The translations under genes and the position numbers were made by a program. The notes beneath the pieces were generated by a model. The model did not search any database, was not told the origin of the DNA, and worked only from the letters and a program-made list of their open reading frames with translations. From assembly GCA_030611885.1 (NCBI GenBank), contig JAUWOY010000011.1, forward strand, positions 1-64,000: 64,000 nt of DNA, given 5' to 3'. Positions 1 through 64,000 of this stretch are shown here, in pieces (the first letter of the stretch is position 1; each line of letters opens with the position of its first letter). Source of the DNA: Chloroflexota bacterium (GTDB taxonomy: Bacteria; Chloroflexota; Anaerolineae; VGOG01).

Positions 1-980
1 GCCAGGTCTTCCACCTCCACCTGCAGGTCGGCTACCAGGCCGGCCAGGTCATCCATGATGTAGGTGGAGTAGAACATCATCGCGCACTGCCCGGCGATGA
101 AGTACTGGCGAGAGTCGCGCCAGGTCGTCTTGCCCGGAGGGCCGTGCTCGCTCAACTCAGCGTAGTAGTCCATCGCCTCCGCGAACCGATCGCTGCCCAG
201 GACGATGTTGCCGTCCGCGTCGAACGGCCGCGCACCGTTGGCCATGGCGAACTCCTCGAACACCTGCTGGGTGAAGACCTCGTTGGGGAAGGTGCCCAGG
301 ATGATGCCGTAGAAGCCTTCGGCGGGGTTGTTGAAGTGTTTGGCGGCGGTCATGATGTCAGCCCAGGTCCGGGGCGGGTTCAGGCCGGCGGCCTCGAAGA
401 GGTCCTTGCGGTACCAGATGCCCTGCACCCAGGAATCAATGGGCACGGCGGCGTACTTGGCTGCGCCGGTGGGCGACTTGGCGAACTCCAGTGTGCCGGC
501 GAAGAAACCATCCTCACCCAGTTCCTGGATGGCCTCGGAGTTGGCTACTTCGTCCAGCAGCCCTTCGGTGGCGTAGCCGACGACGTAGTCAATGCTGAGG
601 TGCATCACGTCGGGCAGGGCGCCGGCGGCCTTGGCCGCAGCGACTTTCTCCGGGATGTCGTTCTCGTCCACGGCCACCACCCTGACCAGGACGTCGGGGT
701 TGTCAGCCATAAAGCGGGCGGCCAGGGCTTCCTGAGTATTCATTCGCTCTTCCTGAGTCTCCGAGGTCCAGAACTCGACAACGGTCCGCCCTTTTTCGAC
801 CTCGACAGTCTCGACGACCGGCTTCTCGACCACCACTTCCTTCACCACCACGACGGTGACCGGAACCTCTTTCTCGACGATCACTTCCTTCTCGATCACC
901 TGGGGGGTGGGCGCGGCGCAGCCGGCTACGAAGCTGGCTAATACGGCCACGACTACCAGTAATGTTGCTAACCTTTTCAT
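1..980 (-). CDS. Extracellular solute-binding protein of a sugar ABC transporter (lipoprotein, 3'-truncated by window edge)
   Basis: Minus-strand frame from CAT at 978-980 gives MKRLATLLVVVAVLASFVAGCAAP..., a lipoprotein signal peptide with lipobox Cys; the frame continues to the window edge. The + ORF 144..941 is its antisense shadow. Located downstream of a lacI-type gene. Confidence 0.8.
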   Translation of the reverse strand, partial: MKRLATLLVVVAVLASFVAGCAAPTPQVIEKEVIVEKEVPVTVVVVKEVVVEKPVVETVEVEKGRTVVEFWTSETQEERMNTQEALAARFMADNPDVLVRVVAVDENDIPEKVAAAKAAGALPDVMHLSIDYVVGYATEGLLDEVANSEAIQELGEDGFFAGTLEFAKSPTGAAKYAAVPIDSWVQGIWYRKDLFEAAGLNPPRTWADIMTAAKHFNNPAEGFYGIILGTFPNEVFTQQVFEEFAMANGARPFDADGNIVLGSDRFAEAMDYYAELSEHGPPGKTTWRDSRQYFIAGQCAMMFYSTYIMDDLAGLVADLQVEVEDL

Positions 981-1089
981 TGTTTGTGCTCCTCCTTAAT
1001 TTTGTTTTGGTTGGCGACGCTCTCAGCGAGCGTCTCGGCGGTTAAAATGACGACAATGATCAACCTATCACCCCCTTTCCCAATTTCAA

Positions 1090-2106
1090 CTATCTAACTC
1101 CGCTGGATTCTCGGACAACCAGCTCCGGCCGCAAGATGATCTGGCGCTCAGCCGGCTCCTCACCTTTGATGATTTCGATCAATATCTGAGAAAGCTTCTT
1201 CCCGATATCGTAGATGGGCTGACGGATGGTGGTCAAGGTAGGACGAAAATGCGCCGCCAAGGGTACGTCGTCGAAGCCGATCACGGCTATGTCGCGGCCG
1301 ACGACTAAACCCCGCTCCTGGGCCGCCTCCATCGCCCCAAAGGCCATCAGGTCGTTGCCGGTCACGACGGCCGTAGGGGGCTCTTCCAGGTCGAGGAGCT
1401 GCCCCATCCTTTGGTGCCCCCCGGCTTGAGTCAGGTTGCCCTCGATCACCAATGCGGGATCGAGCTCCAGACTATTACCTTGCAGGGCCAGCTTATAGCC
1501 GGCCAGGCGATGCTCCGCAAACATCAGGTACGTAGAAGGAGCGATGAAACCGATGCGTTGGTGCCCAAGGCCAATAAGATACTTCACCGCTTTGCAGACC
1601 CCCTCTTCCCCGTCCACGTCCAGGTAGGGAAAATCCAGCTCCGAAGCGATGCGGCCAAAAGCAATCAAGGGGAATCCTTCGCTCACCAGATAGGCGATCC
1701 GCTCATCGTCGCACCGGGTGCGGGCCACAACGATGCCATCCACCCTGCGGCCTTGGACCATCCTTTCGTAGACCACGCGCTCTTTGGGACACATGGGTTT
1801 ACAGGTGGAGACAAGAAGGTCGAAATCGCAACTGGCGGCCCCGTCCCCTATGCCCGCTAGAAGTTCAAGAAAGTAGGGATCAGAGAGATAGCGTTCGGTG
1901 GCGGGGACGATGAAGCCCACGGTGTTGGTGCGCCTTCTTTGCAGACTTTGAGCAATAACGTGAGGGTGGTAGCCCATCTCCTGGGCTACGCGCTTGATGA
2001 GTTGTTTCGTCTCCTCGCTGACGTCGTCGTAGTCATTCAGAGCCCGGGAGACGGTGGTAACTGAGTAGCCGACCTTGCGAGCGATGTCTTTGAGAGTGAC
2101 GCTCAT
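1090..2106 (-). CDS. LacI family transcriptional regulator
   Basis: MSVTLKDIARKVGYSVTTVSRALNDYDDVSEETKQLI is a classic LacI HTH, followed by a periplasmic-binding-like sensor domain. Start placed at internal Met (2106) rather than 2148. Confidence 0.95.
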   Translation of the reverse strand: MSVTLKDIARKVGYSVTTVSRALNDYDDVSEETKQLIKRVAQEMGYHPHVIAQSLQRRRTNTVGFIVPATERYLSDPYFLELLAGIGDGAASCDFDLLVSTCKPMCPKERVVYERMVQGRRVDGIVVARTRCDDERIAYLVSEGFPLIAFGRIASELDFPYLDVDGEEGVCKAVKYLIGLGHQRIGFIAPSTYLMFAEHRLAGYKLALQGNSLELDPALVIEGNLTQAGGHQRMGQLLDLEEPPTAVVTGNDLMAFGAMEAAQERGLVVGRDIAVIGFDDVPLAAHFRPTLTTIRQPIYDIGKKLSQILIEIIKGEEPAERQIILRPELVVRESSGVR

Positions 2107-2144
2107 CGCCTTTTCCTCTCTCGATACGGGGATAAGTGGAGAAC

Positions 2145-2158
2145 CCAAAACGTTTCGG
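2145..2158. promoter_or_regulatory. LacI-type operator, copy 1 (CCAAAACGTTTCGG)
   Basis: Palindromic AAACGTTT core; identical 14-mer recurs at 2177-2190; directly upstream of the lacI-type start. Confidence 0.75.
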
Positions 2159-2176
2159 GTACACTAATATTATACT

Positions 2177-2190
2177 CCAAAACGTTTCGG
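2177..2190. promoter_or_regulatory. LacI-type operator, copy 2 (CCAAAACGTTTCGG)
   Basis: Second identical 14-mer, 32 bp from the first. Confidence 0.75.
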
Positions 2191-2213
2191 ATGTCAAGGG
2201 GCTGGGGGAAATT

Positions 2214-2699
2214 TTAAGGTAGTGGTTTGCTCTTGATCAGGACGGTCCACTGGCCTTTCTGGACGGTCTCGCCCCTCTGATTGACCACAGCCACGTCAAA
2301 AACGACGAGGCCACCTCCCAGCCGTCGCATTTCCTTCTTGCGGGCCACTTTAGCCTCGGTGTGGATGGTATCCCCGATCTTGATAGGGCCACGGAACTTC
2401 CAATCCAGGCCCATGAAGGCCTCGACCGTGCCCTCGATAAAGCCCAGGCGCTCCGCCTGCCCTGAGGCGACAGAAAGACCCAGGAGGCCGTGGGCAATTC
2501 GCTCTCCGAAAATGGTGCCTTTGGCGTACTCGGCGTCGCAGTGCAGTGGATTGTAGTCGCCTGAGAGGGCAGCGAAGGCCACGATGTCGGCCTCAGTCAC
2601 CGTGCGGCCAGGGCTGACCACTTCATCGCCCACCGCGAACTCCTCAAAGTAACGGCCACGAGGCTGAAAGCCCGTCGTTTTCTCTTCCGTCATTATCAT
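2214..2699 (-). CDS. MaoC-like dehydratase / hotdog protein
   Basis: FAVGDEVVSPGRTVTEADIVAFAALSGDYNPLHCDAEYAKGTIFGERIAHGLL matches the MaoC family. Confidence 0.9.
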   Translation of the reverse strand: MIMTEEKTTGFQPRGRYFEEFAVGDEVVSPGRTVTEADIVAFAALSGDYNPLHCDAEYAKGTIFGERIAHGLLGLSVASGQAERLGFIEGTVEAFMGLDWKFRGPIKIGDTIHTEAKVARKKEMRRLGGGLVVFDVAVVNQRGETVQKGQWTVLIKSKPLP

Positions 2700-2764
2700 T
2701 CCCTCTAGGCAAATTTATGCAATATCTTACCACAAAAACCTGTTTTAGGGAAAATCCAGAACTA

Positions 2765-2862
2765 AGACCTCCGAGGTTTTGGATACCACTTTGGCCTTGT
2801 AACTTGGTAGCTGATGCTGAGTGGCCTTAAAAGAATCGTTGGTTTGTAAACCTCGGAGGTCT
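2765..2862. repeat. Inverted repeat with 15-bp perfect arms (AGACCTCCGAGGTTT / AAACCTCGGAGGTCT)
   Basis: Arms at 2765-2779 and 2848-2862 with a 68-nt spacer between maoC-like and moxR-like genes. Confidence 0.8.
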
Positions 2863-2940
2863 CGGCTTCTTGTCTTTGTCAAGCTCTAACAAGTGTGATA
2901 TAATCCCTGTAGTTGTGGTATGTTTATTTATGGAGGTCGA

Positions 2941-3876
2941 ATGATTGCAGAGACAGCGAGGCAGATTACTGAGAACATCAAAAAAGTTATCGTGGGCAGG
3001 GATGAGGTCATCGAGTTGGCTCTGGTGGCCTTGCTGTGCGAAGGGCACGTGCTGATCGAGGACGTGCCCGGCATCGGCAAGACGACCCTGGCCAAGTCCG
3101 TCGCCCGCTCCCTGGGCTGTAGCTTTCAGCGCATCCAGTTCACGCCGGACCTCTTGCCCAGCGATGTGACTGGCATCTACTTTTTCAACCAGAAAGCCCA
3201 GGAGTTCGAGTTCCGCCCTGGGCCCGTAATGACCCAGGTGCTCCTGGCCGATGAGATCAACCGCGCCACCCCCCGCACCCAATCGGCCCTCCTCGAGGCC
3301 ATGCAGGAGCGCCAGATCACGGTGGACGGCGACACCAGGCCCTTGCCTCGCCCCTTCCTCGTCCTGGCCACCCAGAACCCCATCGAGCTGGAGGGCACCT
3401 TCCCCCTCCCGGAGGCCCAGATAGACCGCTTCATGCTGAAGATCAAAATAGGCTATCCCACCGAGGAGGAGGAGAATCGGATATTGCTTCGTTTCGAGCA
3501 CGACGATCCTTTGGAGAGACTGGAGACCGTAACCTCGGCGGAGGAGCTTTTGGCTCTGCAGGAGGAGAGCAGCCGCGTCAGGGTTGAGGAGTCGGTGCGG
3601 CAGTACATCGTGCGGGTGGCGCGGGCCACGCGGGAGCACCCTTCGGTGGAGCTGGGGGTCAGCCCCAGGGGCACAATGTTTCTCTACCAGACCTGCCAGG
3701 CCCTGGCCGCCCTCCGTGGGCGGGATTTCGTCATTCCCGACGACGTCAAGCACCTGACCCCCTACGTCCTGACCCACCGCATCATCATCAACCCCCAGAC
3801 CCGCCTGCGTGGCCGCACCCCCGAAGAGGTGGTGATGGAAGTAGTGAATTCGGTGCCGGTGCCGGTGGAGAAGTGA
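2941..3876 (+). CDS. MoxR family AAA+ ATPase
   Basis: VIVGRDEVIELALVALLCEGHVLIEDVPGIGKTTLAKSVARS (Walker A), LLADEINRATPRTQSALLEAMQE. Confidence 0.95.
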   Translation: MIAETARQITENIKKVIVGRDEVIELALVALLCEGHVLIEDVPGIGKTTLAKSVARSLGCSFQRIQFTPDLLPSDVTGIYFFNQKAQEFEFRPGPVMTQVLLADEINRATPRTQSALLEAMQERQITVDGDTRPLPRPFLVLATQNPIELEGTFPLPEAQIDRFMLKIKIGYPTEEEENRILLRFEHDDPLERLETVTSAEELLALQEESSRVRVEESVRQYIVRVARATREHPSVELGVSPRGTMFLYQTCQALAALRGRDFVIPDDVKHLTPYVLTHRIIINPQTRLRGRTPEEVVMEVVNSVPVPVEK

Positions 3877-3877
3877 G

Positions 3878-5218
3878 TTGAGCCGCATCACCATTGATTA
3901 TTCCAAGGAAACACAATTCAGCGAGGCTTGGGTCGCTTTGGCGATCATGTTGACCCTCTTCGGCCTGGCCTTCCGCCAAAAGGGCCTGATGCTGGTGGCG
4001 GTGTTGCTGCTCACCATCGTGCCTATAGCCTGGCTGTGGAACAAGCTTGCCCTCCGTGGCCTGCACTACGAGCGACTCTTCAGCGAGCGGCGGGCCTTCC
4101 CAGACGAGACCCTGGAGCTCACTCTGCGCGTCTCCAATTGGAAGCTGTTGCCGGTGGGCTGGCTACAGATTGAAGATCAATTCCCGCTGGGTGTGCCGCT
4201 CCTGGATGAAGAGCTGCTTGCCTCGCAATCGTCGAACGTTGGCCACCTGGTCACCGCCTTTTCCCTGCGTTGGTACCAGCGAGTGTCCCGTCGCTACCGA
4301 TTGCATTGCCCTCGACGCGGCTATTACCGCTTTGGGCCGGCGCATCTAAAGTCGGGCGACCTGTTCGGTCTCTTCAGCCAGGAGGGGTGGCAGAAGAAGG
4401 ATGACTGGCTCATCGTCTATCCCAAGGTGCTGCCCATTGCCGAACTGGGGCTGTTGTCGAAAGAGCCCTTCGGCGAGACCAAAGCCAGGCAGCGGCTCTT
4501 CGCGGACCCGATGCGCACCATCGGGGTGCGCGATCACCGGCCTGAGGACAGCTTCAAGCACATCCACTGGAAGGCCACCGCTCGCCAGCAAAGGCTGCAA
4601 ACCAGGGTCTACGAGCCGACCACTTCCTTCAACCTGATCGTTTTTCTCAACGTGGCTACTTTCCCCAAGCATTGGCAGGGGAAAGACCCGGCCCTGTTGG
4701 AACGAGCCATAAGTGTAGCAGCCTCCATTGCCAATTACGGCGTGGAGCAGCGCTACATCGTGGGAGTCATTGCCAACGGCAGCGTGCCCCACTCGGATCA
4801 GTCCATCAAGGTGCTACCGAGCCGTGATCCCAGGCAACTGGCCCGCATCCTGGAAGCACTGGCTGCGGTGACTGGCTTCGCCACTTCTTCCATCGAAGCT
4901 CTGCTGATGGCGGAAAGCCCCAGGCTGCCCTGGGGGGCCACTCTGGTGGTGGTAACAGGGGTAGTCAGCGAAGAGCTCGTCACCACCTTGCTGCGGCTGC
5001 GGGACGTAGGTCGCCGCCTGGTGCTGATCTCTTTAGACCAGGAGCCGCCAGGCCGAGAACTGGAAGGCATTCTCTCCTATCATCTACCTGGCGTGGAGGT
5101 AGATTTTCGTCCTCCGTCGAGGAGGGGGGAAGTGCGGGGGGAGTTTGTGCAGGGAAGGCGGGCGGTGGAAACGTTCACCAGATTAGGAGGTCAAGAGCAA
5201 TGGGAATCCTCCATCTGA
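3878..5218 (+). CDS. DUF58 domain-containing protein
   Basis: TTG start; two N-terminal TM segments; RTIGVRDHRPEDSFKHIHWKATARQQRLQTRVYEPT is the DUF58 signature; follows MoxR. Confidence 0.9.
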   Translation: MSRITIDYSKETQFSEAWVALAIMLTLFGLAFRQKGLMLVAVLLLTIVPIAWLWNKLALRGLHYERLFSERRAFPDETLELTLRVSNWKLLPVGWLQIEDQFPLGVPLLDEELLASQSSNVGHLVTAFSLRWYQRVSRRYRLHCPRRGYYRFGPAHLKSGDLFGLFSQEGWQKKDDWLIVYPKVLPIAELGLLSKEPFGETKARQRLFADPMRTIGVRDHRPEDSFKHIHWKATARQQRLQTRVYEPTTSFNLIVFLNVATFPKHWQGKDPALLERAISVAASIANYGVEQRYIVGVIANGSVPHSDQSIKVLPSRDPRQLARILEALAAVTGFATSSIEALLMAESPRLPWGATLVVVTGVVSEELVTTLLRLRDVGRRLVLISLDQEPPGRELEGILSYHLPGVEVDFRPPSRRGEVRGEFVQGRRAVETFTRLGGQEQWESSI

Positions 5219-6639
5219 ACTGGCGCAAGGAAGCGCTGTATGTGACCCTCGTCGGTGCTGAAATGTGTTGGTTCACCCCCTGGTCCTTGGTGATCACCCG
5301 TCAAGCAGCGGGCCTCACACCGTATTCCACAGCGCTAACGCTGGGCGTCCTCGTTTTGGCCGTGATTTATTTCAGCCGTATCATGGATCGCTTGCAGTTC
5401 GATCTCCTGTACCAGCGAGTGATCCTGATCATCGCGGTGGTGATCACTACCGCCTTGATCATGCACTTTCTCCTTTACCCAGGTTACAGCTTGTTCGACC
5501 TTGGCTGGTTGGGAAAAGCAGGAGGGTCTCTTTTGTATTTCTACTCGCTGCCGCCGGAAGCCGGTGTCGCTGCCATTGTCCTCTTCTTGTGGTGGCGAGG
5601 GATCAGCATCGGCCAACGCCATTTGACTTTCCAGGGGGTGGCCTTCTCCTTCCGCCTGGGCGTCCTGCTGCTCGTTTTCTCCACGCCGCTACTTTTCATC
5701 CTCAACTATGATTCTACAGTATTGACCTTACCTTTCTTCTTCTTCAGCCTGATGGCCGTCGCTCTGGCCCGCGTGGAAGAGGTCAATCGGGCCAAAGGAG
5801 GCGTGGGGGCGCCCTTCAACTTCACCTGGTTAGCCATATTGCTCGGCTCCATTATTGTCGTCTTGGCTACGGCGTGGCTCGTCTCGCGGGTTTACTCTGT
5901 TGAAGGCTTCTCCCAGGCCTTGCGCTGGTTTCAGCCAGTCCTTAACCCGCTGCTGAAGGTGGTGGAGTACGTTCTTTTCTTGTTGATCAGGCTTCTGAGC
6001 CCTCTCTTGCGGTGGTTCTTCAGGATGTTCCAGGAAATCTTTGAGAGCCTTGCCCAGAATATTGAGGGCCTTGAGAGCTTTAAGCCGCTGTCTCCCCCGG
6101 ACATTCCAAGCGCCGAGCCGACCCAACCGCCGCGTTTGCTGATGGACATCTCCCGTTACGTTTGTCTGAGTCTCCTGGGGGTAGGTGTCTTGATGGCATT
6201 GGCTCTCACCCTGCGGCGGCGACTAGACAGGCGGCGAAGGGGCGATGAGATCCGCGAATCTCTTTGGTCGTCGGCGGATTTTGCTGATGGGATGCTGAAC
6301 TCCCTGCGCGACGGATGGGATCGTTTCAAGGGCCTGGCTGGACTGGTGGGACGGTTTGGCCCTGGTATGCGGCTCTATGCTGCGGTGTCTATTCGCAAGA
6401 TCTACGCTAACATGGCCCGCTTGGCGGAGAGGCAGGGCTTTCCCCGTCAGCCCGCCCAGACACCCTACGAATACCTGCCAGCTTTGGGTCTGGCTTTTCC
6501 TGATTGCCAGGCCGAGGCCACGGCCATAACAGAAGCCTACGTGAAAGTGCACTACGGCGAGGTGCCTGAGAGCCTCAGAGAATTGCAACGTATTCGAGAA
6601 TGTTGGCAGCATATCCAAGAACGTGAACGTGATGCGTGA
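5200..6639 (+). CDS. Membrane protein with C-terminal DUF4129
   Basis: Multiple TM helices; C-terminus IRKIYANMARLAERQGFPRQPAQTPYEYLPAL is DUF4129-like; third gene of a MoxR/DUF58 operon. Confidence 0.85.
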   Translation: MGILHLNWRKEALYVTLVGAEMCWFTPWSLVITRQAAGLTPYSTALTLGVLVLAVIYFSRIMDRLQFDLLYQRVILIIAVVITTALIMHFLLYPGYSLFDLGWLGKAGGSLLYFYSLPPEAGVAAIVLFLWWRGISIGQRHLTFQGVAFSFRLGVLLLVFSTPLLFILNYDSTVLTLPFFFFSLMAVALARVEEVNRAKGGVGAPFNFTWLAILLGSIIVVLATAWLVSRVYSVEGFSQALRWFQPVLNPLLKVVEYVLFLLIRLLSPLLRWFFRMFQEIFESLAQNIEGLESFKPLSPPDIPSAEPTQPPRLLMDISRYVCLSLLGVGVLMALALTLRRRLDRRRRGDEIRESLWSSADFADGMLNSLRDGWDRFKGLAGLVGRFGPGMRLYAAVSIRKIYANMARLAERQGFPRQPAQTPYEYLPALGLAFPDCQAEATAITEAYVKVHYGEVPESLRELQRIRECWQHIQERERDA

Positions 6640-6672
6640 GAAATAACTCGCGTTTGTAAGCGCTCAGCCCCA

Positions 6673-6780
6673 GTGCGATCACGCCGGTTGAGTAGGCCGC
6701 AGGTCGTATCGAAACCAAGTGATCGCACGAGGAGGCGGCCAAACGAGGTTTCGATACGCCCCTTTCGGGGCTACTCAACC
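6673..6780. repeat. Composite nested inverted repeat (GGTTGAGTAG...GTATCGAAACC / GGTTTCGATAC...CTACTCAACC)
   Basis: GGTTGAGTAG 6686-6695 pairs with CTACTCAACC 6771-6780; GTATCGAAACC 6706-6716 with GGTTTCGATAC 6747-6757; GTGCGATCAC 6673-6682 with GTGATCGCAC 6719-6728. Related motif at about 31798. Confidence 0.8.
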
Positions 6781-6801
6781 GACATTTGGCCTATCCCCTA
6801 A

Positions 6802-8451
<1,650 letters not shown>

Positions 8452-8493
8452 ATTTGTGCTTTCGATTACTTTGGAGTATAATCATGGTTGTTA

Positions 8494-8566
8494 GCCACCC
8501 TAGCTCAAGCGGCAGAGCAAGCGCTTCGTAAGCGCTAGGTTATCGGTTCAAGTCCGATGGGTGGCT
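8494..8566 (+). tRNA. tRNA-Thr (anticodon CGT)
   Basis: Full cloverleaf by eye: acceptor GCCACCC/GGGTGGC, D-arm GCTC/GAGC, anticodon stem AGCGC/GCGCT with loop TTCGTAA, T-arm ATCGG/CCGAT, discriminator T; CCA not encoded. Confidence 0.95.
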
Positions 8567-8573
8567 CTGCCCA

Positions 8574-8599
8574 AGCCCCATGAACTGGGGCTTTTTTTC
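8574..8599 (+). terminator. Rho-independent terminator after tRNA-Thr
   Basis: AGCCCCA-TGAAC-TGGGGCT followed by a T run. Confidence 0.85.
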
Positions 8600-8676
8600 T
8601 AAACATGGATAATGGTGTATAATATGGTCAGCGAGCAAAGACCACTGTCGAGGCAGGGGGAAAGAAGCGAGGGGAC

Positions 8677-9168
8677 ATGAGCGTGAGGCGTGGAAATCCA
8701 TCGGAATTTGATGACGAGGCATTGGGTGCCGCATTGCGCGACTACTTTTCCAGCCAACAGGATGTGATCGCGGCCTATCTGTTCGGCTCACGAGTTACGG
8801 GTAAGGCGCGGCCTGACAGCGACGTGGATACGGCAGTATTGCTCTCCGAGGAGGACGGCGTGGTCCGCTTCGAGCGGCGATTGCGTCTGATGAGTGAGGT
8901 GAGCGACGTCTGCGGTCGGGAGGCCGACGTGGTAGTGTTAAACGATGCTCCGCCGCTGCTGCAGCACCAGATTCTGCGCCACGGGCGGCTGATCTTCGAG
9001 CGAGACCGGCGGGCGCGGGTCGAGTTTGAGGTGCGGGCTGGGAAGATCTATGCCGACCTGAAGCCAATGTATGATTTCCATACCCGCGATTTGTTGCAGA
9101 AGATCAAGGAGGTGGGCCTTGGGGGACGTAGACGACATCATCGCCAGCCGGCTGAAATTGCTCGCTGA
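8677..9168 (+). CDS. MNT-type nucleotidyltransferase (antitoxin-like)
   Basis: AYLFGSRVTGKARPDSDVDTAVLL (GS-x-DxD) with READVVVLNDAPPLLQHQILRHGRLIFERD; followed by a HepT-like ORF. Confidence 0.88.
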   Translation: MSVRRGNPSEFDDEALGAALRDYFSSQQDVIAAYLFGSRVTGKARPDSDVDTAVLLSEEDGVVRFERRLRLMSEVSDVCGREADVVVLNDAPPLLQHQILRHGRLIFERDRRARVEFEVRAGKIYADLKPMYDFHTRDLLQKIKEVGLGGRRRHHRQPAEIAR

Positions 9169-9568
9169 GTATGTAGACGAGCTCCAGGGCTACCGTGAGC
9201 GGGCAACCAGTTTTCGGGTCTATCTGAACAACAAAATGCTCCGCAGGGCTGTTGAGCGAGCATTGCAGGTCGCGGCCGAAGTCTGTCTAGACATCGGTCG
9301 GCGTCTGATCGCCCTGGAAGGATTTCGCTATCCGGAGCACAACAGGGATGTCTTCCAGGTCCTGGGAGAAGAGGAGGTGGTTCCCCAGGAGCTGCTGCCC
9401 GCGCTGCTCGACATGGCCCGCTTTCGCAATCTGATCGTCCACGACTACGCCCGCATAGACGACGCCAAGGTCTACGCCATCCTGAAGAAGCGTTTGGGCG
9501 ATCTCGACCAGTATGCCAGGACTATTGTGGCTTACCTGGAGCGGCGAGAGCGAGAGAAAGCAAGCTAG
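9117..9568 (+). CDS. HepT-like HEPN ribonuclease (DUF86)
   Basis: MARFRNLIVHDYARID carries the HEPN RX4H and HXY motifs; overlaps the MNT gene. Start set downstream of the tracked ORF start at 9071 and is approximate. Confidence 0.85.
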
Positions 9569-9734
9569 GCATCGCCAAGTCCGATTACAACCTGGAGGTA
9601 GGCTTGGACAGATGCGAGTGGCAGACAAGCGGGATTGCCGATCAGGGTTAATGTTGTTTCACAAAACTAATTTCGGCTTTTTCGCATTACGGCAGAAGTC
9701 GCGTCGCGCAGCACGCCCGGCGCTAAAGCACCGT

Positions 9735-9795
9735 GCTAAAAGAGCAAAGCCCCCTTCGGGCTGAATTTCAGTTCGTAGAGCTTTGCTCTTTTAGC
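9735..9795. repeat. Inverted repeat with 16-bp perfect arms (GCTAAAAGAGCAAAGC / GCTTTGCTCTTTTAGC)
   Basis: Arms 9735-9750 and 9780-9795; flanked on the right by the small palindrome GAGCTTCAGCTC. Confidence 0.85.
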
Positions 9796-10036
9796 GTCGA
9801 GCTTCAGCTCGTCGCTGTTCTTTTTCACACAAGCTTCACGCCAAATTCACGTTATTTTTACGCACAGAACAGTTGATTAGTGTTATGATGGTATAAACCG
9901 GGCGCTCTATAGGGAAGGCAACCTCGCCGCCTCGATTTTTGGCGCTGGGGTTCATAACCGCCTTCATGGATGCAACAGGTGGCGGTGGTTGGGGGGGGTA
10001 GGGGATGATAGAAAATCACAGCGATGGAGGTGGTGG

Positions 10037-11038
10037 ATGATCACTATCGGGCAGGTAGGTTTGGGATATTGGGGGCCCAATGTATTGCGCAACTTCGCCA
10101 CCCTGGCCGAGTGCCAGGTGAAAAAGTGCTGCGATATAGATGCCCAACAACTGGAGAACATGAAGCGGAGGTATCCCTTCATCGAGCTGACGCAGGACTA
10201 CAACGAATTGGTGAACGACCCCAAAATCGAGGCCCTCGTCGTTACCACCCCCGCGCCCACCCACTATCAACTGGCTAAGATGGCGCTCAAGGCTGGCAAA
10301 CACGTGTTCGTCGAGAAGCCGATCACCCTCGACGTCGGCGAGGCGGAGGAGTTGATTGATCTCGCGGAGAGACGGAGGCGAGTTTTGATGGTCGGGCACT
10401 TGCTCATCTACCATCCGGCCGTCTCCAGGCTGAAGGAATACGTTGACGGCGGTGATCTCGGCGAGATCCGATACATCTATTCCAGCCGCCTCAATTTGGG
10501 CAAGATCAGACACGACGAGAACGCCATGTGGAGCTTCGCCCCCCACGACCTGTCGGTGGCTTTATATTTACTTGGCGAGGAGCCGGAAGCGGTCAGCGCT
10601 CAGGGGATGGCCTATCTACGACCCGACGTCGAGGATGTGGTTTTTATGACGGTGCGATTCCCTCAGGGCAAAGTAGCGCACCTCCACGTCAGCTGGCTTG
10701 ATCCCCACAAGGTGCGCCGCATCACTGTGGTGGGCAGCAAGAAGATGGCCGTGTTCGATGATATGGAGAGCGCGGAGAAGCTGCGCATCTACGACAAGGG
10801 GGTTGACAATCTTGACTACAGCTCCTACGGCGAGTTCCTGACCCTACGCTTCGGCGACATCCACATCCCCAGGATTGGCATGAAGGAGCCCCTGCAACTG
10901 GAGTGTCAGCACTTCCTGGACTGCATCCAAAATCACCACCGCCCTTTGAGCGATGGTCTGGAGGGTTTGCAGGTTCTCAAGATCCTCGATGCCGCCCAAC
11001 GCTCATTAAGAAACGATGGGCAATTGGTGAAGATATGA
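10037..11038 (+). CDS. Gfo/Idh/MocA family oxidoreductase (WlbA/WbpB-like)
   Basis: ITIGQVGLGYWGPNVLRNFATL, GKHVFVEKPITLDVGEAEELI; next to WlbB- and DegT-type genes. Confidence 0.9.
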   Translation: MITIGQVGLGYWGPNVLRNFATLAECQVKKCCDIDAQQLENMKRRYPFIELTQDYNELVNDPKIEALVVTTPAPTHYQLAKMALKAGKHVFVEKPITLDVGEAEELIDLAERRRRVLMVGHLLIYHPAVSRLKEYVDGGDLGEIRYIYSSRLNLGKIRHDENAMWSFAPHDLSVALYLLGEEPEAVSAQGMAYLRPDVEDVVFMTVRFPQGKVAHLHVSWLDPHKVRRITVVGSKKMAVFDDMESAEKLRIYDKGVDNLDYSSYGEFLTLRFGDIHIPRIGMKEPLQLECQHFLDCIQNHHRPLSDGLEGLQVLKILDAAQRSLRNDGQLVKI

Positions 11039-11778
11039 GCGGTTACATTGATCCTTCAGCAAAGACAGGCGTCAATTGTCAACTGGGGAAAAACGTTGTC
11101 GTTCTGGAAGATGTCCAACTCGGCGATAACGTGGTCATCGGCCACAACGTGGTCATCCACCCTGGGACAGTGATCGGCGAGGGGACTATCATCGGCGACG
11201 GCGCGGTCATCGGCAAGCAGCCCAGGCCCGGCAAGACGAGCACGGTCAAGGTGACCGAACCTTTGCCTCCGCTGGAGATCGGGGCGGGTTGCAATATCGG
11301 CGCAGGTGTGATATTATATGCAGGCTCGAAAATCGGAGCCAATACCATGATCGCCGACCAGGCCTTCGTCCGAGAGAGATGCGAGGTCGGCGATTTCGTG
11401 GTCGTCGGGCGCGGAGTGACGGTGGAGAACCAGACGACCATCGGACATTACACCAAAATTCAGACAGGCGCTTACATCACCGCCTACACGACTATCGAAG
11501 ACCACGTTTTCATCGCCCCCTGCGTGGTGACCACTAACGACAACTTCATGGGGCGCACTGAGGAGCGTTTCAAATATCGCCAGGGGCCGACTATCAGGCG
11601 TGGAGCGCGAGTGGGGGCAAACTCGATTCTGCTTCCCGGTATCGTCGTCGGACGAGAGGCCTACGTGGCTGCGGGCTCGGTAGTCACCAAAGACGTGCCC
11701 GATTGTAAACTGGTGATGGGCGTGCCGGCCAGAGCGGTGCGGGATGTGCCGGAAAGGGAATTTGCGGAGAATCAGTGA
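11035..11778 (+). CDS. Left-handed beta-helix acyltransferase (WlbB/WbpD-like)
   Basis: Hexapeptide repeats; ATGA overlap with the preceding gene; C-terminal [28 protein letters not shown]. Confidence 0.88.
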
Positions 11779-11779
11779 A

Positions 11780-12877
11780 ATGATCCCCATATTGGATTTA
11801 AAAGCCCAGTACCAATCAATCAAGGATGAGATTAACGAGGCCGTCCAAGGGGTTTTGGAAAGCGGCCGTTTCATTCTTGGCCCAAATGTCGAAGCGCTGG
11901 AGAAGGAGGTGGCCGAGTATTGCCAATGTCGCCACGGGGTGGGCGTGGCCTCGGGGACGGATGCCTTATGCTTGAGCCTGCACGCCCTGGGAATCGGCCC
12001 CGGCGACGAGGTCATCACCACGCCCTTCAGTTTTGTGGCCACGGCCAGCACCATCTCGCGTGCCGGCGCGACTCCTGTGTTTGTGGACATAGATCCGCGC
12101 ACTTTTAACCTGGATCCTGATGAGGTGGAGATAGCTATCACCAGCAAGACCAAAGCCATCATGCCTGTTCATCTTTTTGGTCAGCCGGCGGAGATGGGAC
12201 CGATCATGGAGATCGCGAACCAGCGTGGCCTTAAAGTCATCGAGGATGCGGCGCAGGCTATCGGGGCTGAGGAGAACGGACGGCGGGTCGGCTCCTTTGG
12301 TGACGTGGGCTGCTTTAGCTTTTATCCCACCAAGAATCTGGGAGCCTACGGTGACGGCGGGATGGTGACAACGAACGATCCGGCCCTGGCCGAAAAGATA
12401 GATGTGTTGCGCCGCCAGGGAAGCAAACGCAAGTATCACAACGAAGTGCTGGGCTTCAACAGCCGTTTGGATGAGATCCAGGCGGCCTTGTTGCGGGTGA
12501 AATTCAAGTATCTGGAGGAATGGGTTGCCGAGCGTCAGCGGGTGGCCCGTCTCTACTCTGCTCTGTTGTCGCAGGCGGGGGTAGAAACGCCCTACGAGCG
12601 GCCGGGCGTGCGGCACGTCTATCACCAGTATACCATCTGCGTGGCGTGCCGTGACGAGTTGCGGATCTATCTTCAAGAGCAGGGCATCGGCGCCATGATT
12701 TACTACCCTGTTCCGCTTCATCGTCTGAAGCTGTACGCCGATTTGGACTACCCGGCTGGCAGCCTGGAGTTCAGCGAGCAGGCGGCGCGTGAGGTGCTCT
12801 CACTGCCTATGTATCCGGAGTTGACGGATGACCAGATCCAGACCGTGGTAGACGCTATAAAAAGCTTTTGCGGCTGA
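11780..12877 (+). CDS. DegT/DnrJ/EryC1/StrS sugar aminotransferase
   Basis: [61 protein letters not shown] contains the PLP lysine. Confidence 0.93.
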
Positions 12878-12901
12878 GCTTGACTTCCCAGGGAGATTAA
12901 G

Positions 12902-13855
12902 GTGTACAAGGGCAAGACCGTAGCAGTTGTGGTCCCTGCTTACAATGAAGAACAACTTATAAGCCAGGTCATCGAGACCATGCCGGACTATGTAGACCGG
13001 ATCATAGTCGTTGACGACGCCAGCCAGGATGGGACGGCGGACACGGTACGCCATTATTTGCCCCACATGAATGAACGGCTGCTGCTCATCCAGCACGAGG
13101 CCAACCAGGGCGTGGGCGGAGCCATCGCCACCGGCTACAAGTGGTGCCGCGACCACGATATAGACGTGGCGGTGGTGATGGCCGGCGACGCGCAGATGGA
13201 CCCCGCCGACCTGCCCGCCCTGCTCGATCCGGTGGTGTCCGGCGGAGTGGACTACGCCAAAGGCAATCGTCTGTTTACAGGAGATGCGTGGCATCAGATC
13301 CCCAAGATCCGCTACCTGGGCAATTCGGCGATGTCACTGCTGACCAAGATTGCATCAGGCTATTGGAACGTGGCCGACTCACAGTCGGGCTACACGGCGA
13401 TCAACCTGAAGGCCCTCGAGACGATTGACTGGGACCAGATGTACAAACGGTACGGCCAGCCCAACGACCTGCTGGTACGGCTCAACATTCACGGTTTTCG
13501 GGTGCGCGATGTGCCGGTGAGGCCGGTGTACAACGTTGGGGAGAACAGTGGCGTCAGGCCGCTGCGGATGATTCCCAAGTTATCGTGGCTGCTGTTCAAG
13601 CTATTCTTTCACCGGATGGTGCAAAAGTACGTCATCCGGGATTTTCACCCGCTGATCTTTTTCTATCTGTTAGCCTTTGTTCTATTGATGGCATGTATTC
13701 CTCTGACAGGTCGAATCCTTTATATGATTATTGTCCAAGGGAAAGACATCCCTCCGATCAACGCTTTGACTTTAGTGTTCAGCGCGATATCGGGGATGCA
13801 GGCTTTGCTTTTTGCCATGTGGTTTGATATGGAATACAACAGTAACCTGAGATGA
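12902..13855 (+). CDS. Glycosyltransferase family 2
   Basis: VAVVVPAYNEEQLISQVIETMPDYVDRIIVVDDASQDGT; two C-terminal TM helices. Confidence 0.93.
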   Translation: MYKGKTVAVVVPAYNEEQLISQVIETMPDYVDRIIVVDDASQDGTADTVRHYLPHMNERLLLIQHEANQGVGGAIATGYKWCRDHDIDVAVVMAGDAQMDPADLPALLDPVVSGGVDYAKGNRLFTGDAWHQIPKIRYLGNSAMSLLTKIASGYWNVADSQSGYTAINLKALETIDWDQMYKRYGQPNDLLVRLNIHGFRVRDVPVRPVYNVGENSGVRPLRMIPKLSWLLFKLFFHRMVQKYVIRDFHPLIFFYLLAFVLLMACIPLTGRILYMIIVQGKDIPPINALTLVFSAISGMQALLFAMWFDMEYNSNLR

Positions 13856-14628
13856 GCCGGGATTTTACGCTGGGAATGTACCGACAGTTGTGTGAAGCGA
13901 TTGTCGCTGCTGGGTATCAGGTTTGGCCTATTATGCGTTACATGGCAGCTCGCGACATGCCAGACCTGGTGGTATTATTGCGTCATGACATTGACCGCTG
14001 TCCCGGCAACGCCCTATGGATGGCCCGACTGGAGCATGAACTGGGTTTACGAACCACTTACTATGTCCGTATGACTCCCTCGGTCTTCCGTCCAAAGGTA
14101 CTGAAAGAGGTTGCCGCTATGGGGCACGAGATTGGCTACCATTATGAGACTCTGGCCAAGGCCCGAGGCAATGTGCAACAGGCTATCACCTTGTTCGAAC
14201 AAGAGTTAGCGCGACTGAGGGAAATATATGATATCCAGACTATCAGTATGCATGGATCACCACTCTCTCCCTACGACAACCGGGACCTGTGGCGACAATA
14301 CGATTTCCGTCAGTTTGGTCTGTTAGGGGAAGCTTATCTCTCACTGGATTACAAACGACTGGTATACTTGACGGATACCGGACGCTCATGGGCGAAAAAC
14401 CACTACAACCTACGGGATAAGGTAGCCCAGGAGTGTCCCATACCAGATCTAAAAACCACAGACGACCTCATATCTGCCATTCACAATCACCGTTTTACTC
14501 ACGTTTGCATCTCCACGCATCCAGAGCGATGGGCGCAGAGCATTGGGGAATGGATCATCAGTGTTGCTGTAGACTTGGCAGTGAATCTGGCCAAGATGGC
14601 TATCCAGTATAGCAGGGGCAGGAGATAA
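13852..14628 (+). CDS. Polysaccharide deacetylase-like protein
   Basis: VVLLRHDIDRCPGNALWMARLE and GHEIGYHYETL resemble NodB-type metal motifs. Confidence 0.65.
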   Translation: MSRDFTLGMYRQLCEAIVAAGYQVWPIMRYMAARDMPDLVVLLRHDIDRCPGNALWMARLEHELGLRTTYYVRMTPSVFRPKVLKEVAAMGHEIGYHYETLAKARGNVQQAITLFEQELARLREIYDIQTISMHGSPLSPYDNRDLWRQYDFRQFGLLGEAYLSLDYKRLVYLTDTGRSWAKNHYNLRDKVAQECPIPDLKTTDDLISAIHNHRFTHVCISTHPERWAQSIGEWIISVAVDLAVNLAKMAIQYSRGRR

Positions 14629-14630
14629 CG

Positions 14631-15693
14631 ATGATCGCTGGGCTGCTCCAAGAAGGAGAGGAACCGGCTTATGAAGCCTTCATCAGGCAGGCAGATGATT
14701 CGAAGATCTACCACACATTGGAGTGGAAGAGAATCATAGAGGATACCTATGGGTATATATAGGCCGTATTACGTCGTAGTTAAGGAAGGATCATCAATAA
14801 GAGGGGCTCTGCCGCTGTTCGAAGTCAGGAGTTTGATCCTTGGCAATAGGTTGGTTTCGATTCCATTCAGCCATTGGGTGAACATCCTTTGCGATGGGGA
14901 TCTGGCGATCTTGCAAAAGCTGCTCAGTTTTGCCCGCGACTTGGCCAGAAAGAGGCGATGCCGCTATCTTGAGATCAAGCACGGCCAGCCGCTGTCAGAG
15001 GCACACGGGCTTGAGCGAAGCGAGCACTTCTTCAATTCCGTGTTGGATTTGTCTCGAAGTATCGAAGATATCTGGAGTGGCTTTGAAAGCGGAAGCGTTA
15101 GATGGGGGATAAACCGGGCCAAGAAGAGCGACCTGCAGGTTGAAAAGGGAAGCACTTTGGAAGATTATCGAAGGTTCTATCGGCTGGAGCTTGAGACCAG
15201 GAAATCGCAAGGTGTTCCTCCATATCCTTTTCGTTTCTTCAGGAACTTACGAGACCATCTTGGTAATGGTCGTAAGCTAAGATTGTATTTAGCATACCTG
15301 GACGATGTATGCGTTGCTGGCATCATTGTGCTTTGCCACAGCAAGCGGGCCATCTATGGATATAGTGCTTCTCTCAAGAAGAGAGAATATCTGAGAACAC
15401 AGCCCAATAATCTGCTGTTGTGGACAGCGATAAAGGAGCTTCATGACGACGGTTATCAGGAGTTCGATTTAGGAATCACACCCCCAAGCAATAAGGGACT
15501 GTTGAGTTTCAAAACTCGTTGGGGGACAGAGAACTATAAGATTCCCTATTATTATTTTCTGAACAGGGCTGAAGAGGTACCCGTCGTAGATAGAACCAGC
15601 AAGGGAATGCGCGTAGCAAATGATATTTTGAGGAAGCTCCCTATTTCCATTTTGGAGCGGGTTGGCCCGTTTCTCTTGAAGCAAGTAGGTTGA
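14631..15693 (+). pseudogene. FemAB/GNAT-type peptidyltransferase-like gene split by an apparent frameshift
   Basis: Frame from ATG 14631 (MIAGLLQEGEEPAYEAFIRQADDSKIYHTLEWKRIIEDTYGYI*) ends at TATATATAG; a second frame continues (..RPYYVVVKEGSSIRGALPLFEVRS...) to 15693. The two parts together resemble one FemAB-like protein. Confidence 0.7.
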
Positions 15694-15819
15694 GGTGATG
15701 AGGATTTTGATTGACGTTAGCTCCGGTTAGTGGATGGGATGTTACCGAAGCAGTTTAGGGCTAAAGAACTGGCCCACTCTTAGTCCGGTGGTGTTTGTAG
15801 TAGCCCGGAAAGTTACCTG

Positions 15820-16860
15820 ATGCATATCTTGATTGACATCAACCATCCTGGACAGGTCCATCTGTTCAAGCATGCGGCCTGGCAGTGGGAAGCACACGGG
15901 CACCAAGTCCTGATGGTTGCTCGCGGCAAGGACGTGACAATGGCCTTGCTCCAGGCGTATGAACTTCGCTACGTGACAGGCACCACCCGCCAGCCAGGTC
16001 TGGTCAATCTGGCCCTAGAACTGCTGCGCAAAACGGCGCTAGTGGTGAAAATTTCACGCCGATTCAAGCCTGACGTGTTTCTCAGTGTCGGATCACCTGC
16101 GGCAGCCTGGGCATCAACACTGATGCGAGTACCACACATTGTGTTTGAGGATACAGAACACTCAGTTGAGCAATACATCCTCTACGCGCCATTTACTGAT
16201 GTAATTTGCACACCATCCTGCTTCACCAAAGACCTGGGCCGTAAGCAGCGCCGCTACAATGGATATCATGAGTTGGCTTATTTACATCCAAATTGGTTTA
16301 CGCCGAAACCCAAAGTATTGCATGAAATTGGTCTGACAGAGAAGGACGCTTATTTCATTGTCCGCTTCGTGTCTTGGGGAGCCACGCATGACGTTGGTTG
16401 TCACGGATTCAGCGACTCGGGCAAAAGACGTTTGATCACTGAATTGGAAAAACTCGGCCGTGTAATCATAACTTCAGAGACCCCGTTGCCGCCTGACTTC
16501 CAGCCATACCAGATGAGTATTTCGCCCACCAAGATCCATGATCTGCTGGCCTACAGTTCGCTGTATATCGGTGAGGGTGCTACAATGGCTTCGGAGGCAG
16601 CTTTGCTGGGAATACCGTCTATCTACGTCAACCCACTCACTGCTGGAAGTCTTGAAGAGGAAGAGCGGTATGGTCTCTTGTATAGAATCCCAGATGAGAA
16701 TGAGGCCATAAAGCGCGCCATTGCATTGATGAATACCGCCGGTGTTCGGGCCGACTGGCAGCGCAAACGGCAACGACTATTGCAAGACAAAATTGACGTG
16801 ACTGCCTGGATGGTAGATTTTGTGGAGGGATATGTACTACGGACAAGGAGACTTGCATGA
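15820..16860 (+). CDS. DUF354 glycosyltransferase-like protein
   Basis: MHILIDINHPGQVHLFKHAAWQWEAHGHQVLMVARGKD is a DUF354 N-terminus. Confidence 0.85.
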   Translation: MHILIDINHPGQVHLFKHAAWQWEAHGHQVLMVARGKDVTMALLQAYELRYVTGTTRQPGLVNLALELLRKTALVVKISRRFKPDVFLSVGSPAAAWASTLMRVPHIVFEDTEHSVEQYILYAPFTDVICTPSCFTKDLGRKQRRYNGYHELAYLHPNWFTPKPKVLHEIGLTEKDAYFIVRFVSWGATHDVGCHGFSDSGKRRLITELEKLGRVIITSETPLPPDFQPYQMSISPTKIHDLLAYSSLYIGEGATMASEAALLGIPSIYVNPLTAGSLEEEERYGLLYRIPDENEAIKRAIALMNTAGVRADWQRKRQRLLQDKIDVTAWMVDFVEGYVLRTRRLA

Positions 16861-16949
16861 TTGAGGTGCACCCCAAAAGTTGTACCGATCTGACCTGTGT
16901 TTATTGTGATACTCTCGACCAACTCAGGCATCAGCACTATTCGGGATGA
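16857..16949 (+). other. 30-codon ORF resembling the N-terminus of a radical SAM protein
   Basis: ATGA overlap with the DUF354 gene; MIEVHPKSCTDLTCVYCDTLDQLRHQHYSG* has a Cys cluster, then stops. Confidence 0.45.
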
Positions 16950-16965
16950 TCAGGTGAGCTAAACC

Positions 16966-18549
16966 TTGCCAGAGAAGAATATCCAGACTGACCCAACTGA
17001 ACCGGCACCAGTAGAGCAACCGTCACGCGCTACTCTGTTAGCTGTATCCGCAGTGCGGGGGAGTATGTGGATAACTGTATCCATGTTGGTCACCCAGGTT
17101 ATGGTGCTTGCGAGTAGTATCATCATGGCTCGGATTCTCACCCCCGCAGATTTTGGACTGGTTGAGATATCCATCTCGCTGGCTGTGCTGATCAATCTGG
17201 TGGGTGAATACGGGTTAAGTGCTGAAATCATCCAGCGCAAGACCTTGACAATAGAGTATCTATCTACGGCGTTTTGGGCCAACATAGCGGTCGGGGTCAT
17301 AGTCTCGATACTTGGCATCGCGCTTGCGCCAATGGCGGGCGTCTATTTCGACTCCCCAAGCGCTGGGCCTGTCCTGAGTCTAACCGCGCTCAATTTCTTT
17401 ATTAATGCCTTTGGTGTCGTGCAACGCTCACAACTGATCAGAGAGATGGTCTTTGGCAAAATCGCCCGGATTGAAATGGCCGCTATGGTCGGCTTTGCCG
17501 TTGTGAGCACGGTACTTGCGTTGGTCGGATGGGGTGTATATAGCTATGTGCTGGGTTGGCTGGGGCGTACTTTGCTGATGGCAATTGCCTTGTTCCTGAG
17601 TGCAGCCTGGAGGCCTGCTTGGACCTTTCGGTGGGCATTGTTCAAGGAGATGTTCCGATTTGGTTCCAATGTGATGGTGGGCAAGACGCTTCAGTATTTC
17701 GGTGGAAACGTGGACCGTTTTATTCTTTGGAAGGGGTTAGGCAGTGTTGGACTAGGGTACTATGGACTTGCTCGGCGGGCTCCCGCTACACTTGCTAGCT
17801 TGTTGAATTCAATCTTGATCAAAGTGGCTTATCCTGTGCTCGCGAATGTTCAAGAGGATCGCTCAAAGCTCAAAAGCGCCTATCTGCGCATAGTCCAACT
17901 TTCATCCTGGCTGGTCTTTCCTGCCTTGTTCTTGATGAGCGTTCTGGCTGGCCCCTTCGTCCGCGTGATTTTTGGCCCGCAGTGGGAAGCTGCGGTTTTC
18001 CCACTGCGCTTGCTAGCTTTTCTTCCTTGCTCTGTAGTGATCTTTGTGCCGTGCGATTCAGCCTTTCAGGCGGTGGGACAGCCTGACTTGGTATGGAAAA
18101 ATCAGGCAATTCGGACCGCAATGTATGTAGTGTCTATTCTCATCGGACTCTGGGGGGGGATCGACGGCGTAGCGATAGCCATTCTTGTGTACGCGCTCGT
18201 TTCATCTCTGGTCACCCAGTTCCTGGTTCGCAAAGCGATTGACGTGTCGTTGGGGGATGTTACGAGATCTGTATTTGCAGCCTTTCGCAACAGCGTACTG
18301 GCTGCGGTGATTAGTGGCGCTGCGCTCATTGGATTGGAAGGACTCGGGATGTCTGACTTGCCGATCCTCATGATTAGCGGATGCGCTGGTGGGGCAACTT
18401 ACCTGGTAGCGTTCCGCTTATTGAACTTGAAAGAATTGCAGGAAATGTTCGACCTGGTTTTGCGAGGGGCCAGTTTGCCTCGCCTGGAGAAGTATATCAG
18501 GTTTGTGTACCGTATTGTAGGAATAGGGTGGAGAGTACAAGGTGTTTGA
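16966..18549 (+). CDS. Polysaccharide flippase (MATE/Wzx-like)
   Basis: 527 aa with many TM helices; ARILTPADFGLVEISISLAVLINLVGEYGLSAEIIQR typical of Wzx-type translocases. Confidence 0.9.
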   Translation: MPEKNIQTDPTEPAPVEQPSRATLLAVSAVRGSMWITVSMLVTQVMVLASSIIMARILTPADFGLVEISISLAVLINLVGEYGLSAEIIQRKTLTIEYLSTAFWANIAVGVIVSILGIALAPMAGVYFDSPSAGPVLSLTALNFFINAFGVVQRSQLIREMVFGKIARIEMAAMVGFAVVSTVLALVGWGVYSYVLGWLGRTLLMAIALFLSAAWRPAWTFRWALFKEMFRFGSNVMVGKTLQYFGGNVDRFILWKGLGSVGLGYYGLARRAPATLASLLNSILIKVAYPVLANVQEDRSKLKSAYLRIVQLSSWLVFPALFLMSVLAGPFVRVIFGPQWEAAVFPLRLLAFLPCSVVIFVPCDSAFQAVGQPDLVWKNQAIRTAMYVVSILIGLWGGIDGVAIAILVYALVSSLVTQFLVRKAIDVSLGDVTRSVFAAFRNSVLAAVISGAALIGLEGLGMSDLPILMISGCAGGATYLVAFRLLNLKELQEMFDLVLRGASLPRLEKYIRFVYRIVGIGWRVQGV

Positions 18550-18878
18550 CAGCCTCTTGCAAATGCATGGTGTTGGCTAAATCATTGATAGTGTAATCGC
18601 TCCTATCTACCAGCGAGGAATCTACCCCAGTTATGGCAGACTTTTTGAGTGAATCTCTGCAAATGACTGGGGCAAACCGCACCGTTACGCCGGATTTTGG
18701 CGAATTCCTGCAAGTAATCAGGGCAAAGTGCGTCATTGGAAGACTTTTTCTCTAGAACATCAGTGCTGGTAAATGAGAGCAACTGCACCCAAATCATTAT
18801 CGGCAGAGATAAACAATCGGCAATCGTGACTACGGATCAATCTGATTGCTTCAATGGATAGATGGGGTATGTGGAAAG

Positions 18879-19523
18879 ATGCGCATTGTCATCGTAGGGG
18901 CTCGCCCTGATGGGCATGGCAAAGTCGTGCTTGAAATTCTGCGGGCGATGGGTGATTTTGAGGTTGTAGGGTTTGTTGACGACGACCTCGCCAAGAAAGA
19001 CCTGAGGGTACGGGGATTGCCTGTGATCGGATCCACGCGTGACTTTGGTCGGTTGTGCCGAGATCACGGCGTGCAAGGCGGAATTGTTGCCATAACCGAC
19101 AATCCTCAGCGTCGTCGCCTGGGCAAGATGATGATGGATGTGGGTCTCGATTTGGTCAGTGCCATTCACCCCACTGTTCACCTCGACTCTGATGTTTCAC
19201 TCGGTAGGGGGATTGTCTTGTGCCAGGGCGTCATCATCGTAGCTGGAACTCGAATCGGCGATTGCGTCAACATCCATACTGGCGCGACGATAGATCATGA
19301 TAACGTCATCGAGGATGGCGCCAATTTAGGCCCTGGCGTGCACACTGCTGGACGAGTACACATAGGTCGAGATGCTTTCATTGGCACAGGGGCCGTGTTT
19401 ATCCCCGATGTCAGCGTTGGTGAGGGAGCAGTCGTTGGCGCAGGCGCGGCAGTCATTCGGAACGTTAGTCCGTTTGACAAAGTGGTTGGCGTTCCAGCGC
19501 GTTCGATTGTAGATCGTAAATGA
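18879..19523 (+). CDS. NeuD-like sugar O-acyltransferase
   Basis: MRIVIVGARPDGHGKVVLEILRAMGDFEVVGFVDDD followed by a beta-helix with VGVPARSIV. Confidence 0.88.
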   Translation: MRIVIVGARPDGHGKVVLEILRAMGDFEVVGFVDDDLAKKDLRVRGLPVIGSTRDFGRLCRDHGVQGGIVAITDNPQRRRLGKMMMDVGLDLVSAIHPTVHLDSDVSLGRGIVLCQGVIIVAGTRIGDCVNIHTGATIDHDNVIEDGANLGPGVHTAGRVHIGRDAFIGTGAVFIPDVSVGEGAVVGAGAAVIRNVSPFDKVVGVPARSIVDRK

Positions 19524-19545
19524 ATCTTTACGAGGTGGCAAGAAA

Positions 19546-20541
19546 ATGTTTGAAACGATTCTCGTGACCGGTGGCGCTGGCTACGTAGGTGCTGTGCTGG
19601 TACCGCAGATGTTGGAGCGTGGGTATAGAGTCAAGGTCCTGGACCTGTATATCTATGGCGAGGATGTGCTAGACGCTGTCAAGGATCATCCCAACCTGGA
19701 GCAAATCAAGGGAGACATCCGAGATCAGGCCTTGCTACGGCAGGTGTTGCTGGGTTGCGATGTAGTGATCCACCTGGCCTGCATTTCCAACGACCCCAGC
19801 TTTGAACTCGATCCCAGTCTGGGCAAGTCCATCAACTACGACGCTTTCACCCCGCTGGTGGAGATCAGCAAGACCAGCGGCGTGCGCCGGTTCATCTACG
19901 CTTCCTCGTCCAGTGTCTATGGCGTCAAGGATGTGGAGAACGTGGACGAAACCATGCCGCTGGAACCACTGACCGACTACTCGAAGTACAAAGCGCTGTG
20001 CGAGGAGATTCTGCTGCGCTACCAGTCGCCGGGTTTCACTACGGTCATCGTCCGCCCAGCCACGGTCTGTGGCTACTCGCCCCGACAGCGGCTGGATGTG
20101 ATCGTCAACATTCTGACCAATCACGCGGTCAATACCGGCCAGATCAAAGTGTTCGGCGGTGAGCAGAAGCGTCCCAATATTCACATCCAGGACATGGTTG
20201 GCGTCTACTTGCTCCTGCTTGAACCGCCGGACGCAAAGATTGCCGGCAGGATCTTTAATGCCGGTTATGAGAATCACACGGTACGCGAACTGGCCGGGAT
20301 GGTGCGCGATGTGGTCGGCCCGGAAAAGGTAAAACTGACCACTGTGCCGACGGATGACCAGCGGTCTTATCATATTTCGTCAGCAAAGATCGCCCGGGAA
20401 CTCGACTTCTGTCCCCGGCATATCATTGAAGAGGCGGTGCGCGATTTGGTGCAGGCCTTTGCCGACGGCCGTTTGCCCAACTCTATGACAGATTCACGCT
20501 ACTTTAACATCAAGCGCATGCAGGAGATTAACTTAAAATGA
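19546..20541 (+). CDS. NAD-dependent epimerase/dehydratase (extended SDR)
   Basis: ILVTGGAGYVGAVLVPQMLERGYRVKVLDL; YSKYKALCEE. Confidence 0.93.
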   Translation: MFETILVTGGAGYVGAVLVPQMLERGYRVKVLDLYIYGEDVLDAVKDHPNLEQIKGDIRDQALLRQVLLGCDVVIHLACISNDPSFELDPSLGKSINYDAFTPLVEISKTSGVRRFIYASSSSVYGVKDVENVDETMPLEPLTDYSKYKALCEEILLRYQSPGFTTVIVRPATVCGYSPRQRLDVIVNILTNHAVNTGQIKVFGGEQKRPNIHIQDMVGVYLLLLEPPDAKIAGRIFNAGYENHTVRELAGMVRDVVGPEKVKLTTVPTDDQRSYHISSAKIARELDFCPRHIIEEAVRDLVQAFADGRLPNSMTDSRYFNIKRMQEINLK

Positions 20542-21653
20542 GCAGGGTACAGGTTCCCTACATAAACTTGCCATTACAACACCGACCGCTCAAGCCGCAA
20601 CTTTTGGCGGCGGTGGAGCGAGTTCTCGACCATGGCCAATTCATTCTAGGCCCCGAGGTCTCTGCTTTCGAAGAGCGCTTTGCAGCCTACTGTGAAACCC
20701 AATACGCAATCGGTGTGGACAACGGCACCAGCGCATTGTTTCTGGTCCTGCGGGCGCTGGGCATTGGGCCTGGGGATGAGGTGATCACACCACCTAACTC
20801 CTTCCTGGCTTCGGCCTCCTGCATTGCCCTCGTCGGCGCGCGGCCCGTTTTTGTGGACGTGCGCGATGACTTTAACATTGACCCTGGTTTATTAGAAGAC
20901 GCCATTACACCCCGCACCAGGGCCATCATCCCGGTGCATCTGACCGGACGCCCGGCCGATATGCATCCCATCCTGGAGATTGCGCAGCGGCACGGCATCC
21001 ACGTTGTGGAAGATTGCGCCCAGGCGGTGGGTGCTCGTTACCACGACCAGCGGGTGGGCAGTTTTGGCGTCGCTGGTTGCTTCAGCCTGCATCCGTTGAA
21101 AACCCTCAACGCAGTTGGGGACGGGGGCGTGATCACCACCAACGACTCTGCCCTTTACGAGATGTTGCGCAAGGCACGTAATCACGGCCTGCGTAATCGC
21201 GACGAGTGCGAGTTCTGGAGCCACAATTGCCGGCTGGATACTATCCAGGCAGCCATGTTGTTGGTCAAGATGGACTACCTGGATCAATGGGCCGAAGCGC
21301 GCCGGGCCATTGCCGCTTTTTATCGGAAATTCCTGCGGGATGTAGTCGCGCAAGTGCCGGAGGACAAATCTCACGAGTATGCCGTCTACCACACATTCAT
21401 CATCCAGGCCGAGCGACGGGATGAACTTCAGGACTACCTGCTTGAAGAAGGAGTAGAGACCAAAGTGCATTACCCAATTCCCATCCACTTGCAAGACGCG
21501 GCCCGGTCGCTGGGCTATGGGCCGGGCAGCTTCCCTGTCGCTGAGCGTCAGACGCAGCGTATCTTGAGCTTGCCTGTGTATCCAGAGTTGATGGATGCTC
21601 AACGAGACTGGGTTGTCTATACTATCAAGCGATTCCACAAGCCAATCCGGTGA
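20538..21653 (+). CDS. DegT/DnrJ/EryC1/StrS aminotransferase
   Basis: VPYINLPLQHRPLKPQLLAAVERVLDHGQFILGPEVSAFEERFAAY; SLHPLKTLNAVGDGGV. Confidence 0.93.
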   Translation: MSRVQVPYINLPLQHRPLKPQLLAAVERVLDHGQFILGPEVSAFEERFAAYCETQYAIGVDNGTSALFLVLRALGIGPGDEVITPPNSFLASASCIALVGARPVFVDVRDDFNIDPGLLEDAITPRTRAIIPVHLTGRPADMHPILEIAQRHGIHVVEDCAQAVGARYHDQRVGSFGVAGCFSLHPLKTLNAVGDGGVITTNDSALYEMLRKARNHGLRNRDECEFWSHNCRLDTIQAAMLLVKMDYLDQWAEARRAIAAFYRKFLRDVVAQVPEDKSHEYAVYHTFIIQAERRDELQDYLLEEGVETKVHYPIPIHLQDAARSLGYGPGSFPVAERQTQRILSLPVYPELMDAQRDWVVYTIKRFHKPIR

Positions 21654-21668
21654 AGGAGCGGGAGCGAT

Positions 21669-22679
21669 ATGACCGTCGGCGTGAAGGAATTCAAGAGATG
21701 TCTGGTGACAGGCGGTGCCGGTTTTATCGGCAGTCATCTGGTAGATCGGTTGCTCAGCGACGGTCACGCGGTGATTGTCCTCGACAACTTTTCCACCGGC
21801 CGGCTGCAAAACCTGGCCCGCCAACAAGAGGTGGCCCAATTGCAGATTGTGCAGGTGGACGTGGCTGACCATGCGGCCATTCCCTCGTACTTTGAAGATG
21901 TGGACTGGGTCTTTCATCTGGCAGCCCTGGCAGACATTGTGCCCTCCATCCAACGCCCGTTGAACTATCACCACGCCAACGTGGACGGCACGGTCAGCGT
22001 GTTGGAAGCAGCCCGGCAGGCCGGCGTCAAGCGCTTCGTCTATGTGGCCTCCTCCTCCTATTATGGCATTCCAGACGTCTATCCCACGCCCGAAACAGCG
22101 CCGATTCGCCCCCAATATCCCTACGCCTTGACCAAGTACCTGGGCGAACTGGCGACGTTACACTGGGGCCAGGTTTATGGATTGCCGGTGGTTTCCTTGC
22201 GCCTCTTTAATGTCTATGGCCCCCGTTCCCGCACCTCCGGCGCCTACGGCGCAGTTTTCGGGGTCTTTTTGGCGCAGAAACTGGCCGGGCAACCCTTTAC
22301 CGTGGTCGGAGACGGCACCCAAACCCGTGACTTTACTTTTGTCACCGACGTGGTGAATGCCTGTGTGATGGCAGCCGAATCGGACCTGGTGGGCGAGGTG
22401 ATGAACGTGGGCAGTGGCAACACATATAGTGTGAATCGCCTGGTCGAACTATTGGGCGGCGATGTCACCTACATTCCCAAGCGGCCTGGCGAACCCGATT
22501 GCACCTTTGCCGACACCACCAGGATCAAACGCTTGTTGGGTTGGGAGCCTCAGGTGTCGTTCGAAGAGGGCGTGCAGATCATGTTAGACAACATTGACTA
22601 CTGGCGCGAAGCGCCGGTGTGGACGCCGGACACAATCGCCGAGGCGACCCAAGACTGGTTTGCGTATTTAGGGCAGTGA
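21669..22679 (+). CDS. NAD-dependent epimerase (UDP-sugar 4-epimerase-like SDR)
   Basis: CLVTGGAGFIGSHLVDRLLSDGHAVIVLDNFSTG; YALTKYLGE. Confidence 0.93.
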   Translation: MTVGVKEFKRCLVTGGAGFIGSHLVDRLLSDGHAVIVLDNFSTGRLQNLARQQEVAQLQIVQVDVADHAAIPSYFEDVDWVFHLAALADIVPSIQRPLNYHHANVDGTVSVLEAARQAGVKRFVYVASSSYYGIPDVYPTPETAPIRPQYPYALTKYLGELATLHWGQVYGLPVVSLRLFNVYGPRSRTSGAYGAVFGVFLAQKLAGQPFTVVGDGTQTRDFTFVTDVVNACVMAAESDLVGEVMNVGSGNTYSVNRLVELLGGDVTYIPKRPGEPDCTFADTTRIKRLLGWEPQVSFEEGVQIMLDNIDYWREAPVWTPDTIAEATQDWFAYLGQ

Positions 22680-22711
22680 ATGTCTGAGCCCGACCAAGAG
22701 ATTACGAGAAA

Positions 22712-24223
22712 ATGACCAACAGTAACACCAAGATCAAAACCATCGAAGAGCTGGCCGGCATTGTGGCCCGGTTGAAGCGAGATGGCAAAACAGTGGTACA
22801 TAGCCACGGGGACTTTGACCTGTTGCATCCGGGGCATATCCGGCACTTTCAGGCTGCGCGCGCCCTGGGAGATGTACTGATCGTCACCCTGACGCAGGAC
22901 CAGGATATCCACAGAGGCCCCGATCGGCCAGTTTTTGGGCAGCAACTACGCGCCGAATCGCTTGCCGCTTTGGCCTCCGTGGACTATGTGGCGATCAATC
23001 CCTGGCCAACCGCTGCCCAGGCCATTCGCAGGCTAAAGCCCCATATCTATGTCAATGGAGCAGAGTCAGCAGACGAGTTGACAGGAGAGGAAAGGGAAGC
23101 CGTTGAAGCGGTGGGGGGACGCATTGAGTTCACCCACGACGTCACCTTTAGTTCAACGCACTTGATCAACCAGTATCTGGACGTCTTTCCCGAGCAGACA
23201 CGTTCTTTCTTGGAAGCATTTCGCGCCCGTCACTCGGCTGACGAACTCACCGCGCGCCTGCAAAGTCTAGCCAATCTGCGGGTGCTGGTCATTGGTGACG
23301 CGATCATTGATGAGTATCACTACGCTCACGCAATGGGCAAGTCGTCCAAGTCGGCTACAATCGTGGCACGCTTTTTGGGAGGAGAGACTTATGCTGGGGG
23401 TGCGCTGGCGGTCTGTAACCACGTAGCGGGTTTTTGCCAGGAGGTTGACCTGGTCACCTGCCTGGGCACGGAAGGTTCGTATGAAGACTTTATCCGTAGC
23501 GCGCTGAAACCGAACGTCAGCCCCTGCTTCTTTCTCTGGCCCGGTGCGCCGACGGTGGTAAAGCGTCGCTTTGTTGATCCGTTTATGCTAAACAAGATGT
23601 TTGAAATCTGTTTCCTCAGTGACCAGGAATTGCCCGGCGAGGTGCGTCAGGAGGTCGCTGACTATCTGGAGCAAACTCTGGATGCCTACGACCTGGTGAT
23701 TGTGGCGGACTTTGGACATGGCTTGTTGGGTGTGGACCTGGCGCGGTTCATTAGTGAACACGCCCCCTTCCTGGCGCTGAGCGTCCAGGCTAACAGCGCC
23801 AATCTGGGCTTTAACGTGGTCACCAAGTTCCCGCACGCCGATTATATATGCATTGACGAGCAAGAAGTGCGCCTGGCGTTGCACGATCGCATTACGCCGG
23901 TGGAGGGGTTGTTGCACACCGTGGCCGGGCAGATGCAATGCCGGTTGGTCGCTGTGACATTGGGTTCACGCGGATCATTGACGTATTCCTCGAACGCTGA
24001 TACAGTCTCTATTCCAGCATTGTCGCGAAAAGTAGTGGATACGGTCGGCGCAGGTGATGCATACATGGCGGTTTCGTCGCTGTGTGCAGTTGCGGACGCA
24101 CCAGCGGAAATAGTTGGGTTTGTCGGGAATGTGGCTGGCGCTCTGGCGGCCTGTATCGTTGGGAATAAGGAATCTATTGATTTGGAATCGGTGCGTGATT
24201 TCATAGTAACTTTGCTGAAATAG
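22712..24223 (+). CDS. Bifunctional cytidylyltransferase-fold/PfkB kinase protein (HldE-like, reversed domain order)
   Basis: N-terminal HSHGDFDLLHPGHIRHFQAARALGD nucleotidyltransferase domain; C-terminal DTVGAGDAYMA PfkB kinase motif. Confidence 0.85.
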   Translation: MTNSNTKIKTIEELAGIVARLKRDGKTVVHSHGDFDLLHPGHIRHFQAARALGDVLIVTLTQDQDIHRGPDRPVFGQQLRAESLAALASVDYVAINPWPTAAQAIRRLKPHIYVNGAESADELTGEEREAVEAVGGRIEFTHDVTFSSTHLINQYLDVFPEQTRSFLEAFRARHSADELTARLQSLANLRVLVIGDAIIDEYHYAHAMGKSSKSATIVARFLGGETYAGGALAVCNHVAGFCQEVDLVTCLGTEGSYEDFIRSALKPNVSPCFFLWPGAPTVVKRRFVDPFMLNKMFEICFLSDQELPGEVRQEVADYLEQTLDAYDLVIVADFGHGLLGVDLARFISEHAPFLALSVQANSANLGFNVVTKFPHADYICIDEQEVRLALHDRITPVEGLLHTVAGQMQCRLVAVTLGSRGSLTYSSNADTVSIPALSRKVVDTVGAGDAYMAVSSLCAVADAPAEIVGFVGNVAGALAACIVGNKESIDLESVRDFIVTLLK

Positions 24224-24271
24224 TGGGGCCAGCTTCCCCCCCTGATTTCGGGGGGGACTGAGGGGGGCAAA

Positions 24272-24898
24272 GTGGACAGGCGAGTGGCAGTTTTCCTGGA
24301 TCGTGACGGGGTGATTATTCGCGATGTTCACCTGCTAACCCGGTCGTCGGAAATCCAGCTCTATCCGTATTCGGCTGCCGCGATTCGCGCTTTGAAAGAC
24401 GCGGGCTTCCTGGTTATCGTCGTGAGCAATCAGACGGTTGTCGCACGCGGGCTGGCGACAGAGGCGGACGTCGAGCGCATGAACGCCGAGATCCAGCGTC
24501 TCCTCCAGCAGGCAACCGGGGCCAGTATTGATGCCTTTTATTCTTGCCCCCATCATCCCCATGCGACGATGCCGGCATACCGCGTGATCTGTGAATGTCG
24601 CAAGCCACGACCGGGCCTGTTGCTACGAGCCGCCCAGGAGCATCACGTTGATCTAGCCGCCAGCTACATGGTGGGTGACCGTATAACCGACATCATTGCG
24701 GGCAAGCGCGCGGGATGTACATCCGTCCTGGTGCAGACCGGCGCGCATACGCACAAGCCGATTGAAACGGATGAAGATTTGTCGCGATTTGACGGGCAAC
24801 CTGATTTTATCTGTGCTGATCTGGGCGAGGCGGTGGACTATATAAAAGCGGTCAACGGTCAGCGGTCAGCCATCAGCCTGGAGCAGGCCGAACGATGA
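24272..24898 (+). CDS. gmhB: HAD-IIIA phosphatase (GmhB-like heptose bisphosphate phosphatase)
   Basis: AVFLDRDGVIIRDVHLL, CPHHPHATMPAYRVICECRKPRPGLLLRAA, YMVGDRITDI; GTG start. Confidence 0.85.
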   Translation: MDRRVAVFLDRDGVIIRDVHLLTRSSEIQLYPYSAAAIRALKDAGFLVIVVSNQTVVARGLATEADVERMNAEIQRLLQQATGASIDAFYSCPHHPHATMPAYRVICECRKPRPGLLLRAAQEHHVDLAASYMVGDRITDIIAGKRAGCTSVLVQTGAHTHKPIETDEDLSRFDGQPDFICADLGEAVDYIKAVNGQRSAISLEQAER

Positions 24899-25635
24899 GA
24901 GCTATGGTGTTATGTGCTGGTTATGGCATCCGCCTGGGTGATTTGACCCGCAGACTCCCCAAGCCGATGCTGCCGTTGCACGATAAGCCGCTGTTGGCCT
25001 ACACGTTGCGTTATCTGGCCCAGAACGGCTTTACTGAAATTGCGATCAACCTGCACTATATGCCGGACATGATCCCAGCTTACTTTGGGAGTGGCGAGGA
25101 GTTTGGGATCAAGATTGTGTATTCCTACGAGGAGCAACTCTTGGGCACAGCCGGCGGTCCGAAACAAGTTGAGGATTTTCTAGCAACGGAGGGGGATTTC
25201 CTGGTCTTGTACGGAGACTTGCTCATTGACCAGCACCTGGCGCCCATGGTGGCTCTGCATCGTGAGAGAAGCGGAATCGCGACGTTGATGGTCCACCAGC
25301 GTCACGCTTCAAACAGCCTGGTATGTATGGACCAAACACATCGGATTACCGGCTTCCTGGAGCGGCCTACCGAAGATCAGCGACGGGCCAACCCATTCCC
25401 GTGGGTCAATTCAGGGGTGTATTTGCTTAATGCAAAGATATTCGAGTATATTCCGCCTGATGTGCCGTATGACTTTCCGCGTGATGTGTTTGCCAAACTG
25501 GTTCGACATCCGGATAAGCACCTCTATGGTTTCCCTTTAACAGCGTACCGTTGCGCCATCGACTCGCCAAAGCGGTACAAAGAAGCCCAGGCAGCTATTA
25601 CAGAAGGGCGGTATCAAGGTCCGTTCAGCTCCTAA
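24895..25635 (+). CDS. Sugar-1-phosphate nucleotidyltransferase (HddC-like)
   Basis: MRAMVLCAGYGIRLGDLTRRLPKPMLPLHDKPLLAYTLRYLAQNG. Confidence 0.88.
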   Translation: MRAMVLCAGYGIRLGDLTRRLPKPMLPLHDKPLLAYTLRYLAQNGFTEIAINLHYMPDMIPAYFGSGEEFGIKIVYSYEEQLLGTAGGPKQVEDFLATEGDFLVLYGDLLIDQHLAPMVALHRERSGIATLMVHQRHASNSLVCMDQTHRITGFLERPTEDQRRANPFPWVNSGVYLLNAKIFEYIPPDVPYDFPRDVFAKLVRHPDKHLYGFPLTAYRCAIDSPKRYKEAQAAITEGRYQGPFSS

Positions 25636-25654
25636 ACGGCGGAGAGTTACCAGG

Positions 25655-26230
25655 ATGTCTCTTGTTCAAGAGTATTTTATGGCATTGACACAAGCCTTGG
25701 AGAGTACAGTCGTCACTGATGCAAAAGGGGCACAGTGTGATCTGGAGAACGGAATTGAACAGGCAATCACTTTGTTCCTGCGACAGACACGCCTGGGGGG
25801 AAAACTGATGTTCATCGGCAATGGGGCTAGCGCCAGCATCTCCAGCCACCAAGCCGTTGACTACTGGAAACGTGGGGGGCTGCGCGCTATGGCGTTCAAC
25901 GATCCAACGTTATTGACATGCATCAGTAATGATTTTGGGTACCCTCACGTGTTCGAAAAGCCTATTGAGATGTTTGCCAACCCCAATGATGTGTTGGTCG
26001 CCATCAGCAACTCCGGCAATTCGCCCAATATCCTCAATGCGGTGCAGGCGGCGCGTAGCATTGGATGTGCGGTGGTCACGCTATCGGGATTAAGACCAGA
26101 CAACCAGTTGCGGGCGTCGGGAGACCTGAACTTCTATGTGCCCGCGCCCGAGTACGGACACGTGGAAATTGCACACCTGGCCATTTTGCATTGCATCATT
26201 GATACGATTATCGAGGGAGGTTCAGTATGA
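25655..26230 (+). CDS. gmhA: SIS-domain phosphoheptose isomerase (GmhA-like)
   Basis: KLMFIGNGASASISSHQAVDYWKRGG, VLVAISNSGNSPNILNAVQAARSIG; adjacent to the GmhB/HldE-like genes. Confidence 0.85.
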   Translation: MSLVQEYFMALTQALESTVVTDAKGAQCDLENGIEQAITLFLRQTRLGGKLMFIGNGASASISSHQAVDYWKRGGLRAMAFNDPTLLTCISNDFGYPHVFEKPIEMFANPNDVLVAISNSGNSPNILNAVQAARSIGCAVVTLSGLRPDNQLRASGDLNFYVPAPEYGHVEIAHLAILHCIIDTIIEGGSV

Positions 26231-27432
26231 ATATTCTCTTTACCAGGCGACGGGCACACGTACGCGTGTTGCGGCTGGCGGCCGGGCTCCGGCGCACGGG
26301 GCGACACAAGTTGTTCCTGTTGTATGGAACGAATGTCGGCCGCTTGATGCATATGTACCGTTGGCTGATGGGCTTGTTGCGCGGCCAGTGGTACCGCCCC
26401 GCCGGACTGTTGAAGTCAGATGTGTATCGTGGTTTGTTTGACGGGATAGATACTTATGCTTCTGCCGGTGAATTGGCTCGCAAGCTTCAGCGGTATTGTG
26501 ATGTAGACATTGTCCACGCGCTGGCGGAACCGAATGTAGACGTCGAGGTGGCAATACGATCGGCGAACAGTCGTGTTGTGTTCGACCCAGTCGATATTAC
26601 CAGTATGCGTTTTGGCGACAATAAGCAAGTGAATCAGGCTGAATTAGAGGCGGAGAGATTCTGTTTTGAACACACCCATGGAATCGTGCATAAGGGCCCG
26701 GAAATCCAGTACGCCCGGGAACGTTATGCAATTCAGTGTCCCACGTTGCATTTTAGTAATTATTGCATGGATGATTGGATTGTGAAGGACCCTTTACCCA
26801 AGCGCTCACAACGAGACACAGAATGGCACTTCGTGATAGCTGGGGGCATTTCCCCACTTTTCATATCGCCGCGGGGGTACGAGTACAATCAGTATGGTGA
26901 GTTGGCAAAGCGCCTGGCGCAACAACGAATCCACCTTCATCTTTACCCTCCGCCAACACAGGGGAATCCACTGGCCACGTACGCCCTACTTGCTGCGCGC
27001 AATCCGTACCTGCACTTGCACAACGGTCTGCCCGCCAGTGAAATTGGCCAGGAGATCAGCCAATATGATTTTGGAATCTGGATTCACCCCAAGAATCCGT
27101 TGGTAACAGATGATAGCTATAGGCTGGCAATCGGCAACAAGTTCTTTACGTACCTGGAAAGCGGATTGCCGATTATCATCAACCATGACCTGGTGTACGG
27201 TAGTGAACTGGTTCGGGAACATCGGGTTGGGATTGTGTTTAACTACGATCGTGAGGTAGACCAGTTAAAGAATATCATTGCGGCCTGTGACTATCAAGCG
27301 CTATGTACCAATGTCAGGGCCGCCAGAGAACAACTTGCGCTGAGCCAGCAGATTGCGCGTCTGGAGGAGTTCTATCGTCTTGTGTTGCACCAGGTTGGGC
27401 CAAGGTCTCCGACAGGTTCCTCCATCAGTTGA
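26227..27432 (+). CDS. Glycosyltransferase-like protein
   Basis: DVDIVHALAEPNVDVEVAIRSANSRVVFDPVDI; C-terminal IGNKFFTYLESGLPIIINHDL resembles GT-B acceptor regions. Confidence 0.55.
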   Translation: MNILFTRRRAHVRVLRLAAGLRRTGRHKLFLLYGTNVGRLMHMYRWLMGLLRGQWYRPAGLLKSDVYRGLFDGIDTYASAGELARKLQRYCDVDIVHALAEPNVDVEVAIRSANSRVVFDPVDITSMRFGDNKQVNQAELEAERFCFEHTHGIVHKGPEIQYARERYAIQCPTLHFSNYCMDDWIVKDPLPKRSQRDTEWHFVIAGGISPLFISPRGYEYNQYGELAKRLAQQRIHLHLYPPPTQGNPLATYALLAARNPYLHLHNGLPASEIGQEISQYDFGIWIHPKNPLVTDDSYRLAIGNKFFTYLESGLPIIINHDLVYGSELVREHRVGIVFNYDREVDQLKNIIAACDYQALCTNVRAAREQLALSQQIARLEEFYRLVLHQVGPRSPTGSSIS

Positions 27433-27794
27433 TTCTGTCGAAAAGTGTGTTGCGGATACGGTGCGCTTGCCTTTGCCAGAAAACAATGCCCTTGTTGACC
27501 AACCCGATCCGGCGCTAGCAGTCGGACGATCAGGTGCAAGTTCATTGGCCATATCTGCCTCGCCTAGCCGGCATCCGGGTTGACTATAAAGCGTTGCTGG
27601 CTATCCCTGCTGCGCGGACTCGTAGTCTCGAGCATCTACCTTCTGAGAATGATCATGCCAACTCTTCCCGGTATGACGCTGGCTATGGCTATCTTTGTCT
27701 GGATCGGCACTAAGGTCTGGCATCCTGAACAGTACTTAGTCCACCGGCAGCGCAGGGTCGTCTCTCTCAAATGCGCTCGAGGGGTAATGCGGAT

Positions 27795-30700
27795 ATGCTC
27801 ATCTATGCTCTCGGGATCACGTCGCTGATTGCGTCGGTTGCGATACAACTTGGGTTGGTGGCGCTTCCCAACTCGATGCTGTCCACTCTCATCAGTACCG
27901 GAGTGCTTTTCGTTCTGCCAGGTTTTTTGTTCTCAGAGCTGCTTCTTGGACAAGATAAGCTGTCTCTCATTGAAAAGCTGGCCACGTCCTTCGTCCTGGG
28001 GATCGGATTACTGATCATCCCTGGCACGGTCTTACTGGCCTGGCGGGCCAGCCTGACTAGCCTGATATGGGTATCCGTAGGCACCAACGTGATCCTGATC
28101 GTGCTGCACATGGTGATGCGGCCCGGGGACAGACAACCCCGAGTAGTCGCCAAAGCAACAGGGTGGCGCAGTGTGCCGAAGCGGATGTGGTGTGCTATCT
28201 GGGGAAGTAAGGATCCCAATTTGGAGTTTGTCCTTCTGTCGGTTGTCTTGGTAATACTTATTGCGTTCTTACTCTATTTCATCAAGTCTGAGGCGAGGAT
28301 GTGGGGCTACGGCACCGAAGACGGTTGGTCCTACGCCCCGTATGTGCGCAGGTATGTTGATGATTCCTGTCTCAATCCCGACGGCACGGTCTGTCCGAAG
28401 CTAGACGGGAGGGTGCGCCTTTCAACCTGGTTGGCTCTGTTGGCGCTGGTGGGTAGGGTCTCCCAAGCAAATCTGAATGATATGTACTGGCTCCACCTGA
28501 CGCCTATTTTTGCAGGTGCCTGTGTTCTGAGTTCCTATACTCTCGCCAAGACTTTGTTCAGACGGACCAACGCTGCGCTATTTGCGTCCCTTGTGCAGAT
28601 GGGCTACTATGCCACCTCGATGATCAAGGATACACACCACTGTTACAGCGACGGGCTCGCATTGTTCGCGCGGATTCACGAGGACAAGTGGTTTGCCGTC
28701 TGGGTGGTTTTCCCCATAGCACTCGTGTTTGCGTTCAGATATCTTGAAACAAGGAGGCCTAGATACCTGGCAGGTTTTGTGCTTTCTGCTGCGGCGGCGA
28801 CAATCATTCACCCCATGGGGTATGCTTCGCTGGGTCTTGGCCTTGCCTCTTTTGCCCTGGTTCACGTTCTCTCCAGTTTGTGTCCTGGTCAGCAACTAGG
28901 AAAAACCAAATCCAGATCCGTCTCATGGTTGCACTTCTTATGGCATCAACTCCTGAGGGGAAAAACCAAGTTTGTGGCCTTCGGTATTCTATTTGTGATT
29001 CTCGGATGCCTGCTCATCCATCCCTGGCTGGCGAGGCAGGCGTTGATCCAAGCAGGGAGCAAAGCCTTTTCACTAGAGGATCTCCCTAACGTGGAGTATC
29101 TCATTGATTTCTACAACCAGCGGCGCCACTTGGTTATGTCCTCTCTAGATTGGTATAGGGCTCGTTCCACGCTTTTGGAGCATCCTGTGATTATTTTGGC
29201 CCTCTTACTAACGCCAGCACTGATCAAGTACCTGCGCAGAGATTGGGCCGCTCAGTTTCTTTTTTCGAACATGGTCTTGCCGCTCATTGTGATCTATAAT
29301 CCTCTGACAGCGCCCTTGTTGGGCAAGTTGATTCCAGCCGGTATACTCTTTCGCGTTCGTTATATGCTGCCCATATCGCTTGTGGTCGGGTTTGTGTTGT
29401 ATAAGCTGATCGAGTTCTTGCGGCAGCGCCTAGTCGCCGCTCGTGTTCTGGCACCTCAACGCATCCTGTGGTCGGCGTTGCCGCTGTGCGTAGTTGCAGG
29501 TCTCATCGCATCATTGCATGGTATGATTGGGGATGGCATCAGCGAGATCTCCCAGTGGGTCTCCGTCAACCCCGCTCAACGTGATGTGTTGGAATATTTG
29601 CACGATTACTTGACCGAGGAAAGTGTGGTTTTGGCGGATCCGGAGCAGATGATTCACCACTTGCCCGCTTTCACTAGCAAGACTTATCCCTTAATTCACA
29701 GGAGTTGGGCGATTGACTCGGACGTTGTGGACAATGTCGAGTACTTTTACGACGCCGAGCTTGTTGATCGTTCGATAATTGATACACTGCGCCGCTACGA
29801 TGTCAGATACGTGATCATTGAGGGAGGGAGTTCCCTTGGCCTGCAATTCAGGTTGCTGCCGTATCTGTTCCCGAAGATATATCACAATGACACTTACGAA
29901 CTATATGAAGTAGCCTCTGAGTTACGGCCCAACCATGTTATCACCGGCAACACCTATCTCGTCGGTGGAGAATGGGACAAGGCCATCGCCGAGTACGAGG
30001 CAGCTCTCACACTTGATCCCGACTGCCCTCTGGCTCATCTTGGACTGAGTCAGGTATATCAAGCCCGAAGTGAAATGGAGATCGAATTAGCGAAGCGGGC
30101 GAGAGCAACAGCCGACCTATTGGCTCACCTCGAACTGAATCGGGAATATCAAGCCCTGGCTGAAATAGAGATCGAATTAGCGGAGCACGAGAGAGCAATG
30201 GCCGACCTATTGGCTCGCCTTGAACTGAATCGGGAGTATCAAGCCCTGGCTGAAATGGAAAAAGCCGTAGTGGAACTCGATAGGGCGGTGGCAGCAAGCC
30301 CAGAAAATGCGGGACTGCATTTCTATGTCGGGCAAACATACGCAAACTTGGCGGAGATGACGGAAACCGGTGCTCAGACTTACCTCCAAAAGGCTGCTGA
30401 AGCGTATCGGCGATCTTGGGCCCTCAACTGGGAAAACACCACAGCAGGCGAAGAGTTGATGGAAACGTGCGAGAAACTGGAAACCTGCTATCAGCAGGCC
30501 TGGTGCCAGCAACCAGGCATGCTCGACGAGGTGATAGCGCACTTTGAAAAGGCAGTAGAGTTGAATCCAGAAGATGGCGAATTGCAACTCACGCTGGCGC
30601 GCTGCTACAAAGCGGCGGGGTGCTATGAGGAAGCAATCGCTTCCTATCTGGCTGCCGCCGATGTAGCAGCGGATGGGCACACGAAGGCGGATCTCTTTGC

Positions 30701-31763
30701 AAAGGTAGGCCAGATCTATGAGGCCCAAGGCCAGATCTACGAGGCTCAAGACCAATTCGATAAGGCCATTGTCCACTATCTGGCTGCCGCCGATGTATCA
30801 GCGGATGGGCCCCTGAAGGCCGATCTCCTTGAAAAGGCAGGCCAGCTCTATGAGGCTCAAGGCCAATTGGATAAGGCTATTGTCCAGTACCTGACCGCAG
30901 CGCAGGCTACGGCCGACTCTGGCACGACGCGGAGATTATACCGACGTGTGGCGGACGTGTACCTGGCAGCCGGCAATCCAGAAGCTGCCCGGAGTCTCGT
31001 CCGGAGCGTGTTATGGAACGAGCCCCGGAACGCTGGGTCGTGGTCGCTGGCTATGGACGCTTATCCCGCTCTGATAGAGTGGTACGAAGCGCAGGAAGAA
31101 ATGACCAGGGCCAGAGCGATGGCCTGGGAGCTCCTTGCCATCGTTCCCAAGCACGAAGCCGCTTTGCAGGCGTTTACTTACTATGACTTTATTGCGAACT
31201 TCAGCGCCGCCGAAGTGGAGACTGAGGAGGAGTCCTCCCCCCACGTCAAGCTCACCGACGGATGTCGTCTATCCGCATTCACCATGCCCGCCACCGGCGA
31301 TCAGCGATCGGTGCTTCTCATGTCTCCAGAGGCTCAGGTCTCTTACAGGCTCAAGATGCCATCGGAGCCGTCGGTGCTTCGGTTCGGCCTGGCCATGAAC
31401 CCTGAGACCTGGGAGCTGGGTGGAGACGGCAGCACCTTTGAGGTCTACGTGACGGATGAAGGGGGAGCACATCGGTCGTTGTTTTCGGAGCACATCAGCA
31501 ACGATCCCGAGGATCAGAAATGGCACGACCGAGAGGTGAGCCTGGCGCCTTACGCCAGTCAAGAGGTGACCATCACCTTCGTAACTCAACCGGGCCCAGG
31601 GGCCGATTCCACCGGGGACGAGGCTGGCTGGGCAACCCCGCGAGTGATGTGGGCACGGACGGAGGAGCGGGACTTTTGGGACTATTCGGAAGAGGAGATA
31701 TCGGCGGCGGATACTCTGAAGAGATCCCCGGAGTCTTTCACGACGCTGTACCCGCTGGATTGA
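27795..31763 (+). CDS. Large multi-spanning membrane protein with C-terminal TPR region and beta-rich tail
   Basis: About 1,320 aa; N-terminal TM bundle; TPR-like repeats from about residue 720; tail without TM. Confidence 0.75.
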   Translation: MLIYALGITSLIASVAIQLGLVALPNSMLSTLISTGVLFVLPGFLFSELLLGQDKLSLIEKLATSFVLGIGLLIIPGTVLLAWRASLTSLIWVSVGTNVILIVLHMVMRPGDRQPRVVAKATGWRSVPKRMWCAIWGSKDPNLEFVLLSVVLVILIAFLLYFIKSEARMWGYGTEDGWSYAPYVRRYVDDSCLNPDGTVCPKLDGRVRLSTWLALLALVGRVSQANLNDMYWLHLTPIFAGACVLSSYTLAKTLFRRTNAALFASLVQMGYYATSMIKDTHHCYSDGLALFARIHEDKWFAVWVVFPIALVFAFRYLETRRPRYLAGFVLSAAAATIIHPMGYASLGLGLASFALVHVLSSLCPGQQLGKTKSRSVSWLHFLWHQLLRGKTKFVAFGILFVILGCLLIHPWLARQALIQAGSKAFSLEDLPNVEYLIDFYNQRRHLVMSSLDWYRARSTLLEHPVIILALLLTPALIKYLRRDWAAQFLFSNMVLPLIVIYNPLTAPLLGKLIPAGILFRVRYMLPISLVVGFVLYKLIEFLRQRLVAARVLAPQRILWSALPLCVVAGLIASLHGMIGDGISEISQWVSVNPAQRDVLEYLHDYLTEESVVLADPEQMIHHLPAFTSKTYPLIHRSWAIDSDVVDNVEYFYDAELVDRSIIDTLRRYDVRYVIIEGGSSLGLQFRLLPYLFPKIYHNDTYELYEVASELRPNHVITGNTYLVGGEWDKAIAEYEAALTLDPDCPLAHLGLSQVYQARSEMEIELAKRARATADLLAHLELNREYQALAEIEIELAEHERAMADLLARLELNREYQALAEMEKAVVELDRAVAASPENAGLHFYVGQTYANLAEMTETGAQTYLQKAAEAYRRSWALNWENTTAGEELMETCEKLETCYQQAWCQQPGMLDEVIAHFEKAVELNPEDGELQLTLARCYKAAGCYEEAIASYLAAADVAADGHTKADLFAKVGQIYEAQGQIYEAQDQFDKAIVHYLAAADVSADGPLKADLLEKAGQLYEAQGQLDKAIVQYLTAAQATADSGTTRRLYRRVADVYLAAGNPEAARSLVRSVLWNEPRNAGSWSLAMDAYPALIEWYEAQEEMTRARAMAWELLAIVPKHEAALQAFTYYDFIANFSAAEVETEEESSPHVKLTDGCRLSAFTMPATGDQRSVLLMSPEAQVSYRLKMPSEPSVLRFGLAMNPETWELGGDGSTFEVYVTDEGGAHRSLFSEHISNDPEDQKWHDREVSLAPYASQEVTITFVTQPGPGADSTGDEAGWATPRVMWARTEERDFWDYSEEEISAADTLKRSPESFTTLYPLD
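30057..30266 (+). repeat. 90-bp tandem coding repeat (about 2.3 copies)
   Basis: TATCAAGCCC(T/G)... units begin at 30057, 30147 and 30237, encoding YQALAE(I/M)EIELA..ADLLA.LELNRE. Confidence 0.85.
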
Positions 31764-31797
31764 TCCGTCCGCCAAATGCCATTTATTAAGCGCCGCC

Positions 31798-31920
31798 GGT
31801 TGAGTAGCGAAGCGTATCGAAACCACGGCGCGGTCCATGCAATGCAAAATCCATCGCAAAAGCCGCTCACGGGGTCTGGGAAATCGTTCGGAGGCTTGGG
31901 TTGAGCCTGTCGAAACCTAT
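31798..31920. repeat. Decayed GGTTGAGTAG...CGTATCGAAACC element plus GGTTGAGCCTGTCGAAACC variant
   Basis: CCGGTTGAGTAGCGAAGCGTATCGAAACCACGG at about 31798-31830 and GGTTGAGCCTGTCGAAACC at about 31900-31918; same motif as 6673-6780. Confidence 0.7.
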
Positions 31921-34069
31921 GAATCCAATGAAATCACTGCGAAATCAAGCGCCCAATATCCTGCTTCTCCTACTCTATCCTGCATTTCTCCTTCCAAACA
32001 TTCCAGTCGCGATAGACCTGAAGGTATACCTGGGCCTGATCTCCCTTTTCGTGATCCCCGGCTATATCCTGGTCAACCTCATAGCCAGGGAGCGGCTGTC
32101 CAATCTGGGCTTCCTGGAAAGAACGGTCATCTATCTGGGCGGTTCGTTAAGCTTGATGTTAATTCCCTGGCTGCTGGTCTACTTCGCAGGGCTTTCGATT
32201 ACCGTTGCTTTTTGGGGCATCTGTGCGCTCGGTGTTCTGGGGCTGATATCACTGGCCCTGGTGAAACGCCCTTCGAGCGATCTGGCGGGCGTCGGCGGCG
32301 CTTTTGCAGTTTCCTGGGACTCTCTCATTATCTCTCTCTTTATCGTTGCCTGCATGCTTGGCACTTACGCCTTCGGCGCAAAAATCGAGGGCGATGAGAC
32401 CTCTTTCAGGGCTTACATGAGGAACATATACCATGGCGAAATCGCTCCCGAGGAAAACGTTCAGGCTGAGTGGGAGCGAGACTACAGGGGAATCGCGTAT
32501 AGACATCCCTTGCTATTGTTGTCCTACGCAGCAACCGCAAAAGCCATCGCGGTAGACCCAGATGCGGTATGGGTGCGGGCGCCGTCTTTTTTTACTTTCT
32601 TCTTCCTCGCCGTCAACTATGGCTTAGCCAAATTCATCTTTAAGAAGCGCCGCATCGCTTACCTGGCGCTTGTCCTGTCACCCATCGTTCTCGCCAGTTC
32701 ACTGGGTCCCCCGGCTCTGGTTCTCCCGTCTCTGGTTGGCCCGCATCTTCTGTCCAATTCCGTCTTTCTGCCTTCGGCCATCCTATTTGCCCTGTGGTAT
32801 ATGCTGGATGATGACCCCCACCCGCTTTTTCTGCTGCTTCCCGCGCTTCTGGCTGTCGTGCTAACTGTGGAGCACACGCAGCATTTTTTCTTTTTTCTGC
32901 TAGCGCTGGGCTCTTTTGGAGTGGTGCGGTTGATTCTGGAGAGGAGGCTCACAACCGATGTCTGGAAGAACGGACAGATAATCCTGCTCTCCATCCTCTT
33001 GTCATTACCCTATCTCCTGGCCATGCGATTGTGGGCCTCTCAGGTTCAGCATGATTCAGCCAGACTGGCGGCAGCGGTACTGGCGTCTGGAAGGAGACGT
33101 TTTTTCGGAATCCCTAATTTCTACATCGTCCATCCATACAGGTTGCTGAGAACAAATCCCGGGTTGATCCCATGGATCCTGATCGGCGTGCTCTTTTATC
33201 GTAAGCGGTTCTACAGGACGGCAGGAGGTAGTTTCCTGCTCTCGAACCTTGCTGTGGTGACATTCATAGGGTTGAATCCCATATTGGCGCCACTGGTATC
33301 CCATCTCGTCGAGCCTCGGGTCGTGTTTCGACTTGGCGACCTGATGCCCGTGCTCCCGATTGCCAGCTTCTGCCTCTACAGGGCCTGGGTGACACTGGCA
33401 CGATCCTGCAAAAGAGATCGAATTGATTTTGGCGGATTGCTACAGAAGGGGAAGAACCGGTGCGCCTTGATACTGATCCTCCTGGCCTTGCCCGCTTTCG
33501 GCTCACAGGTCTCTCTGATGAGTTTTAACACTATCGAGTGGAGAATCAGGCAAAGCTTCTTCTCGCCGAAGGGAGCCAGCCCTAATTGGCTGGATAACAG
33601 GCTTAGAGCCGCCGTCGAGAGCAGGCTGGTAGAGAACCCTTTCTATCTGTTCGTGGAACCACCACGTATTGCTCTGTTCCTCGACCGTTCCATCCTGGAG
33701 TTCATCGAAGATGAGATTGAAGATAACTCCGTGTTTCTGTCTGAACACGTGGTTGAAGCGATGCTGCCTGCCTATGCCAACCAACTGGCTTTCCTGGGTC
33801 GGTATGCTGCTCCAGGCCTGGATTTCGACCCGGCCCACGATACAAGCACACGCCCGCCAGTACGAGAAAGGCGGGCTGCGGCATATACAATTCTGTCCCC
33901 AGAGACCAGCGTTTCGCAGGTCGAGGCGCTATTGGAGCAATATCGTGACGAGATAGATTACGTGCTCGTAACTCCCAAGAAAGCCTTCTTGCGCTCAAAG
34001 CTTGATGAGATAGATTTCACCAAGAAGATATATGACCAGAATGGGTTGGCGCTCTACGAAATCAGGTAA
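31919..34069 (+). CDS. Multi-spanning membrane protein, glycosyltransferase-like
   Basis: About 716 aa with many TM helices; start placed after the repeat-derived MSLSKP segment. Confidence 0.7.
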   Translation: MNPMKSLRNQAPNILLLLLYPAFLLPNIPVAIDLKVYLGLISLFVIPGYILVNLIARERLSNLGFLERTVIYLGGSLSLMLIPWLLVYFAGLSITVAFWGICALGVLGLISLALVKRPSSDLAGVGGAFAVSWDSLIISLFIVACMLGTYAFGAKIEGDETSFRAYMRNIYHGEIAPEENVQAEWERDYRGIAYRHPLLLLSYAATAKAIAVDPDAVWVRAPSFFTFFFLAVNYGLAKFIFKKRRIAYLALVLSPIVLASSLGPPALVLPSLVGPHLLSNSVFLPSAILFALWYMLDDDPHPLFLLLPALLAVVLTVEHTQHFFFFLLALGSFGVVRLILERRLTTDVWKNGQIILLSILLSLPYLLAMRLWASQVQHDSARLAAAVLASGRRRFFGIPNFYIVHPYRLLRTNPGLIPWILIGVLFYRKRFYRTAGGSFLLSNLAVVTFIGLNPILAPLVSHLVEPRVVFRLGDLMPVLPIASFCLYRAWVTLARSCKRDRIDFGGLLQKGKNRCALILILLALPAFGSQVSLMSFNTIEWRIRQSFFSPKGASPNWLDNRLRAAVESRLVENPFYLFVEPPRIALFLDRSILEFIEDEIEDNSVFLSEHVVEAMLPAYANQLAFLGRYAAPGLDFDPAHDTSTRPPVRERRAAAYTILSPETSVSQVEALLEQYRDEIDYVLVTPKKAFLRSKLDEIDFTKKIYDQNGLALYEIR

Positions 34070-34074
34070 AAAGC

Positions 34075-35607
34075 GTGGCTGAGGATTCCATCGCTGCCCA
34101 GGCCGTGCGCGGTTCGGCCTTCACCATCATCGCTTCGGGGATAACTACAGTCTCCGGCTTTGCGCGCTCGGTGCTGTTGGCCCGGCTGCTGCTGCCCGAA
34201 CACTTCGGCGTGGTGACGCTGGCACTGTTCTTCCTTTCCCTCACCACACAGGTGCAGCGCTTTGGTTTTAACAAGGCTTTCATCCACCGTGACGACAATT
34301 CGCCGGTCAATCTGACCACCTTCGCCTCGCTAAGCGTGGGGTTCGCAGGTGTTGCAGTGGTGCTGGCTCTTGTGGCAGCGCCGGTCTTGACGCGGCTGTA
34401 TCCTGAGCAATCGGCGTTGGCTCCTGTGCTGGTTGTGCTGGCTCTGTTCGAGATGATGCAGGCCTTCAACAGCGTGACTGACGCTATCCTGGTCAAAGAC
34501 CTGCGGTTTCGAAGATTGGCAGCTCTGGATGTAGCCAGCTCACTGACGATGACAGTTGTGGCTCCTGTCGTGGCGCTAGCGGGCGGTGGGGTGTGGGCAT
34601 TGGTAACAGAGAGAGTAACTGGAGTGCTGGTTCGTACGGCAGGGCTGTGGCTGTTCCGGCGGCCATGGCATCCTACCTTTGGCATCAGTCGTGCGCTGGC
34701 TCGCTGGTATCTGCGATTTGGTGTTTTACTTTTTGTCAATGACGGTCTGGCTTTTCTGCTCGACCAATTCGATGACTTCTGGACGGGCACATTTCTGGGA
34801 GCCACGGCTCTCGGATTCTATTCGCGAGCCTACGAATTCGCGCGCTACCCACGACGCATACTCTCCGGCCCGCTGGTAAGAGTTTTTTTCCCCACTTTTG
34901 CCAGTCTTCAGAAGGATCGGTTACGGCTATCCAAGGCTTTCTATCGGGTATGTAGCGCCATTGTACGCGTGGGATTCCTGGCTTTCGGATCCTTCGCTAT
35001 GGTGGCGCCCGAATTCATCCATATCTTTTTGGGCGACAAGTGGATGCCGATGGCCTTTACCTTTCAGTTAATGCTGATTTATAGCCTGCTCGATCCGTTA
35101 ATCGCCATTTGCACTTACCTTCTGGCAGCCGTAGGACAGCCGCAAACCGTGACCAAGATTCAACCTGTCCGGTTGATCGTTTTCATTCCATCGGTATTTC
35201 TCTTGGGAAGAAAGTTCGGGATCAACGGGGTGGCCGTGGCCGCAGATCTGATGTTGCTCATTGGCCTGGCATTGCTCTTTTGGCAAGCCCGTCGCTTTGT
35301 GGACTTTTCCTTGTGGCGGATGTTCCTGGTGCCATCACTAGGGCTTAGCCTTGCAGGCCTGGCGGCGCTGGGAGTACAGCACTTAGTTCCTTTGCCCGGC
35401 GACTGGTGGAGGTTGATTGGTAAGGTAATTGTGGCTTTCGTTGTCTACTCCAGCGTCTCGTTACTGTTGGAAAGGCAGGAATATGTCCGCATAGTCCAAC
35501 TTGGATGGCGGTTGATATTCAGTCAAGCGTCTGTATCGTCTTCTGTAGCTCCTATTCTTCCTGCGTCGAAGGATGTACATGCAAAGGAGTTTCCAGACAC
35601 GGATTAA
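34075..35607 (+). CDS. Polysaccharide flippase (second Wzx-like)
   Basis: VRGSAFTIIASGITTVSGFARSVLLARLLLPEHFGVVTLALFFLSLTTQVQRFGFNKAFIHRDD. Confidence 0.9.
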   Translation: MAEDSIAAQAVRGSAFTIIASGITTVSGFARSVLLARLLLPEHFGVVTLALFFLSLTTQVQRFGFNKAFIHRDDNSPVNLTTFASLSVGFAGVAVVLALVAAPVLTRLYPEQSALAPVLVVLALFEMMQAFNSVTDAILVKDLRFRRLAALDVASSLTMTVVAPVVALAGGGVWALVTERVTGVLVRTAGLWLFRRPWHPTFGISRALARWYLRFGVLLFVNDGLAFLLDQFDDFWTGTFLGATALGFYSRAYEFARYPRRILSGPLVRVFFPTFASLQKDRLRLSKAFYRVCSAIVRVGFLAFGSFAMVAPEFIHIFLGDKWMPMAFTFQLMLIYSLLDPLIAICTYLLAAVGQPQTVTKIQPVRLIVFIPSVFLLGRKFGINGVAVAADLMLLIGLALLFWQARRFVDFSLWRMFLVPSLGLSLAGLAALGVQHLVPLPGDWWRLIGKVIVAFVVYSSVSLLLERQEYVRIVQLGWRLIFSQASVSSSVAPILPASKDVHAKEFPDTD

Positions 35608-35691
35608 AGTGCTTTGGCAGGCGAGTAGTCTCCCTCGGTGAACAGCGATTTGTTCGAAACAATTGGGTTCAGTGGAGAAAGGGGCCAAATC

Positions 35692-36768
35692 ATGACAATA
35701 AATATCACAAAGTCTTTCTTGCCTCCGTTCGAAACGTATTCAGCTTACTTGAAAAAGATTTGGGAGTCCAATTGGTTAACGAATAATGGGCCGCTACTAC
35801 AGGAATTAGAACAGCGGCTCAAAGAATACTTGGGCGTTAAGCATCTGTTTATCGTGTCAAATGGGACAATATCGCTTCAAATAGCTATAAAGGTACTTAA
35901 CCTCACAGGCGAAATCATCACCACGCCATTTTCCTACGTCGCCACAGTATCAAGTATCGTTTGGGAGAATTGCGTACCAGTTTTTGTCGATATCGACCCA
36001 GAAACTTTATGCTTAGATCCAAGGAATATTGAGGCAGCGATAACGCCTAAGACTCAGGCAATTATGGGAGTGCATGTCTATGGAAATCCTTGCGATGTCC
36101 TAGAAATTGAGAAAATAGCAACAAAGCACAATTTGAAGGTCATTTATGACGCAGCCCACGCGTTTGGGGTAAAGCTTAATGGCAAGTCAGTATTGAATTA
36201 TGGCGATGTTTCTTCGCTAAGTTTTCACGCGACAAAGTTGTTCCATACCGTCGAAGGTGGCGCACTCATTACCGACAGCAATGAGCTGGCACACAAGATA
36301 AACTATGCTAGACATAATGGACATAAATCTCCAGAGGAATTCTATGGCCTAGGTATCAATGCCAAAAACTCGGAATTTCACGCCGCTATGGGATTAAGTA
36401 TTTTGCCTTCAGTGCAAAGAATAATTCGCAAACGAAAATCTGTTTGTGAACTATACGACGCCTACTTTGCGGGTACGAATTTGCGAAGGCCAGTGATACC
36501 AGAAAACGTTGAGTACAACTATGCTTACTACCCGGTTATTCTTGAATCAGAAGCCCAACTCTTAAGGGTCAGAGAACGGTTGGTCGAAAACGACATCCAT
36601 CCAAGAAGGTATTTCTATCCTCCGTTAAACACACTAAACTATGTGACATTCAGGGAGACCAAAATGGCCACTGACATTTCTTCCAGGGTTCTCTCTTTAC
36701 CTCTATACCCGGATTTGCCAGAAGAGGATGTGAGGCGAATAGCCGGTCTTGTTTTGGAGGAACTGTAA
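35692..36768 (+). CDS. DegT/DnrJ/EryC1/StrS aminotransferase
   Basis: SNWLTNNGPLLQELEQRLKEYLGVKHLFIVSNGTISLQIA; SFHATKLFHTVEGGAL. Confidence 0.92.
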   Translation: MTINITKSFLPPFETYSAYLKKIWESNWLTNNGPLLQELEQRLKEYLGVKHLFIVSNGTISLQIAIKVLNLTGEIITTPFSYVATVSSIVWENCVPVFVDIDPETLCLDPRNIEAAITPKTQAIMGVHVYGNPCDVLEIEKIATKHNLKVIYDAAHAFGVKLNGKSVLNYGDVSSLSFHATKLFHTVEGGALITDSNELAHKINYARHNGHKSPEEFYGLGINAKNSEFHAAMGLSILPSVQRIIRKRKSVCELYDAYFAGTNLRRPVIPENVEYNYAYYPVILESEAQLLRVRERLVENDIHPRRYFYPPLNTLNYVTFRETKMATDISSRVLSLPLYPDLPEEDVRRIAGLVLEEL

Positions 36769-37349
36769 TGGCTTTTCTGGGTCAAGAGGAGCTAGACGGA
36801 ATAGGATTCAAATACCTGGGTAAGAAAGTCCTGATTTCGGATAAAGCCTCGATTCATAATCCGGCCCAAATAGAGATCGGTGATTTTTCAAGGATTGACG
36901 ATTTCTGTGTCCTATCGGCAGGTTCAGGCGGAATAAGAATTGGTAGAAACGTCCATATAGCTGTATACACTTCGCTGATTGGTAGGGGCAAGATAACCAT
37001 AGAGGACTTTGCTAATTTGAGTTCAAAGGTGGCAGTTTATTCCAGCAATGATGACTACAGCGGGGAGTTTATGGCAAACCCAACGGTAGATGAGAGGTTT
37101 ACGAAAGTGACACACGGGGATGTATTCATTGGTAAACACGTAATCATTGGAGCCGGCAGTGTTATATTACCAAATGTTCAGATAGAGGAAGGCGCATGCG
37201 TTGGTGCACTTTCATTGGTAAAAGATGACTGTCAAGCGTTTTGTATATATGGCGGAGTACCTGCCAGATTCTTGAAAACACGGACTAGAAGACTGTTGGA
37301 ACTCGAGAAAGAATTCTTGGCTTACCAATCTGAGGATAGTTCTGCATGA
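36768..37349 (+). CDS. Hexapeptide-repeat acyltransferase
   Basis: IGKHVIIGAGSVILPNVQIEEGACVGALSLVKDDCQAFCIYGGVPARFLKTR. Confidence 0.9.
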   Translation: MAFLGQEELDGIGFKYLGKKVLISDKASIHNPAQIEIGDFSRIDDFCVLSAGSGGIRIGRNVHIAVYTSLIGRGKITIEDFANLSSKVAVYSSNDDYSGEFMANPTVDERFTKVTHGDVFIGKHVIIGAGSVILPNVQIEEGACVGALSLVKDDCQAFCIYGGVPARFLKTRTRRLLELEKEFLAYQSEDSSA

Positions 37350-38452
37350 AGAAGAAGCTCGTATTCATCAGCAATATGGCGGCTCCATACCAAGTAAAAT
37401 TTTGCTATGCGTTACAAAAGTACTTCGATGCTGAGTTCTGGTTTCACGTCTATTTAGAACCTCACAGGCCAGGCTGGTGGGAAATCGAACTTGGAGAAAA
37501 ATGCCGGATCTTAAACAGGGTTGTTTTCAGAAGAAGCCGCAGATACTTATCGTTGGACATAATCAAAGAGCTAAACAGATTTGATCCGGGCCTTGTCGTT
37601 TTGGGTGGGTTTGCTCTCCCTTCAGTGATTGTAGCATATTACTGGGCCAAACTTTTCAATAAAAAGGTCGTGATGTTTACCGAAATATCCCGCAACAGAC
37701 GTGGTATTGTTAGAAAGAAAGGCTTCTTCACGAAGTTTGTAAAGTTCCTGTACAAGGATATAGATGCAATACTGACTTCTGCCGTCGAGGGCACAGAGCA
37801 ATTCAGAGATGTGTTTGGATTTGGCGATCGAGTTTTCACAGCCCAATACCCATCTGATATTGACGAACAACTGAAGCATCCACTGAGAGCAAAGACAGGA
37901 CCTTACGTATACCTCTATGCAAATAGATTAACAGCAATCTATAATCCCATTTTGGCAATAGAGATTTTCGATGTTGTTCGAAAAGAATATCCTGGCTCCA
38001 AGCTGCTTATGAATGCTTCTGGCGAACTACTTGACCAATGCCAATCGAGGATTAGAGAATTAGGGCTGTTTACCGAGATAGAGTTTTTGGATCAGATTGA
38101 GTCTTGGAATGATTTGCACAAAGTCTACCGACGCAGTGATATCCTCGTCCTACCGGCGGTTTTCAGTGCTGGTAATCTGACGATTATCGAATCGATGGCT
38201 TCTGGCATGGGCATTGTCGTCAGCAACAAGGTTCTTGGTCCTGGTATAGATTATATTGAGAATGGCAAGAATGGGTTTATCTGTGATCCAAATGTTGATG
38301 ACTTCGTAAAGGCAATTGATACCTACAACAAGAATCCGATTCTACTCAAAACTCACGCAAAGATTAATAAAGAAATAGTCAAGAAATATTCAATTGCTCA
38401 AACGGCGGTTCTATGGTATGGATTGCTGAGCAGCGTTGTTCCCGAACAATGA
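37346..38452 (+). CDS. Glycosyltransferase family 4-like
   Basis: GT-B fold pattern; ILVLPAVFSAGNLTIIESMASGMGIVVSNKV. Confidence 0.85.
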   Translation: MKKKLVFISNMAAPYQVKFCYALQKYFDAEFWFHVYLEPHRPGWWEIELGEKCRILNRVVFRRSRRYLSLDIIKELNRFDPGLVVLGGFALPSVIVAYYWAKLFNKKVVMFTEISRNRRGIVRKKGFFTKFVKFLYKDIDAILTSAVEGTEQFRDVFGFGDRVFTAQYPSDIDEQLKHPLRAKTGPYVYLYANRLTAIYNPILAIEIFDVVRKEYPGSKLLMNASGELLDQCQSRIRELGLFTEIEFLDQIESWNDLHKVYRRSDILVLPAVFSAGNLTIIESMASGMGIVVSNKVLGPGIDYIENGKNGFICDPNVDDFVKAIDTYNKNPILLKTHAKINKEIVKKYSIAQTAVLWYGLLSSVVPEQ

Positions 38453-39567
38453 GTGTGTATGAGACAGTTATGCACCCCCTGATCATCACCGCCCTCTACC
38501 CCCCCGCCGTCGGCGGCGCGGCTACTTATTTTGGCAGCGTCGTGCCCCGCTTGGCTCAACGCAACGAGATCGAGCAACTGACCGTGCTGACCGAGCGCAT
38601 GCCCGGTCAGCCCCGCCAGCAGATCAATGGCAAGCTGCGACTGTTGCGCCACCTGCCCACCCGAACCAGCCTGACACAGCGCCACTGGCTGACCCACGCG
38701 GCGACCTACGTGCTGACTCAAGCCTGGTTCACGGCTCGCCTACCTGGTCTGGTACACCACCACCGCGTAGACCTGATCCATTTCCACACCCGTTTCCGCG
38801 GCCGGCTGTTCTATGCCTCACTGCGACACAGTGGTGCGCCAGTGATTGCTGACCTCCGTGACAAGATGACCAATCCGGCGCTACTGGTGGATGTGGCCGA
38901 CCTGCTGCTGTGCTGCGGTGAGGGCGTGCAGCGCTTCGCCATTGAGGGGGGCTTTCCCAGCGAGCGGACGGTGCTGGTTCCCAACGCTTTCGTGCCACCG
39001 GATATTCCATCGCCCCAGTTGATTTCCAACGTCCGTCGGCGTTACAAGTTAAGTGAGAGGCCCTATTTGCTCTTCGTAGGTGATATCACCTATAACAAGG
39101 GCGTCTATGATTTTCTGGAGGCATATCGGCGTTGGGGATCTGAGCACCCTCAGGTCCAACTCATCCTCGCCGGCACCAACCGCGAGGGAGCGCGCTTTCT
39201 GGACCAGGTGCGGCAAGCTCCAGGAGTAATCTACCTGGGCCATGTGCCGCACCAAGATGCGCTGGCCCTGATGCGCGGCACCGAGATCGTAGTCTTGCCT
39301 TCCCGCTCTGAGGGGCTACCGACAGTGATCCTGGAATCGGTGGCTTTGGGTACCAAGGTCATCTGCCCGCCGGGGATACCGGAGTTTGAGCGGCATTTGC
39401 CTCGGTTTGTGCTGCCTGAGGTGGATGTGGATTCTATCATCACGATGTTGAACGCCATTTGGCGTTGCGACGACCTGCCCTCGTATCCTCTCTCCGAGCA
39501 CAGGGTGCACCGTGTTGTTGAGGAACTGACGAATGTTTATCGCGAGATGGTGAAAGCGAGAGAATGA
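38449..39567 (+). CDS. Glycosyltransferase family 4
   Basis: ITALYPPAVGGAATYFGSVVPRLAQ; VVLPSRSEGLPTVILESVALGTKVICPP. Confidence 0.92.
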   Translation: MSVYETVMHPLIITALYPPAVGGAATYFGSVVPRLAQRNEIEQLTVLTERMPGQPRQQINGKLRLLRHLPTRTSLTQRHWLTHAATYVLTQAWFTARLPGLVHHHRVDLIHFHTRFRGRLFYASLRHSGAPVIADLRDKMTNPALLVDVADLLLCCGEGVQRFAIEGGFPSERTVLVPNAFVPPDIPSPQLISNVRRRYKLSERPYLLFVGDITYNKGVYDFLEAYRRWGSEHPQVQLILAGTNREGARFLDQVRQAPGVIYLGHVPHQDALALMRGTEIVVLPSRSEGLPTVILESVALGTKVICPPGIPEFERHLPRFVLPEVDVDSIITMLNAIWRCDDLPSYPLSEHRVHRVVEELTNVYREMVKARE

Positions 39568-40691
39568 GCATGCGCCTGATTTTGGATGCCCGCACCGCTA
39601 CCAGCCACTTCCCCGGCATCGGCCGCTACGTGGTTAACCTGGCCCGTGCGATGGTGCCGCTTCTGGACGAGGATGAGCGGCTGATCCTGCTGCGCGACCT
39701 CATCCAGCCTTCACGTTGGGACCTGACAACCTTGACAGAGGAGCGAGTGCAAATAGTGGATGTTCCCGCCTCCCCCTTCTCACTTCACCAGCAGTGGATC
39801 ATCCCGCGCTTGCTGCGCCGCCTGGGGGCCGACGTTTACCACAGTCCCTACTACCTGATGCCCTACCGACCCCAGCTACCAACAGTAGTGACGGTGTATG
39901 ACCTGATCCCTCTCCTCTTTCCACAGCACGTTTCTCCCACAGCCCGTTTGCTGTTCCGATGGATGACAGCCCTGGCCCTGCGGACGGCATCCCGCGTCAT
40001 CGTAATCTCCCAGGCCACCCGTCGTGACTTGCTGACCCTTTACCATCTCCCTCCACAAAAGGTCACAGCCATCCCCCTGGCGGCCGACCCAGGCTTCCAT
40101 CCACCGCCTCCCACCGAAGTGGAGCGAGTGCGTCGCAAATATGCCCTTCCAGAAGACTACCTCCTCTACCTGGGCATCAACAAGCCTCACAAGAACCTGG
40201 TTCGCCTGATTGATGCTTTCTCACGCATCACGTTTCACGTTTCACGTTTCACGCTCGTCATCGCCGGCGCCTGGGACTCTCGCTACCCTGAACCACGGCA
40301 GCGAGCGGAGGCCCTGGGGCTTGAAAACGTCGTCCGTTTCCTGGGGCCGGTGCTGGAGGCAGACCTGCCGGCTCTCTATGCCGGTGCTGCCCTATTTGTG
40401 TTCCCCTCCCTCTACGAGGGCTTCGGCCTGCCGGTGCTGGAGGCCATGGCCTGCGGGACGCCGGTAGTCTGCTCGAATACATCCAGCCTGCCGGAGATCA
40501 TGGGCGAGGCTGCGCTGACCTTCGATCCTCTCAATGTTAAGGAGATGGCGGCCAAGATTGAGGAGGCTTTGGGTGATGAGTCGCTGCGAGGGGAGATGAG
40601 AGAGAAGGGCCTACGGCAGGCGGCGAAGTTCTCCTGGGAGAGAACGGCACGGGAGACGTTGGAGGTTTATAGAGAGGCAGCGAGCCATTGA
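39564..40691 (+). CDS. Glycosyltransferase family 4
   Basis: FPGIGRYVVNLARAM; VFPSLYEGFGLPVLEAMACGTPVVCSNTSSLPEIMGEAALTFDPLN. Confidence 0.95.
   Translation: MSMRLILDARTATSHFPGIGRYVVNLARAMVPLLDEDERLILLRDLIQPSRWDLTTLTEERVQIVDVPASPFSLHQQWIIPRLLRRLGADVYHSPYYLMPYRPQLPTVVTVYDLIPLLFPQHVSPTARLLFRWMTALALRTASRVIVISQATRRDLLTLYHLPPQKVTAIPLAADPGFHPPPPTEVERVRRKYALPEDYLLYLGINKPHKNLVRLIDAFSRITFHVSRFTLVIAGAWDSRYPEPRQRAEALGLENVVRFLGPVLEADLPALYAGAALFVFPSLYEGFGLPVLEAMACGTPVVCSNTSSLPEIMGEAALTFDPLNVKEMAAKIEEALGDESLRGEMREKGLRQAAKFSWERTARETLEVYREAASH
40221..40256 (+). repeat. ACGTTTC heptamer tandem array inside a GT4 gene
   Basis: TCACGCATCACGTTTCACGTTTCACGTTTCACGCTC, encoding SRITFHVSRFTL. Confidence 0.85.
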
Positions 40692-41791
40692 GGGTACTTC
40701 AAGTCTACAAAGACTACCACCCCGTCCTGGGCGGGATCGAAAATCACGTCAAGATGCTGGCCGAGGGGCTGATCCAGCGGGGCCTCGATGTCCAGGTGCT
40801 GGTCACCAACACCGGGCCGAGGACAGCCATCGAGGAAATCGAAGGAGTGCCGGTGATCAAGGCCGGCTGCCCCTTTCGTATCTCCGGCGCTCCCATCAGC
40901 CCCAGCTTCTACGCCTGGATGCGCCGCCTGAAGCCGGACATTGCCCATCTCCACTTTCCCAATCCCCCCGGCGAACTGGGCCAGCTCTTCCTGGGGCAAA
41001 GCCGAAGATTCGTGCTCACCTATCACAGCGACGTCGTCCGGCAGAAGTATCTGCTGCGTTTATACAAGCCCTTCCTATGGAAGGTTCTGGCCAAAGCCGA
41101 TCGCATCATTGCTGCTACCCCTAACCACATCCAAAGCTCTTCCTACCTAAGCCAAATGGCTAAGAAGTGCATTATTATTCCTTATGGCATTAACCTGACC
41201 CATTTTGAGAACGTGGGAATGGGACAAGTCGAGGTCATTAAGAGACGATATGGCTGCCCATTGTTACTATTCGTAGGGCGGTTGCGTTACTACAAGGGGC
41301 TGCAATACTTACTCGAGGCCATGCGCCAGATTGAGGCCCGGCTTCTGGTGGTGGGGACAGGGCCTATGGAAAGGGAATGGCGAGCGCTGGCCGAGGAGCT
41401 AGGTCTGCAGGACAAAACCTTCTTCCTGGGCGAGGTGCCCGATGAGGAGCTGCCTCTTTACTATCACGCCTGCGACCTCTTCGTCCTGCCCGCTTCGCAC
41501 CGCAGCGAGGCCTTCGGCGTGGTGCAGGTAGAGGCCATGGCCTGTGGCAAGCCCATAATCTGCACCGAGTTGGGAACGGGCACTTCCTACGTCAATGTCC
41601 ACGGCGAGACGGGGCTGGTGGTGCCGCCGCGCGATCCAAAAGCCCTGGTCGAGGCAATCAACCAACTGCTGGCGGACGAGGCATTGCGGAGAAGATTGGG
41701 AAAACGAGGAGGGGAGCGAGCAAGAGAGTTTTCCAAGGAAGCGATGGTGGAGAGAATTGTGGAGCTATATGAGGAGCTTCTCTCCACTTGA
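40688..41791 (+). CDS. Glycosyltransferase family 4
   Basis: MRVLQVYKDYHPVLGGIENHVKMLAEGLIQRG (TTG start); VLPASHRSEAFGVVQVEAMACGKPIICTELGTGTSYVN. Confidence 0.94.
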   Translation: MRVLQVYKDYHPVLGGIENHVKMLAEGLIQRGLDVQVLVTNTGPRTAIEEIEGVPVIKAGCPFRISGAPISPSFYAWMRRLKPDIAHLHFPNPPGELGQLFLGQSRRFVLTYHSDVVRQKYLLRLYKPFLWKVLAKADRIIAATPNHIQSSSYLSQMAKKCIIIPYGINLTHFENVGMGQVEVIKRRYGCPLLLFVGRLRYYKGLQYLLEAMRQIEARLLVVGTGPMEREWRALAEELGLQDKTFFLGEVPDEELPLYYHACDLFVLPASHRSEAFGVVQVEAMACGKPIICTELGTGTSYVNVHGETGLVVPPRDPKALVEAINQLLADEALRRRLGKRGGERAREFSKEAMVERIVELYEELLST

Positions 41792-41962
41792 TTTTTATCG
41801 CTAAATGGGTTAAGATTATGGCGCTGAGGAGGATAAGGGTTCTTGCCGCCCAGACCTTGATCGCCAACGTCGAAGGGCTTTATGCTGAGTTGTTGGGGCA
41901 GAAAAAAGTCAATTTCCATGAACGATGAGCTTGAAGTACTAAACGGGAAGGAGTAGAGAACC

Positions 41963-42217
41963 ATGGCACTGAAATTAAAAGCGTGTGACGAGGATATCAT
42001 CGCCATTCCAAGGTCTATCCTAGAACGCCTGTTGCTAAAAGAGGGCGATAGAGTAGAGGTTAGGGTAGACACCAGCAGGTTGATCCTCCAGGAGGCGGCA
42101 GATAAGCTGGCAGCGCTCAGGCGTTTCCGTGGAATCTGGAAGAACGAAGACGTTGACAAGGTCTTCCAAGAGATTGATGAGGAGTGGGATAAGTGGAACG
42201 AACGGTTGCATGCGTAG
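41963..42217 (+). CDS. AbrB/MazE-like antitoxin
   Basis: DIIAIPRSILERLLLKEGDRVEVRVDTSRLIL is a SpoVT-AbrB-like fold; overlaps a PIN-domain ORF. Confidence 0.75.
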   Translation: MALKLKACDEDIIAIPRSILERLLLKEGDRVEVRVDTSRLILQEAADKLAALRRFRGIWKNEDVDKVFQEIDEEWDKWNERLHA

Positions 42218-42594
42218 ATACAGATATTTGTGTGGATTACCTGCGAGGAAAAGCTCCAAGGTGCACACAGTTCGAGAAGGCGATGGCGAGATTCGATCTC
42301 CGCATGACCGCGATCACAGCCTATGAACTGCTCCTAGGACAGTTGCGGATGCGACACAAGCAAGACCTAACGGGCCTTTTGGAAATCGTTCCTGTCATCC
42401 CATTCGGGCAATGCGCTGCGGAGGAATCGGCGAAAACTCATTTCACCCTGATGAGGAAAGGGCAGGAGATTGGATTGCCCGACACGTTGATCGCTGGCAT
42501 ATGCCTGGCAGAGGCCATTCCTTTGCTCACCTACAATTTAGCTCACTTCGAAAGGGTTGAGGGTTTGAAGGTGATTGATCCCAGCACTTTGTGA
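42193..42594 (+). CDS. PIN-domain toxin (VapC-like)
   Basis: CVDTDICVDYLRGK; AITAYELLLGQ; IGLPDTLIAGICLAEAIPLLTYNLAHFERVEGLKVI. GTG start uncertain. Confidence 0.88.
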   Translation: MERTVACVDTDICVDYLRGKAPRCTQFEKAMARFDLRMTAITAYELLLGQLRMRHKQDLTGLLEIVPVIPFGQCAAEESAKTHFTLMRKGQEIGLPDTLIAGICLAEAIPLLTYNLAHFERVEGLKVIDPSTL

Positions 42595-42628
42595 AGAAGC
42601 ATGCTCTACAAAAAGGAGACCCAGTTCT

Positions 42629-43594
42629 ATGAAAATCCTAATCACCGGCGGGGCGGGCTACATCGGCTCGCACCTGGTGGACGCCCTGATAGCCCAGGGC
42701 CACGAGCTCTACGTGGTTGATAACCTCGCCACGGGGAAAATAGATAACATCCAACACCTCCTGGAGAACGAGCACTTTCACTTTGTAAATGACAGTATCC
42801 TCAACGAGACTCTGATGGAACGGATCATAGAGCAGGTGGACCTCATCTATCACCTGGCGGCTGTGGTGGGGGTCAAGCACGTCATTGATAATCCTCTGCG
42901 GGGCATTTTGACCAATGTGCGAGGCACCGAGATCGTGCTGGAATTGGCCTACAAGTACTGGCGAAAGGTGGTCATCGCTTCCAGCTCTGAGGTCTACGGC
43001 AAGTCAGAAAAGGCTCCCCTGGCCGAAGAGGACGACAGCATCCTGGGTCCCACGGCGGTGGGGCGCTGGTCGTATGCTCTGGCCAAAGCCATTGATGAAC
43101 ACCTGGCCTTCATCTATCATGACAAGGGGTTGCCGATCAGCATCGTCCGTTATTTCAACTCCTACGGCCCTCGCCTCGATCCCAGAGGCTATGGCAGTGT
43201 CGTCGCTAAATTCATCAATCAGGCCCTGGCAGGCAAGCCTCTGACGGTTTTCAGCGACGGGCAGCAAACCCGCTGTTTCACTTACGTTGACGATACCGTC
43301 AAGGGGTCCATTCTGGCGGCAAACCTGAAAGGGGCCGAGGGGCAGAGCTTCAACATCGGCAATAGTCGGGAAACTACTATTTTGGAACTGGCCCAATTGG
43401 TCAAGAAACTGGTCGGCTCGCCTTCGGGGATCGTTCACGTGCCCTACGAGCGGGCCTACGGCGCCGATTTCGAGGAGACTCGTCGTCGGGTGCCGGATGT
43501 GAGAAAGGCCGAGAGGGTGCTGGGCTTTAGAGCCGAGGTGCCTTTGGAAGAGGGTCTTAGAAAGACTATTGATTGGTTCCAATGTGGGCGGTGA
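42629..43594 (+). CDS. NAD-dependent epimerase/dehydratase (extended SDR)
   Basis: MKILITGGAGYIGSHLVDALIAQGHELYVVDNLATG. Confidence 0.94.
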   Translation: MKILITGGAGYIGSHLVDALIAQGHELYVVDNLATGKIDNIQHLLENEHFHFVNDSILNETLMERIIEQVDLIYHLAAVVGVKHVIDNPLRGILTNVRGTEIVLELAYKYWRKVVIASSSEVYGKSEKAPLAEEDDSILGPTAVGRWSYALAKAIDEHLAFIYHDKGLPISIVRYFNSYGPRLDPRGYGSVVAKFINQALAGKPLTVFSDGQQTRCFTYVDDTVKGSILAANLKGAEGQSFNIGNSRETTILELAQLVKKLVGSPSGIVHVPYERAYGADFEETRRRVPDVRKAERVLGFRAEVPLEEGLRKTIDWFQCGR

Positions 43595-46500
43595 GTGATT
43601 ATGCTTACAAAGATAAGCGTTTTTTGCGACAAGGTTATTGAAGCCGGTTGGCTGGTGGCCGTTATCGTGGTGCCCCTTTTCTTCAACGTCTTCTCCGACC
43701 GCGTTTTCGAGCCCGACAAGCTTACTCTGCTGCGCTCTATCGCCCTGGTGATGGCCGTCGCCTGGGCCATCAAGGTGCTGGAAGTTGGAAGTTGGAGGTT
43801 GGAAGTTGGAAGTTGGAAGTTGAGAACTCCACTGGTTCTCCCCACGCTGCTGCTGGTGACGGTGTACATACTGGCTACCATCGCCTCTGTGTCTCCCCGA
43901 GCCAGCCTCTGGGGCTCTTACCAACGCTTGCAGGGTACCTACACCACCTTCTCGTACATTGTGATCTTCTTCCTGGCTCTGCAGGGTCTGCGCACTCGCG
44001 AGCAGATCGAACGATTGGTTACCACTGCCATCCTGGTCAGCTTGCCTATCGCTTTGTATGGAATCCTGCAGCATTATGGTCGAGATCCCTTGCCCTGGGC
44101 AGCTTCTGTCACGACTCGCGTAGCCTCCAACATGGGCAATTCCATCTTCGTGGCCGCCTACCTGATCATGGTGGTTCCCCTTACCCTGGCTCGTGTTGTT
44201 GAGACCTTCTCCGCCATTCTGGCCGATGAGGAAGGCATTATCTCCGACGTGGCCCTGGCGACCTGCCACGTTTTCATTCTGGCTGCTCAGTTGATCTGCA
44301 TCTTCTTCACTCAGAGTCGTGGTCCTATGTTGGGGTTGCTGGCGGGCTTCTTCAGCTTTGTGCTGCTGTCACTGACTCTATTGCGCCGACGGGCAGAGGA
44401 TCAGACCTCGCTCAGCCTCAGCGATGGGATCAAGGCCCTCGCTGCAGTGATCCTCAGCGGCCTGGTCGGATTTTTAGTAGGCATGGCGGGCGGTGCTCTC
44501 CTGGGCAAAATCGGTTTCTTTGGCGGTGCTCCTGACAAGATGCTTCTATCCGCCATTGGATTTTTTGTAGGGATAGCGAGCGGGGTGGTTTGTATTGGAT
44601 TCATGGTCATCCTGCGCAAAGGATGGAAGTGGCTCTGGCTGGCCTGGATCATACAGGCCCTTGTCCCGCTGGCCTTTTTGATAGTTTTCAATTTGCCTGG
44701 CTCCCCCATAGCATCGTGGCGAGACCTACCCTACATCGGCCGCTTGGGACGTGTCTTCGAGACCGAAACCGGCACTGGCCTGGTACGAGTGCTCATCTGG
44801 GAGGGGGCTGTGGATATGGTAACGCCCCACGAGCCCATCCAGCATCCCTCTGGTCAGCCCGACAGGTTGAACCCTTTGCGGCCTCTCATAGGCTACGGGC
44901 CGGAGTCAATGTTTGTGGCCTACAATCGCTTCTATCCGCCAGACCTGGCTCACATCGAAGCCCGTAAGGCATCCCCTGATCGTTCCCACAACGAGACCTT
45001 CGATGCGCTGATAATCACGGGTCTGGCGGGCTTCGTAGTCTACATCTTGCTCTTTGGCAGTGTATTCTATTATGGCTACAAGTGGCTGGGGTTGATCGAG
45101 AGCTCCAGGCAGCGCAACGTCTTCATTGGCTTATTCCTTGTTGGCGGTCTGGCTGTTGCTCTTTTCTTTTGGCTCTGGAGAGGGGTCGCGCTCGTGGGTG
45201 TGAGCTTGCCGTTAGGTATGGCCTTCGGCCTGGTCGTATACCTGGTCGTGTCCGCAATTACGTTTTATAACCGGCCAAAAGAGAACCAGGTACAAACCTC
45301 CAACTTCCAACCTCCAACTTCTAATCTCCAATCTCCAATCTCCAACCTCCAACCTCCAACCTCCAACTTCCAATTCCTACTCATCGCTCTGGTATCGGCC
45401 TTGCTGGCTCATTTCGTGGAGATCAACCTTGGTATCGCCATCGCCGCCACCCGCACCTATTTCTGGGTTTACGCAGCCTTGCTGGTCGCTGCAGGCCACT
45501 ACCTGGGGACTGCTGAAACGGTTGTGCCTGTTGAGGTGCCAAAGCAGCCTCGCAGGAAGCGGCATAGAAGCCGGCGAAGTCAGCTCCAGGCCCCCAGCAA
45601 GTTATCTTCGCCAGAGATCAAGGCACGAACCTCCAACCTCCAACCTCTAACCTCTAACCTCCAAGTTATCATCTACTCTTTGTTGATAGGTCTTGTCCTG
45701 GTAACCCTGGGGTACGATTACATCACCCCTCAATTCGACATCTCGGCCAGGGGCTACAGCTTGCTCTGGCTGCTCGTTCTTACCTGGCTTGTGGGCGGTG
45801 CTATAACCGTGGCTCTGACGAGACGTAGCAATTGGCCTTTGGCTTCTCTACTTTACTCATTTATCTCCCTGGGGTGTTTTCTCATCTTCTTCGTCATTCG
45901 CACTCGTCAGATGCAGATCGGGATCACCGTGACATCCCTGGGCGACTTGCTGAGGCAAGCCAGTGCCGTGGCCAATGGTCTGGTGCTCTATTATGTCTTT
46001 GCTCTACTTCTCCTCCTGGCCATTGCAGGTGCGTTGCTGCCTGGGAGATCATTGCCCGCCAGCTTTTGGCGGCCCCGCTATGGATGGCTTTATCCCTTTT
46101 TGGTGGTCGGGGTCGTGGCCTTGATCTTCACCACCAACCTCAGCGTTATCAGGGCCGATATCATCTACAAGCACGCCAAATCCTACTTTGGGGCGGGCCA
46201 ATATGATGCCAGCATCGCCCTCTATCAGCAGGCCGTAAAGCTTGCTCCCAATGAGGACTATTACTACCTCTTCCTGGGCTCGGCCCTCTTGGAAAAGGCC
46301 AAACAGGCGCCAAAGGGGCCAGCCACACTGCCGGAAAACATCAGCGCTGCTGAGCTACTCTCGTTCACGCCGCAGCAGATTGCCAGCCTGGGCCGCGAAG
46401 ACATACTGAATGTCAGTCAGGCAGTCCTGGCCGAAGCGCGACGGCTCAACCCGCTCAACACCGACCACAGCGCTAACCTGGCCCGCCTCAATCGTACTTG

Positions 46501-47431
46501 GGGCCAGATTGCTTCCGACCCGGCTCGGCGGACCGAGAAGTTGGCCCAAGCTTTAGAGTATTACCGTCAAGCGACGAACCTCAGCCCCCAAAACGCCCAG
46601 CTCTTCAACGAGTGGGGACAAGTTTATTATATTCTGGGCGATCAGGAGAAGGCTCTGGAGAGGTATCAACATTCTTTGAGTGTGGATCAGGAGTATCACG
46701 AGACCTACATTCTCATAGGCGATCTGTACTTGAATATGAAGGAGCTGGACGAGGCTGCCGACGCTTACTCCAGGGTCTTAGAGCTAAATCCCGGAATAGT
46801 ACAGGCTCATAGCTCCCTGGGTTATATCTACTCGCAGCAAGGGAAGCTTCAAGAAGCTATGGAGGAGAACCTCGAGGTACTGGAGCTAGCTCCCAACGAT
46901 TACGCCAGCCACAAGAACCTGGCCCTTCTCTATCAGCAGTTGGGGCGAATGGATGAGGCTGTGGCAGAAGCTCAAATCGCTTTGGAGTTGGCTTCGGAAG
47001 GGGATAAAGCCAACCTGGAGGCCTTCATCGCCCAGTTGAGGCCAGGACAGCCCATTACCAGTTCGGATGAGGAGTTGATCCAGACCTATCTCTCCGAAGG
47101 CCAAACCTACTTGAACGAGAATGACCTGGAACAGGCGGAGAGGGTTTACGCCAGGGCTCTGGAATTGAACTCCGATATAGTACAGGCCCACAGCGCGCTA
47201 GGCTACATTTATGCTCTGCAAGGTAAGCTCCAGGAGGCGCTGGCAGAGAACCTCAAGGTGCTAGAGTTAGCGCCCCACGATTACGCCACCCACAAGAACC
47301 TGGCCATGATCTACCAGCAGTTGGGGCGCCTCGAAGAAGCCATCGTCGAGGCTGAGACCGCTTTGGAGTTGGCCCCGGAGAGCGACAGGCCAGCACTGGA
47401 AGCTTTCATCGCCCAGTTACGACAGCAATGA
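43595..47431 (+). CDS. O-antigen-ligase-like membrane protein with C-terminal TPRs
   Basis: 1,278 aa; FFTQSRGPMLGLLAGF and SHNETFDALIITGLAGFVVY typical of Wzy/WaaL-like proteins; TPRs after about residue 860. Confidence 0.88.
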   Translation: MIMLTKISVFCDKVIEAGWLVAVIVVPLFFNVFSDRVFEPDKLTLLRSIALVMAVAWAIKVLEVGSWRLEVGSWKLRTPLVLPTLLLVTVYILATIASVSPRASLWGSYQRLQGTYTTFSYIVIFFLALQGLRTREQIERLVTTAILVSLPIALYGILQHYGRDPLPWAASVTTRVASNMGNSIFVAAYLIMVVPLTLARVVETFSAILADEEGIISDVALATCHVFILAAQLICIFFTQSRGPMLGLLAGFFSFVLLSLTLLRRRAEDQTSLSLSDGIKALAAVILSGLVGFLVGMAGGALLGKIGFFGGAPDKMLLSAIGFFVGIASGVVCIGFMVILRKGWKWLWLAWIIQALVPLAFLIVFNLPGSPIASWRDLPYIGRLGRVFETETGTGLVRVLIWEGAVDMVTPHEPIQHPSGQPDRLNPLRPLIGYGPESMFVAYNRFYPPDLAHIEARKASPDRSHNETFDALIITGLAGFVVYILLFGSVFYYGYKWLGLIESSRQRNVFIGLFLVGGLAVALFFWLWRGVALVGVSLPLGMAFGLVVYLVVSAITFYNRPKENQVQTSNFQPPTSNLQSPISNLQPPTSNFQFLLIALVSALLAHFVEINLGIAIAATRTYFWVYAALLVAAGHYLGTAETVVPVEVPKQPRRKRHRSRRSQLQAPSKLSSPEIKARTSNLQPLTSNLQVIIYSLLIGLVLVTLGYDYITPQFDISARGYSLLWLLVLTWLVGGAITVALTRRSNWPLASLLYSFISLGCFLIFFVIRTRQMQIGITVTSLGDLLRQASAVANGLVLYYVFALLLLLAIAGALLPGRSLPASFWRPRYGWLYPFLVVGVVALIFTTNLSVIRADIIYKHAKSYFGAGQYDASIALYQQAVKLAPNEDYYYLFLGSALLEKAKQAPKGPATLPENISAAELLSFTPQQIASLGREDILNVSQAVLAEARRLNPLNTDHSANLARLNRTWGQIASDPARRTEKLAQALEYYRQATNLSPQNAQLFNEWGQVYYILGDQEKALERYQHSLSVDQEYHETYILIGDLYLNMKELDEAADAYSRVLELNPGIVQAHSSLGYIYSQQGKLQEAMEENLEVLELAPNDYASHKNLALLYQQLGRMDEAVAEAQIALELASEGDKANLEAFIAQLRPGQPITSSDEELIQTYLSEGQTYLNENDLEQAERVYARALELNSDIVQAHSALGYIYALQGKLQEALAENLKVLELAPHDYATHKNLAMIYQQLGRLEEAIVEAETALELAPESDRPALEAFIAQLRQQ
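43778..43824 (+). repeat. TTGGAAG heptamer tandem array in the ligase-like gene
   Basis: CTGGAAGTTGGAAGTTGGAGGTTGGAAGTTGGAAGTTGGAAGTTGAG, encoding LEVGSWRLEVGSWKL. Confidence 0.92.
45294..45375 (+). repeat. CCTCCAA/CTTCCAA heptamer tandem array in the ligase-like gene
   Basis: About 11 degenerate 7-mers, encoding QTSNFQPPTSNLQSPISNLQPPTSNFQF. Confidence 0.93.
45625..45668 (+). repeat. CCTCCAA/CCTCTAA heptamer tandem array in the ligase-like gene
   Basis: ACGAACCTCCAACCTCCAACCTCTAACCTCTAACCTCCAAG, encoding RTSNLQPLTSNLQ. Confidence 0.92.
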
Positions 47432-47432
47432 G

Positions 47433-47478
47433 AAATCCAAAACCCAAAGTTCAAAATCCAAAGTCTGAAATCCAAAGA
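47433..47478 (+). repeat. AAATCCA-type heptamer array, intergenic
   Basis: AAATCCA AAACCCA AAGTTCA AAATCCA AAGTCTG AAATCCA AAG. Confidence 0.8.
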
Positions 47479-47486
47479 GGACTAAT

Positions 47487-48488
47487 ATGACTAACTACAT
47501 GCTCATCCTCGTCACCGCCCTGCTCTTCGCCATTGGCGTCACGCCCCTCGCCAGGCGACTCGCTCCACGCCTGGGAGTGATGGATCGGCCCAGCGCTCGC
47601 AAGATCCACACCAAGGCCATGCCCCGCCTGGGAGGGGTAGCCATCTACCTGGCTTTTATCCTGGCCCTCCTCCTCTGCGGGGATCGCCATTACATCTCGC
47701 AGTTGGTGAGCATCCTCCTGGGGGCTACCCTGGTCTCTTTCTGCGGCATCTGGGATGACCGCTGGGGTATGCGTCCCTTGTTCAAATTGGGGATCGGCCA
47801 GCCCCTGGCCGCGCTTATTCTCATTGCCTCAGACATCAGGGTCAGCTTCCTGCCCTACCCCATCCTCAACATCCTGGTAACCATCATCTGGGTGGTGGGG
47901 ATCACCAGCGCCTTGAATCTGCTGGACAACATGGATGGACTCTCCGCTGGAGTGGCTACCGTCGCCTCCGCCTTCTTCCTCCTGCTGGCGGCCATGAGCG
48001 GGCAGTATCTGGTGGGCAGCCTGGCGGCGGCCCTTCTTGGGGCTTGTTTGGGTTTCATCTTCTATAACTTCAACCCGGCCAGCATCTTCATGGGGGATAC
48101 GGGCAGCCTCTTCATCGGCTTCATCCTGGCCGCCGTGGGGATCAAGCTGCGCTTCCCTGGCAGGATGAACATCGTCACCTGGATGATCCCGGTGCTCGTC
48201 CTGGGGGTACCTATCTTCGACACCACCCTGGTAGTGGTCTCACGCCTACGCCGGGGCCTCAACCCCACCACTCATCCTGGCAAAGACCACTTCTCCCATC
48301 GGTTGGTAGCTCTGGGTTTAAGCCAGCGGGAGGCGGTGATGGCTATCTACTTGATCTGCGGGGCATTGGGCGTGTTGGCCCTCTTCCTGACCCAGGCCAG
48401 CATTGCTGAGGGATATGTCATCGGAGCAGTGGTGATTCTCGTGGGCCTGTTTGGGCTGTGGAAGTTAGAGCGAGTTAAAGGACTATAG
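47487..48488 (+). CDS. WecA/MraY-type undecaprenyl-phosphate sugar-1-phosphate transferase
   Basis: [69 protein letters not shown]. Confidence 0.93.
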
Positions 48489-48492
48489 TGAG

Positions 48493-49212
48493 ATGGTGCA
48501 AACACACATGAAAATGGAGAAGACCCCTCGTCACATAGGCATCGTTATGGACGGCAACGGACGTTGGGCCAAAGAACGAAAATTGCCGCGCTTGATGGGG
48601 CATCGAGCGGGCACGGAGAACACTCGTCGGGTGCTCAGGGCTTGTGGGGAGTTCGGGATCGAGATCGTGACCCTCTATGGCTTCTCCACGGAGAACTGGC
48701 GGCGACCGAAGAATGAAGTGAACGGACTGTTTAGCATTTTCGAGAGCGCTATTGACCGGGAGGTGCCGGAACTACACCGAAATGGCGTTCGCCTGCGCCA
48801 TCTTGGCCGCACGGAGAGGTTGCCGGGGAGATTGGTCAAAAAGATAGAGCGCGCGGTGGAGTTGACCAAAGACAACGATCGGTTGGCTCTTAACCTGGCC
48901 TTCAACTATGGCGGGCGGGCGGAGATCGTGGATGCCACGCGGCGTATCATAGCTGAGGGAATAGACCCCGCAGCCATAGACGAAGAGCTCTTTGCCAGCT
49001 ATCTCTACACGGCTGGCCTGCCCGATCTCGATCTGTTCATTCGCACCGGCGGCGAGATGCGTCTCTCCAACTTCCTCCTCTGGCAGACGGCCTACGCTGA
49101 GTACTACACCACTCCCACCTACTGGCCCGACTTCGACGAGGCAGAGCTTGAGAAAGCCCTGCTTGCCTATAGCCAGCGGACGAGAAAGTTTGGTAGGCTG
49201 ATTGAAGAATAG
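48493..49212 (+). CDS. uppS: Isoprenyl (undecaprenyl diphosphate) synthase
   Basis: [68 protein letters not shown]. Confidence 0.97.
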
Positions 49213-49774
49213 AATCACGCAAGAAGCAGCGCAAAGAAAGAGAATATATCAACGGCTTGGGGCAGTGGTGTTCGCTGTCGCCATCACCTTGGCCATCGCT
49301 GCCTTTCACGATGAGCTAGCCCGGTTTGAGCGCTATGGCTATCCTGGCGTTTTTTTCATCAGTTTGCTGGGAAACGCCACCGTGATTTTTCCTGCCCCTA
49401 GCCTGGCGGTGGTTTTCGGCATGGGCGGAGTATTGAATCCCCTCTTCGTTGGGCTGGTAGCCGGCGTCGGCGAGGCCCTGGGCGAACTGACGGGTTATCT
49501 GGCCGGCTACGGGGGTCGAGCCGTGATCGAGGACTGGGAGATGTACGAGTGGCTGGAGAGATGGATGCAGCGCAATGGCTCAGCCACCATCTTCGTTCTC
49601 TCGGCCATTCCCAACCCCATCTTCGACCTGGCGGGCATCGCCGCTGGCGCTCTGCACTTTCCGCTGGCGCAGTTCCTGCTGAGTTGCTGGGTGGGGAAGA
49701 CCATCAAAACCACCTTCTTCGCCTTTGCCGGCGCGCAATTCATCAACACCATTGAAAGCTTGTTCGGTGCTTGA
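49202..49774 (+). CDS. VTT/DedA-family membrane protein
   Basis: [56 protein letters not shown]. Confidence 0.88.
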
Positions 49775-49857
49775 CATTTTCTGGGGTATGGGTTAGAATC
49801 ATTAAAGAGGCAGGGATGACAAGCAAATACTTTCCGCCTGGATAGGATGAAGAACGA

Positions 49858-50448
49858 GTGCGTCGAGTTCTTGCCCATTGCGAAACTCAAACAGAAGAGG
49901 AAGCTGTCACCGAAGAGATGAGAGAGCTTTTGAGGAAGGAAGTTAAAACACAATACGAGCACGTTATCCTCAACGGAGATAATGTGCCAGTCATTGCTGG
50001 AACAAACATGAAGGTGATCGAGCTCGTCCTGGGCAGAATGGCCTATGGCTGGAGTCCAGAGGAGGTGCATTTCCAGCATCCCTACTTGACGCTGGGTCAA
50101 ATCTACTCAGCCTTGGCCTACTATTGGGACCATCAGGAAGAACTCGACCGAGACATTGAGCGGCGGCTTCAGTTTGTTGATCAAGCTCAGCGAGCGCAAG
50201 AGCCTTTGAGGAGGTTCACGATGGGAGAGGTGATGACTTTACTGGAAATCCAAAGCTGTTTCGATGCCGAATGGGTGTTGATAGAAAACCCAGAGGTCAC
50301 AGAGTCGCTACAAGTGAAACATGGAAAGGTCTTGTGGCACAGCAAGGATAGAGACGAAGTCTACCACAAGGCCAGGGAGCTTCGGCCCAAACACTCAGCT
50401 ATTCTCTACACAGGTCGCTTGCCGGAAGGCACAGTGGTGGTGCTATGA
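49858..50448 (+). CDS. DUF433-like plus DUF5678-like protein
   Basis: VPVIAGTNMKVIELVLGRMAYGWSPEEVHFQHPYLTLGQIYSALAYYWDH is DUF433-like; EWVLIENPEVTESLQVKHGKVLWHSKDRDEVYHKARELRPKHSAILYTGRLPEGTVVVL is DUF5678-like. Confidence 0.8.
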   Translation: MRRVLAHCETQTEEEAVTEEMRELLRKEVKTQYEHVILNGDNVPVIAGTNMKVIELVLGRMAYGWSPEEVHFQHPYLTLGQIYSALAYYWDHQEELDRDIERRLQFVDQAQRAQEPLRRFTMGEVMTLLEIQSCFDAEWVLIENPEVTESLQVKHGKVLWHSKDRDEVYHKARELRPKHSAILYTGRLPEGTVVVL

Positions 50449-50828
50449 GTCTCTCGTTTGATCCGCAAGCAGGCTTGATTGTTGTGCCAGTTCGCCTTTG
50501 GGGGCCTGCTGGGGATACCATTGCACATCTGGCCATGGACACAGGTGCCACGGGATCGCTGGTGAACTGGGACATCGCTGTATTGTTGGGATACGATCCG
50601 GCTGCTACCAGGGAGCGAATTCGAGTGACGACTGGAAGCAGCGTTGAGTTCGCCCCCCAAATCGTGGTGCAAAGAGTTGAGGCGCTTGGGAGAGAGCGGA
50701 CAGACTTTCCCATCGTTTGCCACACCCTCCCGCCAAGTGCAGCCGTTGATGGAGTGCTTGGTCTCGACTTTTTCCGAGGTACTCGCTTGGTGCTGGACTT
50801 TCGCAAGGGTCTGGTGACGGTTGATTAG
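50445..50828 (+). CDS. Retropepsin-like aspartic protease domain protein
   Basis: LAMDTGATGSLVNWDIAVLLGYDP (DTGA catalytic motif) and VDGVLGLDFFRGTRLVLDFRKG; ATGA overlap with the upstream gene. Confidence 0.82.
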   Translation: MSLSFDPQAGLIVVPVRLWGPAGDTIAHLAMDTGATGSLVNWDIAVLLGYDPAATRERIRVTTGSSVEFAPQIVVQRVEALGRERTDFPIVCHTLPPSAAVDGVLGLDFFRGTRLVLDFRKGLVTVD

Positions 50829-50884
50829 AGAGCTGTTTCAGCCAGGGCGGGGCCGCTAGCCGAAAATCTGATAAGCAAAAGATG

Positions 50885-51150
50885 ATGATCAGGAGGAGTA
50901 GGCGGGTCGGACATGGTAGAGAAGAGGGGTCGTGGGCTGAAAGCTCCTCGCAGGGAGATCCGCCGAAGGTCGCCTGGGAGTCTGCTGGCTGATGGCAGAT
51001 GGCTCGCAGCTTCTGCAGCAGGTCAGTACGGGTAAGCCCGTTACAGCAGAATGAGAGAACAGCGGATCTGCCTGGCAATCTGCTGTTAAGCAAGGTGGTA
51101 CCACGGGAGGTGAGCCTCTCTCGTCCTTGACGGGAGGGGTTCTTTTGTTT
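50885..51150 (+). promoter_or_regulatory. T-box riboswitch leader (probable valine specifier GTC)
   Basis: AAGGTGGTACCACG T-box motif at 51092-51105; AGTA (50897-50900) and GAAG (50965-50968) resemble specifier-loop S-turn strands, followed by GTC at 50969-50971. Start boundary approximate. Confidence 0.88.
51112..51150 (+). terminator. T-box intrinsic terminator
   Basis: GAGCCTCTCTCGTC / GACGGGAGGGGTTC 14-bp stem (with G-T pairs), 3-nt loop, then TTTTGTTT. Confidence 0.88.
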
Positions 51151-51167
51151 ACCATGGGGACGGCCAA

Positions 51168-51196
51168 TTGACAAATCAGGCGACTTCCCCTATACT
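51168..51196 (+). promoter_or_regulatory. Sigma-70-type promoter (TTGACA - 17 bp - TATACT)
   Basis: -35 TTGACA at 51168-51173 and -10 TATACT at 51191-51196, spacing exactly 17, between the T-box terminator and the RHH gene. Confidence 0.82.
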
Positions 51197-51201
51197 TCAT
51201 G

Positions 51202-51217
51202 TGCCACTATGGTGGCA
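51202..51217. promoter_or_regulatory. Palindromic operator candidate TGCCAC-TATG-GTGGCA
   Basis: Perfect 6-bp arms right after the -10 box of the toxin-antitoxin promoter. Confidence 0.6.
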
Positions 51218-51240
51218 ATCTTTGGACGGAGGTGATCAAA

Positions 51241-51567
51241 ATGGAGACGGCTAAACTAACGGTGCGTTTGCCCAGGCAGCTTCACCAGACCCTGCGGGAA
51301 CGGGCAACGCGATCGGCGCAGTCGCTGAACAAGGTCATCGTTAACACCCTTTGGCGAGGATTGGAGCGCAAGGAGATCACTCCCCCCTCAGAATATGAGC
51401 GCACGATGGCCGCTATTCGCAAGACGGGATTGGTGACGACCCTGGGACCAGAGTGGGACAAGTATATCGAAGATGCTCCGGATATGACCGCTGAAGAGCT
51501 TCGTGAGGCGCTGAGAGGAATATCCCCTCTGTCTGAAGATATCATCGCGGATCGGGGCGAGCGCTGA
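51241..51567 (+). CDS. Ribbon-helix-helix antitoxin-like protein
   Basis: METAKLTVRLPRQLHQTLRERATRSAQSLNKVIVNTLWRGLER (RHH, Arc/CopG-like); start after RBS GGAGGTGATC. Confidence 0.85.
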   Translation: METAKLTVRLPRQLHQTLRERATRSAQSLNKVIVNTLWRGLERKEITPPSEYERTMAAIRKTGLVTTLGPEWDKYIEDAPDMTAEELREALRGISPLSEDIIADRGER

Positions 51568-52043
51568 TGGCTTCTTTCTACTTTGACAGCAGCGCATTGG
51601 TCAAATATTACATCGCTGAGATCGGCACCCACTGGGTGAAGATCTTGGTTGATGATCGAGTCGGTGATGAATGGCGCAACGCCGTCGCCACTTCATCTCT
51701 CAGCGTTGCGGAAGTGGTGGCTGCTTTTACTAAGCGGCATCTGATGCGCGAGATTTCCACGGGGCTGAAAGCGGCCCTTATTTCTCGCTTTCTGAGGGAT
51801 GGGCGCCAACGGTGTACATTGCTTGAAGCGGATAGCACGGTCATTGATACCGCCGTACAACTCATCCAACGCCATCCCCTGCGCGCCTATGATGCTGTGC
51901 AGTTAGCCACCGCTCTGATCTTGAATAATGCCTTGATCGCCGATCAGCTACCCCCCCTAACATTCGTCTCCGCTGACAACGTTCTCTGCAGAGCGGCGCG
52001 GGCGGAGGGGCTGCCAGCCGAAAATCCCAACGAGTATCAGTAG
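51567..52043 (+). CDS. PIN-domain toxin (VapC-like)
   Basis: MASFYFDSSALVKYYIAEIGTHWVKILVDD; VAEVVAAFTKR; LRAYDAVQLATAL; FVSADNVLCRAARAEGL. Confidence 0.92.
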   Translation: MASFYFDSSALVKYYIAEIGTHWVKILVDDRVGDEWRNAVATSSLSVAEVVAAFTKRHLMREISTGLKAALISRFLRDGRQRCTLLEADSTVIDTAVQLIQRHPLRAYDAVQLATALILNNALIADQLPPLTFVSADNVLCRAARAEGLPAENPNEYQ

Positions 52044-52127
52044 ATCCAAGATTTCCAGCAGAGGCGGCTCCCATGCCGCCGGTTCGCGGGCGTGGGAGCC
52101 CGCTCTGCTCAGAATTTGGATCTACTG
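52038..52127. repeat. Long inverted repeat between PIN gene and valS (CAGTAGATCCAA...TTGGATCTACTG)
   Basis: 12-bp perfect outer arms 52038-52049 / 52116-52127; inner arms 52057-52073 / 52093-52109 with few mismatches. Confidence 0.85.
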
Positions 52128-52168
52128 AGCATGAATAACCGAGTAATTTTCTAAGGAGGTATCTATCT

Positions 52169-54961
<2,793 letters not shown>

Positions 54962-55023
54962 GGAAGGGGTCCCTGCCCTGTCCCAATGGCGGGAATGTCA
55001 TCGAATAGCGTGAGGGGAAAACC

Positions 55024-56283
55024 ATGATCCAAGCTGACCTTCTCATCCACAGCGCCGCCCAGCTTCTCACCCTCGCCTCCGATGGCCCCAAGCGCGGGGC
55101 AGCGATGGGGGAGTTGGGCATTATCGAGCACGGAGCGGTGGCTGTCAAAGATGGCCTCATCGCCCTGGTGGGGCCGACGCCGGAGGTGCGGGGGCAGGTC
55201 ACGGCTGCCGAGGAGATGGACGCCGCGGGCAAGGTGGTCATGCCCGGCTTTGTTGATCCCCACACCCACCTGGTCTTCGCCGGCGACCGAGCGGGGGAGT
55301 TCGAGCAGCGGGTCAAGGGGGCTGCTTATTTGGAGATCATGGCTGCCGGTGGGGGGATCATGTCCACCGTGCGGGCCACGCGGGCGGCGAGCGTGGAGCA
55401 ACTGGTGGAGGAGAGCCGGGCGCGGCTGGATCGGATGCTGGCCCACGGCACCACTACCGCCGAGGCTAAGACCGGCTACGGCCTGGACGTCGAGACCGAG
55501 CTCAAGATGCTGGAGGCCATCCGCCGCCTGGACGCGGAGCACCCCGTAGACCTGGTCCCCACTTTCCTGGGCGCCCACGCGGTGCCTACCGAATACCAGG
55601 GCCGCGCCGATGAGTATGTGGACCTGGTCGTCGAGGAGATGCTGCCGATGATCAAATCCCAAATCTCAAATCCCAAATCCCAAATTTTCTGCGACGTCTT
55701 CTGCGACGAGGGGGCCTTCACCCTGGAGCAGTCTCGACGAGTGCTGGAGGCGGCGCGCGCCCTGGGCTTCGGGCTGAAGATCCACACGGACGAGTTCAGG
55801 CCACTGGGAGGCGCGAGGCTGGCGGTGGAGCTGGGGGCGGTCTCGGCCGATCACCTGGTCTGCACCCCCGACGATGAAATCGAGTTGCTGGCGAGGTCGG
55901 ACACCATCGCCGTGGCTTTGCCGGGTACACCCTTCGGTCTGGGGCGCCACGAGTATACCCCCGCCCGGCGGATCATTGACTCCGGAGGCGCTTTGGCCCT
56001 GGCCACCGACCTCAACCCCGGCACTTGCTGGTGCGAGTCCATGCAATTTATCATTGCCCTGGCCTGCCGCTTCATGAAAATGACCCCCGCCGAGGCCATC
56101 GTCGCTGCTACCATCAACGCCGCTCACGCCATCGGGTTGGGCCACCAAGTGGGGAGTTTGGAGGTCGGCAAGAAAGCCGACGTCCTCGTCCTTGATATTC
56201 CCGACTATCGCCATCTGCCCTATCGCTTCGGTGTCAACCTGGTGGATAGGGTGATAAAAAGCGGTGAGTTGGCCTGTACTTGA
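55024..56283 (+). CDS. hutI: Imidazolonepropionase
   Basis: VVMPGFVDPHTHLVFAGDRAGEFEQRVKGAAYLEIMAAGGGIMSTVRATR; FCDVFCDEGAFTLEQS; ATDLNPGTCWCESMQ. Confidence 0.96.
   Translation: MIQADLLIHSAAQLLTLASDGPKRGAAMGELGIIEHGAVAVKDGLIALVGPTPEVRGQVTAAEEMDAAGKVVMPGFVDPHTHLVFAGDRAGEFEQRVKGAAYLEIMAAGGGIMSTVRATRAASVEQLVEESRARLDRMLAHGTTTAEAKTGYGLDVETELKMLEAIRRLDAEHPVDLVPTFLGAHAVPTEYQGRADEYVDLVVEEMLPMIKSQISNPKSQIFCDVFCDEGAFTLEQSRRVLEAARALGFGLKIHTDEFRPLGGARLAVELGAVSADHLVCTPDDEIELLARSDTIAVALPGTPFGLGRHEYTPARRIIDSGGALALATDLNPGTCWCESMQFIIALACRFMKMTPAEAIVAATINAAHAIGLGHQVGSLEVGKKADVLVLDIPDYRHLPYRFGVNLVDRVIKSGELACT
55651..55687 (+). repeat. AATCCCA heptamer tandem array inside hutI
   Basis: ATCAAATCCCAAATCTCAAATCCCAAATCCCAAATT, encoding IKSQISNPKSQI. 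Confidence 0.92.
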
Positions 56284-56319
56284 CGAAATCGCCAAAGTAA
56301 ACTACAATGACGCTACTGG

Positions 56320-56416
56320 AGAAACCAGGTTTTTCTCTGCCTGATCAAGCAGATCATCGCTTTTAGGGTCTCTTGGGGTACGAAAGAGCATCTTACAGCC
56401 AAAAAACCTGGTTTCT
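56320..56416. repeat. Inverted repeat with 15-bp perfect arms (AGAAACCAGGTTTTT / AAAAACCTGGTTTCT)
   Basis: Arms 56320-56334 and 56402-56416 with a 67-nt spacer, just upstream of ffh. Confidence 0.88.
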
Positions 56417-56442
56417 GATTGACTTGAGGGGATGAGCACAAA

Positions 56443-57771
56443 GTGTTTGAGAATCTGACGGATAAGCTGCAAAAGGTGTTCGACAAACTGGCCAAGCGGG
56501 GCAAGCTCTCCGAGGGCGATGTTGATGCCGCCATGCGCGAGGTGCGACTGGCGCTGCTGGAGGCCGACGTCAACTACAAAGTGGTCAAGGACTTCGTGGC
56601 CAGGGTGCGCGAGCGGGCCGTCGGCGTTGAGGTGATGAGGACTCTCACGCCGGCCCAGCAAGTGGTCAAGATCGTCAATGAGGAGCTGATCAAGACTCTG
56701 GGCGAGCCTAGCAAGCTGGACCTGACGGGCGCACCGCCTCACGTCATCATGCTGGTGGGCCTCCAGGGATCGGGCAAGACGACTACGGCGGCCAAGCTGG
56801 CCCTGATGCTGCGCAAGTCCGGCCAGCGGCCCCTGCTGGTGGCCGCCGATCCCCGCCGTCCAGCGGCGGTGACTCAGTTGGAGGTGCTGGGGAAGCAGTT
56901 GGACATCCCCGTCTATCAAGAAGGCACTACCGTGCCTCCACCGATTGTCTGCGCCAACGCCGTCCGGCGGGCCGAAGAGGCTGCCCGTAGCACCGTCATC
57001 CTGGACACCGGCGGACGGTTGCACATTGACGAGGAGCTGATGCAGGAGCTGGCGGAGATCAAGAAGAAGGTCTCGCCTCAAGAGGTGCTGCTGGTGGCCG
57101 ATGCCATGACGGGCCAGGACGCAGTGAGGGCAGCGGGTGACTTCAACCAGCGGGTGGGTTTGACGGGCCTGATTCTGACCAAGGCCGATGGGGACGCTCG
57201 CGGCGGGGCGGCCATCTCCATCCGCTCCGTGACCGGCGTGCCCATCAAATTCCTGGGCGTGGGCGAGAAGACCGATGCCCTGGAGCCCTTCTATCCCGAT
57301 CGCCTGGCCTCGCGCATCCTGGGCATGGGCGACGTCCTCAGCCTGATCGAGAAGGCAGAAGCGACCCTCGATCAGGAGCAAGCCCTGGCTGTGGGTAGAA
57401 AGCTGGCCAAGGGCGAGTTCGACCTGGAGGACTTCCGGCAGCAACTGCGCGAGGTCAAGAAGATGGGGCCGTTGAGTCAGATATTGGACATGATCCCCGG
57501 CTTTTCCCAGGTCAGTCAGCAAGTGTCGCCAGAGGTCACCGACCAGCAGATGAAGCGGACCGAAGCTATCGTCAATTCCATGACCCTGGAGGAGCGGCAC
57601 AATCCCAAGATCATCAACGCCAGCCGCAAGCGGCGCATCGCGCGGGGCTCCGGCACCACCGTCCAGGAGATCAACCAGCTCCTGGGCCAATTTCGCCAGA
57701 TGCAGCGCATGATGAAGCAGATGACTAGCGGGCGCGGTCCGTTTTCGATGTTGAGGCAGTTAGGTAGTTAG
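56443..57771 (+). CDS. ffh: Signal recognition particle protein (SRP54)
   Basis: GLQGSGKTTTAAKLALMLRK; DTGGRLHIDEELMQEL; TKADGDARGGAAISIRSVTGVPIKFLGVGEK; GTG start. Confidence 0.98.
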   Translation: MFENLTDKLQKVFDKLAKRGKLSEGDVDAAMREVRLALLEADVNYKVVKDFVARVRERAVGVEVMRTLTPAQQVVKIVNEELIKTLGEPSKLDLTGAPPHVIMLVGLQGSGKTTTAAKLALMLRKSGQRPLLVAADPRRPAAVTQLEVLGKQLDIPVYQEGTTVPPPIVCANAVRRAEEAARSTVILDTGGRLHIDEELMQELAEIKKKVSPQEVLLVADAMTGQDAVRAAGDFNQRVGLTGLILTKADGDARGGAAISIRSVTGVPIKFLGVGEKTDALEPFYPDRLASRILGMGDVLSLIEKAEATLDQEQALAVGRKLAKGEFDLEDFRQQLREVKKMGPLSQILDMIPGFSQVSQQVSPEVTDQQMKRTEAIVNSMTLEERHNPKIINASRKRRIARGSGTTVQEINQLLGQFRQMQRMMKQMTSGRGPFSMLRQLGS

Positions 57772-57822
57772 GAGTTGACCACCCATGTCCATACACTGGG
57801 TGGTTGGAAAGGAGTTGGCGAA

Positions 57823-58149
57823 ATGATTGATGTGGTCAAAGCGGCGGATGTCGAGCCGGTGGAGATGGTCCCTGGGGTGTGGCGACGAATGTTGACCTAC
57901 GGGGAGCAGGTCATGGTCGTCCAGGTCACCCTGGAGGAGGGGACGGTTGTTCCAGCCCATCGGCATCCTCACGAACAGATCACCTACGTCATCGAAGGGG
58001 AGCTGTCCATGGAGGTCGAGGGTCGGACCCATGTCCTGGGAGCGGGGGATAGCCTGCTGTTTCCATCCGATGTGGAGCACGGGGCCACCGCTCTCCAGCG
58101 CACCCTTGTCCTTGATACCTTCTCCCCACCGCGGGAGGAGTACAAATAG
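57823..58149 (+). CDS. Cupin domain protein
   Basis: VVPAHRHPHEQITYVIEGELSMEVEG...LGAGDSLLFPSDVEHGA. Confidence 0.92.
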   Translation: MIDVVKAADVEPVEMVPGVWRRMLTYGEQVMVVQVTLEEGTVVPAHRHPHEQITYVIEGELSMEVEGRTHVLGAGDSLLFPSDVEHGATALQRTLVLDTFSPPREEYK

Positions 58150-58206
58150 CAGATATCCAATAGCTAATAGCAAATACCAAACCGAAAGGAGTTCAAGAGA
58201 AGAGAA

Positions 58207-58863
58207 ATGGTAAAGATCAGACTACGTCGTACAGGCAAGAAGAAACAAGCCAGCTACCGAGTGGTGGTGGCCGATTCCCGAGCGCCGCGCGATGGGCGCT
58301 TCATCGAGATCATCGGGTTCTACAACCCCCGCACGGATCCACCCACTGTTCAGATAAAAGAGGACCGCGCTCTTTACTGGCTATCGCAGGGGGCTCAGCT
58401 TTCCGATGCAGTGGCCAGGTTGTTGAAAAAACAGGGCACCCTCGACCGATTCGCGCGCTTGAAGGAGGGAGAGGACTTGGAAGCTCTACTGGCCGAGGCG
58501 ACTGTAGAGGAAGTCGTGGCTGAGGAAGTTGTAGAAGAAGTCGCGGCCGAGGAGGTTGCCCCGGTGGAAGAAGCGCCGGTGGAGGAAGCTGCTCCGGTGG
58601 AGGAGGAAACGCCGGTGGAAGAAGAAGCGCCGGTGGAGGAGGCTGCTCCGGTGGAGGAAGAGCCGGGGGAGGAAGCTGCTCCGGGGGAGGAAGAGCCGGT
58701 GGCGGAAGCTGCGCCGGTGGAGGAAGAGCTGGTGGAGGAGGCTGCGCCGGCGGAGGAAGAAGCGCCGGTCGAAGAGGCTGCGCCGGCGGAGGAAGAAGCG
58801 CCGGCGGAGGAGGCTGAACCCCCTGAGGCCGAAGTCGCTGAGGAGGTGTCTATAGCTGATTAG
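58207..58863 (+). CDS. rpsP: Ribosomal protein S16 with long acidic E/A/P-rich C-terminal tail
   Basis: [45 protein letters not shown]; about 125-aa (P)[12 protein letters not shown] tail. Confidence 0.95.
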
Positions 58864-58978
58864 GAAGCACCTTCTGAGGAAGAGCTCATGTAAGCGCCGC
58901 TGAAAGAGGAAATCTACGAGACCGCGGGCGAACAAGCTGACCAGCTCAGAACATCACAAGCAAAAGGAGGGCGATCCA

Positions 58979-59386
58979 ATGAAGGAACTGATCGAGTACA
59001 TCGCGAAAACACTGGCGGATGACCCATCACAGGTCCGTGTGGACGAGATTGAGGGCTCTAGCTCCGTGGTCCTCGAGCTGCGCGTGGCCCCAGAGGACAT
59101 GGGGCGGATCATCGGCAGTAAAGGACGGGTGGCCAACGCCATGCGCACCCTGCTAAGGGTGCTCGGTGGTAAGGAGGGCAAGCGCGTTACCCTGGAGATC
59201 GTCGAATCTCCAACGGCGGAGGCTGCCGCCGGAGAGGTTGCTCCGGTGGATGAGGTTGCACCCATTGAGGCTGAAGTAGTTGAGGAGGCGCCTATAGCTG
59301 ATTGGGAAATGCCTTCTGATGAAGAGCTCTTAGCAGCGCCGCTGGAAGAGGAAATCTACGAGACCACAGGCGAGCAGGCTGACTAG
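58979..59386 (+). CDS. khpA: KhpA-like KH-domain protein with acidic C-terminal tail
   Basis: MKELIEYIAKTLADDPSQVRV; GSKG loop; tail ..EVVEEAPIADWEMPSDEELLAAPLEEEIYETTGEQAD. Confidence 0.92.
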   Translation: MKELIEYIAKTLADDPSQVRVDEIEGSSSVVLELRVAPEDMGRIIGSKGRVANAMRTLLRVLGGKEGKRVTLEIVESPTAEAAAGEVAPVDEVAPIEAEVVEEAPIADWEMPSDEELLAAPLEEEIYETTGEQAD

Positions 59387-59419
59387 CTCAGAACATCCCA
59401 AGCAAAAGGAGGCGATCCA

Positions 59420-59650
59420 ATGAAGGAGCTGATCGAGTACATCGCAAAATCGCTGGTGGATGACCCGTCACAGGTCCGTGTGGACGAGATTGTAGGCACT
59501 ACCTCCGTTGTCCTCGAGCTGCGCGTAGCTCCAGAGGACATGGGGCGGGTCATCGGCAAGAAGGGGCGGGTGGCCAACGCCATGCGCACCCTGGTAAGGG
59601 TAGTCGCTGCTAAGCAGGGCAAGCGCGTTACCCTGGAGATCGTCGAATAG
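59420..59650 (+). CDS. khpA: KhpA-like KH-domain protein, second copy
   Basis: MKELIEYIAKSLVDDPSQVRV; GKKG loop; ends VTLEIVE, normal size (76 aa). Confidence 0.94.
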   Translation: MKELIEYIAKSLVDDPSQVRVDEIVGTTSVVLELRVAPEDMGRVIGKKGRVANAMRTLVRVVAAKQGKRVTLEIVE

Positions 59651-59706
59651 CAACCGAGGCGGGGGCTCCGTTGCGTGCCCCCGCCCCTTTTTCAGGGCGC
59701 AGTGAG

Positions 59707-60243
59707 ATGACAGGCTCAAAACCTGGGGGAACAGATAATAGGGCTGGGCCTCGTTACCTGGTTATCGGCCGGGTGGCAAGGCCCTGGGGAATACAGGGCG
59801 AAGTAAAGGTGAAGATCATGACCGACTTCCCAGATCGCTTCTCCCTGTTGCGAAAGATCTACCTGGGGCCGGAGGCTGTGCCTTTCGTCCTGGAGGGCTT
59901 TCGCCTGCACCAGGGGGCGGCTCTCCTCAAACTGGAAGGCTGCCATGATCGGACCGCAGTCGAGAAACTGCGGGGCCAATGGGTGCAGATTCCGATTGAA
60001 GAAGCCATGCCCTTGGAGCAGGATGAGTACTACGAGTACCAAATCATCGGCCTCGCTGTTTGGACAACGGGCGGGGAATACCTGGGCACAGTGGACGAAG
60101 TCATCTCCACGGGAGCCAACGACGTCTACGTGGTGCGCGGCGAGGAGCGCGAGATCCTGATCCCAGCCATCGAGGACGTGGTGCTGGAGATCAACCTGGC
60201 CCAGGGGCGGCTGGTGGTGGAGCTGATAGAGGGGTTGATTTAG
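59707..60243 (+). CDS. rimM: Ribosome maturation factor RimM
   Basis: YLVIGRVARPWGIQGEVKVKIMTDFPDRF; PRC-barrel region; follows rpsP-khpA. Confidence 0.95.
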   Translation: MTGSKPGGTDNRAGPRYLVIGRVARPWGIQGEVKVKIMTDFPDRFSLLRKIYLGPEAVPFVLEGFRLHQGAALLKLEGCHDRTAVEKLRGQWVQIPIEEAMPLEQDEYYEYQIIGLAVWTTGGEYLGTVDEVISTGANDVYVVRGEEREILIPAIEDVVLEINLAQGRLVVELIEGLI

Positions 60244-60257
60244 GATAGGAGGTTTCG

Positions 60258-61394
60258 GTGGCCGAGGTCACTTCGACTAAGCTCAGTGCAAGCAAATATT
60301 GGGTTGGCTTTAACATCGTTCACGGGATAGGGCCGATGAAGTTCAGGGCCTTGCTCAATCACTTCGGCGATTTGGAAGAGGCCTGGCACGCCGACGCCGG
60401 TGAGCTCAAATCGGCAGGGCTGGATCGGCGTGCCCTTAAGAACCTCATGACCACGCGCTCTACCATCTCGCTGGATGGGAAGATGGAGGAGATCGAACGC
60501 CAGGGGGCGAAGGTGCTCACCTGGAACGACCCCGCCTACCCGACTTGCTTGTTGAACATCTACGATCCGCCGCCGGTGCTCTACGTTAAAGGCGAGATCC
60601 TGGACGAGGACCAGTGGGCGGTGGCGGTGGTCGGAACCCGGGGGGCCACGGTCTACGGGAAGGAAGTGACGCGACAGATAGCTGGCGGCCTGGCCCGCAA
60701 CGGGCTTACCATCGTCAGCGGTCTGGCACGGGGGATAGATAGCGAGGCCCACCGAGCAGCGCTGGATGCCGGTGGCCGTACGATTGCCGTCTTAGGCTCT
60801 GGCGTAGACGTAATTTACCCGGCGGAGAGCCGTAAGCTGGCTCAGGCCGTAATCGAACGAGGGGCTTTGGTGAGCGAATACGCCCTGGGCACCCGACCAG
60901 AGGCGGGCAATTTTCCACCACGCAATCGCATCATCAGCGGGCTGTCCCTGGGAGCGGTCATCGTCGAGGCGGGGGAGAGGAGCGGGGCTCTCATCACGGC
61001 TGACTTCGCCCTTGAGCAAGGGCGGGAGGTCTTCGCCGTGCCTGGCAACATCTTCAGAAAGAAAAGCATGGGGGCCAACAAGCTCATCCAGCAGGGGGGG
61101 GCCAAACCGGTCCTCTCGGTAGAGGACATTTTGGAGGAGCTCAACCTGACCATGGTCAGCCAGCAGGCGGAGGTGCGGGCCATCGTCCCAGAGAACGAGA
61201 CGGAGGCTACATTGTTGGAGTACATCACCGCTGACCCCGTCCACGTGGACGAAATCAGGCAAAAGAGCGACTTGCCCATTGCCCAGGTCTCCAGCACCCT
61301 GGCTTTGATGGAGCTCAAGGGCATGGTGCGGCAGGTGGGGGGGATGAACTACGTGCTGGCCAGAGAGGGCCGAGTGGAGTACGTGGTGGACTGA
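60258..61394 (+). CDS. dprA: DNA processing protein DprA
   Basis: WAVAVVGTRGATVYGKEVTRQIAGGLARNGLTIVSGLARGIDSEAHRAAL; C-terminal winged helix. Confidence 0.97.
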   Translation: MAEVTSTKLSASKYWVGFNIVHGIGPMKFRALLNHFGDLEEAWHADAGELKSAGLDRRALKNLMTTRSTISLDGKMEEIERQGAKVLTWNDPAYPTCLLNIYDPPPVLYVKGEILDEDQWAVAVVGTRGATVYGKEVTRQIAGGLARNGLTIVSGLARGIDSEAHRAALDAGGRTIAVLGSGVDVIYPAESRKLAQAVIERGALVSEYALGTRPEAGNFPPRNRIISGLSLGAVIVEAGERSGALITADFALEQGREVFAVPGNIFRKKSMGANKLIQQGGAKPVLSVEDILEELNLTMVSQQAEVRAIVPENETEATLLEYITADPVHVDEIRQKSDLPIAQVSSTLALMELKGMVRQVGGMNYVLAREGRVEYVVD

Positions 61395-61402
61395 GGGAAC
61401 TG

Positions 61403-61434
61403 TACGAATCTACGAATTTACGAATTTACGAATT
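61403..61434 (+). repeat. TACGAATT 8-mer tandem array upstream of the manC-like gene
   Basis: TACGAATC TACGAATT TACGAATT TACGAATT. Confidence 0.88.
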
Positions 61435-61445
61435 GAGGTAGAATA

Positions 61446-62513
61446 TTGTACGCTTTGATCATGGCCGGAGGGAGCGGCACTCGCCTCTGGCCTCGCAGCC
61501 GAGGGTCTTGCCCCAAGCAGTTATTGGGTCTTTTGTCCGAGAGGACGATGCTGCAGGAAGCCTGTCAGCGCATCACACCTCTCGTCCCTGACGATAAAAT
61601 CTTTGTGGTGACCAACGAGGCCTACACCGGCGTCGTCCGCCAGCAGATCCCGCAGGCGCCGGCAGCCAACGTTATCGGCGAATTGGAGGGCCACGGTACA
61701 GCGCCCTGCATCGGCCTATCCGCCTTGTACCTCAGGCGGCTGGACCCTGAGGCGGTGATGGCGGTCCTCACGGCCGATCACTACATTGAGAAGGCGGACG
61801 AGCTCCGGCGCGCGCTGGCGGCGGCGGCCCAGGTGGCGGAGGCGGGCCGCCTGGTAACTCTGGGCATCAAACCCAATCGCCCGGCGACAGGCTACGGCTA
61901 CATCCACCGAAGCAAGAAGTTGGCTCAGGTCAGCGGGCACGACGTGTACCGAGTCGAGAAGTTCACCGAGAAGCCCGATCTGGCTACGGCCCAAGCCTTC
62001 GTGGAGAGCGGCCGGTACTACTGGAACAGCGGCATGTTCATCTGGAAGGTGGCAACCATCTTACGGGAGTTCGAGAAGCTCATGCCCCGATTCTACGCTC
62101 AGTTGATGGAAATTGACGCTGCCCTGGGCACGGCGGAGGAGCGGGCCGTGCTGGAGCGGGTTTGGCCCCAGGTGGAAAACGAGACCATTGACTACGGCAT
62201 CATGGAGCGGGCCGAGGACGTGGCCGTCATCCCGGTGGACATCGGCTGGAGCGATGTGGGGAGCTGGGCCACGTTGTTCGATCTCCTCCCCGCCGACGAG
62301 GAGGGCAACGTCATCGTCGGGAAACACATTGGGCTGGACACCACGGGCTGTCTGATCCACGGCTCCCGCCGTCTGGTGACCACCATTGGCTTGGAGGACA
62401 TGATCGTCGTAGATACCGAGGATGCTCTACTGATCTGTCCCAAAGAGCGGGCTCAAGAAGTGCGGGATTTGGTGAAGAAGCTCAAAGAGAGCGGTAGGGA
62501 AGAGTACTTGTGA
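61446..62513 (+). CDS. manC: Mannose-1-phosphate guanylyltransferase
   Basis: MYALIMAGGSGTRLWPRSRGSCPKQLLGL (TTG start); FTEKPDLATAQAFVESGRYYWNSGMFIW. Confidence 0.93.
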   Translation: MYALIMAGGSGTRLWPRSRGSCPKQLLGLLSERTMLQEACQRITPLVPDDKIFVVTNEAYTGVVRQQIPQAPAANVIGELEGHGTAPCIGLSALYLRRLDPEAVMAVLTADHYIEKADELRRALAAAAQVAEAGRLVTLGIKPNRPATGYGYIHRSKKLAQVSGHDVYRVEKFTEKPDLATAQAFVESGRYYWNSGMFIWKVATILREFEKLMPRFYAQLMEIDAALGTAEERAVLERVWPQVENETIDYGIMERAEDVAVIPVDIGWSDVGSWATLFDLLPADEEGNVIVGKHIGLDTTGCLIHGSRRLVTTIGLEDMIVVDTEDALLICPKERAQEVRDLVKKLKESGREEYL

Positions 62514-62553
62514 TGAGCTTGGCTGATTTATGTACTTGATGAGGAGTTGAGGA

Positions 62554-62919
62554 GTGGACAAAGAAGCATTGAAATATCTTGCCGATCATGAGCAGGCGGC
62601 GTTAGAGGAGTTCCTGACCAAGCTGCATGAGCAGCACGGAAACGAGGTGGTGCTCGTTAGTCTCTTTGGTTCAAAAGTGCGCGGCGATTTCGACGAGGAA
62701 TCGGATGTTGATGTGCTGGTCGTAGTTGAAGACAGGATTAGCCAATTGTGGGAAGATATTGTAGAGATCGAAACCGATCTCATGCTGAAATACGATTTGG
62801 TCATTTCGTCGTTGATCATGGGCCGAGATAACTACGAGTGGCATCGCCGGCATCGCGCCCCGCTGTATCGCAACGTCGAGAGAGAAGGAGTTGAACTGTG
62901 GACGAGCAGGCCAGAGTGA
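62554..62919 (+). CDS. Nucleotidyltransferase-domain protein (MNT-like)
   Basis: VLVSLFGSKVRGDFDEESDVDVLVVVEDR; GTG start. Confidence 0.88.
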   Translation: MDKEALKYLADHEQAALEEFLTKLHEQHGNEVVLVSLFGSKVRGDFDEESDVDVLVVVEDRISQLWEDIVEIETDLMLKYDLVISSLIMGRDNYEWHRRHRAPLYRNVEREGVELWTSRPE

Positions 62920-63320
62920 TCACGGAAGCTGACACAGACGATGTGCGCTGCCAGCTACGGGAGGCGCTGGCAGCGAGGACGGAGATCGTCTTCGCCTACC
63001 TGCACGGCTCTTTCACCGAGGGGCTCCCTTTCCACGATGTAGATGTGGCGGTCTACCTGGATCCAGCTTTGGCTACGGCCACGGACATCTTCGATTACGA
63101 GATGAGCCTCTCAGTGGAGCTGACTCGCGCTTTTCGTTTTCTGGTGGATGTACACGTCCTCAACAGCGCTCCCTTGGGTTTTCAACACAGCGTTCTGCAA
63201 GGAGAGGCATTGCTAGTGCATGATGAGGATGAACTGACCGATTTCATCGAGCGAGTGGCAATTGAATACATGGACTTCGCCTATCTGGGACGTCGTTATC
63301 TGTTGGAGGTGCTCCGATAA
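62898..63320 (+). CDS. MNT-type nucleotidyltransferase
   Basis: VFAYLHGSFTEGLPFHDVDVAVYLDP; LVDVHVLNSAPLGFQHSVLQGEALLVHDEDE; GTG start, overlaps upstream NTase. Confidence 0.88.
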   Translation: MDEQARVITEADTDDVRCQLREALAARTEIVFAYLHGSFTEGLPFHDVDVAVYLDPALATATDIFDYEMSLSVELTRAFRFLVDVHVLNSAPLGFQHSVLQGEALLVHDEDELTDFIERVAIEYMDFAYLGRRYLLEVLR

Positions 63321-63775
63321 TGATCGGGATAGATATCGAGCGCGTTAAAGAGCGTGCACGGGAGATTCGGGAGAGTCAGGAGAAGATCCGCCATTATGCT
63401 GCCCTACCGGATGCGGAATTTTTCGCCGACGAGCGCAATCTCTATACCGTGATGCACTTGCTCCTCATTGCCATCGAAGCCACGGCTTCCTTGTGCACAC
63501 ATATCCTGGCCAAAACTGCTCGTAAAGCCCCTTCCAGCCACGCGGAATGTTTTGAAGGGCTACGAGACCTGGGAATAGTGGACGATGAACTGGCGAGTCA
63601 TCTTGTGAAAATGGTCCGCTTTCGCAACCTGTTGGTCCATCGTTATTGGGAGATAGACCCGGTCAGGGTACTGGGCTACGCCCGAGAGAACTTGGGGGAT
63701 TTCGAGGCTTTCTTGGCAGCCGTGGAAGGCTTCGTGAAGAGAGATTTGGAGGAGGAAGTTGAGAGGAGATCATGA
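63320..63775 (+). CDS. HepT-like HEPN ribonuclease (DUF86)
   Basis: VRFRNLLVHRYWEIDP (RX4H, HXY); overlaps upstream gene. Confidence 0.9.
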   Translation: MIGIDIERVKERAREIRESQEKIRHYAALPDAEFFADERNLYTVMHLLLIAIEATASLCTHILAKTARKAPSSHAECFEGLRDLGIVDDELASHLVKMVRFRNLLVHRYWEIDPVRVLGYARENLGDFEAFLAAVEGFVKRDLEEEVERRS

Positions 63776-64000
63776 CCGATAACTCGATCACTGCTTATTG
63801 CATGAAGTGCAGAGCTAAACAAGGGATGGAGAACCCGCAGCCGGTTTTCACCAAGGCCGGTCGGCCAGCCACGACGGGCACCTGCCCTGTGTGTGGAACC
63901 AAGATGTTCCGTATGGGCGAAACTCCTGCCCACGCTGGGCTTCCCAAGCCCAAGCCTAAGCCTAAGCCCAAGCCACGCCAACGCGACGGCAAGTTGGTCA
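63772..64000 (+). CDS. DUF5679-like zinc-ribbon protein, truncated by window end
   Basis: ITAYCMKCRAKQGMENPQPVFTKAGRPATTGTCPVCGTKMFRMGE then PKPKPKPKPKPR; no stop in window. Confidence 0.75.
   Translation, partial: MTDNSITAYCMKCRAKQGMENPQPVFTKAGRPATTGTCPVCGTKMFRMGETPAHAGLPKPKPKPKPKPRQRDGKLV

Follow-up and report, generated by a model that had tools for sequence, protein, structure and literature searches.

Pairing of a DUF5678-like gene with an overlapping retropepsin-like protease gene in Chloroflexota: a candidate module with toxin-antitoxin-like architecture

DUF433 proteins of the COG2442 type are antitoxins with experimental support in Synechocystis VapBC10, where VapB10 binds its own promoter (PMC3834315), and the Xre-COG2856 (ImmR-ImmA) pairs, in which a DNA-binding partner and a protease share one operon, were predicted to be toxin-antitoxin (TA)-like in 2009 (PMC2701414). 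Retropepsin-type aspartic proteases also occur in bacteria, as APRc of Rickettsia and the retropepsin-like osmotic stress proteases of P. aeruginosa; the latter are secreted, and the abstracts on both describe no DUF5678 partner (PMC4140852, PMC12239564). The PDC-x systems of the PADLOC collection go back to Payne et al. 2021 and have the status of unpublished candidates (PMC11811056). Searches of open-licence papers, which are weak evidence on such points, returned nothing joining a retropepsin with toxin-antitoxin systems, nothing on PDC-M08, and just an unrelated mention of DUF5678. To our knowledge, no TA class with an aspartic-protease toxin has been known so far.

The locus considered here lies in a stretch of 64,000 nucleotides (the window) from a 3.4-Mb draft genome of a Chloroflexota bacterium, and the promoter, ORF1, ORF2 and their parts are all on the forward strand. 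A predicted sigma-70-type promoter (TTGACA-17-TAGAAT, 49771..49799), which agrees with the consensus at 11/12 positions and is kept in a syntenic relative (G002), is likely to serve the locus. ORF1 as listed, with a GTG start, occupies 49858..50448 (196 aa) and consists of an orphan DUF433 antitoxin remnant that continues in frame as a DUF5678-like domain; its stop shares the ATGA at 50445-50448 with the start of ORF2 (50445..50828, 127 aa), which carries a DTGAT motif and a GVLGLDF loop. The initial annotation had described ORF1 as a DUF433-like half followed by a DUF5678-like half, overlapping through ATGA a 127-aa single-domain protease. Both points hold: the coordinates are confirmed, ORF2 scores above cut-off for the Pfam families Asp_protease_2 and gag-asp_proteas, DUF433 scores 38.7 bits against a cut-off of 23.6 (aa 44-89), and the DUF5678 match (PF18929, aa 155-178), although sub-threshold at 14.5 versus 23.2 bits, is backed by profile-profile comparison and by structural modelling.

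ORF2, judged by its sequence, is a retropepsin-like aspartic protease (clan AA): it has the D-[ST]-G motif, the hydrophobic-hydrophobic-G loop and the single domain of ~100-130 aa that characterise the clan, and all nine members of the ORF2 family retain DTGA and, in the second loop, DG-LG-D without change. Its sequence holds no HEXXH motif. The operon resembles Xre-COG2856 in combining a DNA-binding partner with a protease, but the protease there is an HEXXH metallopeptidase and the regulator an Xre protein, in place of the aspartic protease and DUF433/DUF5678 of the window. The C-terminal domain of ORF1 is, by profiles and models, a divergent DUF5678-like domain, assigned at superfamily level only. 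Profile-profile comparison with DUF5678 gave E 6e-6 for four window-type sequences, and E 6e-8 with a probability of 95% for 14 window-type partners against a 74-member DUF5678 alignment; locally confident AlphaFold models of both share the order helix-strand-strand-helix-strand. A search of the PDB found no solved structure resembling the DUF5678 domain.

PDB 2ga1, a DUF433 protein, is the best fold match of ORF1. Comparison with 100 relatives divides ORF1 in two: residues 22-117 correspond to stand-alone DUF433 proteins (50-84% identity in the best dozen), which terminate near aa 114-117, and residues 118-196 to a separate small protein. None of the 100 relatives yielded a second protein spanning both domains, though 45 of them gave some match to ORF1. 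In 6/10 of the closest DUF433 relatives examined (L015, L018-L022), from other genera, a DUF5615-like gene, so called by sequence inspection, follows the DUF433 gene. The N-terminal half of ORF1 shows 60-84% identity to the DUF433 proteins of DUF433 (COG2442)-DUF5615/PIN systems such as VapBC10; in the window, however, no DUF5615 or PIN gene stands directly behind DUF433, a retropepsin occupies that place, and the C-terminal tail of DUF433 is lost.

How this arrangement may have arisen is suggested by G002, a member of the same family as the window genome, in which synteny extends over the entire locus, from a VTT gene on its upstream side to a T-box leader and valS on its downstream side. Its DUF433 gene is stand-alone, with 90% DNA identity over 265 bp, and has neither DUF5678 nor protease behind it. 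DNA homology between the two genomes breaks off at 50206, which delimits the DUF433 gene remnant of the window (49918..50206; Pfam core 49987-50124), and picks up again at 50860. The foreign segment between them (50207-50859) opens exactly at a Shine-Dalgarno sequence, TGAGGAGG (50207..50214), placed 6 nt 5' of an ATG at 50221; the join of DUF433 to DUF5678 therefore looks recent, and the DUF5678-protease pair seems, from these sequences, to have brought its own translation signal along. Since the DUF5678-like gene, which is the module's conserved first gene, has its own ATG behind TGAGGAGG, a separate protein of 75 aa (50221..50448) is likely to be made. The GTG start at 49858, on the other hand, is probably not real, because AlphaFold gives low confidence to the first ~40 aa (pLDDT <50 at residues 1-11 and 27-36) and the leader DNA is shared with a relative that has another frame open; ATG 49918 is the likelier start of DUF433.

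Considering DUF433 as a conserved component of the module, we rejected it, as no other protein among the 100 relatives matched both domains and the syntenic G002 lacks the pair. The conserved unit is instead the DUF5678-like gene together with the retropepsin gene. A retropepsin lies directly downstream in 19/30 fetched DUF5678 loci, most often at -4 bp. Conversely, when genomes of the GTDB collection were scanned for the motif of one retropepsin subfamily, 80 loci were returned, all in Chloroflexota by their titles, and a DUF5678 gene stands upstream in 78/79 of these (77 by HMM and L093 by inspection; L091, cut by a contig edge, is left out, and near-duplicates such as L128/L129 and L144/L146 are included). 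The overlap is exactly -4 bp (ATGA) in 46 of the 77 paired loci, and the catalytic D[ST]G is retained in 76/77 of their proteases. When the general Pfam protease model was used, a DUF5678 partner accompanied the protease in 17 of the 30 top loci; the unpaired proteases were for the most part large, with TPR fusions or a lipoprotein-like character, or belonged to a distinct small family next to a NuoE-like gene; and among the same-contig, same-strand DUF5678/PF13650 places listed, 31/33 were adjacent, with DUF5678 first in 31/31. Because this order recurs across many genomes, it is more than chance. The initial annotation had proposed a two-gene system, and this neighbourhood census shows it to be conserved far beyond the window genome. 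The window type itself is represented by 11 DUF5678-like and retropepsin modules in 8 loci, some in tandem; DUF433 is absent from all of them except the window copy, the closest ones being a DUF5678-like gene and a protease only. In one locus, L052, DUF5678 and retropepsin form one natural chain of 206 aa and are thus linked directly. The earlier interpretation was right in outline but took the wrong half of ORF1 as its basis: the conserved partner is DUF5678, not DUF433.

What precedes the DUF5678 domain varies. Pfam (E up to 0.05) finds DUF5678 in 72 of 74 partners, with RHH_1 in 12, RHH_5 in 8, PhdYeFM_antitox in 3, ParD in 1 (3e-9) and HicB in 1; most of the remainder carry an N-terminal extension of equal length for which Pfam has no name. 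A confident partner model (pLDDT 90.7) places an RHH-like pair of helices ahead of the DUF5678 domain, and CopG superposes at 1.4 A over 36 columns with a Foldseek E-value that is not significant; CopG regulators and antitoxins are the best PDB sequence relatives of the partner profile. Phd/YefM-type domains are fused to DUF5678 ahead of a retropepsin in L121, L135 and L136, the DNA-binding part being swapped. Many partners have no DNA-binding domain; those of the window pair's nearest relatives are among them, as are the short L042/L044/L045/L056 types. The window partner has no proven one of its own besides the accidental-looking DUF433. The suggestion that DNA-binding and protease-facing domains are united in one partner fits the family at large, where the former is usually RHH, but fails for DUF433, which is not a conserved part. 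Comparing distance matrices for co-divergence, so as to single out DUF5678 as the protease-facing domain, proved uninformative (DUF5678-protease 0.38, N-terminal-protease 0.42, N-terminal-DUF5678 0.38, all p 0.001).

Taken as a family, the modules have the layout of type II TA systems with RHH, Phd/YefM or ParD antitoxins: two genes, partner first, joined by ATGA overlap, antitoxin-type N-terminal domains, multiple copies and decay on the toxin side; the window copy has, for an antitoxin-type domain, only the DUF433 join. The proposal of a TA-like layout with a retropepsin gene in the effector position, instead of a nuclease, is borne out as gene architecture. The difference is that the downstream gene of the window module encodes an aspartic protease, whose toxicity and neutralisation are putative. 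DUF5678 (PF18929) is above cut-off in 79/200 genomes sampled from the class and in 0/14 control genomes, and the RHH-DUF5678 type occurs in 80/299 class genomes, in up to 8 copies per genome. Among 30 loci found via RHH-DUF5678, an intact protease is missing from 7 (absent, truncated, stopped, or a C-terminal remnant), and in an eighth the catalytic DTG is altered to DTD. The partner is missing from 1/79 protease loci, the intact orphan protease L089, against 7/30 for protease loss (Fisher p 4e-4), a bias that may partly reflect the protease being the longer target. In L053 and L127 the catalytic region has been removed by internal deletion. In the window genome itself, the pair of RHH-DUF5678 and protease is intact in L187, has a truncated protease beside an intact partner in L186, and has decayed in L185. 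Operator palindromes upstream show a slight excess only, over mononucleotide shuffles.

The closest catalogued relative is PDC-M08. A third partner type, recognised by 'MQWxxIRxxYPxQW' (alignment A6), corresponds to PADLOC PDC-M08A at 1e-33 to 1e-35, and its protease to PDC-M08B at 8e-49. Like PDC-M08, the window module has two small genes, a DUF5678-superfamily partner and then a retropepsin; window-type partners are homologous to the PDC-M08A type (E 1e-5 over 62 columns, probability 82%) and the window protease matches PDC-M08B at 2.7e-8. ORF1, however, has no match to PDC-M08A, and the window pair is therefore a relative, not a member, of PDC-M08; the RHH-DUF5678 partners and their proteases likewise match PADLOC weakly or not at all. 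We found no functional paper in the open-licence literature. The module had been called undescribed, a term that needs qualifying, as a sister subtype is already catalogued as a PADLOC candidate.

The pairing, gene order, overlap, catalytic motif, DNA-binding fusions, patchy multicopy spread and biased protease decay are observed. We infer from them protease toxicity, direct inhibition, autoregulation and a trigger: the retropepsin would be a latent effector harming the host cell, the DUF5678 domain would bind and inhibit this protease as the latter is made, and an N-terminal DNA-binding domain, where present (RHH, Phd/YefM, ParD), would repress the shared operon. We lean towards this reading, a widespread DUF5678-retropepsin module of TA or abortive-infection type in which DUF5678 restrains the protease, because of the pairing, the antitoxin-type domains, the kept D[ST]G, the multicopy patchiness and the decay bias, and also because of a TA-hotspot context (a RelBE-like pair in G002, an RHH-PIN pair in the window) and the sister subtype among PADLOC candidates. 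Against it we count the longer protease target, the orphan L089, the weak palindrome excess, the uninformative co-divergence, a window partner with no proven DNA-binding domain besides DUF433, and the lack of plasmid members; our search found no clear DUF5678-retropepsin module on plasmids or viruses. The chief rival is a protease-controlled repressor switch in which, by analogy with ImmA-ImmR, a stress- or phage-activated retropepsin would cleave its DNA-binding DUF5678 partner and so derepress the operon or other genes. DNA-binding domains are indeed frequent on the partners, and Xre-COG2856/ImmR-ImmA offers a precedent for a protease with a DNA-binding regulator (PMC2701414), but we think such a switch unlikely: many partners have no DNA-binding domain, the window pair's nearest relatives among them, unrelated DNA-binding families are swapped while DUF5678 stays, and the single chain of L052 has no repressor domain. 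Partners of this kind, together with L052, favour direct binding of DUF5678 to the protease over pure repressor cleavage. It is also conceivable, though highly improbable, that the retropepsin is an ordinary processing protease and DUF5678 a chaperone or adaptor for its folding or for targeting housekeeping substrates, the TA likeness being superficial. Protease-free DUF5678-like domains in conserved settings (by a CCA-adding enzyme and sucD, or in a Cys-rich single-copy family) would suit such a role; patchy multicopy spread would not, nor would the frequent decay of the protease beside a retained partner, and antitoxin-type domains on the partner would be unexpected.

A further alternative concerns the window copy and is compatible with the TA or abortive-infection reading: the DUF433-DUF5678 fusion might be a purposeful two-domain antitoxin in which DUF433 replaces RHH as the DNA-binding part of the operon. 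The join is in frame with no stop, the promoter upstream is conserved, DUF5678 partners commonly exchange the domain found at this position, and VapB10 offers the example of a DUF433 antitoxin bound to its own promoter (PMC3834315). We are nevertheless rather doubtful of it, since the junction lies exactly before the DUF5678 Shine-Dalgarno, an accidental in-frame join has by our reckoning a chance of roughly one in three, and the 100 relatives contain no second example. The AlphaFold model of ORF1 (21-sequence alignment) also gives no confident relation of the two domains: the DUF433 core and the C-terminal domain are each good, with block pLDDT about 90 or above, but their mutual placement is undefined (pTM 0.44). 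The join may thus be fortuitous, a DUF5678 cistron with its own ribosome-binding site having perhaps landed on the 3' end of a DUF433 antitoxin gene that had been orphaned, and the relevance of a fusion protein in the window copy is uncertain.

More broadly, though still tentatively, we consider it possible that these modules form a large TA or abortive-infection class, with a retropepsin toxin and DUF5678 as neutralising domain, of which PDC-M08 would be one subtype. Were this so, bacteria would have turned an enzyme akin to HIV protease into an effector of killing or dormancy, DUF5678 and many small bacterial retropepsins would gain a function, and an unpublished defence candidate would be unified with the RHH-DUF5678 modules.

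Both domains also occur in other settings. One DUF5678 lineage lies between a CCA-adding-enzyme-like gene and sucD, without a protease (L043, L048, L051, L057, L058, L068), and Cys-rich single-copy proteins (SCGTGDHSSCGPDCGCGCPY...) end in a DUF5678-like domain with no protease neighbour (L162, L164-L184). A small, conserved retropepsin of 117 aa behind a NuoE-like gene (L205, L208, L215) represents a different association of the same fold, and an IMG/VR viral contig (L152:2023-3297) carries, between larger genes, a pair of small DTGAD retropepsins separated by a few hundred bases, with no recognisable DUF5678 neighbour at that locus.

The surroundings of the window pair are themselves variable. 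G002 has at the same locus a RelBE-like pair (L013:922-1518) that is absent from the window, and the region from the VTT gene to valS resembles, in the sequences compared, a hotspot of TA-module turnover. In the window (50876-51131 and 51199-52043) a T-box leader (Rfam RF00230, 98.6 bits) is separated from valS (52169) by an RHH-PIN pair; as the T-box of G002 directly precedes valS, the TA pair of the window (about 51221-52137) was inserted between the riboswitch and its target gene.

Follow-up and report, generated by a model that had tools for sequence, protein, structure and literature searches.

T-box leaders of branched-chain aminoacyl-tRNA synthetase genes have been discussed previously (PMC2494555), and toxins of the VapC family have been reported to cut tRNA (PMC6265470, PMC10945364). 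A leader of the first kind and a candidate toxin of the second lie side by side in the window, the whole 64,000-nucleotide stretch of DNA that we analysed, where a toxin-antitoxin (TA) pair precedes valS, the gene for valyl-tRNA synthetase. All elements are in forward orientation, in the order T-box, terminator, promoter, palindrome, antitoxin, toxin, repeat and valS, which confirms the claim of a preliminary description that a ribbon-helix-helix (RHH) antitoxin gene and a PIN toxin gene stand between the T-box and valS. That description had overlooked the near-consensus promoter and the palindrome in the gap between terminator and antitoxin, as well as a genome-wide repeat in the gap between toxin and valS.

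The leader (positions 50876-51131, + strand) matches the Rfam T-box model RF00230 over its full length (model positions 1-219) with 98.6 bits (E = 1.7e-20), the gathering score being 93. Its landmarks are an AGUA at 50897-50900, a GAA at 50965-50967, the GUC specifier at 50969-50971 and the T-box core GGTGGTACCACG at 51094-51105. The specifier, a valine codon placed opposite the AGUA and after the GAA, is cognate to valS, the synthetase of the same unit, and GUC right behind GAA is also found in the T-boxes of the linked loci in relatives. An intrinsic terminator (51112-51149, +), found by the terminator scan and coinciding with the terminator end of the RF00230 match, consists of a 14-bp stem (51112-51142) followed by the T-run TTTTGTTT. 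The complete valine T-box with a GTC specifier proposed earlier is borne out in both its boundaries and its specifier. From the T-box terminator to valS, the terminator scan found nothing except a single weak site, at chance level, within the toxin gene. Seven other T-box matches exist in this genome, and the genes behind them were read by eye as serS, proS, ileS, thrS, leuS, a trpB-like gene and one unassigned ORF; this TA module was found at none of these seven T-boxes, and the TA as a general companion of T-boxes is ruled out within this genome and within the 80 toxin loci of the genome scan described below.

The antitoxin gene (51241-51567, +) encodes 108 amino acids with an RHH-type N-terminus (KLTVRLP...SLN), in which KLT, R, P and SLN are invariant across the aligned antitoxins of the linked loci. 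Its sole Pfam match, PF05534, is weak (21.9 bits, the cut-off being 21). The toxin gene (51567-52043, +) overlaps it by 1 nt (TGATG at 51565-51569) and encodes a predicted PIN-domain ribonuclease of VapC type with 158 amino acids (PF01850, E = 9.8e-9), in which all four catalytic acids (D7, E49, D109 and D137) are present and invariant in an alignment of 42 sequences. The AlphaFold model of the toxin is a confident PIN fold (pLDDT 97.1), and Foldseek matched it to archaeal PIN proteins and to VapC structures from Mycobacterium, Shigella and Rickettsia, the PDB fold matches being remote (11-20% identity); a PDB sequence search with the toxin returned 2fe1 only, weakly. The NCBIfam and PADLOC models gave no match to either protein. 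An anti-phage family was considered and set aside for want of any PADLOC match, as was a mobile or plasmid cassette, for which a single plasmid match (Calothrix, 35% identity) was obtained. In pairs with unsaturated dS, dN is well below dS for both toxin and antitoxin, with a toxin dN/dS of about 0.17 for L136-L138, while in several other pairs dS is saturated and little can be learned from it; the TA genes thus appear to be under purifying selection. The toxin is probably an RNA-cutting enzyme, with tRNA as its likeliest substrate.

Between the T-box terminator and the antitoxin lies a predicted promoter, TTGACA-17-TATACT (51168-51196, +), which agrees with the sigma-70 consensus at 11 of 12 positions. 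It is followed by the palindrome TGCCAC-TATG-GTGGCA (51202-51217, +), the sole perfect site of the form TGCCAC-N4-GTGGCA in the genome and the presumed antitoxin binding site. Other linked loci carry promoter-like hexamers in the same region at similar spacing, as read by eye, with a weak -35 element in G130 and G091. In the GTDB scan, 9 of the 11 valS-linked loci have a perfect palindrome; that of L140 deviates at one position, that of L135 (genome G020) is degenerate, and no perfect copy was found at the unlinked toxin loci of that scan. A decayed TA copy (L055, 1749-2013), with an antitoxin that lacks the RHH start and a toxin stub, was observed in G020 ahead of the intact pair. Class-wide, the YRTR form of the palindrome occurs in 18 of 396 genomes, with one site in each: 13 at the T-box/valS locus, one (G069) before a TA pair with no T-box in the stretch read, and four without a toxin nearby. 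The reversed pattern, used as a control, matched about a dozen genomes, so the sites away from valS are at chance level.

The sister genus G002, of the same family, provides a second view of this control region. Its valS matches the window at 88-90% identity in the stretches aligned and starts 162 nt past the T-box core, with the TA genes absent between, and the promoter and palindrome are still present before valS (CCAATTGACAAGCCAGGCGATTTCCCCTATACTTTGTGTGCCACCGTGGTGGCAATC). The simplest reading is that the TA genes were deleted in G002 and their control region was kept before valS, which looks like a TA module bequeathing its control region to an essential gene. Neither promoter nor palindrome was seen in G001.

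The toxin was searched in 396 genomes of the class, and the flanks of the best loci were inspected. A T-box core was found upstream of the six toxins closest to that of the window and of one further down the list, these seven being in G020 (f19), G120, G266, G369, G394 (f10), G064 and G130 (f31). A separate GTDB genome scan, which covered largely the same genomes again, yielded 80 toxin loci, and the order T-box, TA, valS recurs in ten of them (L135-L140, L143, L146, L147 and L178), the count including L136 and L147, whose contigs end before valS. One further locus, L160, has the order TA, T-box, valS, and L141 was left out of the linked set as its valS lies about 2 kb away on the opposite strand. 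In the remaining loci of the 80 no T-box core was found, and apart from L141 there was no counted valS match. The search for the operator palindrome brought further linked loci in G111, G148, G192 and G091 (f31). By the organism names in their titles, the linked loci come from Anaerolineae or other Chloroflexi. Because the gene order recurs across loci, a single chance insertion is ruled out.

In most linked loci the TA pair stands immediately before valS, even where further genes stand between it and the T-box, namely a methyltransferase-like gene in f10 and two genes in L146. The junction with valS can be very tight, with toxin and valS frames overlapping by 4 nt in G266 and about 16 nt between the toxin stop and the valS start in L146. 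In L140 a tandem of two valS genes (4234-9164) follows T-box and TA, first a second valS of the PRK13208 type and then the usual one. Judged by gene order, the linkage is to valS rather than to the T-box, because the TA adjoins valS despite such intervening genes and also in L160; since the TA of L160 is upstream of the T-box and still beside valS, proximity to valS is the constant feature. This linkage is dispensable, as in most relatives valS follows the T-box directly and there is no TA. In several families, relatives carry a methyltransferase-like gene behind the valine T-box and ahead of valS or of the TA (L057, L062, L072, L086, L088 and L089, and also L107-L110). Between T-box and valS, such an ORF occurs in six relatives and a different ORF in one; four of the six were tested with Pfam and match methyltransferase domains.

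In the toxin tree, a single supported group of 28 rows contains all twelve linked toxins, L160 included, and the labels linked and unlinked change at least three times. A single clade of linked toxins is not rejected by an AU test (p = 0.33 when L160 is included, 0.19 when it is left out), a result that does not prove that they form one. On the valS tree, TA presence must have changed about six times, which implies that losses, transfers or both occurred. Toxin distances correlate with valS distances (permutation p = 0.0024 with nine taxa; p = 0.048 with six, one per lineage), and the correlation is consistent with largely shared descent of toxin and valS. The toxin divergence between the window and G020 is low relative to that of valS (ratio 1.02, the lowest of 36 pairs), and a transfer of the TA between the two lineages is possible. 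Transfer of the whole locus from G020 is unsupported, the T-box of the window being 84% identical to that of G002 and 65% to that of G020. On this comparative evidence, the TA at valS is an old, recurring arrangement in several Anaerolineae families.

The toxin family also has other neighbours. We observed a second RHH-PIN module in this genome, directly upstream of gatB on contig C16 (L234, G000:C16:20000-25000; toxin at 22427-22882). It belongs to a second branch of the TA family, found upstream of gatB in five genomes (this one, G002, G183, G115 and G013), with gatB directly behind the module in G002, G183 and G115 and about 550 nt downstream in G013; this pattern was noticed only after looking at the neighbours. 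Other toxin relatives precede unrelated genes, such as gyrA (L155), ETF and histidine kinase genes, so aminoacylation genes are not the only neighbours of the RHH-PIN family.

We propose, with a probability of roughly 0.68, that the valS transcription unit of Anaerolineae has taken in a VapBC-like module and that valS is expressed there as a two-input operon. The first input would be an upstream promoter whose transcript passes the T-box for tRNA-Val and is raised when tRNA-Val is uncharged. The second would be the sigma-70 promoter of the TA, on which the antitoxin, or its complex with the toxin, would probably act as a repressor at TGCCAC-N4-GTGGCA. Transcripts started at either one could run through antitoxin and toxin into valS (52169-54961, +; 930 amino acids; NCBIfam TIGR00422 and NF004349), and the supply of valyl-tRNA synthetase and the state of the TA would thereby be coupled. 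The gap before valS is occupied by an interspersed palindromic repeat of REP/MITE-like type (52040-52130, no strand assigned), which starts at the toxin stop codon and is present in dozens of copies in the genome (65 matches listed, with some copies counted on both strands); read-through could be weaker, or the RNA processed, at this repeat. The earlier suggestion of a TA cassette inserted into a T-box-valS unit holds insofar as the cassette lies inside the unit, and fails as a single insertion, since the arrangement is old and recurring.

A serious rival, to which we give somewhat less than an even chance, is that the module is selfishly entrenched before essential genes: a TA with its own promoter would become fixed there because deletion costs both the antitoxin and a promoter of the downstream gene, and neither valine nor the T-box would be tied to it by regulation. 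This explanation shares the two-promoter anatomy of the two-input operon and differs from it by denying a regulatory role. It is favoured by the predicted promoter of the TA itself, by G002, which retains that promoter before valS without the TA genes, and by the toxin relatives that precede other housekeeping genes, gatB and gyrA (L155). However, the operator-bearing branch is found almost entirely at valS, in several families, and gatB, the second recurrent neighbour, is likewise an aminoacylation gene.

We regard as unlikely a circuit that leads from starvation to the toxin, in which uncharged tRNA-Val antiterminates the T-box, transcription of TA and valS rises together, and the toxin cuts tRNA (perhaps tRNA-Val), slows translation and so turns the T-box off again. 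The complete valine T-box with its terminator, the GUC kept behind GAA at the linked loci and the reports of VapC toxins as tRNA cutters (PMC6265470, PMC10945364) agree with such a circuit, and, because there is no other clear terminator before valS, additional TA transcript through antitermination, and with it the effect of starvation on TA dosage that the preliminary description had envisaged, is possible. Against the circuit, the TA has its own predicted promoter, so that it does not depend on the T-box, and in L160 the T-box lies downstream of the TA; the methyltransferase gene (f10) or the two genes (L146) that part T-box from TA also speak against the circuit. Repeated chance insertion, in which a tolerant gap between T-box and valS receives TA, methyltransferase and other genes, would account for the seven relatives with other ORFs in that gap, but we consider it very unlikely, as it is already weakened by the linked toxins, which are no random draw but group together in one supported region of the toxin tree, by the operator that the linked loci share, by the position of the TA beside valS also where it is parted from the T-box by further genes, and by toxin distances that partly track valS distances.

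The TA at valS may tie a probable RNA-cutting toxin to the charging of valine tRNA. A further step, which we put forward as a rather improbable conjecture, is that valS-linked PIN toxins cleave tRNA-Val and gatB-linked ones tRNA-Gln or tRNA-Asn; the modules would then be built-in, tRNA-specific brakes, in which the neighbouring gene makes the matching charged tRNA and the T-box senses the pool that the toxin depletes. The neighbouring gene may thus name the tRNA, which offers a hypothesis for how such toxins choose their targets.

In a search limited to an open-access library, no title or abstract described a TA module kept inside a T-box synthetase unit in several families of bacteria, and the main text of PMC2494555 makes no mention of the word toxin. 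The locus resembles the known T-box synthetase operons (RF00230) in its complete valine-type T-box with a terminator upstream of valS, and differs from them in that a TA with its own predicted promoter and operator lies between the leader and the synthetase. It is similar to type II TA systems of the VapBC kind in the small antitoxin gene overlapping a PIN toxin gene, the four acidic residues, the PIN fold that matches VapC structures in the predicted model and the palindrome at the promoter. Unlike in those systems, the RHH-like antitoxin has only a weak Pfam match, neither protein is matched by NCBIfam or PADLOC, the PDB fold matches are remote, and the module is stably linked to valS. Each component on its own is already known.
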